Below, one piece after another: positions 1-49,795 of a DNA stretch of 49,795 nt (within the stretch, counting starts at the first letter, position 1; each line of letters opens with the position of its first letter). The position numbers were made by a program, and so were the translations under genes. The stretch lies in assembly GCA_947168335.1 (NCBI GenBank), contig CAMVLM010000008.1:1-49795 (forward strand), in the 5' to 3' direction. The notes below the pieces were generated by a model. That model saw only the letters and a list, made by a program, of their open reading frames with translations, had not been told where the DNA came from and did not search any database. This stretch comes from an uncultured Butyrivibrio sp. GTDB lineage: Bacteria > Bacillota > Clostridia > Lachnospirales > Lachnospiraceae.

Positions 1-19
1 GAACCTGGGAGAAAGGAGT

Positions 20-50
20 AATCCAATCACTTTTCTAACATGATTGGATT
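20..50 (+). other. Perfect 10-bp inverted repeat at the 5' end of the first gene
   Basis: The arm at 20-29 is exactly complementary to the arm at 41-50, with an 11-nt loop. A good ribosome binding site (GAAAGGAG, 11-18) lies directly upstream of the hairpin. The ATG at 40 falls at the loop/stem junction and the next in-frame ATG is at 64. No T-run follows, so it does not look like a simple terminator. It may set spacing or access between the ribosome binding site and the start codon. Confidence 0.5.
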
Positions 51-63
51 ATACGAGATTATT

Positions 64-552
64 ATGAGATTAGTAAAAACCTTTGTAGCTACGCTGGCTG
101 CAGTGCTCGTCCTGGGAGGAGCATTTCTTGTAGGGAAAAGTTATATTGTAAAGTCAGATGAGGAAACAAACTCAGTGGAATCAGCTGAAACAGCCAAGAG
201 CGAGAAGGAATCCATAGCAGATTCCATTAAAAAGAAGGCTATTGAAAGTGTTGCCGAAACTATTGTAGAAACAGCCATCAAGCAATATGGAGGCGATTCT
301 GCCGAGGATTTACAGAAAGTTATGGATAGTGTTACTGAAGAAGACAAAGAGAAGGTTACAGAGATATTAGCCGATAATATGTCACTTGATTCAATTGGAG
401 ATGTTCAGTCTTATGTTTCTAACAAAGACGTGGACGGGCTTATGGAATACGCACAGGAAAAGCTTACCGAAGAAGATTATTCGGAGCTGACGGGAATATT
501 TGAGAAGTATTCAGAAGAAGCTATAAAACAGTTGGACAAGGCTGCGGATTGA
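64..552 (+). CDS. Small membrane-anchored helical protein, unknown function
   Basis: I do not recognise a family. The product begins with a positively charged n-region and one hydrophobic segment (about residues 5-22 from the ATG at 64) with no lipobox cysteine, so it is probably a single-span anchored protein facing outward. The rest is highly charged, Glu/Lys/Ser-rich and predicted helical. The start is uncertain. The ATG at 40 adds eight residues but its nearest ribosome binding site (11-18) is 21 nt away with a hairpin between, while the ATG at 64 fits the membrane-anchor pattern better but lacks a clear site. The stop codon lies in the apex of a terminator-like hairpin. Confidence 0.6.
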   Translation: MRLVKTFVATLAAVLVLGGAFLVGKSYIVKSDEETNSVESAETAKSEKESIADSIKKKAIESVAETIVETAIKQYGGDSAEDLQKVMDSVTEEDKEKVTEILADNMSLDSIGDVQSYVSNKDVDGLMEYAQEKLTEEDYSELTGIFEKYSEEAIKQLDKAAD

Positions 553-566
553 ATCCGCAGCCTTTT
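538..566 (+). terminator. Rho-independent terminator overlapping the stop codon
   Basis: A 13-bp perfect stem (538-550 with 552-564) rich in G+C is followed by TTTT. The TGA of the small anchored protein (550-552) forms the loop. The MATE gene starts only about 16 nt later, so it would need read-through or its own promoter within the preceding gene. Confidence 0.7.
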
Positions 567-581
567 ATATAGGCGGTGATA

Positions 582-2045
582 ATGAGTTTGTTAGTAAGAG
601 AAAATGAGAATATTATGACGGCAGAAGAAGCTGTTAAGGTAAAGCTTGGGCTTAAAGAGTGTCTTATAGGTGAGCCTTCTTTTTATCGCAGGGTAGCTTT
701 TGTTGTGCTGCCGATGATAGTGCAGAATACATTATCAAATGTTGTTGGTCTGTTGGATAATGTGATGGTTGGGCAGGTTGGAACCCTTGCCATGTCATCA
801 GTTGCAATAGTAAACCAGCTTATGTTTGTATTTATGCTGTGCATTTGGGGCGCTCTGGCGGGTGCCGGTATATTTGGAACACAGTTTTTCGGTCGCAAGG
901 ATTATGAAGGTGTTCGGTATACAATGAGAATAAAACTGATAGTAGCAGCTGTTATTGTATTGGTGGCTACCATAGTTTTTCTGTTTGAGGGTTATATACT
1001 GATAGATAAGTATATTGCAGCTGATACTGCTGTAGAGGATGTACTTGTTACCAGAAGGCTTGCATGGGGTTATCTGCGAATAATCCTGATAAGTCTTGCT
1101 CCTTTTGCCATTACGCAGGTATATTCCGGAACACTCAGGGAATCAGGTAAAACTACACTTCCAATGATTGCCAGCATGACAGCAATGGTAGTTAATTTTG
1201 TATTTAATTTGTTGCTGATCTTTGGATATCTGGGATTCCCCAAGATGGGGGTGGCAGGCGCAGCAGTAGCAACTGTTATTTCAAGATTTGTTGAGATGGG
1301 GATAGTCACTTTTGTGGCTCATTACAAGAAAACGGAATATGAGTTTCTGCAAGGGTTATACAATGGATTCTATATTCCGACCAGCATGATAAAGCCGGTG
1401 CTTTCGAAAACATTACCCCTTTTTGCCAATGAATTTCTTTGGAGTATGGGCCAGGCTGTTCTGCTCCAGTGCTATTCAGTTCGTGGAATCAGGGTCATTG
1501 CAGCCATGAATATAGCCAATACGATTGCCCAGATTTTTAATGAAGTATTTCTGTCTCTTGGAAATTCGACTTCAATAGTTGTAGGGCAGGCTCTCGGTGC
1601 GGATAAATTTGTAAAGGCCAGAAGATACGCATGGAGAATGGCGGCTCTTAGCATAGCAAGTTGTTTTGTAATGGGTACGCTGTTGACTTTGGCGTCATCT
1701 TTCATTCCGCAAATATATAATACTGAGGATGAAATACGCCATCTTGCAACAAGCTTTATAAGAGTGGTTGCTTTGGTTATGCCACTTAATGCATTTGCGA
1801 ATGTATCATATTTTACACTCAGATCCGGTGGAAGGACGTTTGTCACATTTTTGTTTGACAGCTGCTTTGTATGGACAGTGAGTGTCGTGGCAGCACGAAT
1901 TCTTGCATATCACACGAATATGGACGTTGTTTCGGTTTTCCTGACTGTATGTTCACTTGAGATTATTAAGTGCTTAATTGGCTTTATTTTGGTAAAAAAA
2001 GGCGTATGGGTAAGAAATATTGTACGAGGTACGATAGAGGCATAA
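582..2045 (+). CDS. MATE-family multidrug/toxin exporter
   Basis: The predicted product is a polytopic membrane protein of about 487 residues, the usual size for MATE exporters, which expel cationic or organic compounds in exchange for Na+ or H+. It shows the two-half MATE pattern: an N-terminal LPMIVQNTLSNVVGLLDNVMVG stretch (given here only as a family hallmark at about residues 45-67), an A/G-rich GxxGxxQFFG-type loop and repeated hydrophobic segments to the C-terminus. The ATG at 582 has AGGCGG at 571-576; a GTG at 576 is in frame and an ATG at 615 is a further possibility. It follows the terminator at 538-566 closely. The substrate cannot be told from sequence. Confidence 0.85.
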   Translation: MSLLVRENENIMTAEEAVKVKLGLKECLIGEPSFYRRVAFVVLPMIVQNTLSNVVGLLDNVMVGQVGTLAMSSVAIVNQLMFVFMLCIWGALAGAGIFGTQFFGRKDYEGVRYTMRIKLIVAAVIVLVATIVFLFEGYILIDKYIAADTAVEDVLVTRRLAWGYLRIILISLAPFAITQVYSGTLRESGKTTLPMIASMTAMVVNFVFNLLLIFGYLGFPKMGVAGAAVATVISRFVEMGIVTFVAHYKKTEYEFLQGLYNGFYIPTSMIKPVLSKTLPLFANEFLWSMGQAVLLQCYSVRGIRVIAAMNIANTIAQIFNEVFLSLGNSTSIVVGQALGADKFVKARRYAWRMAALSIASCFVMGTLLTLASSFIPQIYNTEDEIRHLATSFIRVVALVMPLNAFANVSYFTLRSGGRTFVTFLFDSCFVWTVSVVAARILAYHTNMDVVSVFLTVCSLEIIKCLIGFILVKKGVWVRNIVRGTIEA

Positions 2046-2172
2046 TAAAGATTTTATAAATGCCTTACTCAACAAATCCTTAAACATGTGATAAGCTTTC
2101 CTTATCGGCACATAGATGATGCTTACATTCTTGAAATAGTCAAGTATGTCATACCTACAAAGGGAGAGCTAT

Positions 2173-2829
2173 ATGAATGCAGAGAAACCTGCATGGATAT
2201 TGAAGGAAAGGCTTTTTTCCGAAGATCACATGTTTACAAAGCTTTTAGGTTATGCGATTCAGGAGAATCTAAGCGAAACCTATCAGGCTTTGTACTATGC
2301 CAGGGAAAAGCATGCCGGGCAGGCTCGCAAAACCAGTCCATTTACTCAGGAACATATTCCATACATAATACATCCGCTTATGATGGCATGTCATGCGCAT
2401 GCTCTTGGAATCAGAAATGATCAGGTTCTTGCCACGGTTCTTCTTCACGATGTATGCGAAGATTGTGGTGTTAAGCCCGAAGATCTGCCCTTTTCAGATA
2501 AAGTAAGGAAATCGGTTGCGTTGTTGACCAAACCGGACACTTATCGGAATTCTGAAGAAGATAAAAAGAAGTATTATGAAGGTATTTCTACCGACAGTAC
2601 TGCTTCCATCGTGAAAGCACTGGATAGATGTAATAATGTCAGTCTGATGGCACCTGCTTTTTCCACTGAAAAGATGATCAGCTACGTGGAAGAAACTCAG
2701 GAATATGTATATCCTCTTTTGGAACAGCTAAAAAGAGGCGATATGGAATATAATGATGCTGTTTTTCTGATAAAATATCAGCTTAAAAGTACCATTGAAA
2801 CAATAAAAGCATTTATACTCAAATCATAG
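2173..2829 (+). CDS. HD-domain hydrolase related to the RelA/SpoT (p)ppGpp hydrolase domain
   Basis: The protein is about 218 residues. It has the metal-binding HD signature in the order seen in SpoT/MESH1-type hydrolases: a His in YIIHP, the LLHDVCED motif with His92-Asp93, and a distal Asp in KALDRCNN. It lacks a nucleotidyl-synthetase domain, so if it acts on ppGpp or a related nucleotide it would only degrade it. The start at 2173 was chosen because AAGGGAGAG lies just upstream (about 2159-2167); a longer reading frame from 2146 has no such site. It is a lone gene between the MATE exporter and a bidirectional terminator. The exact substrate is inference; other small HD phosphohydrolases share the motif. 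Confidence 0.75.
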   Translation: MNAEKPAWILKERLFSEDHMFTKLLGYAIQENLSETYQALYYAREKHAGQARKTSPFTQEHIPYIIHPLMMACHAHALGIRNDQVLATVLLHDVCEDCGVKPEDLPFSDKVRKSVALLTKPDTYRNSEEDKKKYYEGISTDSTASIVKALDRCNNVSLMAPAFSTEKMISYVEETQEYVYPLLEQLKRGDMEYNDAVFLIKYQLKSTIETIKAFILKS

Positions 2830-2861
2830 CGCACGCTATCAAAACTAAAATTAATAAATCA

Positions 2862-2899
2862 GAACCCCCGCAGATTTATATTATCTGCGGGGGTTCTTT
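2862..2899. terminator. Bidirectional rho-independent terminator
   Basis: A 14-bp perfect stem (2862-2875 with 2883-2896) with a 7-nt loop is followed by T-rich sequence on the + strand. It lies between the convergent HD-domain gene and the cellobiose phosphorylase gene and can serve both. Confidence 0.9.
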
Positions 2900-2930
2900 A
2901 TAGAAAGGAAAAGGATATAAACTATTTTAA

Positions 2931-5363
2931 TTAGCCCATGATGGCTTCTACCTGATATTCCTTTACAGAAGAATCGTGAGGAATTACAGTGCCCTCGATT
3001 TCTTTGCCATTTACAATGAGCTTCTTGATACCCTTCTGAGCGCCGTTTGTCTTAACGCTGATATGGTATGTTGAACCTCTGTATTTTCTTGTGAGTTCAA
3101 AATTACCAAAATCTGAAGGAACACAAGGATCTACTGAAAGACCGTTATGTGTGGGGTAAATACCAAGTATATACTGTGAGATATTTACAAATGTCCATGC
3201 AGCGGTACCTGTAAGCCAGCTGTTTTTGCCCTGTCCGAAGAACTTAGCATCCTTACCTGCAACCATCTGTGAATATACATAAGGCTCTGTGCAGTGAATA
3301 TCGCTTATTTCCTCAACAAATGCAGGACATGTCTTCTTATAGATTTCGAATGCTCTGTCACCATGTCCAAGAACTGTTTCTGCGATAGAAACCCAGGGAT
3401 TGTTGTGGCAGAAAATTCCTGCATTCTCTTTGTATCCCGGAGGATATGAGCTAACTTCACCGAGCTCTAAATGATACTCTGTGTAAGCGGGCTGAAGGAT
3501 CATAACACCGTATTTGGTATCAAGTCTCTCCTTAACGCTCTTTAATGCCTTCTCAGCAAGACCTTCTTTTACGCCGATACCTGCAAGGACACAGAAGCCC
3601 TGGGGCTCAATGTAAATCTGGCCTTCTTTGCATTCATGAGATCCAACCTTGTTGGAGTTTGCATCATATGCACGAACGAACCATTCGCCGTCCCAACCGG
3701 CTGTGCAAACAGCATCATACATTTTCTTAACTTCGCTGCGTGCGCGGTCAGCTTCAGCCTTGTCACCCTTAAGATCACAGAGCTGTGCGTACTCTTCACC
3801 GTATTTTACGAACATACCTGCGATGAATACTGATTCAGCAACAGGACCTTCACTGGGACCAAAGGTCTGGAAGGATTCACCGGGATGAGCTGAGAAGCAG
3901 TTAAGGTTAAGACAGTCATTCCAGTCAGCACGTCCGATGAGAGGAAGATCATGAGGACCCTTATGATTTACGATATAATCGAAGCTTCTCTTTAAGTGGT
4001 TCATAAGAGGAGTAGCAACGCTCATATCATTATCAAAAGGAACCTGCTCATCGAGGATTGTCATATCACCAGTTTCACGGATGTATGCGCTTGTGCCGGC
4101 AATAAGCCATAACGGATCGTCATTGAAACCGGAACCGATATCTGAGTTACCCTTCTTTGTAAGGGGCTGATACTGGTGGTATGCGCTACCATCCTGGAAC
4201 TGTGTTGATGCGATATCAATAATTCTTTCTCTTGCTCTGTCAGGAATCAGGTGTACGAAACCAAGCAGATCCTGGCAGGAATCACGGAATCCCATTCCAC
4301 GGCCGATTCCGGACTCATAATAGGAAGCTGATCTTGACATGTTGAAAGTAACCATGCACTGATACTGATTCCAGATATTAACCATACGGTCAACCTTTTC
4401 GTTAGATGACTTAATATGGTAGATTCCAAGAAGCTCATCCCAATAAGCAGCAAGCTCTGCAAAAGCCTTATCAACATCAGCATCAGACTGATATTTTGCA
4501 AGGAGCTCGTTAGCAGGCTTCTTGTTAATGATTCCGTGTGCCTCCCATTTCTGGTCCTCAGGATTTTCAACGTAACCAAGTACGAAATTGAAGGTCTTGG
4601 TTTCGCCGGGAGCAAGTGTAACGTCAATCTGGTGTGCTGCGATAGGTGACCAGCCGCTTGCTACTGAATTTGTAAGCTTACCTGCGAAAACAGCATCCGG
4701 ATGATCGGGGCCGTTATATGCGCCAAGGAAAGCATCTCTGCTTGTATCAAAGCCATCAACCTTTGAATTTACTGAATATACAGCGTAGTGATTGCGGCGT
4801 TCTCTGTACTCTGTCTTATGGAAAATAGTAGAATCAACGATCTCAACTTCACCTGTACTTAAATTTCGCTGGAAGTTCTTCATATCGTCATCTGCGTTCC
4901 AAAGACACCATTCTACATAAGAAAACAGCTGGATTTTTTTCTCTGAAGAGCCTGTGTTTGTAAGTTCTACATGTGAAATCTCACATGTGTCGTTCATGGG
5001 AACGAAACTTAATACAGAAGCTTTTACCTGATTTTTTTCGGAAGTAAATTTGCTGTAGCCTATGCCGTGACGACATTCATAAGAATCAAGATCTGTCTTA
5101 ACGGGCTGCCAGCCGGGATTCCAAACGATATCGCCATCTTTTACATAGAAGTATTTACCATTGTTGTCATAAGGTACATTGTTGTAGCGATATCTTGTAA
5201 GTCTTAAAAGTTTCGCATCTTTGTAAAAAGAATATCCACCACAAGTATTGGAAATTAATGAAAAGAAATCCTTGTTTCCCAGGTAATTGATCCAGGGAAG
5301 AGGGGTTTTCGGTGTTGTGATGACGTATTCACGATTTTTGTCATCAAAAAAGCCGTATTGCAT
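2931..5363 (-). CDS. Cellobiose phosphorylase (GH94)
   Basis: The predicted cytoplasmic enzyme of 810 residues matches the usual GH94 length. It should convert cellobiose plus phosphate to glucose 1-phosphate and glucose, saving ATP. The N-terminus ([16 protein letters not shown]) and the active-site block [10 protein letters not shown] are hallmarks of cellobiose phosphorylases. Asp480 and Asp483 lie in that block, and the conserved second Asp is the general acid in characterised members. There is no signal peptide. The start at 5363 was chosen because GGGAGGT sits 7 nt upstream; a longer frame to 5378 has no site. It is divergent from a LacI regulator and CUT1 importer genes, and a LacI-like palindrome sits between its promoter and its start. 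Substrate could extend to related beta-glucosides, but cellobiose is most likely. Confidence 0.93.
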
Positions 5364-5390
5364 AGAAATACCTCCCAAATCTGCAACATT

Positions 5391-5404
5391 CTTAAACGAT
5401 TAAG
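5391..5404. promoter_or_regulatory. LacI-type operator upstream of the GH94 gene
   Basis: CTTAAACGATTAAG has 5-bp palindromic arms around a central ACGA, typical of LacI-family operators. Reading on the minus strand it lies about 12-25 nt downstream of the expected transcription start of the GH94 gene, a position suited to repression. The likely binder is the LacI protein encoded at 5688, which is an inference. Confidence 0.6.
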
Positions 5405-5421
5405 TGTAATTGATAAAGTTG

Positions 5422-5450
5422 ATTATAATGTGTAAAGCCGCTATTTTCAA
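5422..5450 (-). promoter_or_regulatory. Sigma-A promoter for the GH94 gene
   Basis: On the minus strand TTGAAA (5450-5445), a 17-bp spacer and a perfect TATAAT (5427-5422) are present. The predicted transcription start is near 5415, about 50 nt before the start codon. Confidence 0.7.
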
Positions 5451-5618
5451 GCCTTATTTTAAGTAGACGGCTTCAGGCCAGGAGGAATCTGGTTTCGTAG
5501 ACTTAAGAAAAATAGCAATATTTAAAAGTTATTGGCAATTTTATGAAAAAATTGCTGTTCAAAATTGTAAAAATAATACAAAAAATGTCAATATGCACAA
5601 CTTTAAAACAAAATAGGG

Positions 5619-5647
5619 TTGCTTTAGTGGAAAAGTTGATATATATT
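5619..5647 (+). promoter_or_regulatory. Sigma-A promoter for the lacI-importer operon
   Basis: TTGCTT (5619-5624), a 17-bp spacer and TATATT (5642-5647) precede the LacI-family gene. The rest of the 5405-5687 intergenic stretch is AT-rich and I see no other element in it. Confidence 0.55.
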
Positions 5648-5656
5648 TGAGTTACG

Positions 5657-5666
5657 AAAACGTTTG
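5657..5666. promoter_or_regulatory. LacI-type operator upstream of the regulator gene
   Basis: The core AAACGTTT (5658-5665) is a perfect 8-bp palindrome of the LacI/GalR type. It begins a few bases after the predicted transcription start, so it fits autorepression of the regulator and importer genes. Confidence 0.6.
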
Positions 5667-5687
5667 AGGAACTTTTGAGGAGTGGTT

Positions 5688-6707
5688 ATGGCAGGTCGAG
5701 TATCGCTGAAGGATATCGCATCGAAATGCGATGTATCTGTAGCAACAGTATCAAAAGCCTTGAATGATGCAGATGATATAGGAGAAAAGACCAAAGAGTA
5801 CATTCGCGAGGCTGCTACGAAAATGGGATACTTCCCAAATTTCGCAGCTAAAGCCCTTAAAACAAACAGAACCTACAATATAGGAGTCCTGTTTGTGGAT
5901 GAAGCACAAAGCGGTTTGACTCATGACTATTTTTCGAGAGTTTTGGACAGCTTTAAGAGAACGGTCGAGGCAAGCGGATATGATGTGACATTTATCAGTG
6001 GCGGCATGATGGCCAATCGTGACATGACTTATCTGGAACACGCCAGGTACAGAAATTTTGACGGAATAATGATTGCTTGTGTAGATTTCCTGGATCCGGA
6101 TGTAGGAGAACTTGCAAGAAGTTCAATCCCGCTGGTCACAATCGACTATGTGTTTAATGACAGGTCGGCTATCATATCTGATAACGTTCAGGGTATAAGT
6201 GAGCTTTTGAATTACATATATAAAAGGGGTCATAGAAAAATAGCTTACATACACGGTGCTGATTCATCAGTAACACAGGCACGTTTAAAGAGTTTTTACA
6301 AAACTGCGATGGAGCTGGGGCTTGAAATCCCAGATGAATATATTTTGGAGATCGACTATCGAGATACAGTGGCAGCCCTTGAAGCAACTGATAAGCTGCT
6401 TGATCTTAAGGACAGACCTACTTGCATACTGTATCCGGATGATTTTTCCGCGTTTGGTGGTGTAAATGCTATAAGACGCAGGGGAATGAAAATACCGGAT
6501 GATATTTCGATAGCCGGATACGACGGCATTGAGATTGCAATGCGCTATAGTCCACAGTTGACTACTATAGTCCAGGATACTGAATTACTTGGACGAAGGG
6601 CAGCTGAAAAACTCATTGATTCCATCGAAAATCCAAAGACAACTTTCAGTGAACAGGTTGTTGTCACAGGAAAACTTAATGAGGGAGAGTCTGTTGGTCA
6701 ACTATAA
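5688..6707 (+). CDS. LacI/GalR-family transcriptional regulator
   Basis: The protein of 339 residues has the standard layout: an N-terminal helix-turn-helix (VSLKDIASKCDVSVATVSKAL at about residues 5-25, followed by the hinge helix near residue 50), then a periplasmic-binding-protein-like sugar sensor domain ending in the typical GYDGIEIA and TTIVQD segments. The ATG at 5688 has GAGGAG at 5677-5682; a GTG at 5682 is less likely. It is divergent from GH94 and 40 nt upstream of the first permease, so it probably senses cellobiose or a related sugar and controls both sides through the two palindromes at 5391-5404 and 5657-5666. The ligand is inferred from context only. Confidence 0.9.
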   Translation: MAGRVSLKDIASKCDVSVATVSKALNDADDIGEKTKEYIREAATKMGYFPNFAAKALKTNRTYNIGVLFVDEAQSGLTHDYFSRVLDSFKRTVEASGYDVTFISGGMMANRDMTYLEHARYRNFDGIMIACVDFLDPDVGELARSSIPLVTIDYVFNDRSAIISDNVQGISELLNYIYKRGHRKIAYIHGADSSVTQARLKSFYKTAMELGLEIPDEYILEIDYRDTVAALEATDKLLDLKDRPTCILYPDDFSAFGGVNAIRRRGMKIPDDISIAGYDGIEIAMRYSPQLTTIVQDTELLGRRAAEKLIDSIENPKTTFSEQVVVTGKLNEGESVGQL

Positions 6708-6747
6708 AAGCAACATGCTCACAAAGTAGTAAAAGGGAGAAACAACT

Positions 6748-7653
6748 ATGAAAAGGTTTATGGAAAACACTTGGAAACACAGGGCGCATGTAGTAATGGC
6801 ATTACCTGTTTTCCTGATTCTGTTCTTTATCATGTACGTGCCTATGGCAGGTCTGGTAATGGCATTCAAGAACTTCAACTATGCTGATGGAATATGGAAG
6901 AGCCCATGGAATGGTCTTGACAACTTCAAATTCCTTCTTGCTTCAAAGGCAACATTTATATCTATTACAAGAAATACTGTACTGTATTATCTTTTGTTCA
7001 CAGTAGTAGGTACATTCCTTAACGTAACACTTGCTATTATGATCGATCGCCTTGTATTTAAGCGCATGGCTAAGACAATGCAGACACTGATGATCATCCC
7101 TGTATTCATTTCATACGCAGCTGTTCAGTTCATTGTGTATGCATTTATCAGTTCAGATACAGGTATCATCAATCACATGTTTGGTACTTCTATAAGATTT
7201 TATTCAACTGCAAAGTTATGGCCCTGGATCCTTCTTATTGTAAAGATCTGGAAAGATACAGGATATGGTTCAGTTCTTTATATGTCAGTTCTTGCAGGTA
7301 TCGATTCAGAGCTTTATGAGGCAGCTGATATCGACGGTGCAAACTCATGGCAGAAGATTCTTCATATTACCATACCTTCATTGATTCCTATGGTAACAGT
7401 TATGCTTCTTCTTTCAGTTGGTACAGTAATGCACTCAGATACAGGTCTTTTCTATCAGGTAACACGTAACAGCGGAACGCTTTATAGCACAACGCAGGTT
7501 ATTGATGCATATGTACTTAATGCAATTTTCAAGAATTCTAACTTTGGATTTGTTGCAGCTACTTCTTTCTTCCAATCTGTGGTAGGACTTTTGCTTATGC
7601 TGCTGGCTAATTTCTCTGTTCGCAAGATTGCGCCGGAAAATGCATTGTTCTAA
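6748..7653 (+). CDS. CUT1 sugar ABC importer permease (LplB/MalF type)
   Basis: This membrane subunit of 301 residues has about six predicted transmembrane segments. The cytoplasmic EAA loop, which docks the ATPase, is visible as YEAADIDGANSWQKILHITIP in the C-terminal half. It has the N-terminal PVFLILFFIMYVPMAG pattern of LplB-like permeases. AGGGAGA precedes the ATG by about 8 nt. It lies between the LacI gene and its partner permease, with the solute-binding lipoprotein following, so import of cello-oligosaccharides is the simplest reading. No ATPase gene is present nearby. Confidence 0.9.
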   Translation: MKRFMENTWKHRAHVVMALPVFLILFFIMYVPMAGLVMAFKNFNYADGIWKSPWNGLDNFKFLLASKATFISITRNTVLYYLLFTVVGTFLNVTLAIMIDRLVFKRMAKTMQTLMIIPVFISYAAVQFIVYAFISSDTGIINHMFGTSIRFYSTAKLWPWILLIVKIWKDTGYGSVLYMSVLAGIDSELYEAADIDGANSWQKILHITIPSLIPMVTVMLLLSVGTVMHSDTGLFYQVTRNSGTLYSTTQVIDAYVLNAIFKNSNFGFVAATSFFQSVVGLLLMLLANFSVRKIAPENALF

Positions 7654-7674
7654 TTGGAAAGGGGAGTTGAAAAA

Positions 7675-8601
7675 ATGGCAAAGAAAAATAACAAAGATTT
7701 AGAGCCTTCTAAGAAAGAAAGAGTAACATTTGGGCAGATCATTCTTGCAGTTATCCTTTTAGTATGTACTGTATTCGCTTTCCTGCCCGTTGAACTTACA
7801 TTTGTAGCAGCATTTACAGATGAAAAGAGCATCACTCAGAATGGATTCAGATTTATTCCTCTTAAGTGGTCTCTCGCAGGTATGGGAACAGTTCTCAGAT
7901 ATGGTCAGCAGCTTGCAAGATCATACGGAGTTACAATCCTTGTTACTATTGTAGGAACATTCATGGGACTTTTGTTCATGAGTATGTTCGCTTATTCAAT
8001 AAGCCGAAAGGAATTTTACCTTTCAAAGTTTTTATCAATATTCCTGCTTATCCCCATGCTTTTCAATGGAGGAACATTGTCAGGATACATTATCTTCACA
8101 AGTTACTATCATCTTAAGGACAGCCTCTGGCTTCTTATCCTGCCTCTGTGTGTGTCAACGATGAACGTAATAATACTTAGAACTTACATTGTTAACAGTA
8201 TTCCCAATGAGCTTATGGAAGCAGCTAAGATTGATGGTGCAGGAGAGTACAGAACATTCTTCCAGATTACACTTCCTCTTCTTAAGCCTTCACTTGCAGC
8301 AGTTGGTTTCATGATGGCTACAGCTTACTGGAATGACTGGCAGAACGCTCTTCTTTACATCGATTCAGATGCAAAGAAACCTCTGCAGCTCCTTCTTATC
8401 AACATTCAGAAGAGTATCGAGTTCCTGCTTAATAACTCTAACGTACCTGCTTCAGCAAGAGCAGCTATGGGAGGAACAATACCGCAGTACTCAGCAACAA
8501 TGGCAACCGTGCTCGTTGTTATTGGACCTATCATGGTAGTATATCCGTTCTTCCAGAAGTACTTTATCAAGGGTCTTACAGTTGGATCTGTAAAGGGCTG
8601 A
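7675..8601 (+). CDS. CUT1 sugar ABC importer permease (YtcP/MalG type)
   Basis: The second permease of the importer, 308 residues, has predicted transmembrane helices and the EAA loop MEAAKIDGAGEYRTFFQITLP. It ends with the short tail typical of this subunit type (YFIKGLTVGSVKG). The ATG at 7675 was chosen because AAAGGGGAG lies at 7658-7666; a longer frame begins at 7654 with no suitable site. It follows the first permease by 21 nt and is separated from the binding-protein gene by a structured 164-nt gap. Confidence 0.9.
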   Translation: MAKKNNKDLEPSKKERVTFGQIILAVILLVCTVFAFLPVELTFVAAFTDEKSITQNGFRFIPLKWSLAGMGTVLRYGQQLARSYGVTILVTIVGTFMGLLFMSMFAYSISRKEFYLSKFLSIFLLIPMLFNGGTLSGYIIFTSYYHLKDSLWLLILPLCVSTMNVIILRTYIVNSIPNELMEAAKIDGAGEYRTFFQITLPLLKPSLAAVGFMMATAYWNDWQNALLYIDSDAKKPLQLLLINIQKSIEFLLNNSNVPASARAAMGGTIPQYSATMATVLVVIGPIMVVYPFFQKYFIKGLTVGSVKG

Positions 8602-8636
8602 GAGAACCTGACGAGGTATTTTCGAGTCTGGTTCAA

Positions 8637-8685
8637 ACGTGATCTGGCGAGCGAAGCGAGAGCAGATCTTCCTAGTTAATCACGT
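8637..8685 (+). other. Two overlapping hairpins between permease and binding-protein genes
   Basis: A 7-bp stem (8637-8643 with 8679-8685) and a 6-bp stem (8641-8646 with 8663-8668) share bases 8641-8643, so both cannot form fully at once. The enclosed sequence is the purine-rich GCGAGCGAAGCGAG. The stretch may modulate expression of the downstream binding-protein gene, or simply protect the mRNA end. Confidence 0.4.
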
Positions 8686-8705
8686 GAAAAATAATCGATA
8701 TTCTA

Positions 8706-8727
8706 ACCTCTGGCATAGTGCCAGAGG
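8706..8727 (+). other. Intercistronic hairpin upstream of the binding-protein gene
   Basis: CCTCTGGCA and TGCCAGAGG form a 9-bp stem with a 3-4 nt loop. No T-run follows. Hairpins at this place commonly stabilise or uncouple the mRNA of the more abundant binding protein, which is how I read it. Confidence 0.6.
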
Positions 8728-8765
8728 ATGAATATAAATAAAATAATGCCTAAAGGGGGGCCAAA

Positions 8766-10364
8766 ATGAAGAAAAAAGTTATTTCTACACTCATGGCTAC
8801 AGCAATGACAATGTCACTGCTCGCTGGATGCAGCTCATCCGGCACAACAGAACCGGCTGCTGATACAGCTGATTCTACAGCAACAGAAGCATCTACAGAA
8901 GCATCTACTGAGGCAGCTGCAGATACAGCTGAATCTACTGAAGCAACAACAGAGGATGCTGGTGATACAGCAGCTAGCGGAGATGTTACTGAGATCAACG
9001 TTTACAGATGCACATTTAACCTTGCAAACCCTGATTCTGAGCAGGTTGCTAAGGTACAGGATGCAATCAATGCTTACATCGCTGACAAGATCAATGTAAA
9101 GATCAACCTTACAGATGTTGGATCTGGTGAGTATACAGACAAGGCTAACCTTGCTCTTGCAAACAACGAGATCAACCTGCTTTGGACAGCTTCATGGGAA
9201 GGCACAATCGGTACTAACGACCTTGTACCTGCTAACGCTGTATATGATCTTACAGATATTATTGCTGGAACAGACCTTTACAACTCAATGGCTGAAGGTC
9301 AGTGGGAAGCTGCTAAGTATGACGGAAAGATCTATTTCGTTCCTGTTTACAAGGACAACGTAGAAGGTTATGACTTCATGTTCCGTCAGGATCTTATTGA
9401 TCAGCACAACTGGGATATCACAAGCGTAAAGACTCTTAAGGATCTTGAGCCCATGCTTGAGGATGCTAAGGCTGATGGTCTTAAATATCCTTTCCTTACA
9501 CAGAAGACAGCTATGTTCTACAGATGGTATCTTGATAAGTTTGATTTCTTCACAGCTGATTCAGCTACAAACTTTGTAGCTGTTGACAGAGCTACTGATG
9601 AAGTTGTTGATACTATCCTTACACCTGAGTACCTTGAGTTCTGCACACTTATGGGTGAGTGGGCTGACAAGGGTTACATCTCAGAAGATGATTACACAAA
9701 GGTAACAACAGATACAACAACACAGACACAGGATTGGGCTATTTCATGGTGGACAGATATTCCGGTTAACGATGAGGCAGATTCTCGTTATGGTCAGGAT
9801 GTTACAATGCAGCCTGCAACTCAGAGATGGGCTCACTCAACATCAGCTCTTGGTTCTTGCTACTGTGTAACAGCTAACTCAACAGCTGAGCAGGCTAAGG
9901 CTTGTGTAGATTTCCTTGGACTTCTTTACACAGATTCTAAGCTTGCTGATATGTACACATTCGGTATCGAGGGTGAGGACTTCACATACGATGCTAATGG
10001 TCAGGTTACTCAGACATCTGAGAAGTACAACCACTCAATGTGGGAGTCTGCAAACGCTACAATCGTAACTCCTCTTGACAACGAGCCTGCAAACAAGGCT
10101 GAGCTCTATGATGCATTCAACGGTGGTGCAAACACATCTAGCGCAGCTGGATTCCGTTTCGACAAGTCTCCTGTAGAGGATAAGTATGCAGCATGTGCTA
10201 ACGTATCCGGTGAGTATGGATTCAACCTTGAGAATGGTGGAATTCCTGCATCTGATGTAGCTTCTACAATCGAAGCATATCAGGCAGCTCTTGACGAAGC
10301 TGGTTACCAGGACGTTCTTGCTGAGTTCCAGAAGCAGTACGACGAGTGGAAGGCATCTAAGTAA
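8766..10364 (+). CDS. Extracellular solute-binding lipoprotein of the CUT1 importer
   Basis: The precursor of 532 residues has a lipoprotein signal peptide ending in LLAGC (Cys21 or so), then a Thr/Ala/Glu/Ser-rich linker of about 50 residues that can span the cell wall, then a family-1-type solute-binding fold. AAAGGGGGG lies just before the ATG. Codon choice is very uniform, as in highly expressed genes. It is the third transport gene after two permeases and a LacI regulator, and is followed by a strong terminator. The resemblance is to LplA-like binding proteins. The ligand is probably a gluco-oligosaccharide, inferred from the divergent GH94 gene. Confidence 0.9.
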   Translation: MKKKVISTLMATAMTMSLLAGCSSSGTTEPAADTADSTATEASTEASTEAAADTAESTEATTEDAGDTAASGDVTEINVYRCTFNLANPDSEQVAKVQDAINAYIADKINVKINLTDVGSGEYTDKANLALANNEINLLWTASWEGTIGTNDLVPANAVYDLTDIIAGTDLYNSMAEGQWEAAKYDGKIYFVPVYKDNVEGYDFMFRQDLIDQHNWDITSVKTLKDLEPMLEDAKADGLKYPFLTQKTAMFYRWYLDKFDFFTADSATNFVAVDRATDEVVDTILTPEYLEFCTLMGEWADKGYISEDDYTKVTTDTTTQTQDWAISWWTDIPVNDEADSRYGQDVTMQPATQRWAHSTSALGSCYCVTANSTAEQAKACVDFLGLLYTDSKLADMYTFGIEGEDFTYDANGQVTQTSEKYNHSMWESANATIVTPLDNEPANKAELYDAFNGGANTSSAAGFRFDKSPVEDKYAACANVSGEYGFNLENGGIPASDVASTIEAYQAALDEAGYQDVLAEFQKQYDEWKASK

Positions 10365-10396
10365 TTAGATTTTCCCAATTAAATAATTATAATAAA

Positions 10397-10430
10397 GATT
10401 CCCGGTGGTTTTTCCACCGGGAATCTTTTT
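10397..10430 (+). terminator. Strong rho-independent terminator
   Basis: A 12-bp perfect stem (10397-10408 with 10414-10425), extended by A/T pairs, has a TTTTT loop and is followed by a T-run. It closes the lacI-importer operon. Confidence 0.93.
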
Positions 10431-10459
10431 GTCGAAAAAGAGACTCATTTCATTATAAA

Positions 10460-10488
10460 TTTACAAATATTTTCTGAAAAAATTATAC
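10460..10488 (+). promoter_or_regulatory. Possible promoter of the four-gene nucleotide/sensor cluster
   Basis: TTTACA (10460-10465) and TTATAC (10483-10488) are 17 bp apart, in the only gap before the cluster that begins at 10562. The -10 match is modest. Confidence 0.35.
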
Positions 10489-10561
10489 CTATGTACTATT
10501 ATTTATATAGGGTTACAGTGAGCATAGTATGCGCTTAAATACGTATCAGGAGGGTATCGGG

Positions 10562-12040
10562 ATGCTTAAGGATTTTATTAAATCAGATTTGCCGGAAGAA
10601 ACTGAAATCTCAGAAAAGCTTAAGGAAGAAAGAGCCAGATTATCTGCCTTTCAGATGAAGATTAAGGAGGCATCTTTACCTGTAATGGTGCTGTTTGAGG
10701 GGTGGAATGCATCCGGAAAAGGCGCAATTATCGGAAAGGTTATAAGAAACATCGACCCCAGATTCTTCAAAGTGGCAACAATGGACAGAGAGCCGAGTGA
10801 AGAGGAAAAACGCTATCCGTTCCTTTACAGATACATGAAGGAAATACCGGAGGCAGGAAAATTCAGATTTTTCGACACATGCTGGATGGAAGAAGTGGTG
10901 GATGGCGTTCTCAACGAGGAATTGACTGAGGAAGTCTATGAAAAGAGAGTCCATTCCATCAATGTTATTGAAAGACAGCTTTGTGATAATGGCTATCTTA
11001 TCGTGAAGTTTTTCTTCAATATCTCGAAAAAGGAACAGAAAAAGCGTCACGATGCACTTGCTGCCAGCAAAAATACAAGCTGGAGAGTAAAGAAGGATGA
11101 CCTTTTACAGAATAAGCATTATGAGAGGTGTCAGGATGTCTTTGACAGGTATCTGGTGGATACAAACCAGTCCAGGGCACCCTGGTATATTATTGATGCT
11201 TCGGACAAGAAATGGGCTGAATTGCAGGTGCTGCAGTACCTTAATCAGGGAATTGATACCGCGCTTAAAAACCATGCAATGAATGTGCCTATTCTTCAGA
11301 ATACATTCCCTTTAACGAAAATCGGAAAATTATCTGAAATATCGCTTGCAGATAAGGTTATGACAGATGAAGAGTACGATACTATGCTTAAGTCTCTCCA
11401 AAAGGAGCTGAAGGATCTGAATAACCGCATTTACCGGAAGAAGATTCCTGTAATTATTGCTTATGAGGGATGGGATGCAGCCGGAAAGGGCGGAAATATC
11501 AAGAGGATTACTGCAGCTCTTGATCCCAGGGATTATGTTGTTGAACCTATAGCAAGTCCTGAGCCTCATGAAAAAGCAAGGCATTATCTATGGAGATTCT
11601 GGACAAGACTTCCCAAAACAGGTCATATCACTATTTTTGACAGAACCTGGTACGGAAGAGTAATGGTTGAGAGATTAGAGGGCTTCTGTTCAGAAAATGA
11701 CTGGCAGAGAGCTTATAATGAGATAAATGAGTTTGAAAAGGAGCTTAGTGACTGGGGTGCTGTAATCATTAAGTTCTGGGTTCAGATAGACAATGAAACT
11801 CAGCTTAAGAGATTCACTGACAGACAGAACACACCTGAAAAGCAGTGGAAAATTACTGATGAAGACTGGAGAAACAGAGAAAAGTGGGATCAGTATGAGA
11901 CTGCAATTGATGAAATGATAGCGAAGACCAGCACAGAATTTGCGCCTTGGCACGTGCTTGAATCTGTTGATAAGAAATATGCAAGAATTAAAGCACTCAA
12001 GATTGTTATAAGGGAATTAAAAAAGGCATTGGATAGATAA
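10562..12040 (+). CDS. pap: Polyphosphate:AMP phosphotransferase (two-domain PPK2 class)
   Basis: The cytoplasmic protein of 492 residues is a tandem of two PPK2-type P-loop kinase domains, the layout of enzymes that phosphorylate AMP to ADP using polyphosphate. Domain 1 has the Walker A-like EGWNASGKGAIIG but a divergent lid region (FDTCWMEEVV). Domain 2 has EGWDAAGKGGNIK and the intact FDRTWYGRVMVER block, so domain 2 looks like the main catalytic one. The start at 10562 was chosen because AGGAGG lies at 10548-10553; the ATG at 10529 has no good site, and 492 residues fits the family. It is the first gene of a four-gene run with a permease-kinase fusion, MgtC and an adenosine-deaminase-fold protein. 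Confidence 0.9.
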   Translation: MLKDFIKSDLPEETEISEKLKEERARLSAFQMKIKEASLPVMVLFEGWNASGKGAIIGKVIRNIDPRFFKVATMDREPSEEEKRYPFLYRYMKEIPEAGKFRFFDTCWMEEVVDGVLNEELTEEVYEKRVHSINVIERQLCDNGYLIVKFFFNISKKEQKKRHDALAASKNTSWRVKKDDLLQNKHYERCQDVFDRYLVDTNQSRAPWYIIDASDKKWAELQVLQYLNQGIDTALKNHAMNVPILQNTFPLTKIGKLSEISLADKVMTDEEYDTMLKSLQKELKDLNNRIYRKKIPVIIAYEGWDAAGKGGNIKRITAALDPRDYVVEPIASPEPHEKARHYLWRFWTRLPKTGHITIFDRTWYGRVMVERLEGFCSENDWQRAYNEINEFEKELSDWGAVIIKFWVQIDNETQLKRFTDRQNTPEKQWKITDEDWRNREKWDQYETAIDEMIAKTSTEFAPWHVLESVDKKYARIKALKIVIRELKKALDR

Positions 12041-12063
12041 ATATCTCTTATGAGGGGTTCATA

Positions 12064-14991
12064 ATGGGAAACATTCACGAAAATCATGCTAAAGGTCTGA
12101 CCAAATACTTATCTCCACTGGGTGTATGGGCGCTTTCGTTCGGCTGTAGTGTCGGATGGGGTGCATTTGTCATGCCCGGAACCACATTTTTGCCTGTGGC
12201 AGGTCCTGTGGGAACAATTATCGGTATTATTATCGGTTCAGTGATCATGCTTATCATAGGCATGAATTATGGGTATCTCATGCAGTATTATCCAGATGCG
12301 GGAGGTACATTTATATATACCTGTAGGGAATTTGGTTATGATCATGGCTTTTTAAGTGCATGGTTCCTTATTCTGACTTATGTTGCCATTGCATGGGCTA
12401 ATATGACGGCTCTTGCACTTATCTTTAGAAATTCCGGGATGACCTTTTTTCAGGTGGGATTTCATTATAATCTTGCCGGATTCGAAATTTATTTTGGGGA
12501 AATACTGTTTGAAATTCTTGTATTTGGCATCTGTGCATTGGTTTGCGCATATGGAAAGTATTTAGCGGAGCATCTGCAGATACTGTTTGCTTTGATACTT
12601 TTTGTGGGTATCCTGCTCTTATTTATTATTTCTATATGGAAAAACCCGGGTACAGCATCTGTTAAGCCATATTTTTCTCCGGATAAAGGCTGCTTTTCGC
12701 AGGTTATAAATATCATAGTTCTGGCCCCCTGGGCATTCATAGGGTTTGAGTCGGTTTCTCATTCAGTTGAAGGCTTTAAGTTTAAGATAGAGAAATTTAA
12801 GGGCCTTTTGGTGTTTTCGGTTTGCACTATATCCATTGCATATATGCTTTTAACATACCTTGCTGCAACCATCAGACCAGATGAATACAGCAATTGGGCA
12901 GAGTATATTGCTGATCTTAATAATGTTTCAGGTTTGAAATCCCTGCCTGTTTTTTACGGGATATGGAAAAGCATGGGAAATGTAGGCATTTCACTTCTTG
13001 CAGTGGTTATCGGAGCCGGTATAATAACAGGAATAGTCGGAAATCTGATTGCCGCCAGCAGACTTATGGTATCCATGTCCAAAGAAAAAATATTGCCAAA
13101 ATGGTTTTCAGAGCTTACAGACAGCGGGCTGCCTAAGAACGCAATATTGTTTTTGTTTGCAATATCGGTTGTTATTCCTTTCTTTGGACGCACAGCTATA
13201 GGTTGGATAGTTGATGTTACCACTGCGGGAGCGACGATTGTATATGGCTTTACTTCCGCAGCGGCATATAAGAGGGCAAAGCACGAAGAAAATACTGTTG
13301 CATTAGTTTTTGGCGCAATTGGTCTTCTTGCGGCGGTTTTCTTTGGATTATTCCTTACAGTTCCAAATTTGTGGCTGTTATCAGCAATGGCTACGGAGAG
13401 CTATCTGATTCTTGCTATCTGGAGCATCCTTGGATTTGTATTTTTCAGATGGGTATTCTCCAAAGATGAAGAGCAAAAACTTGGAAAATCTACAGTAGTC
13501 TGGATTGTTATGATTCTGGTTATTTTCTTTTCATCTTTGATGTGGACCAGGCAGTCAACACATTCTAATGTAGAATCATTGTTGACCGATATTACTGAGT
13601 ATTATGGTCAGGAAATGAAGGAACGCGGTATAGGAGATGAGGAGCGCGACCTTAACGAGGAGAGAGAAGTACTGCAGGCAAATGTTGATGAGGTTAGCAG
13701 TATTCTTCTAAGTAACAGTATCATACAGATGACGCTCATTTTAGCTGCTATTGCGATATTCTTTAATGTTTATACACATTTACAGAAACGCGAGAAAAAG
13801 ATAATCGCAGAGAAGCTTAAGGCTGAAGAAACCAGTAAGGCGAAGAGTACATTCCTGTCGAATATGTCACATGACATCAGAACGCCTATGAATGCCATCA
13901 TAGGATATATAAATCTGTCAAAAAAGGATGATATAACGCTTCCTGAAATGAGGGAATTCATGGGGAAGATAGAGGACTCAAGTAAGCATCTGCTTGAGCT
14001 TATAAATGATATCCTTGAAATGAGCAGAATAGAAAATGGCAAGATTGAGCTGGCTAAAGAAGATACGGATATCGTTCATTGCATGAATTCTGTCAGGGAT
14101 ATGTTTGCAACTCTGATGAAGGAAAAGAAAATAGCCTTTTCCGTTGATAGTAATAATGTTAAGGACAGAGTTGTTTTAATGGATAAGAGTCATTACAATC
14201 GAGTGTTATTAAATCTTATAAGCAATGCATACAAGTTTACACCTGAGGGAGGTCAGGTAAAGGTAACTCTTAAACAGGTTGGGGAAGCTCATCAGGGAGA
14301 TGCGGATTATGTTATCCATGTAAAAGACAGTGGAATCGGTATGTCCAAAGAATTTGCTGATAAAGTATTTGAAGCCTTTGAAAGAGAGCGCACAAGTACT
14401 GTCAGTGGAATTCAGGGAACCGGCCTTGGAATGGCAATAACAAAGAATATAATTGATCTTATGGGCGGTGACATAAAGGTAATCACGGCACCCGGAAAGG
14501 GAACAGAATTTGTTATAAGCCTGACCATGGAGCTTGGTGATCCGAATAAGGTATTCAAGGAAGCTTATAATGGTGATGGTAAAGAGAGTGTAATAGATTT
14601 TAAGACAAAGAGAATCCTTTTGACGGAAGACATTGATGTAAACAGGGAAATTGCGTCAAGGCTGCTTAAACGTCAGGGATTTATGGTTGAAACCGCTGTA
14701 AACGGTCAGGAGGCTGTAGATAAAGTAAGTGATGCTGAGCCGGGGTATTATGATCTGGTCCTTATGGACATTCAGATGCCCGTTATGAATGGTTATGATG
14801 CTACTAAGGCTATCAGACAGCTGGATGATGAAAAGCGCGCTAAAACGCCAATAATCGCCATGACAGCCAACGCTTTTTCTGATGATGTGCAACACGCACA
14901 TGATGTGGGCATGAATGCCCATATAGCTAAACCTATCGATCCCAAGGGCATGATAGAAACTATTACTGAAGTACTTTTATGGGGTGATTGA
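12064..14991 (+). CDS. Amino-acid permease fused to a hybrid histidine kinase
   Basis: The 975-residue protein joins a complete APC-family transporter to a signalling module. Residues 1 to about 460 are a polytopic permease with the APC TM1 block WGAFVMPGT. Further hydrophobic segments near residues 479-495 and 556-575 flank a roughly 60-residue, probably external, charged helical region. Then come a coiled-coil linker, a dimerisation/phosphoacceptor helix (SHDIRTPMN, His603), a HATPase domain with N-box (NLISNAYKF), DSGIGM and GTGLGMA motifs, and a receiver domain with Asp902 (LMDIQMPVMNG), an acidic pair at 855-856 and the KP motif. GAGGGG precedes the ATG by 6 nt. There is no DNA-binding output and no separate response regulator next door. 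By analogy with SLC5-kinase fusions such as CbrA, it may couple solute sensing or transport to phosphorelay. Confidence 0.9.
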   Translation: MGNIHENHAKGLTKYLSPLGVWALSFGCSVGWGAFVMPGTTFLPVAGPVGTIIGIIIGSVIMLIIGMNYGYLMQYYPDAGGTFIYTCREFGYDHGFLSAWFLILTYVAIAWANMTALALIFRNSGMTFFQVGFHYNLAGFEIYFGEILFEILVFGICALVCAYGKYLAEHLQILFALILFVGILLLFIISIWKNPGTASVKPYFSPDKGCFSQVINIIVLAPWAFIGFESVSHSVEGFKFKIEKFKGLLVFSVCTISIAYMLLTYLAATIRPDEYSNWAEYIADLNNVSGLKSLPVFYGIWKSMGNVGISLLAVVIGAGIITGIVGNLIAASRLMVSMSKEKILPKWFSELTDSGLPKNAILFLFAISVVIPFFGRTAIGWIVDVTTAGATIVYGFTSAAAYKRAKHEENTVALVFGAIGLLAAVFFGLFLTVPNLWLLSAMATESYLILAIWSILGFVFFRWVFSKDEEQKLGKSTVVWIVMILVIFFSSLMWTRQSTHSNVESLLTDITEYYGQEMKERGIGDEERDLNEEREVLQANVDEVSSILLSNSIIQMTLILAAIAIFFNVYTHLQKREKKIIAEKLKAEETSKAKSTFLSNMSHDIRTPMNAIIGYINLSKKDDITLPEMREFMGKIEDSSKHLLELINDILEMSRIENGKIELAKEDTDIVHCMNSVRDMFATLMKEKKIAFSVDSNNVKDRVVLMDKSHYNRVLLNLISNAYKFTPEGGQVKVTLKQVGEAHQGDADYVIHVKDSGIGMSKEFADKVFEAFERERTSTVSGIQGTGLGMAITKNIIDLMGGDIKVITAPGKGTEFVISLTMELGDPNKVFKEAYNGDGKESVIDFKTKRILLTEDIDVNREIASRLLKRQGFMVETAVNGQEAVDKVSDAEPGYYDLVLMDIQMPVMNGYDATKAIRQLDDEKRAKTPIIAMTANAFSDDVQHAHDVGMNAHIAKPIDPKGMIETITEVLLWGD

Positions 14992-15680
14992 TGAATATTT
15001 TTAGTTTTTTGAGTGGTTCAAACGATGTTGCGGTAGCAATACGACTTTTACTGGCATTTGTTTTCGGGAGTCTGATCGGACTTGAAAGGATTTATACAAA
15101 ACACAGTGCCGGTATTAAGACGTTTGCGCTTGTAAGTCTCGGATCTGCGGTTGCTACTGCACTTAATATCTACCTTTCGCAGATTTATGCAGGTAATGTT
15201 GATGTAGGACGTATACCGGCGGGAGTTGTAAGTGGAATAGGCTTTTTAGGAGCCGGTACTATACTGGTTACGGGACGAAAACAAATTAAGGGACTGACTA
15301 CAGCGGCATCCCTCTGGGTAACTTCCTGTATGGGAATGGCGCTTGGCGGCGGTGCCCTGACAGTAGGCATAGTATGTTTTGCTCTTATTATCATATCTAA
15401 TGTTGTTCTTATGCGCGTCAGTGTGGCGGTTGAAGAACACAGCAAGTACATGAGTATATACGTAGAGGTTGAAAAGGACGGCGGAGTCGGAAGGCTGAAC
15501 AGATGCATAAGCGGAGCTGGTTTCAGGATAAGCAGCATCACAAAGAGCAAGGAAAAGACTCTTCAGTCTTCTGATATTGCAGTAATTCTGGATGTTGATC
15601 TTGATAAAAATCTTCCGCATCGGGATGTCATTGATTTTTTGAGTGAACAGGATTTTGTTAATTACGTGGAAGAAATCTAA
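14991..15680 (+). CDS. MgtC/SapB-family membrane protein
   Basis: The 229-residue protein has the MgtC hallmark of a hydrophobic N-terminal half with GSLIGLER near residue 25, the RIPAGVVSGIGFLGAG block, and GLTTAASLWV, followed by a soluble ACT-like tail of about 85 residues. MgtC proteins are linked to growth at low Mg2+ and modulation of membrane energetics rather than to simple transport. Its ATG shares one base with the TGA of the permease-kinase fusion, so the two are translationally coupled. The ADA-like gene follows 18 nt later. Confidence 0.88.
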   Translation: MNIFSFLSGSNDVAVAIRLLLAFVFGSLIGLERIYTKHSAGIKTFALVSLGSAVATALNIYLSQIYAGNVDVGRIPAGVVSGIGFLGAGTILVTGRKQIKGLTTAASLWVTSCMGMALGGGALTVGIVCFALIIISNVVLMRVSVAVEEHSKYMSIYVEVEKDGGVGRLNRCISGAGFRISSITKSKEKTLQSSDIAVILDVDLDKNLPHRDVIDFLSEQDFVNYVEEI

Positions 15681-15698
15681 GTTGATAAAGGAAGGCAT

Positions 15699-18173
15699 AT
15701 GACTTATTTTACGAGTTTTTTTCTTGATACGGAAAAGGATATAATCGTTAGTCTCTATAAAGATATGGACAGTCTTCACTATGTTCTGGAGACGCCCAAT
15801 CACCACACCGGCAATTTAATAAGGAATCTTGCAAGGATATGTAATCTGCCCTTATCCCAGAATGATGAGGGCAGGCTTATTATTCGAGGGGAAGTTCCGT
15901 GTTATGTGGATGCCTCAAATAACGACTTATATGTGTTTAAGCTGGGAGATATCGAGATTGCCATAATTTACCCGGATTCAAGGGTGGAGATGAGGGCTGC
16001 GATACCTGCTATCGCCAAGACGCTCATGAGTCAGACCAAGGATTATCAGCTGGATCTTAATAAAACAATATTCAGGACTTTCATCAAAAAGGATCTGAAA
16101 TTCCATGCGGATCTGCACACACATATGAACGGGAATCTGCCGGGAGATGTGCTTATTGCTCTTGGAATTTTTCATCAGATACGATATCCGCTTTATTATG
16201 TTAAAAAACTGGAGCTTGAGCTTACTGACGAGCAGTGGGAAAAGATTAATGCTCAGCGCGAAAAGGTTGCGAGACAGTTTGTGTCTTCAGAGCTTAAGGG
16301 AAAATATCTTGATAGACGAATTAACGATAATACATTTATCAATTTTGCGGACTTGATTCTCAATAATCTTGATAATGCGGAAATGAATATCGTTAAAATA
16401 CGCGGATCGCTGGCGGTAATAAAGGATGGACAGGCTGTTTTTACTAATCTTGAAAAGGTCTATCTGTATCGCTATGTTTTTGCCAAGGGAGTTGAGAGCG
16501 AAGATAAAATTGAACTTAGTGGTGTGAATCAGATTCCCGATGAGGATGTTAAAGCCACCCTTAAGCAGATGTTAAGGGACAAGGAGACTCCGGAATACTG
16601 TAACAATACCATTTTTCAGGACAAGCTTCTTTGGATTGCCCGCAATTACGAAAAACAGGGTGTTCGTTACGCTGAAATCAGTGATACCACCCTCGTTAAA
16701 AAGTATGAGTCTATAGAAATGCTGCGTCAGGTGCATGAGGTAATGCCTAAGATTTATCAGGAAACAGGTGTTATGATTCGCTTTTTGGCAGCAATACGAA
16801 GGATTCCGCTCACTATTGTCAAGGATGCTGTGACTCCGTCAGATTATCTTGAGCAGAATCTGGAGGTTTTAAGAGCAACCTATCTTGATCCCTACGTTGC
16901 CGGATGTGACTTTGTAGGCGAAGAAATAAACGACATTATTACCCTCAAGCCTGTATTTAAAGAGCTGGTGAAATTCGCCGCAATTGATCCTTCTTTTGTT
17001 ATAAGGGTTCATGCGGGGGAGAACGACAGTCAGAAGGACAATATTGCCCATAGTATTGCCTGTGTAAGGGATTCCCTGCTTCCGGGACAGAAAATGCCGC
17101 AGATGAGGCTTGGACATGGATTATATACCTATAGTCCCAGATCAAAGAAGGGCCGAGAGGTCGTAAAACAGCTAAAAGAAAACAATGTGGTGCTGGAATT
17201 CCAGATTACAAGCAATGTGCGCCTGAATAATCTGAATTCATTGAAAAATCATCCTCTGAAATATTATCTTAAGCATGGGATAAGATGCGTTCAGGGAACG
17301 GATGGTGCTGCACTTTACGGGACAGGTTCCATAGATGAGCAGCTTTCCCTGGCAAAAATGCTGGATCTTACGGAAGAAGAGCTAAAACTCATGAAGGATG
17401 CGGAAACGGCGATTATCGAGAGCAATCAGGCTGCATATTCCGAGAAAAAGGCCGCATTTTATGCCATGCTTAAGGGCAGGGATATGGGAGAATTTTTGCT
17501 GGAAAAGATGAAAACGGTGAAAATCTCCAAGAGTATCGGAAGGGGAGTCAAGAAATTCGATGCTAATAAGGAGCTTAAGGATGAAATAGGCGAGCTTCCA
17601 TGGGATCGTTTTCCTGTTGTGCTTCTGGGAGGAAGCTTTAATACCGAAAGCCGGTCAACCAGGGTTACCGGGGATGGAGCAAAACAGCTGGATGCGCTTT
17701 TGGAGTACTTAAATCCTGACGAAGTGTTCTTTGTGATAGGGCATAAGCTTTCCGGCTATGAAAAGTATCTGCTTGAGTATAATGAGAAAAAATTCCGCAT
17801 ATTTGCGGTTGTACCTTCACTTATCACCAAAAAGGAAAGTGAGAAGTTGAAGGAAAGCGGTGTAAAGATAAGGGTTTCAACAGAAGCAGAGGGTATGGGA
17901 ATATACAAGAGCTTTAACTATGAAATTTTCGAGAGAAGACCCTCCATGGTGGTTGCTTTTGACGGAAACAGTGCAGGAGCAAATCTTATTCAGGAAGCCA
18001 AGAACGGGAAGGGAAAATCCGTTATTTTAATATGGAGCCATTCCAGGACGCTGCAGCAGAAGGCAAAATCGCTTCATGGATACATAAGCTATTTTGATGA
18101 AGAAAACAAGATAGTAGATCAGATTCTCAGAATGCAGAAAAAGTTTGCAGGCTTTAAGCGGGAAGAAACTTAA
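15699..18173 (+). CDS. Large adenosine-deaminase-fold protein with a C-terminal Rossmann-like domain
   Basis: The 824-residue protein carries adenosine-deaminase superfamily motifs in order: DLHTHMNGN (His140, His142), RVHAGEN (His438, Glu441), RLGHG (His473), ITSNV and GTDGAA (Asp535). These supply the usual Zn ligands and catalytic Glu. Unusual features are an N-terminal module of about 130 residues, a long insertion between the first and later motifs (about residues 150-300), and Gly536 where typical members have a second Asp. Residues about 635-810 form an additional alpha/beta module beginning VVLLGGSF, suggestive of a SLOG/Rossmann nucleotide-binding fold. AAAGGAAGG lies before the ATG. 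It ends the cluster started by the polyphosphate:AMP phosphotransferase. A purine nucleoside or nucleotide deaminase activity is likely, the substrate is open. Confidence 0.75.
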   Translation: MTYFTSFFLDTEKDIIVSLYKDMDSLHYVLETPNHHTGNLIRNLARICNLPLSQNDEGRLIIRGEVPCYVDASNNDLYVFKLGDIEIAIIYPDSRVEMRAAIPAIAKTLMSQTKDYQLDLNKTIFRTFIKKDLKFHADLHTHMNGNLPGDVLIALGIFHQIRYPLYYVKKLELELTDEQWEKINAQREKVARQFVSSELKGKYLDRRINDNTFINFADLILNNLDNAEMNIVKIRGSLAVIKDGQAVFTNLEKVYLYRYVFAKGVESEDKIELSGVNQIPDEDVKATLKQMLRDKETPEYCNNTIFQDKLLWIARNYEKQGVRYAEISDTTLVKKYESIEMLRQVHEVMPKIYQETGVMIRFLAAIRRIPLTIVKDAVTPSDYLEQNLEVLRATYLDPYVAGCDFVGEEINDIITLKPVFKELVKFAAIDPSFVIRVHAGENDSQKDNIAHSIACVRDSLLPGQKMPQMRLGHGLYTYSPRSKKGREVVKQLKENNVVLEFQITSNVRLNNLNSLKNHPLKYYLKHGIRCVQGTDGAALYGTGSIDEQLSLAKMLDLTEEELKLMKDAETAIIESNQAAYSEKKAAFYAMLKGRDMGEFLLEKMKTVKISKSIGRGVKKFDANKELKDEIGELPWDRFPVVLLGGSFNTESRSTRVTGDGAKQLDALLEYLNPDEVFFVIGHKLSGYEKYLLEYNEKKFRIFAVVPSLITKKESEKLKESGVKIRVSTEAEGMGIYKSFNYEIFERRPSMVVAFDGNSAGANLIQEAKNGKGKSVILIWSHSRTLQQKAKSLHGYISYFDEENKIVDQILRMQKKFAGFKREET

Positions 18174-18178
18174 TCTGC

Positions 18179-18991
18179 TTAAGTAAATTCATAATTATGT
18201 GATTTGATATAGGAAACAACATCAAAATCGAATACTTCACTAAGGCGTTCTGCTGTCAGAGCGCCTTTTTTAGGTGCAAAAAGCACAAGGCGACCGTCTT
18301 TTAAGAAAGCGATGTCGTCTGCAATTCCGGCAGCTGTATTAAGATCATGGAAAACGCCGATAACAGTGGGTTTATAAGCCTTGTTGTCGGGCATGGTAAG
18401 GGTGGTAGTTCTCCAATTGGCTAGATATTCCATGAATTCCGCCTGGATTTTGAGGTCAAGATGGTTCATGGGTTCATCAAGCATGAGAATAGGGCATCTC
18501 TGAGCTATGCATCTTGCCAGCATGACGCGCTGAAGCTGACCACCGGAAAGGGCTGTTATCTGTTTGCCTGCAATTTGGCTAAGTCCCAGGGATTCTAAGG
18601 TTTCATCTACAATTTCTCTGTCAGAGCGGTTTTTTTCAAAAAACAGGCCCTTATGGAGATATCTTCCCTGCATTACCGTTTCATAGACACTGTAAGAAAA
18701 ATAGACACTGCTTATCTGAGACAGGAATGCCACATAGGAAGCGATTTCCTTTCTCTTCATGGCGTTTATGCTTTTGCCATTGATATGAATATCCCCGGAA
18801 AACGGCAGCATTCCTGCTATTGTTCGAAGCAGGGTGGTTTTTCCGCATCCGTTACTGCCAAGAAGGCTTACGCAATGTCCCTCTGCTATGTCAAAAGAAA
18901 TATCCTGAAGGACGGGTGTTTTGTCATAGCCTGCTGTGACATGGGATAGAGATATTATGTTGTTTGCTGAATTTAAAGGATTATTTGTCAT
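18179..18991 (-). CDS. ABC transporter ATP-binding protein (FecE/BtuD type)
   Basis: The 270-residue ATPase has Walker A (GSNGCGKTT), the signature LSGGQLQRV and Walker B (ILMLDEPMNHLD), plus the H-loop in VFHDLN. It is the usual length for ATPases of iron-siderophore, haem or cobalamin importers. It lies 30 nt downstream of the FecCD-type permease gene and is the last gene of a three-gene operon. Only 5 nt separate its stop from that of the convergent ADA-like gene, and I see no terminator there. Confidence 0.9.
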   Translation of the reverse strand: MTNNPLNSANNIISLSHVTAGYDKTPVLQDISFDIAEGHCVSLLGSNGCGKTTLLRTIAGMLPFSGDIHINGKSINAMKRKEIASYVAFLSQISSVYFSYSVYETVMQGRYLHKGLFFEKNRSDREIVDETLESLGLSQIAGKQITALSGGQLQRVMLARCIAQRCPILMLDEPMNHLDLKIQAEFMEYLANWRTTTLTMPDNKAYKPTVIGVFHDLNTAAGIADDIAFLKDGRLVLFAPKKGALTAERLSEVFDFDVVSYIKSHNYEFT

Positions 18992-19021
18992 AAGTAAGCC
19001 TTGTTGAATGTTATGTGTGTT

Positions 19022-20035
19022 CTATCGTTTCTTAAAATATACATACAGGAAAAATGGTGCGCCAATAAGTGCAGTTATTGCTCCAACCGGTATTTCCTGA
19101 GGAGCAAGAATCGTTCTTGCCAGAAGGTCTGCAATTACCATAAATGATCCGCCGATAATCATGCTCAGGGGAATTACATATTTGTGGGAGGATCCAAAAA
19201 TCCTTCTTGTTATGTGAGGTACGGTCAGATCAATAAAGCCAATAACTCCCGTGAAGCATACTGAAATACCTGTAAGGAGCGATGCAAGCACAAGGAGAGT
19301 GATCTTTGCGCGTTTTGTATCCACTCCTACGGCCATGGCTTCTTCATCGCCAAAGGTCAGAAGGTCAAGTTCTCTCGAATAGAAGGTTACAGCTATTGTT
19401 CCAAGAATGCAGAATACGGATAAAATGGCTACATGATGCCATCTTTTCCCTGAAAAAGTACCCATCTGCCACAGTATAAGTCTCTGCATATGGCTCTGAT
19501 TTAATGCGCTGAGCATTGTAAGGGCAGCATTAACAAATAAGGAAAAGACCATACCAAACAGTATTATCGTGTGATTTTTAAAGCCTGAATCCAGCTTTGA
19601 GGCAATCAGGATTACAAGAAATACTGTTGATAGACCGCAGGTGAATCCTACAACCGGCAGGAGCAAAAAACCGAGGATGGAACTGCTGAAACCACAGACG
19701 ATGACGATAGCGGCACCAAGAGATGCACCGGATGAAACGCCCAGAGTATATGAGGATGCCAGAGGATTTTGCAGAATTGACTGCATAACTGCACCACTGA
19801 CTGCCAGTGCGCCACCGACAAAGAATGCGCTCAGAGCTCTGGGAATTCTGATTTCCCATAATATGGAAACAAGCGAAGCATCGACAGATTGTGAAATACT
19901 TCCGCCGGTTAGTTTCGCTGTAATTATGGAAAATGTATCGGACAGCGAAATCATTACGCTTCCGATACATATACCCATTATGACAGCTGCCAGTCCCAAA
20001 AGACCGGCAGCAATAGATTTACTTGAATTCTTCAT
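19022..20035 (-). CDS. FecCD-family ABC importer permease
   Basis: The product of 337 residues is a polytopic permease of the BtuC/FecCD family, with conserved segments such as RIPRALSAFFVGGALAVSGA near residue 70 and VSSGASLGAA, and the C-terminal GVIGFIDLTVPHITR block. I chose the ATG at 20035; it overlaps the end of the binding-protein gene by 17 nt, suggesting translational coupling. An in-frame ATG at 20068 would add 11 residues. Substrate class is iron-siderophore, haem or corrinoid, not resolved by sequence. Confidence 0.88.
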   Translation of the reverse strand: MKNSSKSIAAGLLGLAAVIMGICIGSVMISLSDTFSIITAKLTGGSISQSVDASLVSILWEIRIPRALSAFFVGGALAVSGAVMQSILQNPLASSYTLGVSSGASLGAAIVIVCGFSSSILGFLLLPVVGFTCGLSTVFLVILIASKLDSGFKNHTIILFGMVFSLFVNAALTMLSALNQSHMQRLILWQMGTFSGKRWHHVAILSVFCILGTIAVTFYSRELDLLTFGDEEAMAVGVDTKRAKITLLVLASLLTGISVCFTGVIGFIDLTVPHITRRIFGSSHKYVIPLSMIIGGSFMVIADLLARTILAPQEIPVGAITALIGAPFFLYVYFKKR

Positions 20036-21101
20036 ATTTTTCAGGATAAATAGCCTTTGCCATCTCAATCATTGCATCTACAATGTGCTGATTCGGCTGA
20101 TTAACATCATCGCTGCTGAGCTGATAAACCTGATTGTTAACAACAGCATTAACGTTTTCCCAGCCTTTCATAGTAAGGATAACATTGATGACGTCCGGTG
20201 TATACATGTCTGCTGTAAGAATTACATCAGGATTTGCTGCAACGGCAGTCTCTTCTGAAAGAGCAGGCCACTGATCAGCCTCTGTGGCGGCAACGTTCTT
20301 TGCACCGATAAGCTCAAGCATTTCATTGATATAAGTGCCATTTCCTGCTGTATAGATAACCGGATTATCTGCTGAAGGTGTGTAAAGTTCGAAGAGGACA
20401 GACTTTTTCTCATCATCGGAGATAGTGCTTCCGATAGCTGTAATAGCGTCGATTTCCTCCTTCATATCAGCGACGATAGCACCGGCTTCATCCTCTGCAC
20501 CAACACATTTTCCGATGAAAGTGATGTCTTCCTCAATATCTGCGATAGATGCGCTGCTGGGGATATCTGCAATGCATGCACCGGATTCACGAACGGCTGA
20601 AAATACATCTGTGCCGTGGCTTGCGCTCATGCCTGATGTAAAGATGATGTCTGCGCCGAGGGCAATAAGCTGTTCCTGATCGGGTGTCATCATATCAAAC
20701 TGAGGGATATCGGCTTTGAGCTCTGAACCATAACTGCCAAATGAGTAGGTATCGCATGCAACGATTTTATCAGCAAGACCAAGGTCGATAAGTATTCTTG
20801 TTGTTGAGGGAGCCATGGAAACAATGCTGTTTACGGTTTCGGGAAGAACTATCTCGTTTCCGCTTCTGTCTAATGTAGCTTCTGTTGAGACTTCAGTTGA
20901 AGTGCTATCCTCAGCTTCAGCGGATTCTTCAGTAGAAGCAGTATCTACAGCCTCTGCAGATTCTTCGGTTGAAGCGTTATCTTCAGCTGCAACGGTCTCC
21001 TCAGATGCGGCAGACTCTGAATTTTCCTTGGAACCACATCCTGCAACAGATGAAAAAGCCAGAACGCAGCTCATGATAATAACTAGTAACTTTTTTTTCA
21101 T
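20019..21101 (-). CDS. Iron-siderophore/cobalamin-type substrate-binding lipoprotein
   Basis: The 360-residue precursor begins with a lipoprotein signal (MKKKLLVII... ending SSVAGC), followed by an acidic linker containing repeated TEESAEA-type units, then a class III helical-backbone binding protein (PF01497-like), recognisable by NEIVLPETVNSIVSMAPS and DVILTADMY. It captures the ligand at the cell surface and hands it to the FecCD permease. The start at 21101 was chosen because GGAGAAAG lies directly upstream; the longer frame to 21143 has no site. I looked upstream for a cobalamin riboswitch and saw none. Confidence 0.88.
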   Translation of the reverse strand: MKKKLLVIIMSCVLAFSSVAGCGSKENSESAASEETVAAEDNASTEESAEAVDTASTEESAEAEDSTSTEVSTEATLDRSGNEIVLPETVNSIVSMAPSTTRILIDLGLADKIVACDTYSFGSYGSELKADIPQFDMMTPDQEQLIALGADIIFTSGMSASHGTDVFSAVRESGACIADIPSSASIADIEEDITFIGKCVGAEDEAGAIVADMKEEIDAITAIGSTISDDEKKSVLFELYTPSADNPVIYTAGNGTYINEMLELIGAKNVAATEADQWPALSEETAVAANPDVILTADMYTPDVINVILTMKGWENVNAVVNNQVYQLSSDDVNQPNQHIVDAMIEMAKAIYPEKYEEFK

Positions 21102-21209
21102 AACTTTCTCCTTTTTTAGTAGGCAAAATATACTTTTATGCACCTACATACGCAGAAAAATGTACCACATGGGAAAAAGACCGTCAAACATAGGGTATTA
21201 GAAGGAACT

Positions 21210-21255
21210 AATATAAGATGTATATACAACATGATGTCATGATGTATATGTATCA
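21210..21255. repeat. Short nested direct repeats upstream of the importer operon
   Basis: CATGATGT is repeated in tandem, flanked by two copies of GATGTATAT. They lie in the 225-bp gap between the divergent binding-protein and esterase genes and could be an operator. I do not recognise the regulator. I see nothing else definite in this gap. Confidence 0.4.
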
Positions 21256-21326
21256 AAAAATAATACTTTAACTATCCGCTCAATAATATTAAAATCTTTT
21301 GTAGAATTCCCTGTGGAGGTTGAATA

Positions 21327-22475
21327 ATGCTAAAAGAATACAGACCATCAGAAATAAAGAATATCAAAGTACATGGAAGAACTAATGGAAAAATGGATCC
21401 TGTAACGCTGTTCTGGACGGCTTCAGGAATAGAACTAAACATAAAGGCAAGTGAGCTCAGAATCAGATACAAGGCTGATTATACCGGCCTTGAGCCCTGG
21501 ATAGATGTCATTGTAAACGGAGTCCGTTACCAGAAAAGACCGCTTGAGAAGGGTGTACATGAGATAAGTATCTGGAAGAGTTCAGAGGGTGCAGCTGGTG
21601 TTGAGCCACCGGTAAGAAACATAAGGATTATCAGGGATACCCCTGCTATGCCTGCAGATCCTTCAACTTTATTGCAGATAGAGGCTGTTTTCTGCGACGG
21701 CACCTTTGAGGAGATTGCAAATCCCGCACTTCGTATGGAATTTATCGGAGACAGTATTACATCCGGTGAGGGCTGCATAGGACCTTTGGAGGAGCAGGAC
21801 TGGAACAGCTCCTGTTTTGATATAGTTGATAATTACTGCTATATGACAGCGAGAGAGCTTAATGCTGATTACAATGTATACAGTCAGAGTGGATGGGGAT
21901 TTGGACGTTCCTGGTATGGTAATCCCAAGGAAAACATGCCTGAGTACTATGAGAAGGTGTGCGGCATAGTTCCCGGAGAGCAGCTTAAGGAGTCAGGTGC
22001 AGGCGAGGACTGGGATTTTGGCAGATTTCGTCCTGACATCGTGGTGGTAAATCTTGGTACCAACGATATTGGTTCTTATACAGAAATGAGCCATGAAAAT
22101 GCACGACAAATGAATTTCAATAATACAAATACTCTTGATTCAGACGGCCACGTTCCTGAGGAAGATGTTATTTCGATGAAAAAAGAAGTGATTTCCTTTA
22201 TTGAAAAAATTAGAGGAAAGAATCCGGATGCCAAGATTATCTGGGCATACGGTATGCTTGGCCAGGACGCGGATTATATTGACGGACAGATGAAGGAGCT
22301 TCTTAAGAGTGCGGTTGATGAATATGTAAAGAATACAGGCGATAAAGAAGCATATTATCTGCAGCTTCCTGTTACCGAGGCTGACGGATTCGGATCAAGA
22401 AGCCATCCGGGCCATAAATCCCATCAAAATGCGTCTGAATGCCTGGTAAAGATGATCAGGGGGTTAGGATATTGA
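21327..22475 (+). CDS. SGNH-type acetylesterase resembling CE2
   Basis: The 382-residue protein has an N-terminal beta-rich module (KVHGRTNGKMDPVTLFWT at about residues 11-28) and a C-terminal SGNH hydrolase domain, the CE2 layout. Visible motifs are IGDSIT (Ser143 nucleophile), a Gly block in QSGWGFG, LGTND, and a C-terminal His in the SRSHPGHKSH region. CE2 enzymes remove acetyl groups from xylan or manno-/gluco-oligosaccharides. There is no signal peptide, so it should act in the cytoplasm on imported oligosaccharides. GGAGG lies 8 nt before the ATG. It overlaps the next gene by 4 nt. Confidence 0.8.
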   Translation: MLKEYRPSEIKNIKVHGRTNGKMDPVTLFWTASGIELNIKASELRIRYKADYTGLEPWIDVIVNGVRYQKRPLEKGVHEISIWKSSEGAAGVEPPVRNIRIIRDTPAMPADPSTLLQIEAVFCDGTFEEIANPALRMEFIGDSITSGEGCIGPLEEQDWNSSCFDIVDNYCYMTARELNADYNVYSQSGWGFGRSWYGNPKENMPEYYEKVCGIVPGEQLKESGAGEDWDFGRFRPDIVVVNLGTNDIGSYTEMSHENARQMNFNNTNTLDSDGHVPEEDVISMKKEVISFIEKIRGKNPDAKIIWAYGMLGQDADYIDGQMKELLKSAVDEYVKNTGDKEAYYLQLPVTEADGFGSRSHPGHKSHQNASECLVKMIRGLGY

Positions 22476-23083
22476 AAAAGAAGATAATTTGCCTGACAGC
22501 GGTAATATTTGCATCAATGAACCTTGTTGCCTGCAGTGAATTGTCAGAGCTTAAGGATACTTATTCAAGGCTTGGACACAGGTTATCCAGCGAGGCCAAA
22601 TCTGTTGATGCGGAAACCGTTGATGAACTGATTGATGAGGCTAAAGCTAAAAAGGAAGAAGCCGAAGGAATTCTTTCCTCCACAGAAGATATAGGCCTTA
22701 CTGATGTTGACGGGAAAGGTGTGAATTACACTTTTACCTATAACGGAGAGACCTTTGAAGCAAAATACACAACGGATAACTGGAAGATAATAGATTCATA
22801 TAAAATAAGCAATATTGCTGATACCGTAATAATCTGCCAGGCTCTTATAGATGAGCATCCCATTCACGGACGCGATATGGAGTCCTACAGAACAGCTGAC
22901 GATATGGCTTACGAGTGGCTTCAGCACAATATTGCTTACGAGATTTTACCTGATGACAATGATCTTAAGGCTCATTCAAAGGATGTAGATCTTGATCCTG
23001 CTGATCAGGGAAAAGATTTTGATGAAATCTATGAGGACAGAACCGGTAAGAAGTTCAGCCTGGATGATTTCAAATTTAACTGA
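22472..23083 (+). CDS. Putative lipoprotein, unknown function
   Basis: The start is a TTG at 22472 that overlaps the stop of the esterase gene (TTGA), preceded by AGGGGG at 22458-22463. This start gives a clean lipoprotein signal peptide (KKKIICLTAVIFA... ending NLVAC), which supports it over the longer frame from 22439. The mature part of about 180 residues is acidic, with a helical N-terminal half and a beta-like stretch (GVNYTFTYNGETFEA). I do not recognise a family. Its stop overlaps the convergent downstream gene by 8 nt. Confidence 0.65.
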   Translation: MKKKIICLTAVIFASMNLVACSELSELKDTYSRLGHRLSSEAKSVDAETVDELIDEAKAKKEEAEGILSSTEDIGLTDVDGKGVNYTFTYNGETFEAKYTTDNWKIIDSYKISNIADTVIICQALIDEHPIHGRDMESYRTADDMAYEWLQHNIAYEILPDDNDLKAHSKDVDLDPADQGKDFDEIYEDRTGKKFSLDDFKFN

Positions 23084-23495
23084 TTTTTCCGTTCATAATA
23101 AGAAGAACGTCATAGAATGCCTTTAGTGAACGGTCTTCCGTGTCTTCGCCTGTAATCTTTGCAAGCAGCATGGAAACCGGACTGAAGGCATTTAAATGTG
23201 TTCTGTCAGAGATAATCGGCAATCCGGCTTCATTGATCTGCCATTTATAGCCAAGCTCTGTCAGTTTATCTTTAAGCATAATTTCCCCTGCAAAGGTTCC
23301 CAGAGGAAGAGCGATATTTAGAGCAACATCAGTATTTACAAGGCCTTTGTCCTTGAGCTGACTGACCTGTACTGCAATTGCATCAATGCTTTCAAGAGAA
23401 TCGATATTGTAATGAACATCTATATTAGCCATCTGTTTACACATAGACATGGCTTTATCACATAATTCTTCAATGTTAAAATCTTCAATTTTCAT
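23076..23495 (-). CDS. Small conserved-looking protein, unknown function
   Basis: The 139-residue product is soluble, with no signal peptide or transmembrane segment and no motif I can assign. A moderate AAAGGA lies about 14 nt upstream of the ATG. Base use matches its neighbours and no better frame competes on the other strand, so it is probably real. It is convergent with the lipoprotein gene (8-nt overlap of stops) and divergent from the carboxypeptidase gene. Confidence 0.6.
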   Translation of the reverse strand: MKIEDFNIEELCDKAMSMCKQMANIDVHYNIDSLESIDAIAVQVSQLKDKGLVNTDVALNIALPLGTFAGEIMLKDKLTELGYKWQINEAGLPIISDRTHLNAFSPVSMLLAKITGEDTEDRSLKAFYDVLLIMNGKIS

Positions 23496-23564
23496 ATAAT
23501 AAACGATCCTTTTATGAATTTTGTGTAATACCTATAAGCAAAATCAATTATAGCAGATGAAGTA

Positions 23565-23592
23565 TTGCAATTGACTATAATTATTATAAAAT
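23565..23592 (+). promoter_or_regulatory. Possible promoter for the M32 carboxypeptidase gene
   Basis: TTGCAA (23565-23570), a 16-bp spacer and TAAAAT (23587-23592) lie about 40 nt before the start codon in an AT-rich gap. Confidence 0.35.
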
Positions 23593-23629
23593 GTTTAGGT
23601 ACAAATTATAAACGAAAGAGGAACAGTGC

Positions 23630-25141
23630 ATGAATTCAGATATAATTAAGAATCTTGAGTATGTAAAGAAGGTTGAGAAGGAGATAATGACTTATTCTCA
23701 TGCGGCAGCAATTCTTTCATACGATCAGGAAACAATATGTCCTCCCAAAGGAATGGAGGAACAGGGAGAAGTTAAGGCTTTTCTCGAGAATCAGGCGTTT
23801 AAGCTGACTAAAGATGAGAAGTTCATTGAGGCGTCAGAATACCTTTATGAGCACAGGGATGAGCTTGATGAGTGGGACAGAACACTTGCAGACCAGCTTC
23901 ATCGCGGCTATATGAAGGAGAAGAATATCACACCTGAAAAAATGATGGAGTTTTCACTTGTCTACAATAAGGCATTTGTAGACTGGTCAGAAGCCAGAGC
24001 AGAGAGCGATTTTTCAAAGTTCAGGGATTCTCTTGCCAGGGTGATTGAAATAAACAAAGAAATCATCAAAATAAGAGATATCAAGAATGGCGGATCCGTA
24101 TACGATCAGCTTCTTGATGATTATGAGAGAGCAATCACTTCTGAGAAGCTGGATGAATGCTTTGGAAAATGCAAGGAGAGATTATTACCTCTTCTTAAAA
24201 AGATAATGAACAGCAAGAAGACTATTCGCCGTGACTTTATGAGTATTGAGGTTACTGATGAACAGCAGGCAAAGATGGCAAAATGGCTTCTTCAGACTAT
24301 TGATTTTGATCTTGAGAGAGGTGCATTCACAACATCAGAGCATCCTTTTACTGACGGCCTGGGCAAGGATGATATAAGAGTGACAACACATTATTATCCC
24401 AACTATTTTGCCGGAAGTATTTACTCTATAGTACATGAGGGAGGTCATGCTCTGTTTGAGAGTCTTCAGCCAAAAGAAAACTATGAACACTTCATCAATG
24501 GCGGTAAGACAATGGGAATGCATGAGTCTGTTTCCAGAATGTATGAGAACAGAATCGGCAGATCCAAGGAGTTTGTTCACCTTATATATCCCAAGGTTTG
24601 TGAGGTATTTCCACAGGTTATGGAAGGCGTTACCGAGAACGAGCTGTATGAAGCTCTTAATATCGTAGAACCTTCACTTATCAGAACTGAGGCAGATGAG
24701 CTTACTTATACTTTCCATATCATCATCAGATATGAGATTGAGAAGGATCTGATCGAAGGAAAGCTCACTGTAGATGAGGTTCCGAAGGTATGGAATCAGA
24801 AGTATAAAGAATACCTTGGAATTGAGCCTGAGACCGACAGAGACGGCGTTTTACAGGATGTACACTGGACCTTCGGATTTGGATATTTCCCGGCTTATGC
24901 AATAGGAAACATGTACAATGCGATGTACTATAACCGCATGAAGAATGAGATAGATATTAACGATCTTGTGGCTAAGGGGGATTTTGCTGCAATCAACAAC
25001 TGGATGAAGGAAAATGTGTTTAAAAAGGCTGACAGACTTACTCCGTCAGAATGGATAAAGGATATAACAGGAAAAGAGCTGGATGCAGATGAATTCCTTG
25101 ATTATCTTGAAGAGAAATACACTGAACTTTACGAGCTTTAA
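23630..25141 (+). CDS. M32 (Taq-type) metallocarboxypeptidase
   Basis: The cytoplasmic enzyme of 503 residues is the usual M32 length and has the family zinc site HEGGH (269-273), followed by the MHESVSRMYEN block carrying the downstream Glu ligand, and the C-terminal TFGFGYFPAYAIGN segment. It removes C-terminal residues from peptides with broad specificity. GAAAGAGGAA lies upstream of the ATG. A transporter gene of the AEC family follows after 14 nt, and both end at a strong terminator. Confidence 0.92.
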   Translation: MNSDIIKNLEYVKKVEKEIMTYSHAAAILSYDQETICPPKGMEEQGEVKAFLENQAFKLTKDEKFIEASEYLYEHRDELDEWDRTLADQLHRGYMKEKNITPEKMMEFSLVYNKAFVDWSEARAESDFSKFRDSLARVIEINKEIIKIRDIKNGGSVYDQLLDDYERAITSEKLDECFGKCKERLLPLLKKIMNSKKTIRRDFMSIEVTDEQQAKMAKWLLQTIDFDLERGAFTTSEHPFTDGLGKDDIRVTTHYYPNYFAGSIYSIVHEGGHALFESLQPKENYEHFINGGKTMGMHESVSRMYENRIGRSKEFVHLIYPKVCEVFPQVMEGVTENELYEALNIVEPSLIRTEADELTYTFHIIIRYEIEKDLIEGKLTVDEVPKVWNQKYKEYLGIEPETDRDGVLQDVHWTFGFGYFPAYAIGNMYNAMYYNRMKNEIDINDLVAKGDFAAINNWMKENVFKKADRLTPSEWIKDITGKELDADEFLDYLEEKYTELYEL

Positions 25142-25155
25142 TTAACGGAGTTATC

Positions 25156-26109
25156 ATGGATTTTTTGCCAATATTTATGAAGATGGTGGAGCTGTTTATA
25201 GTTATTATCATTGGTTATGCAGCCACTGTGGCAGGTGTTATCAACAGGCAGATCAAATCGGCACTGAGTAAGATTATTTTATATATCTCAATGCCCTGTA
25301 CGATAATCGCTTCTGTTGCAACCACAGAGACATTTCCAAGCGGAGAGCAGCTTGCCAGACTTCTTATTGTAGCTTTTACGAGCTATGGCGTGATGTTTAT
25401 TCTCGGGAAAATAACCGGAATTATACTTGGTCTCAAGGGGCCACAAAGAGGAGCTGCCGAGTTTGGGATAATGTTTTCCAATGTGGGATTCATCGGGTTC
25501 CCTGTAACGGAAGCAATCTTTGGAACATCAGCACTTTTGTACACGTCCATTTTTAATCTGCCGTTTAATCTTCTGTGTTATTCACTGGGAGTATCGATGC
25601 TCAGGGCTGATATAGAGGATGAAAATGATGGCGCGAAGGTAAGCCCTTTAAAGAGATTTGCGGCATTATTCATATCACCTACATTGATTTCCAGCATTAT
25701 TGCACTTATTATTGCGCTGTTTAAAATGGATGTGCCTGATATTATCACAAATACTACAGTAAGAGTGGGCGGCATAACAACGCCGGGAGCGCTGCTTATT
25801 ATAGGAGCTGCACTTGCAGAAATGCCGGTAAAAGATATGTTTACAAACGTAAAAACGTATTTGTTTACCGTGTTTTCCGTAATAGTTACACCGCTTCTGA
25901 TTTATCTGATATACAGGCCGTTTACTGCTGCAGATCCGCTTCTTCTGGGAGTTGCAGTGATAGTATTTGCAATGCCGGTAGCTACAGCGGGAACAATGCT
26001 GTGTGTACAGTATGGTGGGGATGAAAAGTTTATGGCTCAGACCACATTCCTTACCACACTGGTTTCTGTGGTAACTATTCCGTTATTGGCAGTATTTTTA
26101 TCAATTTAA
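25156..26109 (+). CDS. AEC-family (auxin efflux carrier-like) transporter
   Basis: The 317-residue protein has two sets of about five hydrophobic helices and the AEC pattern FSNVGFIGFPV in the first half and AMPVATAGTMLCVQYGG in the second. Bacterial members move small carboxylates such as malate or malonate. It follows the carboxypeptidase gene by 14 nt with GGAG before the ATG, so the two form an operon; the substrate is not evident. Confidence 0.85.
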   Translation: MDFLPIFMKMVELFIVIIIGYAATVAGVINRQIKSALSKIILYISMPCTIIASVATTETFPSGEQLARLLIVAFTSYGVMFILGKITGIILGLKGPQRGAAEFGIMFSNVGFIGFPVTEAIFGTSALLYTSIFNLPFNLLCYSLGVSMLRADIEDENDGAKVSPLKRFAALFISPTLISSIIALIIALFKMDVPDIITNTTVRVGGITTPGALLIIGAALAEMPVKDMFTNVKTYLFTVFSVIVTPLLIYLIYRPFTAADPLLLGVAVIVFAMPVATAGTMLCVQYGGDEKFMAQTTFLTTLVSVVTIPLLAVFLSI

Positions 26110-26112
26110 AAT

Positions 26113-26146
26113 AAAGGCGTCTTGCGAAATCGCAAGACGCCTTTTC
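26113..26146. terminator. Rho-independent terminator between convergent genes
   Basis: A perfect stem of about 14 bp (26113-26127 with 26130-26144) with a short A-rich loop is followed by TTTT. A-rich bases on the other side let it also serve the minus-strand esterase-GH43 gene. Confidence 0.88.
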
Positions 26147-26163
26147 CTATCTTCTGATGTTGT

Positions 26164-28932
26164 TTAATGCACAAATTCAAAGCTTCTGAATGCACCGCTT
26201 CCGCTGCCCACAAATGTAAAATACAGGGCATTTACACCTGAAACAGGGGCGAAGGAGCATTTACCTTCGGTCCATATATTCTGTGAATTCACATCGATTT
26301 CGCCAAGAACATCGCCGTCCCAGGAGGTTTTTATCTGAACTTTTCCATTGAAATAGCCTCTGGTCCATATCCTGATTCCGGTCACATCTTTCATGTCGAA
26401 GTACTTGAATCCAGCGGTTGAGCCATCTGACATATATCTGATATAGCCAATCTGAGGATCTCCGTCCTTGCCGTCCTGAACGATCCTTGGTCCCGAAGCA
26501 CCGACATACATAGAATGCTCAGGAGTAAAGAGGTTGCAGGCAATATATGCGGGATATTCTCCAATATCACTTAAAGGGCCGTTATTAAGGCCGCAGGATG
26601 TTATTTCAGGCTGGATAATATGGCCGTCGTTAGTAAATGATAGCTTTTCGGCACAGCCCTGTCTGCTGTACCAGGTATTGTTTGTGTGACGATGATAGAA
26701 AATATACCAGTCATCACCAATCTGTACCATGCTTCCGTGATTGTTTGCACCACTGGCCATTGGCATATCTGCGGGTTTGTACGAATCTATATGCAGGTCG
26801 CAGTTGCTTACGACTACACCGCCATAATTAAAGGGCCCTTCCGGCGAATCCGAGGTGGCGTAGCAAAGCTCGTGCATTACTTCGGAGGAGTAGATAAAGT
26901 AATATTTTCCACCCTTTTTGCGGATAGAGGGAGCTTCGAAGAATGCGTGTTTTTCGTAAGGCGTTCCCTGACTGTAGCAGCTTCCGGGTGCTATGATCTT
27001 TGGAGCTTTTTCCACTGTGAGCATATCGGAGCCAAGAACAGTGAGCATTGCTCCGGATCTGCTCTTATCACCCTGACCGCAAAAACCGGTAAATAGGTAG
27101 GTTTTTCCGTTCTCAGTAAGAACTCCGGGATCAAATTGAGGCTCATCACCTTCTTTGTCACCGAGTTTTGTCCCGTCCGGATAATGTACATAGCCCAGGA
27201 ATTCATACTTTCCGGCAGGAGTGTCGCAGACAGCTACTGATACAACGGATACCTTATCAAGCACATAGTAGAGGTAGTATCTGCCATCCGGACCAACAGT
27301 GACATCCGGGGCGTACAGGCACATGTGACCATCCCTGTTAAGGGGATCAGAGGTCTTGGGATAAATGATGCCTTCATAGTGCCAGTTTCCAAGGTCGTTG
27401 ATAGGAGCAGACCAGCATACATAGTCTCCGAGACAGAAGGTTTCGCCTTCGTAGAGGTCATGGGAACCATATACATATACCCTGTCACCGAAAACATAGG
27501 GCTCTCCGTCCGGAACATATTCCCATGAGGGAAGATAGGGGTTAACGGCCTGCTTTTTACCTGTCATTCCCAGACGTATACCGCCTTCATGAGAAGGAAC
27601 AGCGCCTCTGCCGTCAAAGATCATCTCTGCCTTGTTATCTTCAGTGTATGGCTGCCAGAGGGGGAGCTTTTCTCCGCCCCAGTCACTTCCGTTGGGATCA
27701 CCTGTTTTTATGAAGTTGGCGAACATATCGCACATTTGTCTTGAAAGCTCAAAATGGCGGCCTTTTAAAGGTCTCCAGCATTTTCCGAGAGTTTCAAAGA
27801 AGAACCAGAGATCTACGGAATGGAAGGTTCCGGGATGGTCTTCGCCGGGCATATCGGGATCAAATCTGTAATAGTAGTGATTCTGCCTGCTTCCGTTTTT
27901 GGCAGCATCTGCAAATGCGCTCTTTACGGACATTTCTACGATGCTGTTTCCATTCATCAGAAACTCGTCAGATGTATTGCCTGCTAAAACAGGAGCATCT
28001 GCGCAATCTCCCTTGATGAATTTTTCAACCGGATCGTCATTACAGAATACACCGTCCTGTATAGGGAACATGCGAGGATGAGTCTGGACATATTCACCAT
28101 ATTTTGCACGAAGAGTAAATGCGTCCAGTTTTCGTGCCTCTTCCAGGCTTTTTACACCGATAAAATCAAAGAATTCTTCACCTTTTTTTTCTGCTTCGCC
28201 AAGTGAAAGGGGATGAAAAATATCGGCATCATCATCGGGATGTCTGATAATTCCGCTGAATACGCAGGCTCCTTTAATTTTGTCAAAGTTATCTTTGCAG
28301 GTAAACTGGTGCATTACACTGGCACCACCTGCAGACTGACCGGCTATGGTAATGCGCTCCGGGTCTCCGCCGAAGGCTTCAATGTTTCTGTAAACCCAGG
28401 AAAGACCGGCTTTCTGGTCAAGAAGGCCAAAGTTACCCGGCGCATCCTTTGCTTCTGCTGTAATCTCCGGATGAGATAAAAATCCAAATAAAGCAAGACG
28501 ATAGTTGACACTTACTACAATAACACCTCTGCGGGCGAGCTTTTCTCCGTCAAATTCCATTTCGGCGGTGTAACCCCATTGAAAGCCGCCACCAAAGTAC
28601 CATACAAGTACCGGGAGTTTTTCGTCTTTTGATTTGGCAGGTGTCCATATATTCAGGTAAAGGCAATCTTCATTCATTGCGATTTCCGGATCTACGTGCC
28701 ATTCTTTGCAATATACATCTGTACCTACTCCGGGAGTATCCTGAATGGAAATAGGCGCATATTCATAGGCTTTCAGCACACCCTCCCAATTTTTGGCAGG
28801 CTGCGGTGCGCGCCATCTGTTTTCGCCTGTCGGCGGTGCTGCAAATGGTATTCCTTTATAAACCGTTATTCTGGGATCTGAGCCGGGAAGGCCCTGAACT
28901 TCCCCGTTTTCAACGGCAGTTTTTCTAAGCAT
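26164..28932 (-). CDS. Type-B carboxylesterase fused to GH43 with a C-terminal CBM-like module
   Basis: The 922-residue protein has three parts. Residues 1 to about 445 are a type-B carboxylesterase with the nucleophile elbow GQSAGG (Ser200), the NEDCLYLNIW block and the distal HSVDLWFFF histidine. Residues about 455-765 are a GH43 domain with VPDGEPYVFGDRVYVYGSHD (base Asp), FDPGVL and FFEAPSI (acid Glu). Residues about 785-922 are a beta-sandwich tail like CBM6-type modules. There is no signal peptide, so it should act inside the cell, removing acyl groups and arabinose or xylose from imported oligosaccharides. AGGAGGT lies 7 nt upstream. It is divergent from two GH43 genes with a mirror-symmetric promoter region. 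The esterase part is shorter than stand-alone relatives. Confidence 0.88.
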   Translation of the reverse strand: MLRKTAVENGEVQGLPGSDPRITVYKGIPFAAPPTGENRWRAPQPAKNWEGVLKAYEYAPISIQDTPGVGTDVYCKEWHVDPEIAMNEDCLYLNIWTPAKSKDEKLPVLVWYFGGGFQWGYTAEMEFDGEKLARRGVIVVSVNYRLALFGFLSHPEITAEAKDAPGNFGLLDQKAGLSWVYRNIEAFGGDPERITIAGQSAGGASVMHQFTCKDNFDKIKGACVFSGIIRHPDDDADIFHPLSLGEAEKKGEEFFDFIGVKSLEEARKLDAFTLRAKYGEYVQTHPRMFPIQDGVFCNDDPVEKFIKGDCADAPVLAGNTSDEFLMNGNSIVEMSVKSAFADAAKNGSRQNHYYYRFDPDMPGEDHPGTFHSVDLWFFFETLGKCWRPLKGRHFELSRQMCDMFANFIKTGDPNGSDWGGEKLPLWQPYTEDNKAEMIFDGRGAVPSHEGGIRLGMTGKKQAVNPYLPSWEYVPDGEPYVFGDRVYVYGSHDLYEGETFCLGDYVCWSAPINDLGNWHYEGIIYPKTSDPLNRDGHMCLYAPDVTVGPDGRYYLYYVLDKVSVVSVAVCDTPAGKYEFLGYVHYPDGTKLGDKEGDEPQFDPGVLTENGKTYLFTGFCGQGDKSRSGAMLTVLGSDMLTVEKAPKIIAPGSCYSQGTPYEKHAFFEAPSIRKKGGKYYFIYSSEVMHELCYATSDSPEGPFNYGGVVVSNCDLHIDSYKPADMPMASGANNHGSMVQIGDDWYIFYHRHTNNTWYSRQGCAEKLSFTNDGHIIQPEITSCGLNNGPLSDIGEYPAYIACNLFTPEHSMYVGASGPRIVQDGKDGDPQIGYIRYMSDGSTAGFKYFDMKDVTGIRIWTRGYFNGKVQIKTSWDGDVLGEIDVNSQNIWTEGKCSFAPVSGVNALYFTFVGSGSGAFRSFEFVH

Positions 28933-28967
28933 AAACGATACCTCCTGTTTTTTGATATACCAGTTTG

Positions 28968-28973
28968 ATTTTA
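28968..28973 (-). promoter_or_regulatory. -10 element of the esterase-GH43 gene
   Basis: TAAAAT on the minus strand lies 30 bp from the nearer CGCAAT half-site and has no good -35 box, as expected for an activator-dependent promoter. Confidence 0.5.
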
Positions 28974-29004
28974 TTAACTTTGATTTTGCATGGTCTATGC
29001 CATT

Positions 29005-29031
29005 ATTGCGTTTTTTGTATTAAAGATTGCG
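29005..29031 (-). promoter_or_regulatory. Direct repeat of CGCAAT, 21 bp apart, facing the esterase-GH43 gene
   Basis: On the minus strand CGCAAT occurs at 29031-29026 and again at 29010-29005, a 21-bp period or two helical turns. This is the arrangement of AraC-family activator half-sites. The likely binder is the AraC regulator encoded at 32193-33164, which is inference. Confidence 0.6.
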
Positions 29032-29039
29032 AAATACAG

Positions 29040-29067
29040 CGCAATTTGTGATGTATATTCCGCAATT
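29040..29067 (+). promoter_or_regulatory. Direct repeat of CGCAATT, 21 bp apart, facing the GH43 operon
   Basis: CGCAATT occurs at 29040-29046 and 29061-29067. The pair mirrors the minus-strand pair exactly about position 29035.5. Confidence 0.62.
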
Positions 29068-29097
29068 AGTTTGTGGAATGATAACGGCAGAATTTTT

Positions 29098-29103
29098 TAT
29101 AAT
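29098..29103 (+). promoter_or_regulatory. -10 element of the GH43 operon
   Basis: A perfect TATAAT lies 30 bp after the nearer half-site, the same distance as on the other side. The position for a -35 box (around 29075-29080) reads GGAATG, a poor match, consistent with activation from the adjacent half-site. Confidence 0.6.
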
Positions 29104-29139
29104 TTTTAAAGAATATCAGTACTATCGGGAGGAATAATT

Positions 29140-30609
29140 GTGATAGCAGAAATGATAGAAGCAAATTTGTTCGAGAATATTGAACTTTACAGGGAAATTA
29201 AGGGAATGGATGACCATAACCCGGTTATGACACAGAGATTTGGCGCGGATCCGTATGCCCTTGTATACAATGGCAGAGTTTATTTATATATGACAGGTGA
29301 TGATCCGGTTTATGATGCAGAGGGCAAGCTGCAAGAGAATACTTACAGCAACATAAATACTATTAATGTTATTTCGTCAGATGATCTTGTTAACTGGACA
29401 GACCACGGAACAGTCTATGCTGCAGGTGACAATGGAGCTGCCAGCTGGGGAGCAAACTCATGGGCTCCGGCTGCTGCGTACAAGAATATAGATGGAAAGG
29501 ACAAGTTCTTCCTCTATTTTGCCAACAATGGAAACGGAATTGCTGTTCTTACTGCAGACAGTCCGGTAGGACCGTTTACTGATCCGCTGAACGGACCGCT
29601 TATTTCAAGAAAAACACCTACCTGTGCTGAGGTTTCATGGCTCTTTGATCCGGCGGTTCTTATGGATGATGATGGCAGTGTATATATGTATTTCGGTGGA
29701 GGAATTCCTACGCCTGATATGGCATCAAATCCCGGAACAGCAAGAGTTGTAAGGCTTGCCGATGATATGATAAGCCTTGACGGCGATCCCAGACCTATTG
29801 AAAACGTTAAGTATCTTTTTGAAGATTCCGGAATAAATAAGATAAACGGCAATTATTACTATTCATATTGTTCGAATTTCAGCATGACTCCTGATGCGGA
29901 GAAAGAACTGGGATTTAATCAGGGAGAAATAGTAACAATGGTATCAAAGGATCCTATGGGACCTTTTGAGATGTACAAACCGGTTCTTAAGAATCCCGAG
30001 TATTTCTTTGGCCTTGGTGGAAACAATCATCACTGCATGTTTGAATTCAAGGGGCAGTGGTATATTGCATATCACAGCAGAATCCTCGAGAAAGCAATGA
30101 GAATGCTGGGAGGATACAGAAGTACAAATATAGATAAGATTAATCTGGATGATAATTACGGCCCCTGCAAATCGGAGGGCACAACACAGGGTGTTGAACA
30201 GATTAAGGCGCTTAATCCATATGAAGAGGTCATGGCAGTTACAATGGCTAACTGTGCAGGAGTAACCACAAGACAGCATGGTTCTGATGCCGTAAGATAC
30301 GGCTCAGGAGAGATGATTCTGACTGGAATGCATGATGGCAGCTGGAGCTGTGTAGAGGGCGCTGTGTTTGAATACGGAAGTCCTTCGGGGATTGTTGTTA
30401 AGGCAAGAGGACGCGGAACAGGAGTGATAAGAGTGAGCCTTGATTCACCCGACGGAGAGGCAGTGGCTTATATACCTGTTAAGGCACCCGGTCAGAACTT
30501 TGTAGAGATTGAAGTACCTATAGAGAAGGAATTCTCTGGAAAACAAGATATTTATTTCACTTATGTAGGGGAGAACTATGAGCTCCTGTCCTGGAGATTT
30601 TTAAAATGA
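29140..30609 (+). CDS. GH43 arabinoxylan-active glycosidase with C-terminal CBM6-like module
   Basis: The 489-residue protein has a five-bladed GH43 domain with catalytic blocks GADPYALVYNGRVYLY (Asp base), WLFDPAVLMDDDG (second Asp) and LFEDSGINKINGNYYY (Glu acid), followed after about residue 365 by a beta-sandwich tail. It resembles arabinoxylan arabinofuranohydrolases and related xylosidases. The start is a GTG at 29140 with GGGAGG at 29127-29132. There is no signal peptide, so it works in the cytoplasm. Its stop overlaps the next GH43 start by 4 nt (ATGA), so the two are coupled. Confidence 0.87.
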   Translation: MIAEMIEANLFENIELYREIKGMDDHNPVMTQRFGADPYALVYNGRVYLYMTGDDPVYDAEGKLQENTYSNINTINVISSDDLVNWTDHGTVYAAGDNGAASWGANSWAPAAAYKNIDGKDKFFLYFANNGNGIAVLTADSPVGPFTDPLNGPLISRKTPTCAEVSWLFDPAVLMDDDGSVYMYFGGGIPTPDMASNPGTARVVRLADDMISLDGDPRPIENVKYLFEDSGINKINGNYYYSYCSNFSMTPDAEKELGFNQGEIVTMVSKDPMGPFEMYKPVLKNPEYFFGLGGNNHHCMFEFKGQWYIAYHSRILEKAMRMLGGYRSTNIDKINLDDNYGPCKSEGTTQGVEQIKALNPYEEVMAVTMANCAGVTTRQHGSDAVRYGSGEMILTGMHDGSWSCVEGAVFEYGSPSGIVVKARGRGTGVIRVSLDSPDGEAVAYIPVKAPGQNFVEIEVPIEKEFSGKQDIYFTYVGENYELLSWRFLK

Positions 30610-32189
30610 ACAAAGAAAAAACTGCTTCCAAAGTATCCATAGGAGATATAAATCCGCTTATACCAATGGATTATCCCGATCCGGACGTAATACGTGTAGA
30701 CGATACCTATTATATGGCAAGCACAACTATGCACTTTTTTCCCGGATGCGAGATATTGAGATCCTATGACCTGATCAATTGGGAGCATGCGGCTTATGTA
30801 TATGATTATCTGGACAGTACGGAAGCACAGCGTCTGGAGCATGGGGAAAATATATACGGAAAAGGTATGTGGGCACCGTCTTTAAGGCGGCATAACGGGT
30901 GTTTTTATTTGAGTTTTTGCGCGAATGATACCAGAAAAACATACCTATATGAGTCTCCGGACATAGAAGGACCGTGGGAAAAGCATGTTATAGAGGGCTT
31001 TTATCATGACGGGAGTCTTCTGTTCGATGAAGACAGAGTATTTATTGCCTATGGAAACCGTGAGATCAAACTCCTTGAGCTCGAGCCTGATCTGAGTGGT
31101 CCTAAGTATGGCGGATTACACAGAACCATCATAAAAGAAGAAAATAATAATTTTCTTTCTTATGAAGGATGCCATATTTACAAGATACATGATAAATATC
31201 ATGTTTTTCTTATTCACTCGAAGCCTGACAGATGGATGAGAACCCAGTGCTGCTTCAGCTCCTGCTCCCTTGAGGGCGAGTTCAGGGGAGGCGAGATTCT
31301 CTGCGAAGATATGGGCTATTTCGGTCAGGGAGTTGCCCAGGGCGGAATTGTTGATACTCCTGATGGCAGATGGTTCACAATTCTTTTTCAGGACAGAGGC
31401 GGAGTCGGAAGAACGCCGGTTCTGCTTCCTCTTAAGTGGAAAAACGGCAATCCGATCATAGAGGAGCACAGGACATTTCCTCTTGAAGTAGAAATAAACA
31501 GCACCAGACCGGATTATGAGTACAGCCCGCTGGCAGGAAGCGATGATTTTAGCGTTGCCAAGTTTACTTCGGACCGTAAAGACAGAAGAAGAGTCGGGAA
31601 CCCTGAATTTGACTCTTTTGGAATGAAGAGTTTCTGGCAGTTTAATCACGAGCCTGTCCTTGGACTTGTTAATCAGGATGTGGAACATAGGAGATTCCTT
31701 ATAAAAACAGGTGAGATATGTGACAAGTTCGACATGTCCAAGAATACTCTTACTCAGCGCCTGACTCTTCCAAGGAGCAGAGCAAGCGTTGTGGTAGACG
31801 GTACCATGCTGAATGAGGGCGACAGAGCGGGAATTGCGATTCTGTGCGAGAATTACATATATCTTGCCCTTGAAAAAACAGCTTCCGGTATGGATATGGT
31901 ACTTGTTTCCAAGGAAAATGACGAGGAAACGGTTTTGTGGAAGAAGGAAGGTATCTCTGAAAGCGGAATGGAGTTCAGAATAGATGCCAATACCTTTGCG
32001 CCTGTTGGAAATGCGACGGTATTTTTCAGGAAAGCTTCGGAAAGTAAGTTTACTGCACTTCCTTTTGCAAAAAGCCTGAAATTTACACTTGGACATTTTA
32101 CAGGATGCAGATTTGCTCTTTTTTGCTTTAGCACGCAAAAAAGCGGCGGAACCGCCGCTTTTTCAAACTTCAGATATGAGGTTTACTGA
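30606..32189 (+). CDS. GH43 beta-xylosidase/arabinofuranosidase
   Basis: The 527-residue protein has the xylosidase-type GH43 start NPLIPMDYPDPDVIRVDDTYYM (Asp base), YHDGSLLF (second Asp) and SYEGCHIYK (Glu acid), followed from about residue 310 by a concanavalin-like C-terminal domain typical of beta-xylosidases. It lacks a signal peptide, so it should release xylose or arabinose from imported oligosaccharides. It starts within the stop of the previous GH43 gene. A strong hairpin with a T-run lies inside its last codons (32138-32163), just before the stop. Confidence 0.88.
   Translation: MNKEKTASKVSIGDINPLIPMDYPDPDVIRVDDTYYMASTTMHFFPGCEILRSYDLINWEHAAYVYDYLDSTEAQRLEHGENIYGKGMWAPSLRRHNGCFYLSFCANDTRKTYLYESPDIEGPWEKHVIEGFYHDGSLLFDEDRVFIAYGNREIKLLELEPDLSGPKYGGLHRTIIKEENNNFLSYEGCHIYKIHDKYHVFLIHSKPDRWMRTQCCFSSCSLEGEFRGGEILCEDMGYFGQGVAQGGIVDTPDGRWFTILFQDRGGVGRTPVLLPLKWKNGNPIIEEHRTFPLEVEINSTRPDYEYSPLAGSDDFSVAKFTSDRKDRRRVGNPEFDSFGMKSFWQFNHEPVLGLVNQDVEHRRFLIKTGEICDKFDMSKNTLTQRLTLPRSRASVVVDGTMLNEGDRAGIAILCENYIYLALEKTASGMDMVLVSKENDEETVLWKKEGISESGMEFRIDANTFAPVGNATVFFRKASESKFTALPFAKSLKFTLGHFTGCRFALFCFSTQKSGGTAAFSNFRYEVY
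32138..32163. terminator. Bidirectional terminator inside the 3' end of the GH43 coding region
   Basis: A 12-bp stem (32138-32149 with 32152-32163) is G+C-rich in its core, ends in a T-run on both strands, and has a tiny AA loop that probably opens to four bases. It lies 24 nt before the GH43 stop and 30 nt beyond the stop of the convergent araC gene, for which it is well placed. Confidence 0.75.
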
Positions 32190-32192
32190 ATA

Positions 32193-33164
32193 TCAGATTA
32201 CCTGTGATGTATCTTCTGTGGTTACTGCCTTGCTGTGTGCATCGTTCACACAATGGAAAAGTGCTCTGTAATCACCGGGGGTACATCCTTTTTTTGCCTT
32301 AAAGGTTCTGTTAAATGTAGATATACTCGAAAAGCCGGATTGAAGCGCAACGTCTGTTATTGAAAGATCATTCTGTGAAAGCAGTATTTCTGCAGCTTTG
32401 AGCCTGCGGCTTACAAGGTAATCATAGAATGTACTGTCCATATATTCCTTAAAGAGCCTTGTAAAGTGGAATTTGGAAAAACCACTGAATTCAGCCACAT
32501 CATCCAGTGAAAGATCATCAGTATAGTGTTCATCTATATATTCCAGCACGCCATTAAGCCTGGTGAAGTAATCTCTTCTCTTATTGGGGCTGCTTTCCGT
32601 AAACAGATGGATCTGGCTGAGCTGGCATCTGGTCAGTAAAGTAAAGGCTTTGAGCAGGTTTGAATAGATTGAAAACTCATAAAACTCCGTTGACTGGAAG
32701 TATTCGTTCCAAATCTGGGTAAACAGGTCATAAACCTCACTGTAAACCGGAGCATATGTTTCAGGAGTAACATGAATAAATCCGTTTTTTACAAAAAGCA
32801 TACCGGTATAGTCCTTGATAGGCGCGAAGAAATCCACATTAAAAAGGCATACAAATCTTGCACCTGATGAAGGAGCGTGAAGAGCGTGCATTTTACGGGG
32901 AGAAACCATGAATATTTCACCCGGTTGAACGTGATAAGAAACGTTATCAACCACAACATCATAGTAGTTCTCAATTGGAATTATTATCTCCATGGCATCA
33001 TGCCAATGCGCTGAGAAATCCATAACTTCTACGTTATACCAGATTCGTACAGAAGTATCCTTGGCAAATATGGCGTTTTCCTTCTCTGCAACCAAAACTC
33101 TGCTTCTGAAATCTGCATTCTGCTCATAGAAATTAAGGTCTATCCGATCTTTTCTGGTCTTCAT
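32193..33164 (-). CDS. AraC-family transcriptional regulator
   Basis: The 323-residue protein has an N-terminal cupin sensor domain (AHWHDAMEI and QPGEIFMVSPRKMHAL, roughly residues 50-100), a helical linker, and a C-terminal AraC DNA-binding domain with two helix-turn-helix units (LSLDDVAEFSGFSKFHFTRLF and ITDVALQSGFSSISTFNRTF, about residues 220-295). GAGGA lies 7 nt before the ATG. It sits between the GH43 genes and the GH10 locus, and paired GCAAT sites with AraC-like 21-bp spacing flank it on both sides. It is probably a xylan-derived sugar-responsive activator of both clusters. Confidence 0.9.
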   Translation of the reverse strand: MKTRKDRIDLNFYEQNADFRSRVLVAEKENAIFAKDTSVRIWYNVEVMDFSAHWHDAMEIIIPIENYYDVVVDNVSYHVQPGEIFMVSPRKMHALHAPSSGARFVCLFNVDFFAPIKDYTGMLFVKNGFIHVTPETYAPVYSEVYDLFTQIWNEYFQSTEFYEFSIYSNLLKAFTLLTRCQLSQIHLFTESSPNKRRDYFTRLNGVLEYIDEHYTDDLSLDDVAEFSGFSKFHFTRLFKEYMDSTFYDYLVSRRLKAAEILLSQNDLSITDVALQSGFSSISTFNRTFKAKKGCTPGDYRALFHCVNDAHSKAVTTEDTSQVI

Positions 33165-33214
33165 AACATGTCCTCATTATTTAAGAAGTCAATTATTGTT
33201 ACGCATACGCATAA

Positions 33215-33229
33215 ATTGCTAAAAGCAAT
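33215..33229. promoter_or_regulatory. Inverted AGCAAT repeat upstream of the AraC gene
   Basis: ATTGCT, AAA and AGCAAT form a perfect inverted repeat 50 bp upstream of the regulator start. A further ATTGCT is at 33256-33261. The shared GCAAT core suggests autoregulation by the same factor. Confidence 0.4.
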
Positions 33230-33340
33230 CACTGCATTTACAAACTTTAGCATATATTGCTGGCACATACAATTGTATAACCGCCATTTTATGCGGGTTT
33301 GTGAAAATACCACAATTTCAGATACAGAAATTTGGCGTCA

Positions 33341-33373
33341 AAAAAGCAATATATGAGAATTAAAAAGCAATAT
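33341..33373 (+). promoter_or_regulatory. 21-bp-spaced direct repeat upstream of the xylanase locus
   Basis: AAAAAGCAATAT occurs at 33341-33352 and 33362-33373, exactly 21 bp apart. It has the same GCAAT core and period as the sites at 29005-29067. A weak TAGATT (33405-33410) could be the -10. The remainder of the 33165-33652 gap is AT-rich with no other element I can support; it implies a leader of over 200 nt. Confidence 0.55.
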
Positions 33374-33652
33374 TTTAGAAGAAAAATAAAAAATATCCGA
33401 TGCGTAGATTTTGCGATTATGAACTTATTGTGTCCAGTAAATTATGAAAAAATAAAATAAGTAATAACTCGCAGACGGGCGACTATACAATGTGCACAAA
33501 AAAGGACTGGTGAATTTGTTTATCGTAAAGCAATAAGCGCAAAGGTAAAAGCAAAAACTGATAAGTACGTATATGGATTAACAGATATACTGTAGTAGCG
33601 ATGAAGCTCTAGGGGCTTTTAGCAAGAAATGACAATTAGTGAGGAACGGTTC

Positions 33653-35143
33653 GTGAGGAAGTGTGATCTTGTTAATAAATACAGAATCATGAATGTAGTG
33701 GCAATTGCTTCGGCGGCCATATTGATGTCGGGATGCGGCAATAACACGGATAAAGCTGCAGGCGCAGCAGATACGCAGATTACGGCTGAGGAAGAGACAT
33801 CAGATGAAACTACAGCAATAAATGATAACGCAGATGATGCTGAATCAGATGAATCAGAAAGTGATTCTTCTATTATAAATGAAGAATCAGACGATTCCGA
33901 AGGTGCTTCCGATGGAGAAAGCGAAGATATGGCAGAAACAATTCCTATATTAAAGGATTGTGTGAAACAGAAAATGGGATGCAGATTCGGATGCGCGATT
34001 ACCGGACAGGAACCCTGGGATATACAGCTGTGGAACCTGGTAACGGAGCAGTTCAATTGCGTAACGCTGGGAAATGAGCTCAAGCCGGATTCACTGTTTG
34101 GATACAGCAATGAGGTTTGCCCCGGAACTGAAGAGGTTGAACTTAACGGAGAAATGATTACCGTTCCGGTATTGAACTTTAAAAATCCCGAAAAGGTTCT
34201 GAACAAGATACTTAAATGGAATGAAGCAAATCCGGACAAGAGCCTGCAGGTACGAGGACATGTGCTTTTGTGGCATTCACAGACTCCTGAATGGTTTTTC
34301 CATGAGGATTATGACAAGACAAAGCCTTATGTATCTGCTGAGGAAATGGATAAGAGACAGGAATGGTACATAAAATCTGTTCTTCAGCACTTCACCGGAG
34401 AGGACAGCCAGTATAAAGATCTGTTCTATGGATGGGATGTGGTTAATGAAGCAATTTCCGATGCAACAGGAACCTACAGAACCGATACGGAGAACCCGGA
34501 TGAAGATCTGTTGCAGGATACTCACGGAAATAATTCCAGCTGGTGGCATGTTTATCAGAATGAAAGCTTCATTATAAATGCATTTAAATATGCAAACAAA
34601 TATGCGCCGGAAACTTTGGAGTTATATTACAACGATTATAACGAGTGCGATGCCAAGAAGAGAGCGGGCATAATTGAACTTTTACAAGCTATTAAAGATG
34701 CCGAAGGAGCTCCCGGAGAGGGCACAAGAATTACAGCCATGGGGATGCAGGGACATTACGGTGTAAACGGTCCTTCAAATGCTGAGATTGAAACAAGTGC
34801 CAAGGCATATGGCAAGATCGTTGGAAATGTCCAGATCACAGAGTGGGATATGCGGGCAAGCGATGAGTTTGACAGCGCTGACGCAGAGCTTGTTGAGAAG
34901 GAATACGAGAAACAGAGAAAGATGTACAACCTTCAGTACTACGGCCTTTGGTCGGCACAGAACTCCGGTGAGGTCAAGGTTACAGGAATGACCTTCTGGG
35001 GAACAGTTGATAAGTGCTCATGGTTACAGTTCAGATCCAATGTGGGTGGCGGAAATAAAACAGGACAGTCCCAATGCCCGCTTCTATTTGATAATTTTTA
35101 CAAGCCTAAGCCGTGCTTCTACGTATTTGCGGCTACAGAATAA
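33653..35143 (+). CDS. Secreted GH10 endo-xylanase lipoprotein
   Basis: The start is uncertain. A GTG at 33653 has GAGGA at 33641-33645 and gives a 496-residue precursor; an ATG at 33629 adds eight residues. The signal peptide ends in ILMSGC, making it a lipoprotein held at the membrane, followed by an acidic Ser/Asp/Glu-rich linker of about 75 residues. The GH10 barrel follows, with the acid/base Glu266 in WDVVNEAIS and the nucleophile Glu397 in QITEWDMRA. Endo-beta-1,4-xylanase activity on the cell surface is expected. It is the first gene of a long transport locus, 17 nt upstream of the anchored binding protein. Confidence 0.92.
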   Translation: MRKCDLVNKYRIMNVVAIASAAILMSGCGNNTDKAAGAADTQITAEEETSDETTAINDNADDAESDESESDSSIINEESDDSEGASDGESEDMAETIPILKDCVKQKMGCRFGCAITGQEPWDIQLWNLVTEQFNCVTLGNELKPDSLFGYSNEVCPGTEEVELNGEMITVPVLNFKNPEKVLNKILKWNEANPDKSLQVRGHVLLWHSQTPEWFFHEDYDKTKPYVSAEEMDKRQEWYIKSVLQHFTGEDSQYKDLFYGWDVVNEAISDATGTYRTDTENPDEDLLQDTHGNNSSWWHVYQNESFIINAFKYANKYAPETLELYYNDYNECDAKKRAGIIELLQAIKDAEGAPGEGTRITAMGMQGHYGVNGPSNAEIETSAKAYGKIVGNVQITEWDMRASDEFDSADAELVEKEYEKQRKMYNLQYYGLWSAQNSGEVKVTGMTFWGTVDKCSWLQFRSNVGGGNKTGQSQCPLLFDNFYKPKPCFYVFAATE

Positions 35144-35160
35144 GGACTTTGGTGGATAAC

Positions 35161-38106
35161 ATGAAAAAGACTTCCAGAAAAATTCTAATAGCTGTAGGTG
35201 TAATTGCAGCAATCATACTTATAGGTGTACTGATGTCCATGAGAGGAATTGAAAATTTCTCAGACAAGTACGAGGGACAGGATTTAACAGCAGATGTTTC
35301 CGGCATGGAGAGAAACGGAACTTACACAGAATACCTGAATGCACACGAAGGTGCAGATAGACCGGAACAGTCAATTGAAATAAATCTCTTTGAGAACACA
35401 TCTGAAGGAGAGGTTCGTGAGGAGTCAGGAGTTCAGGGGAACGGCAACAAGGCGCTGTTTACCGGAACGGGATCAAAGGTTACATGGAATGTGGATGTTC
35501 CGAAAGCTGGATTCTATAACCTTTATGTTGAGTATCTCATTCCTGAGTCAAGAGGAGTTCCGGCAGAGAGAGCAGTGCTCATAAACGGAGAAGCACCTTT
35601 TGGAGATGCAAAAAGTATTGTCTTCACAAGAATGTGGACAAATGGCGGAGAAGTTAAAGTAGATAACCAGAAAAATGAAATCAGACCTTCACAGGTTGAG
35701 GTGTTTGACTGGCAGGGCGCTTACTTTAGAGATGACATGGGATTCATAACTGAACCCTATTGCTTCTATTTTGAAAAAGGCGAGAATCAGCTGACATTGG
35801 AAGCTGAGAATGAGCCGATGTATATTTCTAAACTGGAAATAAAGGGAATTGCTAAAGCAAAGAACTATCAGGACTATCTTGCAGCCTGTGGCGGAAAAGA
35901 AGGCGGAGATGCTTCGAAGACATATATGCAGACAATTCAGGGAGAGGATTCAACAATTCGTTCGGAATCATCACTGTATGCAAAATATGACAGAGCGTCA
36001 CCTACAACTGTACCTAACAGCGTAACTCATACAGTACTCAACTACGTTGGCGGTGACAGCTGGAGAAGTTCAGGTCAGTGGATCGAGTGGGATTTTGAAG
36101 TTCCTGAAGACGGTTTTTATAACTTTATGATCAAGGGACGACAGAATTATTCAAGAGGAGCTGTATCTAATAGAAGAGTTCTTATTGATGGCGAGGTACC
36201 CTTTGATGAATTGAACGAGGTTTCATTCCCGTTTGAAAATGATTGGAATTGCCTTGATCTTGCAGATGAAAATGGAACACCGTACAACATTTACCTTGAA
36301 AAAGGTAAGCATACCATAAGACTTGAAGCAACACTTGGAGGAATCGGACCGATTCTTGAAGAGCTTGAGGATTCAACCTACAGATTGAACCAGATATACA
36401 GAAGAATCCTTGTATATACCGGTGCAAGTCCGGATCAGTACAGAGACTATCATATAGAAAGTACGTATCCTGAAATAATGGAAGCCATGGATCTTGAGTC
36501 CAAGAGACTTTACAAGATAGTTGATGACATGGTTGCTTACAGCGGACAGAAAGCTGATCAGATTGCTTCTGCACAGACAGTTGCACAGCAGCTTGAAAGA
36601 TTCTGCAAAAAGCCTCAGAAGATAACAACAGAGTTTACAACCTTTAAGGATAACATCACAGCTCTTGGTACTGCTTCTCTTAACATGAGTGATACCAAGC
36701 TGGATATAGATTATCTGGTAGTTTCCGGAACGGGTGTAACCCCGAAAAAGGATAAGGCAAACTTCTTTACAAAGTTTGGCCATGAAGTTAAGTCATTCGT
36801 TGCATCATTCTTTGTTGACTACAATTCAGTCGGTGATGTTTACGATGAGAATTCATCAGACCAGGTCGTAAAGGTATGGATTCTTACCGGACGAGATCAG
36901 GGTACGATCTTAAAATCAATGGTTGACGATACTTTCACTCCTGAGAGTGGTGTGAAGGTCAATGTAGAAATAGTTGCTGCAGATGCACTTCTTAATGCAG
37001 TACTTGCCGGAAGAGGACCTAATGTAGTTCTTTCCGTAGGCGCAGATCAGCCTGTAAACTACGCACTTCGTGGAGCTGCTGAAGATATTACTCAGTTTGA
37101 AGGATGGGAAGATGTACTTGCTCATTATTCAGAAAGCTCTTATGAGCAGTACAGACTTGACGGACATGTATATGGTGTTCCTGAGACACAGACATTCAAC
37201 GTAATGTTCTATAGAAAAGATGTCCTTGAGGAGCTTGGACTTGAGCCTCCTCAGACATGGAAGGAACTCATTGAAATGCTTCCTACAATCCAGGGTAATA
37301 ACCTTTCTGTTGCGATACCTACCGCAGCAGGTAGTAGCGGAGCTGCAACAGCGTCAACTGCAATTATGTCAAATGCACCGGATCTTTCAATGTATTTCTC
37401 ACTGCTTTACCAGAATGGCGGTGATATGTATAACGAAAACGGTACAAAGACAACAGTAAATACGGAAGCAGGTGTTGAGGCGTTTGATGACTATGTAAGA
37501 TACTTCAACGATTATAACCTCCCGGTTATTTACGATTTTGTAAGCCGATTCAGATCAGGAGAGATGCCAATTGGTATCGCACCTTACTCAACATATAACA
37601 CACTTATGGTATCAGCGCCTGAAATAAGAGGTTTGTGGGATTTCACACTTATCCCCGGAACCAAGAAAGCTGACGGAAGCATTGATCGCTCAGATTTCAT
37701 CACAGGCAGTGCCACAATGATGATCAAGACAGAAAATGATGAACTCAGACAGAATTCCTGGGAGTTCATGAAGTGGTGGGCTGAACCTGATACACAGGTA
37801 AGATTTGGTCGAGAGATAGAAGCTCTTCTCGGATCTTCCGCAAGATATGCAACAGCTAACAGAGATGCCTTCAAGAACCTGTCCTGGAGTGCAGAAGATA
37901 TAGAAGTACTTGATGCACAGTGGGATCAGACAGTAGGTATCAGAGAAGTGCCCGGTGGATACTTCACAGGCCGTCACATCTCTAATGCGATACGTAAGGT
38001 TATAAATGAGAAGGTGGACTCACGTGAGACCATTATCGATTACTCAATCATGATTGATGAAGAGATTGAGAAGAAGAGGAAAGAGTTCGGAATGCCACTG
38101 GAATAA
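35161..38106 (+). CDS. Membrane-anchored solute-binding protein with two carbohydrate-binding-like modules
   Basis: The 981-residue protein starts with an uncleaved-looking transmembrane helix (about residues 8-27) with no lipobox cysteine. Two beta-sandwich modules follow, near residues 60-250 and 260-430, each with a GFYN(L/F) strand and an LINGE or LIDGE turn (AGFYNLYVEY and DGFYNFMIKG), so they look like tandem copies of one fold. A helical linker (about 430-560) leads to a family-1 solute-binding domain (about 567-981). GGTGG precedes the ATG. Two permease genes follow directly. It is roughly twice the usual size of a CUT1 binding protein, suggesting capture of polymeric or surface-bound glycan before import. 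Confidence 0.85.
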   Translation: MKKTSRKILIAVGVIAAIILIGVLMSMRGIENFSDKYEGQDLTADVSGMERNGTYTEYLNAHEGADRPEQSIEINLFENTSEGEVREESGVQGNGNKALFTGTGSKVTWNVDVPKAGFYNLYVEYLIPESRGVPAERAVLINGEAPFGDAKSIVFTRMWTNGGEVKVDNQKNEIRPSQVEVFDWQGAYFRDDMGFITEPYCFYFEKGENQLTLEAENEPMYISKLEIKGIAKAKNYQDYLAACGGKEGGDASKTYMQTIQGEDSTIRSESSLYAKYDRASPTTVPNSVTHTVLNYVGGDSWRSSGQWIEWDFEVPEDGFYNFMIKGRQNYSRGAVSNRRVLIDGEVPFDELNEVSFPFENDWNCLDLADENGTPYNIYLEKGKHTIRLEATLGGIGPILEELEDSTYRLNQIYRRILVYTGASPDQYRDYHIESTYPEIMEAMDLESKRLYKIVDDMVAYSGQKADQIASAQTVAQQLERFCKKPQKITTEFTTFKDNITALGTASLNMSDTKLDIDYLVVSGTGVTPKKDKANFFTKFGHEVKSFVASFFVDYNSVGDVYDENSSDQVVKVWILTGRDQGTILKSMVDDTFTPESGVKVNVEIVAADALLNAVLAGRGPNVVLSVGADQPVNYALRGAAEDITQFEGWEDVLAHYSESSYEQYRLDGHVYGVPETQTFNVMFYRKDVLEELGLEPPQTWKELIEMLPTIQGNNLSVAIPTAAGSSGAATASTAIMSNAPDLSMYFSLLYQNGGDMYNENGTKTTVNTEAGVEAFDDYVRYFNDYNLPVIYDFVSRFRSGEMPIGIAPYSTYNTLMVSAPEIRGLWDFTLIPGTKKADGSIDRSDFITGSATMMIKTENDELRQNSWEFMKWWAEPDTQVRFGREIEALLGSSARYATANRDAFKNLSWSAEDIEVLDAQWDQTVGIREVPGGYFTGRHISNAIRKVINEKVDSRETIIDYSIMIDEEIEKKRKEFGMPLE

Positions 38107-38149
38107 GCGGCACGAATGCACAAGATTCCGACAATTTAGGAGAGAAAGA

Positions 38150-39088
38150 ATGAAAGAGTATCTTCAAAAGTATATTGCCCTGCGCAAACACAATGCGCAG
38201 GTAGCATATAAAAAAGCTAAAAATCGAAAAATGTGCTATCTCTTTCTTGCACCTTATGCGATTTTGTTCACTATGTTTTATGTTTTTCCGGTTCTTGCAT
38301 CCATTTATTTCAGCTTTACATATTACAACGTGCTTGAGCCACCGAGATTTATCGGATTGCAGAACTATATAAGCCTTATACTTCAGGATGACATTTTCCT
38401 GATCGGTGTGAAAAACACACTTATGATTGCCGTTATAACCGGACCGCTTGGTTATATAATGTCTTTCCTTTTTGCTTGGCTTATAAATGAGCTTCCAAGA
38501 TGGATTCGAAGCATTGCGGTAATGGTATTCTACGCACCGTCAATTGCAGGTAACTGTTTTGTTATCTTCTCTGTACTTTTCAGAGGTGATGCATATGGAC
38601 ATGTTAATGCATTTTTGATGAATGTCGGAATTATTGATAAGCCTATCCTGTGGCTGGTAAATCCAACATACATGTTACCTATCTGTATGCTGGTAATCCT
38701 CTGGATGAGTCTTGGTTCCGGATTCCTTTCCTTTGTAGCTGGTCTTCAGGGTGTAGACAGATCCCAATATGAAGCCGGATATATGGATGGTGTAAAGAAT
38801 CGCTGGCAGGAGCTTTGGTTTATAACACTTCCCAGCATGAAGCCCATGCTGATGTTCGGTGCGGTTATGTCAATAACACAGGCATTTAACGTTGCAGATG
38901 TAACCATGCAGCTTTGCGGATTTCCGAGTACGGACTATGCTGCTAGAACTATCGTAGCGCACCTTATTGACTACGGTTCACTTAGATTTGAAATGGGATA
39001 TGCATGTGCGATAGCAACTATCCTGTTCCTGATGATGATTTTATGCAACAAGGCAATTCAAAGTCTCTTGAGGAGAGTGGGAACCTGA
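38150..39088 (+). CDS. CUT1 sugar ABC importer permease (MalF type)
   Basis: The 312-residue permease has about six transmembrane segments, starting LFLAPYAILFTMFYVFPV, and an EAA-like loop (YEAGYMDGVKNRWQELWFITLPSM). The ATG at 38150 has AGGAGAG at 38138-38144; a longer frame from 38054 overlaps the binding-protein gene and is Arg-rich, so it was rejected. It is paired with the next gene and the anchored binding protein upstream. Confidence 0.9.
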   Translation: MKEYLQKYIALRKHNAQVAYKKAKNRKMCYLFLAPYAILFTMFYVFPVLASIYFSFTYYNVLEPPRFIGLQNYISLILQDDIFLIGVKNTLMIAVITGPLGYIMSFLFAWLINELPRWIRSIAVMVFYAPSIAGNCFVIFSVLFRGDAYGHVNAFLMNVGIIDKPILWLVNPTYMLPICMLVILWMSLGSGFLSFVAGLQGVDRSQYEAGYMDGVKNRWQELWFITLPSMKPMLMFGAVMSITQAFNVADVTMQLCGFPSTDYAARTIVAHLIDYGSLRFEMGYACAIATILFLMMILCNKAIQSLLRRVGT

Positions 39089-39089
39089 C

Positions 39090-40007
39090 ATGAGTAAATT
39101 AGATAGCAAGAAAAAAATAGAAAAAGAGCAAAAAGAACAGGTTTACCGTAAAAAACTGATAAAGAAAAGGAAGCCTAATCGTTCAATAGCGGGTGATATT
39201 TTCCTGTATTTATTCTTATTACTGGTAGCTTTCATTATGGCTTTCCCGCTTATATATGCGGTAAGTAGTGCCTTAAAGCCACTGGATGAGCTGTTTAAGT
39301 TCCCGCCTACGATTTTACCTCAGCATCCTACAATGGATAACTTCCTTGATCTGTTCGTTACAATGGGTAAATCCTGGGTTACATTCTCAAGATACCTGTT
39401 TAATACAGTATTTATTACATTTGTGGGAACTTTCGGACATTTGATCATCGCTTCAATGGCGGCATTTGTACTTGCAAAGTATGAATTCCCCGGTAATCAG
39501 ACATTCTTCAAACTTGTTACTGTAGCGATGATGTTCACAGGATATGTAACAGCTATTCCTAACTACATTATCCTGAACAAACTTGGATGGATTGATACAT
39601 ATTGGGCAATAATCATTCCTGCATTTGCTTCACCTCTGGGACTTTTCCTTATGAAGCAGTTCATGGAAGGACTTCCGACTTCACTTATTGAAGCAGCCAA
39701 AATCGATGGAGCGAATGAGTGGAAGGTATTTTACGGAATAGTAATGCCGAATGTTAAGCCTGCGTGGATGACACTTATCATCTTCTCAGTACAGGCACTT
39801 TGGAATAACAGAGCATCAACCTTTATATATTCTGAGCAGAAAAAGACACTGGTATTTGCACTTCAGCAGATTCAGAGCGGTGGTATTGCAAGAACAGGTC
39901 AGGGTGCAGCCGTTCTGGTTGTAGTAATGATCGTGCCGATTATCATCTTCGTACTGTCACAGAGTCAGATTCTCGAAACAATGGCAAGTTCAGGATTGAA
40001 GGACTAA
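39090..40007 (+). CDS. CUT1 sugar ABC importer permease (MalG type)
   Basis: The 305-residue permease has a Lys-rich cytoplasmic N-terminus, about six hydrophobic segments and the EAA loop LIEAAKIDGANEWKVFYGIVMP. Its ATG is one base after the stop of the previous permease, with GAGGAG within the end of that gene. No ATPase gene accompanies it. Confidence 0.9.
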   Translation: MSKLDSKKKIEKEQKEQVYRKKLIKKRKPNRSIAGDIFLYLFLLLVAFIMAFPLIYAVSSALKPLDELFKFPPTILPQHPTMDNFLDLFVTMGKSWVTFSRYLFNTVFITFVGTFGHLIIASMAAFVLAKYEFPGNQTFFKLVTVAMMFTGYVTAIPNYIILNKLGWIDTYWAIIIPAFASPLGLFLMKQFMEGLPTSLIEAAKIDGANEWKVFYGIVMPNVKPAWMTLIIFSVQALWNNRASTFIYSEQKKTLVFALQQIQSGGIARTGQGAAVLVVVMIVPIIIFVLSQSQILETMASSGLKD

Positions 40008-40028
40008 TGGTTGAAAGGACCAATGTTT

Positions 40029-41552
40029 ATGCGTAACAATAACTTCTTTATAAAAACTGCAGCAGCTGTGGCTGCGGTGGCATTTACACTGTTTGCACCG
40101 ATTACTGCATATGCATCAACAGAATACGGATATACATATAACTACGATTACTGGGGTGATGTACAGGAAAGTGCGGATTTCTACAATGTGTGCAAGGTAT
40201 TTACATCTTCAGATCTTGGACTTGATGTAAAACTTAAATCACCACAGGGAATGTTCTTATATAGGGACAGCATTTTCATATGTGACAGCGGTAATAACAG
40301 AATTATCGAGTTAAAGAGGAATTCCGCAGAGAACCTTGAAGTTGTGAATATCATTGATTCATTTAAGGGTGGAAGCGGAGAAAACACATTCAACAATCCC
40401 ACGGATTTTGCGGTTTCTGAAGATGGTAATTACTTTATAGCAGACCAGGGAAATGCAAGAATCCTTAAGCTTGATAAGGATCTAAACTTCCTGCTTGAGA
40501 TTGGAAAACCGGATGACAATACACTTGATCCCAAGCTTGTATTCCAGCCGAACAAACTGGTAATCGATACTGCAGAGCGTGTTTACTGCATAGCAACAGG
40601 TATCAACAAGGGTCTTGTTAAATATGAGAATGACGGAACTTTCTCAGGATTTGTAGGAGCAACACCGGTTACTTTTGACTGGACAGACTACATCTGGAAG
40701 AAGTTTGCATCTCAGGAACAGAGAGCAAAGATGGTTTCTTTCGTTCCTACAGAGTACAGCAACATATTTATTGATCATGAAGGATTCATCTATGCCACAA
40801 ATGGTACGGCAAAGGGTGAAGACTTAAAAGCCGGAAAGGCAGATGCTGTAAGAAAACTTAACCTTGTAGGCAGCAATATTCTCGTACAGAACGGTGAATA
40901 CAGGGTATATGGTGATCTGTATTTCGGATCAGGCGGTGGTTATGAAGGACCCTCACAGTTCACAGATGTAACCGTAATGGACAATGACATCTACACCTGT
41001 CTGGATAAGAACAGAGGTCGTCTGTTTGGATATGATGACCAGGGACGTATGGTTTTTGCCTTTGGTGGAAACGGTAACATGGATGGCTATTTCAGACAGC
41101 CTTCTGCAATTGAACACTACGGACATGAACTTTATGTTCTTGATAGTCTTGACTGCTCAATAACAAGCTTTGTTCCCACAGAATTTGGAAATCTTGTTTA
41201 TGACGCAATCGAGAAGTTTGATCAGGGTGATTACGTCGGATCAGGTGATGCATGGCGTGAAGTCATGAACCAGAATGGAAACTATGATCTTGCATATATA
41301 GGAATAGGAAGAGCTCTTCTGAGGCAGAAACAATACAAAGAAGCAATGAGGTATTTCGAGCTTAAGTATGACGCAAAGAACTATTCTAAAGCATACAAGC
41401 AATACAGAAAAGAATGGGTTGAAGATCACATAGTGATAATCGTGATCGTAATATTGGCGCTTTTCCTTATTCCATCTGGAATAGGAAGAATAAAGAAAAT
41501 ACGTCATGAAATAGATACAGCAGATATCTTTGTTTCTGGCAGAAACGGGTGA
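40029..41552 (+). CDS. Exported NHL-repeat protein with TPR-like region and C-terminal anchor
   Basis: The 507-residue product has a signal peptide cleaved near APITAYA, then repeated NHL-type beta-propeller units (SPQGMFLYRDSIFICDSGNNRI, NPTDFAVSEDGNYFIADQGNARI and RQPSAIEHYGHELYVLDSLDCSI, each listed only to mark the repeats), a TPR-like pair (GDYVGSGDAWREVM and LLRQKQYKEAMRYFE), one transmembrane helix near residues 473-490 and a short charged tail. The ATG at 40029 has AAAGGA at 40014-40019; ATG 40023 is close behind. It is encoded between transporter genes and the YIP1-type gene. The propeller may act as a scaffold or glycan-binding surface at the membrane; its function is not known to me. 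Confidence 0.75.
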   Translation: MRNNNFFIKTAAAVAAVAFTLFAPITAYASTEYGYTYNYDYWGDVQESADFYNVCKVFTSSDLGLDVKLKSPQGMFLYRDSIFICDSGNNRIIELKRNSAENLEVVNIIDSFKGGSGENTFNNPTDFAVSEDGNYFIADQGNARILKLDKDLNFLLEIGKPDDNTLDPKLVFQPNKLVIDTAERVYCIATGINKGLVKYENDGTFSGFVGATPVTFDWTDYIWKKFASQEQRAKMVSFVPTEYSNIFIDHEGFIYATNGTAKGEDLKAGKADAVRKLNLVGSNILVQNGEYRVYGDLYFGSGGGYEGPSQFTDVTVMDNDIYTCLDKNRGRLFGYDDQGRMVFAFGGNGNMDGYFRQPSAIEHYGHELYVLDSLDCSITSFVPTEFGNLVYDAIEKFDQGDYVGSGDAWREVMNQNGNYDLAYIGIGRALLRQKQYKEAMRYFELKYDAKNYSKAYKQYRKEWVEDHIVIIVIVILALFLIPSGIGRIKKIRHEIDTADIFVSGRNG

Positions 41553-41556
41553 AGAA

Positions 41557-42216
41557 ATGATCGCAAATATTAAACCGGATATGACAATAAAAGAAAAGTA
41601 TATAGATTCTTTGAAATTCGCTCTCTATTGTATGACTCATCCATTAGATGGATTCTGGGATCTTACACATGAAAAGAGAGGAACCTTTGCGGCTGCGAAT
41701 ACGATTCTTGTGCTGACACTGCTGATACGTATTTTAAAACTGCGATATACAAGTTTCATAATAATGACTGTTTACTGGGAAGATCTTAATATTTTCCTTT
41801 ATCTTGCAAGTATCCTATTCCCGCTTTCACTCTGGGTAGTAGGAAACTGGGGACTTACAACACTGTTTGATGGAAAAGGTAAACTGGGACAGGTATATAT
41901 GGCAACATGCTATGCGCTTACGCCGTATCCACTTATACAGTTCCCGCTTATGGTTTTTTCAAACTTTGTAACAGTTGAAGAATCGCAGTTTTATTCGGTT
42001 CTGAGTGCTTTATCGCTTGTATATGCGGCAATTCTGGTAGTCGTAGCAATGGGCCAGATCCATGAGTATACCGCACAGAAAAATATTCTTTTTACCGTAG
42101 CTACACTTTTTGCAATGCTGGTAATGATATTCATCCTGATGATCTTCTTCAGTATGATTTCTCAGGGAGTTGCATACTTCATTTCCCTTGCAAGAGAATT
42201 GATGTTCCGAATATAG
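41557..42216 (+). CDS. YIP1-family membrane protein
   Basis: The 219-residue protein has a short cytoplasmic N-terminus with the family-like HPLDGFWDL segment and five predicted transmembrane helices, including the NWGLTTLFDGKGK loop and the ATCYALTPYPL segment. The ATG at 41557 lies 4 nt after the NHL gene stop, and the longer frame from 41530 overlaps it. Proteins of this family often occur with CUT1 importers of this kind in Firmicutes (from memory). Its role is unknown; it could help assemble or position the transporter complex. Confidence 0.8.
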   Translation: MIANIKPDMTIKEKYIDSLKFALYCMTHPLDGFWDLTHEKRGTFAAANTILVLTLLIRILKLRYTSFIIMTVYWEDLNIFLYLASILFPLSLWVVGNWGLTTLFDGKGKLGQVYMATCYALTPYPLIQFPLMVFSNFVTVEESQFYSVLSALSLVYAAILVVVAMGQIHEYTAQKNILFTVATLFAMLVMIFILMIFFSMISQGVAYFISLARELMFRI

Positions 42217-42228
42217 GAGTAACAAAAG

Positions 42229-44817
42229 ATGGCAAACTTGAAAACAAAGGATATAGCAAAAAAAATAGGAAAAAAGCTTTTATCATTTCTTCCTCAGATA
42301 ATAATTCTTTTGGTTATTCTTTTCGGAGTAATCTACGTTGTGAATTTTAATACCGGTGAGGGAGAGAAAGAAGCAATTAAGCCCTATACATATGAGGGCG
42401 AAGGGGATGAGACAGTTGTTGAAAATGATGAGCTTAAGCTCGTAATGGATAATAAGACAACAGCTTTCTCAATCGAGGTTAAAGATACCGGAAAGGTATG
42501 GTATTCAAATCCTCAGAATGCTGCAGAAGACGCAATCGCGCTTCCTGATGAGAAGGCACTCCTTCAGTCACCTCTTATCATGAGTTATTCAGTTACAGCT
42601 GGACTTGAGACCACATATAACTCTTTTACCTATAGTACACAAAACGGTATATACGAAATAGTTCCCGGAGATAAAGAAATCAGAGTTAATTATTCGATGG
42701 GGAATGTTGAAAAAGAGTATGTTATACCTCCTGTAATTACCAAAAAGAAAATGAAGAAGCTTCTCAAGAAGATGGATAGTAAGGATGCAGATCTTGTTAA
42801 GCAGTACTACAAAAAGTATGACCTGAAAAAGCTTAAATCCAACGAAAACGAGGACGAGCTCCTTGCCAGCTATCCTATTCTTTCAGAGACGGCAATCTGG
42901 GTACTCAGAGATTCAACCAAGGAGAATACAAAGAAACAGCTTGAAGGATTTTTCGAGGCTGCCGGTTATTCATATGATGATTATCTTGCTGATAAAGAGC
43001 TTGATATGGCTGAGAAGTCATCAGATAACCCGATTTTTAATGTAAGTATAATTTATAAACTTGAGGGTAAGGACCTTGTTGTAGAGATTCCTTACAGTGA
43101 TCTTGCCTATAACACAGATACACCTATTTACACAATTACACCGCTGCCGTATTTCGGAGCAGGCGGTTCAGAAGAAAATGGATTTATGCTTGTGCCTGAA
43201 GGCGGCGGAGCAACTATTAACTTCAATAACGGAAAAACATCACAGAGCAGTTATTACGCAAATGTATACGGATGGGACAAATGTCTTTCAAGGGATGCCG
43301 TTGTACATGATACAAGAGCTTCTTACGGAGTGTACGGAGTGTCAGAAGGAGAGAACTCATTTATATGTGTTCTTGAGGACGGAAGATCCTATGCATCAGT
43401 TCAGGCTGATATAGCAGGAAAGAACAACAGCTTTAACTATGTAAATGCAATTTACAGCATATCCCAGAGAGAAAAGTATGATGTAGGCGATATTGCTAAC
43501 AGTGATATTTACGAATATATTAACAAGCTCCCGGATGAATCAATTTCACAGAGATATTCCTTTATCGATTCCGGAAGCTATGTAGATATGGCTAAGACCT
43601 ACAGCAAATATCTGCAGAAGGAATATGAAGGTTATCTTAATCCTATAGAAGCTGAATCCACACCGGTTGCAATCGAGATAATCGGAGCAATCGATAAGGT
43701 AAAGCAGATAGCAGGTATTCCCGTATCAAGACCTCTGAAGCTGACAAGCTACAATGAAGCTTCGGACATGATATCAGAGCTTGGAAACCTGGGCGTTAAA
43801 AACATGAGCGTTAAGCTTACAGGCTGGTGCAACGGAGGTGTTAAGCAGAAGCTCCTCTCAAAGGCTAAGCCGATAAGTGAGCTGGGAAGTAAAAAAGACC
43901 TTCAGAACCTGATAAATACAGCTGATCAGAATGACGCAAAGGTTTACTTTAACGGAATTACACATTATGCATATGACAGTAATCTTCTGGACGGCTTCTT
44001 CTCATACAGAGATGCAGCAAAACTCATCAGTAAGAGCCGTGCAGAGCTTCATGAATACAGCCATGTAACATATGCAGCCAGAGAAAACTCAGATATGACA
44101 TACTACCTCCTTCATACTGAGCTGGCTGACAAGATGGCTGACACGCTTACAAAGTCAGCAAATAAGTATGGCGCAGGCGTATCCTTCCAGGATACCGGAA
44201 AGGATCTTTCATCAGATTTTTACAGAAAGAACACCTATTCCAGACAGGCAGCACTTAAGCTACAGATTGAACGCCTGAAAGAAACAGCGGATGCTGGTAC
44301 ACCCATTATGGTTAATGTGGGTAATGATTATGCAGTACCATTTGCAAATATGATCACAAATATGGATCTTAGAGGAAGTGAGTACACAATCCTCGATGAA
44401 TATGTTCCATTCTTCCAGCTGGCAATACATGGAAGGGTAAATTACACAGGCGAATCAATAAATATCTGTGGAAATGCCGAGAATGAAGTGCTTTACAGCG
44501 CAGAGTACGGTGCAGGACTCCAGTTCACACTGATGAATGAGACATCATTTGCAACACAGAAAACACTGTACACAGACTACTATGGATCAACCTTTGATGC
44601 ATGGAAAGATAAGATGATCGACATCTACACAAGATATAACAACGAGCTTGGACATGTTTTCAATCAGGAAATGGTTGATCATAAGAATCTGACTTCAGAT
44701 GTTTCACGAACAGAATATGCGGACGGTACAGCCGTATACGTAAACTACGGATACAGTGATTACACATCAGAGGACGGAGTTAAGGTTCCGGCAAGAGACT
44801 ACGTAGTAGCAAGATGA
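42229..44817 (+). CDS. Large anchored protein resembling DUF5696, possible glycosidase-like barrel
   Basis: The 862-residue protein has a Lys-rich cytoplasmic start and one transmembrane helix (about residues 20-38), so most of it faces outward. Residues about 60-470 are beta-rich. Residues about 480-770 look like an alpha/beta barrel: SELGNLGVKNMSVKLTGW, AKVYFNGITHYAY, AGVSFQDTGKDLSSDF and PIMVNVGNDYAVPF are plausible barrel strands. A short beta tail follows. From memory it resembles DUF5696 proteins found beside CUT1 importers; a glycoside hydrolase role is inference, and acidic residues at strand ends such as FQDTG are only candidates. It lies 12 nt after the YIP1-type gene and 13 nt before a second permease pair. 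Confidence 0.65.
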   Translation: MANLKTKDIAKKIGKKLLSFLPQIIILLVILFGVIYVVNFNTGEGEKEAIKPYTYEGEGDETVVENDELKLVMDNKTTAFSIEVKDTGKVWYSNPQNAAEDAIALPDEKALLQSPLIMSYSVTAGLETTYNSFTYSTQNGIYEIVPGDKEIRVNYSMGNVEKEYVIPPVITKKKMKKLLKKMDSKDADLVKQYYKKYDLKKLKSNENEDELLASYPILSETAIWVLRDSTKENTKKQLEGFFEAAGYSYDDYLADKELDMAEKSSDNPIFNVSIIYKLEGKDLVVEIPYSDLAYNTDTPIYTITPLPYFGAGGSEENGFMLVPEGGGATINFNNGKTSQSSYYANVYGWDKCLSRDAVVHDTRASYGVYGVSEGENSFICVLEDGRSYASVQADIAGKNNSFNYVNAIYSISQREKYDVGDIANSDIYEYINKLPDESISQRYSFIDSGSYVDMAKTYSKYLQKEYEGYLNPIEAESTPVAIEIIGAIDKVKQIAGIPVSRPLKLTSYNEASDMISELGNLGVKNMSVKLTGWCNGGVKQKLLSKAKPISELGSKKDLQNLINTADQNDAKVYFNGITHYAYDSNLLDGFFSYRDAAKLISKSRAELHEYSHVTYAARENSDMTYYLLHTELADKMADTLTKSANKYGAGVSFQDTGKDLSSDFYRKNTYSRQAALKLQIERLKETADAGTPIMVNVGNDYAVPFANMITNMDLRGSEYTILDEYVPFFQLAIHGRVNYTGESINICGNAENEVLYSAEYGAGLQFTLMNETSFATQKTLYTDYYGSTFDAWKDKMIDIYTRYNNELGHVFNQEMVDHKNLTSDVSRTEYADGTAVYVNYGYSDYTSEDGVKVPARDYVVAR

Positions 44818-44830
44818 AAGAGGGCACGAA

Positions 44831-45739
44831 ATGAGTAAGCAAAATAATAAACTGGCTGGCCTTCAGAAGCGCAAGGCAATATCGGGATACCTGTTTATAT
44901 CCCCGTTTATAATCGGTTTCCTTGTGTTTTTGATAAAGCCGTTGATTGAATCACTATATATGAGTTTTTGTCAGGTAGATCTGGCAGCCGGAACAGTTAC
45001 CAAAACCTTTAGCGGTATAGCAAATTATATATTTGCATTCAGGGTTGATCCGGAATATACAAGACTCCTGGTAGAAGAAGTCTCAAGAATGATGGTGTAT
45101 TCACTTGCCATAATAGTATTCAGCTTTTTCGTGGCCTTGATACTCAATCAGGAATTCAAGGGAAGAGCTTTGGTAAGAGCAATATTCTTCCTTCCGGTTA
45201 TCCTTTCATCCGGTGTTATCGTTGGACTTGAGTCTAACAATGAACTGATCGCTAATCTGGCACAGACTATTGAGAAAACAACAGAAGGCGTAAGCGTTAC
45301 AGCAGCGCTTGAAAATGTTTTAAGAACAGCAGGTGTCGGTGTAAGAGCATATGAAAAGGTATTTGAGGTTATCGATAACATCTATGATGTAGCGCTTGCA
45401 TCAGGAATTCAGATAATTATCTTCCTGTCAGGATTGCAGACAATCTCAACAAGTATGTATGAGGCAGCTGACATTGAGGGATGTACAAAATGGGAAAGCC
45501 TTTGGAAGATCACTTTCCCCATGGTAAGTTCAATGTTCCTTGTTAACTGGATTTACACTGTAGTCGATTTCTGCATGAGATCCGACAACAAGGTAATTGA
45601 GAAGATCCAGAAGGTTATGATCGATCAGCAGCAATACGGTAATGCATCAGCAATGTCCTGGATTTACTTTGTACTGGTCCTGGCATTTGTGGGAATTACA
45701 TCATTATTGATTTCAAAGAGGGTTTATTACTATGACTAA
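44831..45739 (+). CDS. CUT1 sugar ABC importer permease (MalF type), second system
   Basis: The 302-residue permease begins SGYLFISPFIIGFLVFLIKPL and has the EAA loop YEAADIEGCTKWESLWKITFP. It carries a longer external segment between the second and third helices (about residues 135-185) than the first-system permease. GAGGG lies upstream of the ATG. Its end overlaps the start of the partner permease by 8 nt. Confidence 0.9.
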   Translation: MSKQNNKLAGLQKRKAISGYLFISPFIIGFLVFLIKPLIESLYMSFCQVDLAAGTVTKTFSGIANYIFAFRVDPEYTRLLVEEVSRMMVYSLAIIVFSFFVALILNQEFKGRALVRAIFFLPVILSSGVIVGLESNNELIANLAQTIEKTTEGVSVTAALENVLRTAGVGVRAYEKVFEVIDNIYDVALASGIQIIIFLSGLQTISTSMYEAADIEGCTKWESLWKITFPMVSSMFLVNWIYTVVDFCMRSDNKVIEKIQKVMIDQQQYGNASAMSWIYFVLVLAFVGITSLLISKRVYYYD

Positions 45740-46742
45740 TGCAGAAGCGCTTGTAAGCTACAAAAAAATGTCATTTTGGGAAAGAAACAAGCTGTCAGGC
45801 GGATATCTTTTAAAGAAAAAAGCACTTGAAAGAGCTGTCAGCATAGTGAGATTCATTCTTTTGTTCGGAATGTGTTTCATGATACTTCAGCCTATATTTA
45901 ATAAGATTTCAGTAAGCTTCATGACTGAGCAGGATTTGTATAACCCTATTGTTATTTCAATACCGGTTCATCCTACAACTGCTAATTACAGACTTGCAGC
46001 GGAGCTTATGAACTTTAAGACAGCAGTTGTCAACTCACTGTTAATCTCAATTACTATAGCTTTACTTCAGATAGCTATGTGTACTCTGGTAGGTTACGGA
46101 TTTGCAAGATTCAATTTCCCGCTTAAGAAATTCTGGTTTGCATGTGTGCTTCTTGTAATCCTTATTCCTCCGCAGACAATCGCAAGCTCACTGCATTTGC
46201 ATTTCAGATACTTTGATATTCTTGGATTATGCAAACTGATAACAGGAGCAACAATAAATCTGCGCGGTTCCAAATTACCATATTATCTGATGAGTGCCGG
46301 ATGTATGGGATTAAAGAACGGATTATATATTTACATGATCCGCCAGTATTTCAGAAACATTCCCGGAGACCTTGAAGAGGCTGCATACGTTGATGGATGT
46401 GGAACATTAAAGACATTCCTTGTTATCATGCTTCCTCAGGCCAAGCCGATACTTACATCATGTTTCCTGTTCGCCTTTGTATGGCAGTGGACAGACGGTT
46501 TTTATTCAAGAATGTTCCTTGGTTCAACAAAGCTTGTAAGTACAGGCCTTTCAAGAATCGTAGATAGTCTTGGTGCATATATACAGCGAATAAACGGTGT
46601 TAAAACTACAATATCCATTGCTTATTCCAACTGTATTCTTGCAACCGGTACATTGATCATCATAGTTCCGCTTATAGTTATTTATCTGTTTGCACAGAGA
46701 GCGTTTGTTGAAAGTATCAGCAGCACCGGTATCAAGATGTAA
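45732..46742 (+). CDS. CUT1 sugar ABC importer permease (MalG type), second system
   Basis: The 336-residue permease has an N-terminal cytoplasmic segment of about 40 residues, about six transmembrane helices and an EAA-like loop (LEEAAYVDGCGTLKTFLVIMLP). Its start overlaps the previous gene by 8 nt, so translation is coupled. A binding-protein gene follows after a 114-nt gap that holds a perfect palindrome. Confidence 0.9.
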   Translation: MTNAEALVSYKKMSFWERNKLSGGYLLKKKALERAVSIVRFILLFGMCFMILQPIFNKISVSFMTEQDLYNPIVISIPVHPTTANYRLAAELMNFKTAVVNSLLISITIALLQIAMCTLVGYGFARFNFPLKKFWFACVLLVILIPPQTIASSLHLHFRYFDILGLCKLITGATINLRGSKLPYYLMSAGCMGLKNGLYIYMIRQYFRNIPGDLEEAAYVDGCGTLKTFLVIMLPQAKPILTSCFLFAFVWQWTDGFYSRMFLGSTKLVSTGLSRIVDSLGAYIQRINGVKTTISIAYSNCILATGTLIIIVPLIVIYLFAQRAFVESISSTGIKM

Positions 46743-46754
46743 TTACGTATGCAA

Positions 46755-46772
46755 TTATCAATATATTGATAA
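46755..46772. promoter_or_regulatory. Perfect 18-bp palindrome upstream of the binding-protein gene
   Basis: TTATCAATATATTGATAA reads the same on both strands. It lies between permease and binding-protein genes. It could be an operator for a dimeric repressor or an mRNA hairpin; its AT-richness makes a DNA site more likely. Confidence 0.5.
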
Positions 46773-46856
46773 ATAATTAAGGTATCTACCATTTCTATAG
46801 CAGAGATGGAGAATATAGTTTCCTATGAGTAGGAGAAGACAAAGGAGGAAGAGAAT

Positions 46857-48413
46857 ATGAAAAAGTCTCTCACGACAAAAACTACAGCCGTTATTACAAC
46901 GGCAGCTATGCTCATGAGTATGGCAGCTTGCGGCGGAAACACCGCAGAAACACCTGCAGAAGCAGACAAGACTGAGACATCAGCTGAGGCAACTGAGGAT
47001 ACTGCAGAAGATACAGCTGAGGAGAAGGATGAAGAGAAGACAGAAGAAGCTGATGCAGAAGATGCAGATGACGATGATGATGACGACGATGAGGATACAG
47101 CTGCAGCTAATTCTGACTATGATCCTTATCAGGTAAAGACAGATGCTGATGGCAACCCTATCGACCTTGGCGGTATGGAAATCGTAATCCGTGACTGGTG
47201 GTCAGGTGATCCGGAAGATCCCAAGAACGATTATGAAGAGGCTCAGAAGGAGTACAGAGACTGGATTCAGAAGACTTACAACTTCACAATTAAGCAGCAG
47301 GCTATTTCTGATTGGGGTTCAACTCCTACAGATTTCGTAGACTATGCTACAGCAGGTGATGATGGAAACAACTACATCTTCGTTCTTCGTAACGATCCTG
47401 CAATCACATCAGCTATGGCTAACGGCCTTATGTATGACCTTTCTACACTGGATTGCCTTGATTTCTCACAGGATAAGTTCCAGAGAAATAAGGTACATGA
47501 GCAGTTCTCAAAGGGCAGTGGCATCTATGCTATGGCTACAGGCTATTCAGAGCCCAGAGAAGGTGTATTCTTCAACAAGAGACTTCTTACAGAGGCAGGT
47601 ATCGATCCTGAGTCTATCTATGACATGCAGGCTGATGGCACATGGACATGGGATAAGTTTGAAGAAGTAATGAGCAAGGTTCAGAGAGATACAGATAATG
47701 ATGGTGTTATCGATGTTTGGGGTATGACAACAAATGAAGGTCAGATGACACCTCAGGCTATCTTCTCAAATGGCAGTGACATTGTTGGTAAGGATGCAAG
47801 CGGTAAGTACACATATGATCTTGAAGAGCCCGCTACACTTGAAGCTCTTGAGTGGTGTGTAAAGGTTTACACAGACTATGATATGCCCGATCCGGAAGGC
47901 GCTGAGTGGGATTACTATAAAGAAGCTTTCGTAAATGGTATGGCAGCATTCATGCCTGAGCAGGAATATGCAGGTAATTCAGGTGCATTCCTTAACGATA
48001 TGGCTGATGAAGTTGGCTTTGTAATGTTCCCTAAGGGACCCAGCGCATCAGATTACAACAACGTTTGGATTGATAACCCTCATGCAATTCCCGGATGCTA
48101 TGATGCAGACAAGGCATGGAAGCTCGCATTTGCTTACAACCTTTACACAGAGGCTCCTGCAGCTGAGTACTTAGATTACAACGGACACATCTCAAGTGCA
48201 CGTAATGGTATCTTCGATAGCAGAGCATGTGATGAGACAATTCCTATGATGTGCGAAGCATCACACGGCAGCATCGGATATCACTCCATGATTCCTAACA
48301 TGGATATCGGTCCTGACCTTATCTACAACGTAGCAGCTGGTGCAGTTGTATCAGAGCTTGTTGAAGGTATCCGTGATACATGGAAGGCTTACATTGACGA
48401 AGCTAATAAATAA
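46857..48413 (+). CDS. Extracellular solute-binding lipoprotein, second system
   Basis: The 518-residue precursor has a lipoprotein signal ending in MSMAAC, followed by a very acidic linker of about 65 residues that includes a run of eight Asp (encoded near 47070-47100), then a family-1-type solute-binding domain with a calcium-loop-like DTDNDGVID segment that is common in such proteins. AAAGGAGGAAG precedes the ATG, one of the strongest sites in the window, and codon use is uniform, so high expression is likely. It completes the second CUT1 importer. The ligand is probably a xylan-derived oligosaccharide, judged from the locus only. Confidence 0.9.
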   Translation: MKKSLTTKTTAVITTAAMLMSMAACGGNTAETPAEADKTETSAEATEDTAEDTAEEKDEEKTEEADAEDADDDDDDDDEDTAAANSDYDPYQVKTDADGNPIDLGGMEIVIRDWWSGDPEDPKNDYEEAQKEYRDWIQKTYNFTIKQQAISDWGSTPTDFVDYATAGDDGNNYIFVLRNDPAITSAMANGLMYDLSTLDCLDFSQDKFQRNKVHEQFSKGSGIYAMATGYSEPREGVFFNKRLLTEAGIDPESIYDMQADGTWTWDKFEEVMSKVQRDTDNDGVIDVWGMTTNEGQMTPQAIFSNGSDIVGKDASGKYTYDLEEPATLEALEWCVKVYTDYDMPDPEGAEWDYYKEAFVNGMAAFMPEQEYAGNSGAFLNDMADEVGFVMFPKGPSASDYNNVWIDNPHAIPGCYDADKAWKLAFAYNLYTEAPAAEYLDYNGHISSARNGIFDSRACDETIPMMCEASHGSIGYHSMIPNMDIGPDLIYNVAAGAVVSELVEGIRDTWKAYIDEANK

Positions 48414-48470
48414 TAACTGATAAAAAGATCATAAATGGTCTGAATATCAATTATATTAAGAAAGATAATT

Positions 48471-48505
48471 AAGGGGCGGCTCTTATTATAAGCCGCCTCT
48501 TTAAT
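48471..48505 (+). terminator. Rho-independent terminator after the second importer
   Basis: A stem of about 10-11 bp (48471-48481 with 48491-48501, one G-T pair) with a 9-nt loop is followed by a T-rich stretch. It probably ends the long operon that starts with the GH10 gene. Confidence 0.8.
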
Positions 48506-48550
48506 CTCTTTATAGAAAAAATGATTTTTATATAATATGGGGTTTTCAGT

Positions 48551-49510
48551 ATGGGTAAAGTAAAATTTCATCTTCCGGGACTTCGATACAATTATCCTTT
48601 AAATATGTTTTGGATTAGCCTTCTGGAGCAGCACCCGGAGTACTTTAGAGAGGGGATAGAAATAGCTTCATTTTTTGGTGCATTTCCCCTTGCTTTATGG
48701 AATGGAGGAAGGTTCCTGGGAAATGATCAGTGTGATGCAGCATTTGTTGAGAATGTAGTAAAAAGTATAAATGCGAAGGGAATACCAATCAGATATACTT
48801 TTACGAATCCGCTTCTTACTGAGAAGGATCTTGATGATCCTTTCTGCAATTTCTGTATGAAGGTTGCAGATAACGGTATGAATGAAGTTTTGGTTTTTTC
48901 TGAGATATTGGAAAAGTATCTTAGACAGAAGTATCCTTCATATCATTTCAACAGTACCACTTGTAAGGAAATACGCGATGTGGACAGCCTTAATGAAGAA
49001 ATGAATAAGGATTACAAGTACGTCGTATTGGATTATAATTTAAATAATCATTGGGATCTGCTTGAAAAGGTAGAGCACAAAGAAAAGCTGGAAGTGCTTA
49101 TTAACGCCTGCTGTGTGCCGGACTGTAAGCGCAGAGGTGATCACTACAAAAATATAGCTATAAATCAGAGAACAACCCTTGAGAACAGAAAGCTTCCCAA
49201 GGATAAAAGAAAGCCCATTATTCCATGGACATGTGAGTATGGCGATAAAAACTGTATTTACACCATTCAGGAGTATTCAACATTTGTTTCTCCGGAGCTT
49301 ATTTGGGAGAAGTATGTTCCTATGGGCATAAATAACTTTAAAATTGAGGGCAGGACAGGCAATCTATTCTCGCTGATAGAAACCTATTGCTTCTATATGA
49401 TCAAGCCTGAAAAGGTTGGCGAGGCAAGGCTGCTTCTGATGAGAAATCTTGAGGCGTCAGGGATTGTAACTGTAAATAAGCCCCGCCCGGGAGTATTTGA
49501 GGAAAAGTAA
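48551..49510 (+). CDS. U32-peptidase-like barrel protein with a cysteine cluster
   Basis: The 319-residue soluble protein has no signal peptide. The C-terminal segment INNFKIEGRTG matches the U32 hallmark (FKIEGR), and the cysteines Cys187, Cys188, Cys192, Cys228 and Cys235 are spaced like the iron-sulphur ligands of U32 proteins, several of which modify tRNA or rRNA or hydroxylate quinones rather than cut proteins. Two more cysteines (CNFC, about residues 100-103) occur earlier. A weak GGGG precedes the ATG. It is separated from the transporter genes by a terminator and directly followed by a lipoprotein gene. Its presence beside glycan genes is odd, and the function is unassigned. Confidence 0.6.
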   Translation: MGKVKFHLPGLRYNYPLNMFWISLLEQHPEYFREGIEIASFFGAFPLALWNGGRFLGNDQCDAAFVENVVKSINAKGIPIRYTFTNPLLTEKDLDDPFCNFCMKVADNGMNEVLVFSEILEKYLRQKYPSYHFNSTTCKEIRDVDSLNEEMNKDYKYVVLDYNLNNHWDLLEKVEHKEKLEVLINACCVPDCKRRGDHYKNIAINQRTTLENRKLPKDKRKPIIPWTCEYGDKNCIYTIQEYSTFVSPELIWEKYVPMGINNFKIEGRTGNLFSLIETYCFYMIKPEKVGEARLLLMRNLEASGIVTVNKPRPGVFEEK

Positions 49511-49795
49511 ATGATAAGAAAACAAGGAAAAAGACTAATTGCAGCAGTAACCATGGCAGCTTTGCTTACAGCTTCCGGTTGTGGAAGCAAGACCGCTGAA
49601 AACAATGGATCAGAGGCGGTAAGTTCAGCTGTCGAAGAGGCAACAGCAGTGGCAAGCGAAGAAGAATCGGCCAGTGAAGATGCTTCAGAAGAAAAAACTG
49701 AAGAATCAGAAGCTTCAGAGGAAGCAATAGCTGAAGAAGCTACAGAATCCACAGAAGCTGCTGAAACCGCAGACAGTGCACAAACACAGGAGGAA
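49511..49795 (+). CDS. Lipoprotein, partial at the window edge
   Basis: The start codon directly follows the stop of the U32-like gene, with GAGGAAAAG upstream. The visible 95 residues are a lipoprotein signal peptide (ending LLTASGC) and an acidic Ala/Glu/Ser linker of the same kind as the GH10 xylanase and the binding proteins of this window. The functional domain lies beyond the window, so it could be another surface glycosidase or binding protein. Confidence 0.75.
   Translation, partial: MIRKQGKRLIAAVTMAALLTASGCGSKTAENNGSEAVSSAVEEATAVASEEESASEDASEEKTEESEASEEAIAEEATESTEAAETADSAQTQEE

Follow-up and report, generated by a model that had tools for sequence, protein, structure and literature searches.

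Downstream of a polyphosphate kinase gene, an uncultured Butyrivibrio sp. encodes what appears to be a complete amino acid permease joined to a histidine kinase, which raises the question of whether the two are truly one protein and, if so, what the permease contributes and what the kinase controls. The window analyzed here is the 49,795-nucleotide stretch at positions 1 to 49,795 of contig CAMVLM010000008.1, in which 12064-14991 on the forward strand is a single open reading frame with an ATG start. Pfam matches above gathering cut-offs comprise AA_permease_2 at residues 16-432 (75.1 bits against a cut-off of 27), AA_permease at 26-461, HisKA at 593-659, HATPase_c at 707-822 and Response_reg at 851-967. 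The HisKA histidine, the N and G boxes of the HATPase and the receiver aspartate identify the C-terminal half as a hybrid histidine kinase, and neither His603 (codon 13870-13872) nor Asp902 (codon 14767-14769) varies among the 66 full-length proteins of alignment A2, this one included. Stand-alone relatives of the permease end at about 450-530 residues; here, hydropathy places two additional membrane helices C-terminal to the permease core, and the flanking charges predict that the segment of about 50 residues between them, whose length differs between relatives, is extracytoplasmic. The linker, with these two predicted helices, matches no further domain in the Pfam scan, which may lack a STAC model. 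The frame, the Pfam matches and the alignment confirm the description in an earlier note, made from the sequence alone, of an APC permease, a helical region, DHp/HATPase domains and a receiver in one chain:

12064..14991, + strand: whole APC-linker-HisKA-HATPase-receiver protein, 975 aa (open reading frame, Pfam)
12109..13446, + strand: APC permease core, residues 16-461 (Pfam AA_permease_2 and AA_permease, profile matches)
12748..12750, + strand: codon of Glu229 in TM6, at the GkApcT Asp237 position (alignment)
13492..13548, + strand: extra membrane helix 13, about residues 477-495 (hydropathy)
13549..13701, + strand: predicted extracytoplasmic helical segment, residues 496-546 (sequence, hydropathy)
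13702..13776, + strand: extra membrane helix 14, about residues 547-571 (hydropathy; aligned throughout alignment A1)
13777..13839, + strand: putative cytoplasmic signalling helix into DHp, residues 572-592 (sequence)
13840..14040, + strand: HisKA (DHp) with the invariant His603 (Pfam, alignment)
14182..14529, + strand: HATPase_c with conserved N and G boxes (Pfam, alignment)
14614..14964, + strand: receiver with the invariant Asp902 (Pfam, alignment)

The earlier note had named a sequencing join at about 13480-13560 as a possible source of the fusion. Among 20 fetched loci (19 from genomes of the same genus and one paralogue from the genome itself, 36% identical over its whole length), the APC-kinase-receiver arrangement spans this join in 18, at 35-75% identity; the two exceptions are L052, which runs off its contig, and L058, which has a GGDEF domain in place of the kinase. 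The same architecture is present in 71 of the 80 best matches in named genomes, mainly from Lachnospiraceae, Selenomonadaceae and Oscillospiraceae. Since orthologues from many projects carry the same join, and nothing in these loci supports an artefact, an assembly or frame error fusing two genes has a negligible probability. A single scan of viral contigs with the linker sequence returned no relative. In the open-licence literature we found no description of an APC-histidine kinase fusion, in agreement with the earlier note; the transporter-kinase fusions found there are of the SLC5 or Amt types.

To place the fused permeases, we inferred a tree from 76 rows, comprising 39 of 110 loci hand-picked for spread, the intact frames of later fetches and four of six alcohol dehydrogenase (ADH) fusions, and omitting L210, L225 and L251, which are cut or broken. 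Without the long row L099, all 49 fused permease parts lie on one side of a branch with a support of 100 (quick method), opposite 26 stand-alone or ADH-fused rows; with L099 included, one fused row (L093) moves to the other side. The fused permease parts define one clade, separate from the stand-alone permeases, and the permease module has a single origin. Seven proteins of APC-GGDEF(-EAL) type (L058, L090, L091, L092, L127, L218 and L224) were constrained to a single clade, and this topology was rejected (p-AU 0.0062), indicating that outputs have been exchanged on one input module and that GGDEF/EAL replaced the output at least twice inside the fused clade. Exchange of outputs on a common input module is usual for sensors, and there is good support here for an APC-based input module that swaps between kinase, GGDEF and EAL outputs. 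Regulatory domains on transporters do exist, and the permease could instead be the functional end of the protein, with the kinase merely regulating it or riding as a passenger. This is improbable: the catalytic residues of kinase and receiver are fully conserved, GGDEF or EAL takes the place of the kinase on the same input module, relay genes are enriched next door (see below), and our analyses yielded no direct evidence in its favor.

By profile, the APC part comes closest to CAT1 (9uat), with an E-value of 1.7e-17 in two stretches, and to GkApcT (5oqt), with one of 3.5e-12 covering profile positions 7-467. These nearest solved relatives, of the SLC7 type, carry no kinase, and Asp237, Glu115 and Lys191 of GkApcT, with positions assigned by eye from the profile-search alignment, are unmatched in the sensors, which lack an acidic residue where GkApcT has Glu115 and a basic one where it has Lys191. 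The D237A substitution is reported to abolish transport by GkApcT (PMC5803215). The equivalent TM6 residue is Glu229 here and glutamate in 49 of 49 sensors, as opposed to aspartate in 20 of 22 stand-alone relatives; the alignments used for residue comparison omit L099, whose TM6 reads GFE too. Similarly, a cytoplasmic TM6 motif, PQ..EE, occurs in 17 of the 17 stand-alone permeases compared and is mostly lost in the sensors, this set omitting L215, L217, L255, L226 and L227, all five of which have Asp and Phe at the D237 and M321 positions. The M321 pocket position is Asn in 29 of 49 sensors and Phe in 21 of 22 stand-alone permeases, so that the specificity of the two groups probably differs.

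The clade-wide Asp-to-Glu change hints at a receptor rather than a transporter, and leans towards occupancy over flux as what the kinase would read; as a conservative change, it is not by itself a demonstration of transport loss. It bears directly on the possibility of a true transceptor, in which the APC part would continue to carry its solute and the kinase would monitor the flux of that cycle, as proposed for CbrA. The helix-break glycines of TM1 and TM6, Arg376, Trp381 and Asp384 are retained in sensors and stand-alone relatives, and glutamate at the Asp237 position preserves the charge, all of which would suit a transceptor. Against it stand the fixed glutamate, the loss of PQ..EE and the linkage of the kinases to c-di-GMP enzymes rather than uptake genes, and we regard it as possible, though clearly less probable than a receptor.

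The earlier note had stated that no DNA-binding partner adjoins the kinase gene, and this is correct for the window, where its neighbors are the following:

10394..10428, - strand: terminator-like hairpin, 15 pairs, upstream of the gene set (hairpin scan)
10529..12040, + strand: PPK2 polyphosphate:AMP phosphotransferase, ending 23 bp upstream of the kinase gene (TIGR03708, 571.3 bits against a cut-off of 547.65)
14991..15680, + strand: MgtC family protein (Pfam MgtC), its ATG overlapping the kinase stop codon (the ORF listing starts at TTG 14988)
15699..18173, + strand: 824-aa adenosine-deaminase-like protein (Pfam A_deaminase, 60.8 bits against a cut-off of 27)
18242..18267, + strand: terminator-like hairpin, 11 pairs, downstream of the gene set (hairpin scan)

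The PPK2 and kinase genes are likely in one operon, of which the adenosine-deaminase-like gene is likely the last; the PPK2-kinase order is kept in G013 and L039, and the kinase-MgtC order in L039. The hairpin scan found 7 hairpins in the region against 5.5 expected by chance.

The same note had left the phosphoryl output open. Nothing adjoining the gene in the window settles it, but relatives narrow it, with HPt and GGDEF/EAL genes beside the protein or GGDEF/EAL domains inside it. We counted neighbors at 110 loci, omitting the APC-alcohol dehydrogenase loci L100-L105, the duplicates L107, L157, L165 and L175, and L177, whose 997-aa APC-HK-REC frame was lost to an overlap filter preferring a longer antisense frame. 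GGDEF/EAL genes account for 26 of 379 near neighbors versus 4 of 541 genes farther away (one-sided p 2e-7) and HPt genes for 13 of 379 versus 2 of 541 (p 4e-4), p values that are optimistic for related loci and counts that are approximate, given that the filter may hide genes (such as a rhodanese gene in L144) and that many contigs are short. HPt genes were detected with one BLAST query and clustering, one of the 13 (L147) being added by hand after Pfam confirmation. A GGDEF/EAL gene lies within two genes in only 25 of the 110 loci, some of them on short contigs, and L222, L219 and L172 hold same-strand sets of APC-HK-REC(-REC), REC-GGDEF-EAL and HPt genes. Because these genes are enriched beside the kinases, completing some relays, c-di-GMP is the likeliest output of the family. 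Outputs nevertheless vary, with an OmpR-type regulator in L040 and, next to the tandem pair of L252, a CheB-type protein. In the window, PPK2 and MgtC adjoin the kinase in place of HPt and GGDEF genes, but the genome encodes free HPts (C52 and C48) and REC-GGDEF matches 54, 47 and 42% identical to a linked one.

Taken together, the observed architecture, its conservation, the single origin of the permease module, the exchange of outputs and the genetic linkage that relatives show to HPt and c-di-GMP genes suggest, with a probability of roughly 0.6, an APC permease turned membrane receptor that acts through a hybrid kinase, an HPt and REC-GGDEF/EAL proteins to change c-di-GMP. A small amino-acid-like solute would bind the permease pocket, and the resulting movement would pass through the two added membrane helices and the signalling helix to DHp, altering autophosphorylation of His603. 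The phosphoryl group would then move from His603 to Asp902 of the attached receiver, to a free HPt in trans, and from there to a protein of receiver-GGDEF or receiver-EAL type, with a change in c-di-GMP as the usual end result. The same output would be expected in this species, even with its HPt and REC-GGDEF genes located away from the kinase gene.

Among the closest known systems are the SLC5-STAC histidine kinases CbrA and CrbS, in which a transporter-fold membrane part and a histidine kinase likewise share one chain (PMC13022988), but the CbrA membrane part is SLC5 rather than APC (the protein described here has no SLC5/SSF Pfam match up to E 0.001), its linker comprises a STAC domain and PAS where two membrane helices are predicted here, and its partner is CbrB, compared with the HPt and GGDEF/EAL proteins linked to the APC kinases of relatives. 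The ammonium sensor kinase Ks-Amt5 is also an uptake transporter turned sensor, fused to a histidine kinase with no HAMP domain and reported to have lost transport; it is an Amt trimer, its kinase part is described as DHp and CA only, and no output regulator is identified for it in the available portion of PMC5764959. The 975-aa protein has no ammonium-transporter Pfam match. A transporter-like fold also serves as kinase input in the 5TMR kinases, there an ECF S-component fold, and yeast Gap1-type transceptors are amino acid permeases that also signal, through the eukaryotic protein kinase A pathway and with no covalent kinase (both as presented in PMC11109136).

New here are the fused permease clade, the exchange with GGDEF/EAL outputs, the enrichment of HPt and REC-GGDEF/EAL genes, the sensor-wide glutamate at the D237 position and a sulfur ligand lead. 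Beyond the SLC5 and Amt fusions of the literature covered, a third, unrelated transporter family has given rise to a large sensor clade of its own, in which kinase, cyclase and phosphodiesterase outputs replace one another. Its members form a natural series in which to study how a permease turns into a receptor, and the Asp-to-Glu change, adjacent to the pocket and at a residue already probed in GkApcT, renders this question directly testable. The family would also provide c-di-GMP signalling in rumen bacteria with an input, of which, in our judgement, few are known there.

Regarding the ligand, the polyamine suggested in the earlier note, or a cationic amino acid, finds no support, given the unmatched Glu115 and Lys191 positions and the placement of some nearest stand-alone permeases in organosulfonate or sulfur gene sets. 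Marker enzymes of organosulfonate degradation exceed NCBIfam equivalog cut-offs in 3 of 17 stand-alone loci (HpfG and HpfH in L208, Xsc in L248, CuyA in L254), a sample biased by the use of L208 itself as query of the phylum search. Weaker aminotransferase or thiosulfate-type neighbors occur at L214, L215, L217, L250, L251 and L255, L249 has a TauE-like gene only, and no sulfur or sulfonate neighbor was found at L209, L210, L211, L212, L213, L216 and L247 of the 17. Of the 110 fusion loci, 17 have a rhodanese-domain protein after the fusion, in most cases lipoprotein-like and in 16 immediately next to it (18 loci if L144 is counted by motif). The two gene associations make a sulfur compound an unproven ligand lead.

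The rhodanese followers would also suit a different sensor, in which the two-helix hairpin and its outside segment detect the signal with an exported partner and the APC part is an anchor. This is unlikely, though somewhat less so than the permease being the functional end: conservation is high at the APC pocket positions, in contrast to the short, variable outside segment, and no rhodanese follower occurs among the same-genus loci L039-L058. Returning to the permease-derived receptor, we tentatively consider that such proteins could be dedicated to organosulfonates or another sulfur solute (taurine-, cysteate- or dihydroxypropanesulfonate-like), setting c-di-GMP in rumen and gut anaerobes and, in some lineages, working with an exported rhodanese-domain partner; this extension is doubtful, the ligand being its speculative part. 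Against a sulfonate ligand stand the difference between sensors and stand-alone permeases at the M321 position and the markers themselves: those tested lie near 0 of 115 fused loci (duplicates included), save for a CuyA-like gene (34%) at the own-genome paralogue.

The earlier note's claim that a permease is fused to a hybrid histidine kinase is confirmed by a single 975-aa frame with four Pfam assignments:

12064-14991, + strand: APC-hybrid kinase frame, 975 aa
Residues 16-461: APC permease (Pfam, over curated cut-off)
Residues 593-659: HisKA (Pfam, over curated cut-off)
Residues 707-822: HATPase_c (Pfam, over curated cut-off)
Residues 851-967: receiver (Pfam, over curated cut-off)

Two extra hydrophobic helices (~477-495 and ~547-571; the hairpin) separate the permease from the kinase and enclose a charged helical segment of ~50 residues, which is predicted to lie outside because the flanking residues are basic on both sides. 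The best profile matches to solved structures are CAT1 (9uat; E 1.7e-17, in pieces) and GkApcT (6f34, 5oqt), which aligns over almost the whole APC core. His603 and Asp902 are unvarying among 66 full-length proteins.

The fusion is part of a large, new branch of APC-based transporter-fused sensors. Scanning of named genomes identified at least 585 relatives among 596 candidate stretches, the best 80 of which comprise 71 permease-kinase-receiver proteins (APC-HK-REC), two APC-HK-REC-REC, one APC-GGDEF and six cut frames. By NCBI rank, these 80 are assigned to Lachnospiraceae (26), Selenomonadaceae (19), Oscillospiraceae (16), Veillonellaceae (1), Atopobiaceae (1) or no family (17); odd taxa among the relatives may be explained by MAG binning errors, and 46 of the 80 record titles name a ruminant host or a stomach or gut compartment. 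Closer to the window, a permease-linker query at E 0.001 returned matches, some partial, in 22 of the 61 nearest genomes. APC-HK-REC proteins with 35-75% identity to the window protein were found in 18 of 20 fetched loci (L numbers); one of the other two leaves its contig and one encodes APC-GGDEF. The fusion also has a full-length paralogue in its own genome (36% identity). The literature describes transporter-kinase fusions of the SLC5-STAC and Amt types (PMC13022988, PMC11109136, PMC8534201, PMC5764959, PMC5803215, PMC11489063), and searches of open-licence PMC literature showed no APC kinase or APC-GGDEF fusion; the architecture may nevertheless be catalogued in domain databases.

The 121 APC frames tallied, duplicates counted, divide into 99 APC-HK-REC, four APC-HK-REC-REC, three APC-HK at contig ends, five with GGDEF and ten with APC alone, the last being six alcohol dehydrogenase (ADH) fusions and four cut frames. 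The ADH fusions (L100-L105, e.g. L100:6663-9320; 885-963 aa, six genomes) are transporter-enzyme fusions in which an APC part (24-27% identity) is joined to an iron-containing alcohol dehydrogenase; at least two of them lie close to class III aminotransferase genes. Separately, L252:4504-9406 and L253:393-5382 each encode two tandem APC-kinase proteins without receiver, their kinase motifs eroded as judged by eye; perhaps each pair forms a heterodimeric sensor.

Maximum-likelihood analysis of 76 APC parts yields a tree that splits the fused parts from stand-alone permeases (relatives without the kinase) at 99/94, with L093 on the other side as the exception; when the very long row L099 is omitted, all 49 fused parts group together with support 100 by a quick method. 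Seven members (L058, L092, L127, L218, L224, L090, L091) carry GGDEF in place of the kinase, L090 and L091 with additional REC and EAL. A single clade of these seven is rejected (p-AU 0.0062), and the output was therefore exchanged more than once on one permease-plus-hairpin module.

Positions in the permease, assigned by eye through the profile alignment and numbered as in GkApcT, were compared between sensors and stand-alones. The sensors retain the helix-break glycines and, in 46 of 49, Arg327; Trp replaces Thr43 in 48/49 and Phe231 in 49/49, and Glu115 and Lys191 are absent from sensors and stand-alones alike. According to PMC5803215, SLC7 proteins show high conservation of Asp237, and GkApcT no longer transports when it carries D237A. 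This position is Glu in 49/49 sensors and 66/66 full-length proteins, as against Asp in 20 of 22 stand-alones (Gly in the other two) and in 4/4 ADH fusions. Furthermore, the cytoplasmic TM6 motif PQ..EE, present in all 17 stand-alones compared, is mostly missing in sensors. These differences can be read, short of proof, as a drift from transport towards sensing, as PMC5764959 reports for Ks-Amt5.

Among relatives, relay and c-di-GMP genes often adjoin the kinase. In L222 and L219, APC-HK-REC, REC-GGDEF-EAL and HPt genes are consecutive on the same strand; L172 has the order REC-GGDEF-EAL, HPt, APC-HK-REC-REC, and in L096 and L151 the pair is divergently oriented (all those scanned passed Pfam cut-offs; L096 lay outside the scan). 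REC-GGDEF and HPt genes adjoin the fusion in six genus loci (L042, L043, L046, L047, L055, L056), and the fusion of L089 has an HD-domain gene of the HD-GYP kind after it. Across 110 fusions, neighbours within two genes versus farther ones include GGDEF/EAL genes at 26/379 versus 4/541, HPt genes at 13/379 (12 without the hand-added L147) versus 2/541 and other kinases at 31/379 versus 6/541, with p-values that are optimistic because the loci are related; 85 of the 110 loci have no GGDEF/EAL gene within two genes. Outputs of other kinds are also seen, namely an OmpR-type regulator gene overlapping L040 and a CheB-type protein adjoining the tandem pair of L252. No HPt or GGDEF/EAL gene adjoins the fusion in the window's genome, which does, however, encode free HPts (C52, C48) as well as REC-GGDEF matches with identities of 54, 47 and 42%. 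These findings reach beyond the single fusion, to a whole sensor branch for which gene content suggests c-di-GMP as the likeliest output.

As for the ligand, stand-alone L208 adjoins (2S)-3-sulfopropanediol dehydratase HpfG (1543 bits, cut-off 1000) and HpfH (571, cut-off 500), L248 sulfoacetaldehyde acetyltransferase Xsc (772, cut-off 676) and L254 cysteate sulfo-lyase CuyA (544, cut-off 450); in 14 of 17 stand-alone loci such organosulfonate-type neighbours are weaker or absent. Downstream of 17 of 110 fusions (18 with L144) lies a gene for a rhodanese-domain protein, in most cases lipoprotein-like; 14 of these 17 are Selenomonadales/Selenomonadaceae by title, and three of the proteins were covered by the Pfam scan. 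A SulP transporter gene or fragment lies near 9/110 fusions. Fused loci lack nearby sulfonate genes, one weak case excepted, and the residue at pocket position M321 differs between sensors and stand-alones; for these reasons a sulfur-containing ligand is a lead rather than a finding.

Several further loci are recorded here. Stand-alones L248:6264-9279, L250:6026-11391, L208:6555-7967 and L254:6194-7624, sometimes two or three in tandem, neighbour Xsc, HpfG/HpfH, CuyA, or aminotransferase and alanine dehydrogenase genes, and are candidate organosulfonate permeases. The rhodanese gene is immediately downstream in 16/110 loci (e.g. L124, L133, L134, L138, L145, L173), encoding single or tandem proteins with a CxxxxR loop. 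SulP-STAS-type genes lie near the fusion in genus loci L041, L044, L048, L049, L050, L051, L052 and L054. The own-genome paralogue (G000:C31:19750-30817; L054, L258) lies near a SulP gene, and a gene for a CuyA-like PLP enzyme (34%) is found ~7 kb away.

Within the window, a gene for a PPK2 polyphosphate:AMP phosphotransferase, scoring above its NCBIfam cut-off, stops 23 bp upstream of the fusion. The stop codon of the fusion and the ATG of an MgtC gene overlap, and an adenosine-deaminase-like gene (824 aa) comes next. The four may form a single transcript, given terminator-like hairpins at 10394-10428 and 18242-18267, although such matches are barely commoner than by chance. The order of these genes is retained in genome G013 (L039). 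Elsewhere, 26164-28932 (- strand) encodes a 922-aa protein with carboxylesterase and GH43 glycosidase domains, likely a bifunctional plant-wall enzyme, adjoined by further GH43 genes.
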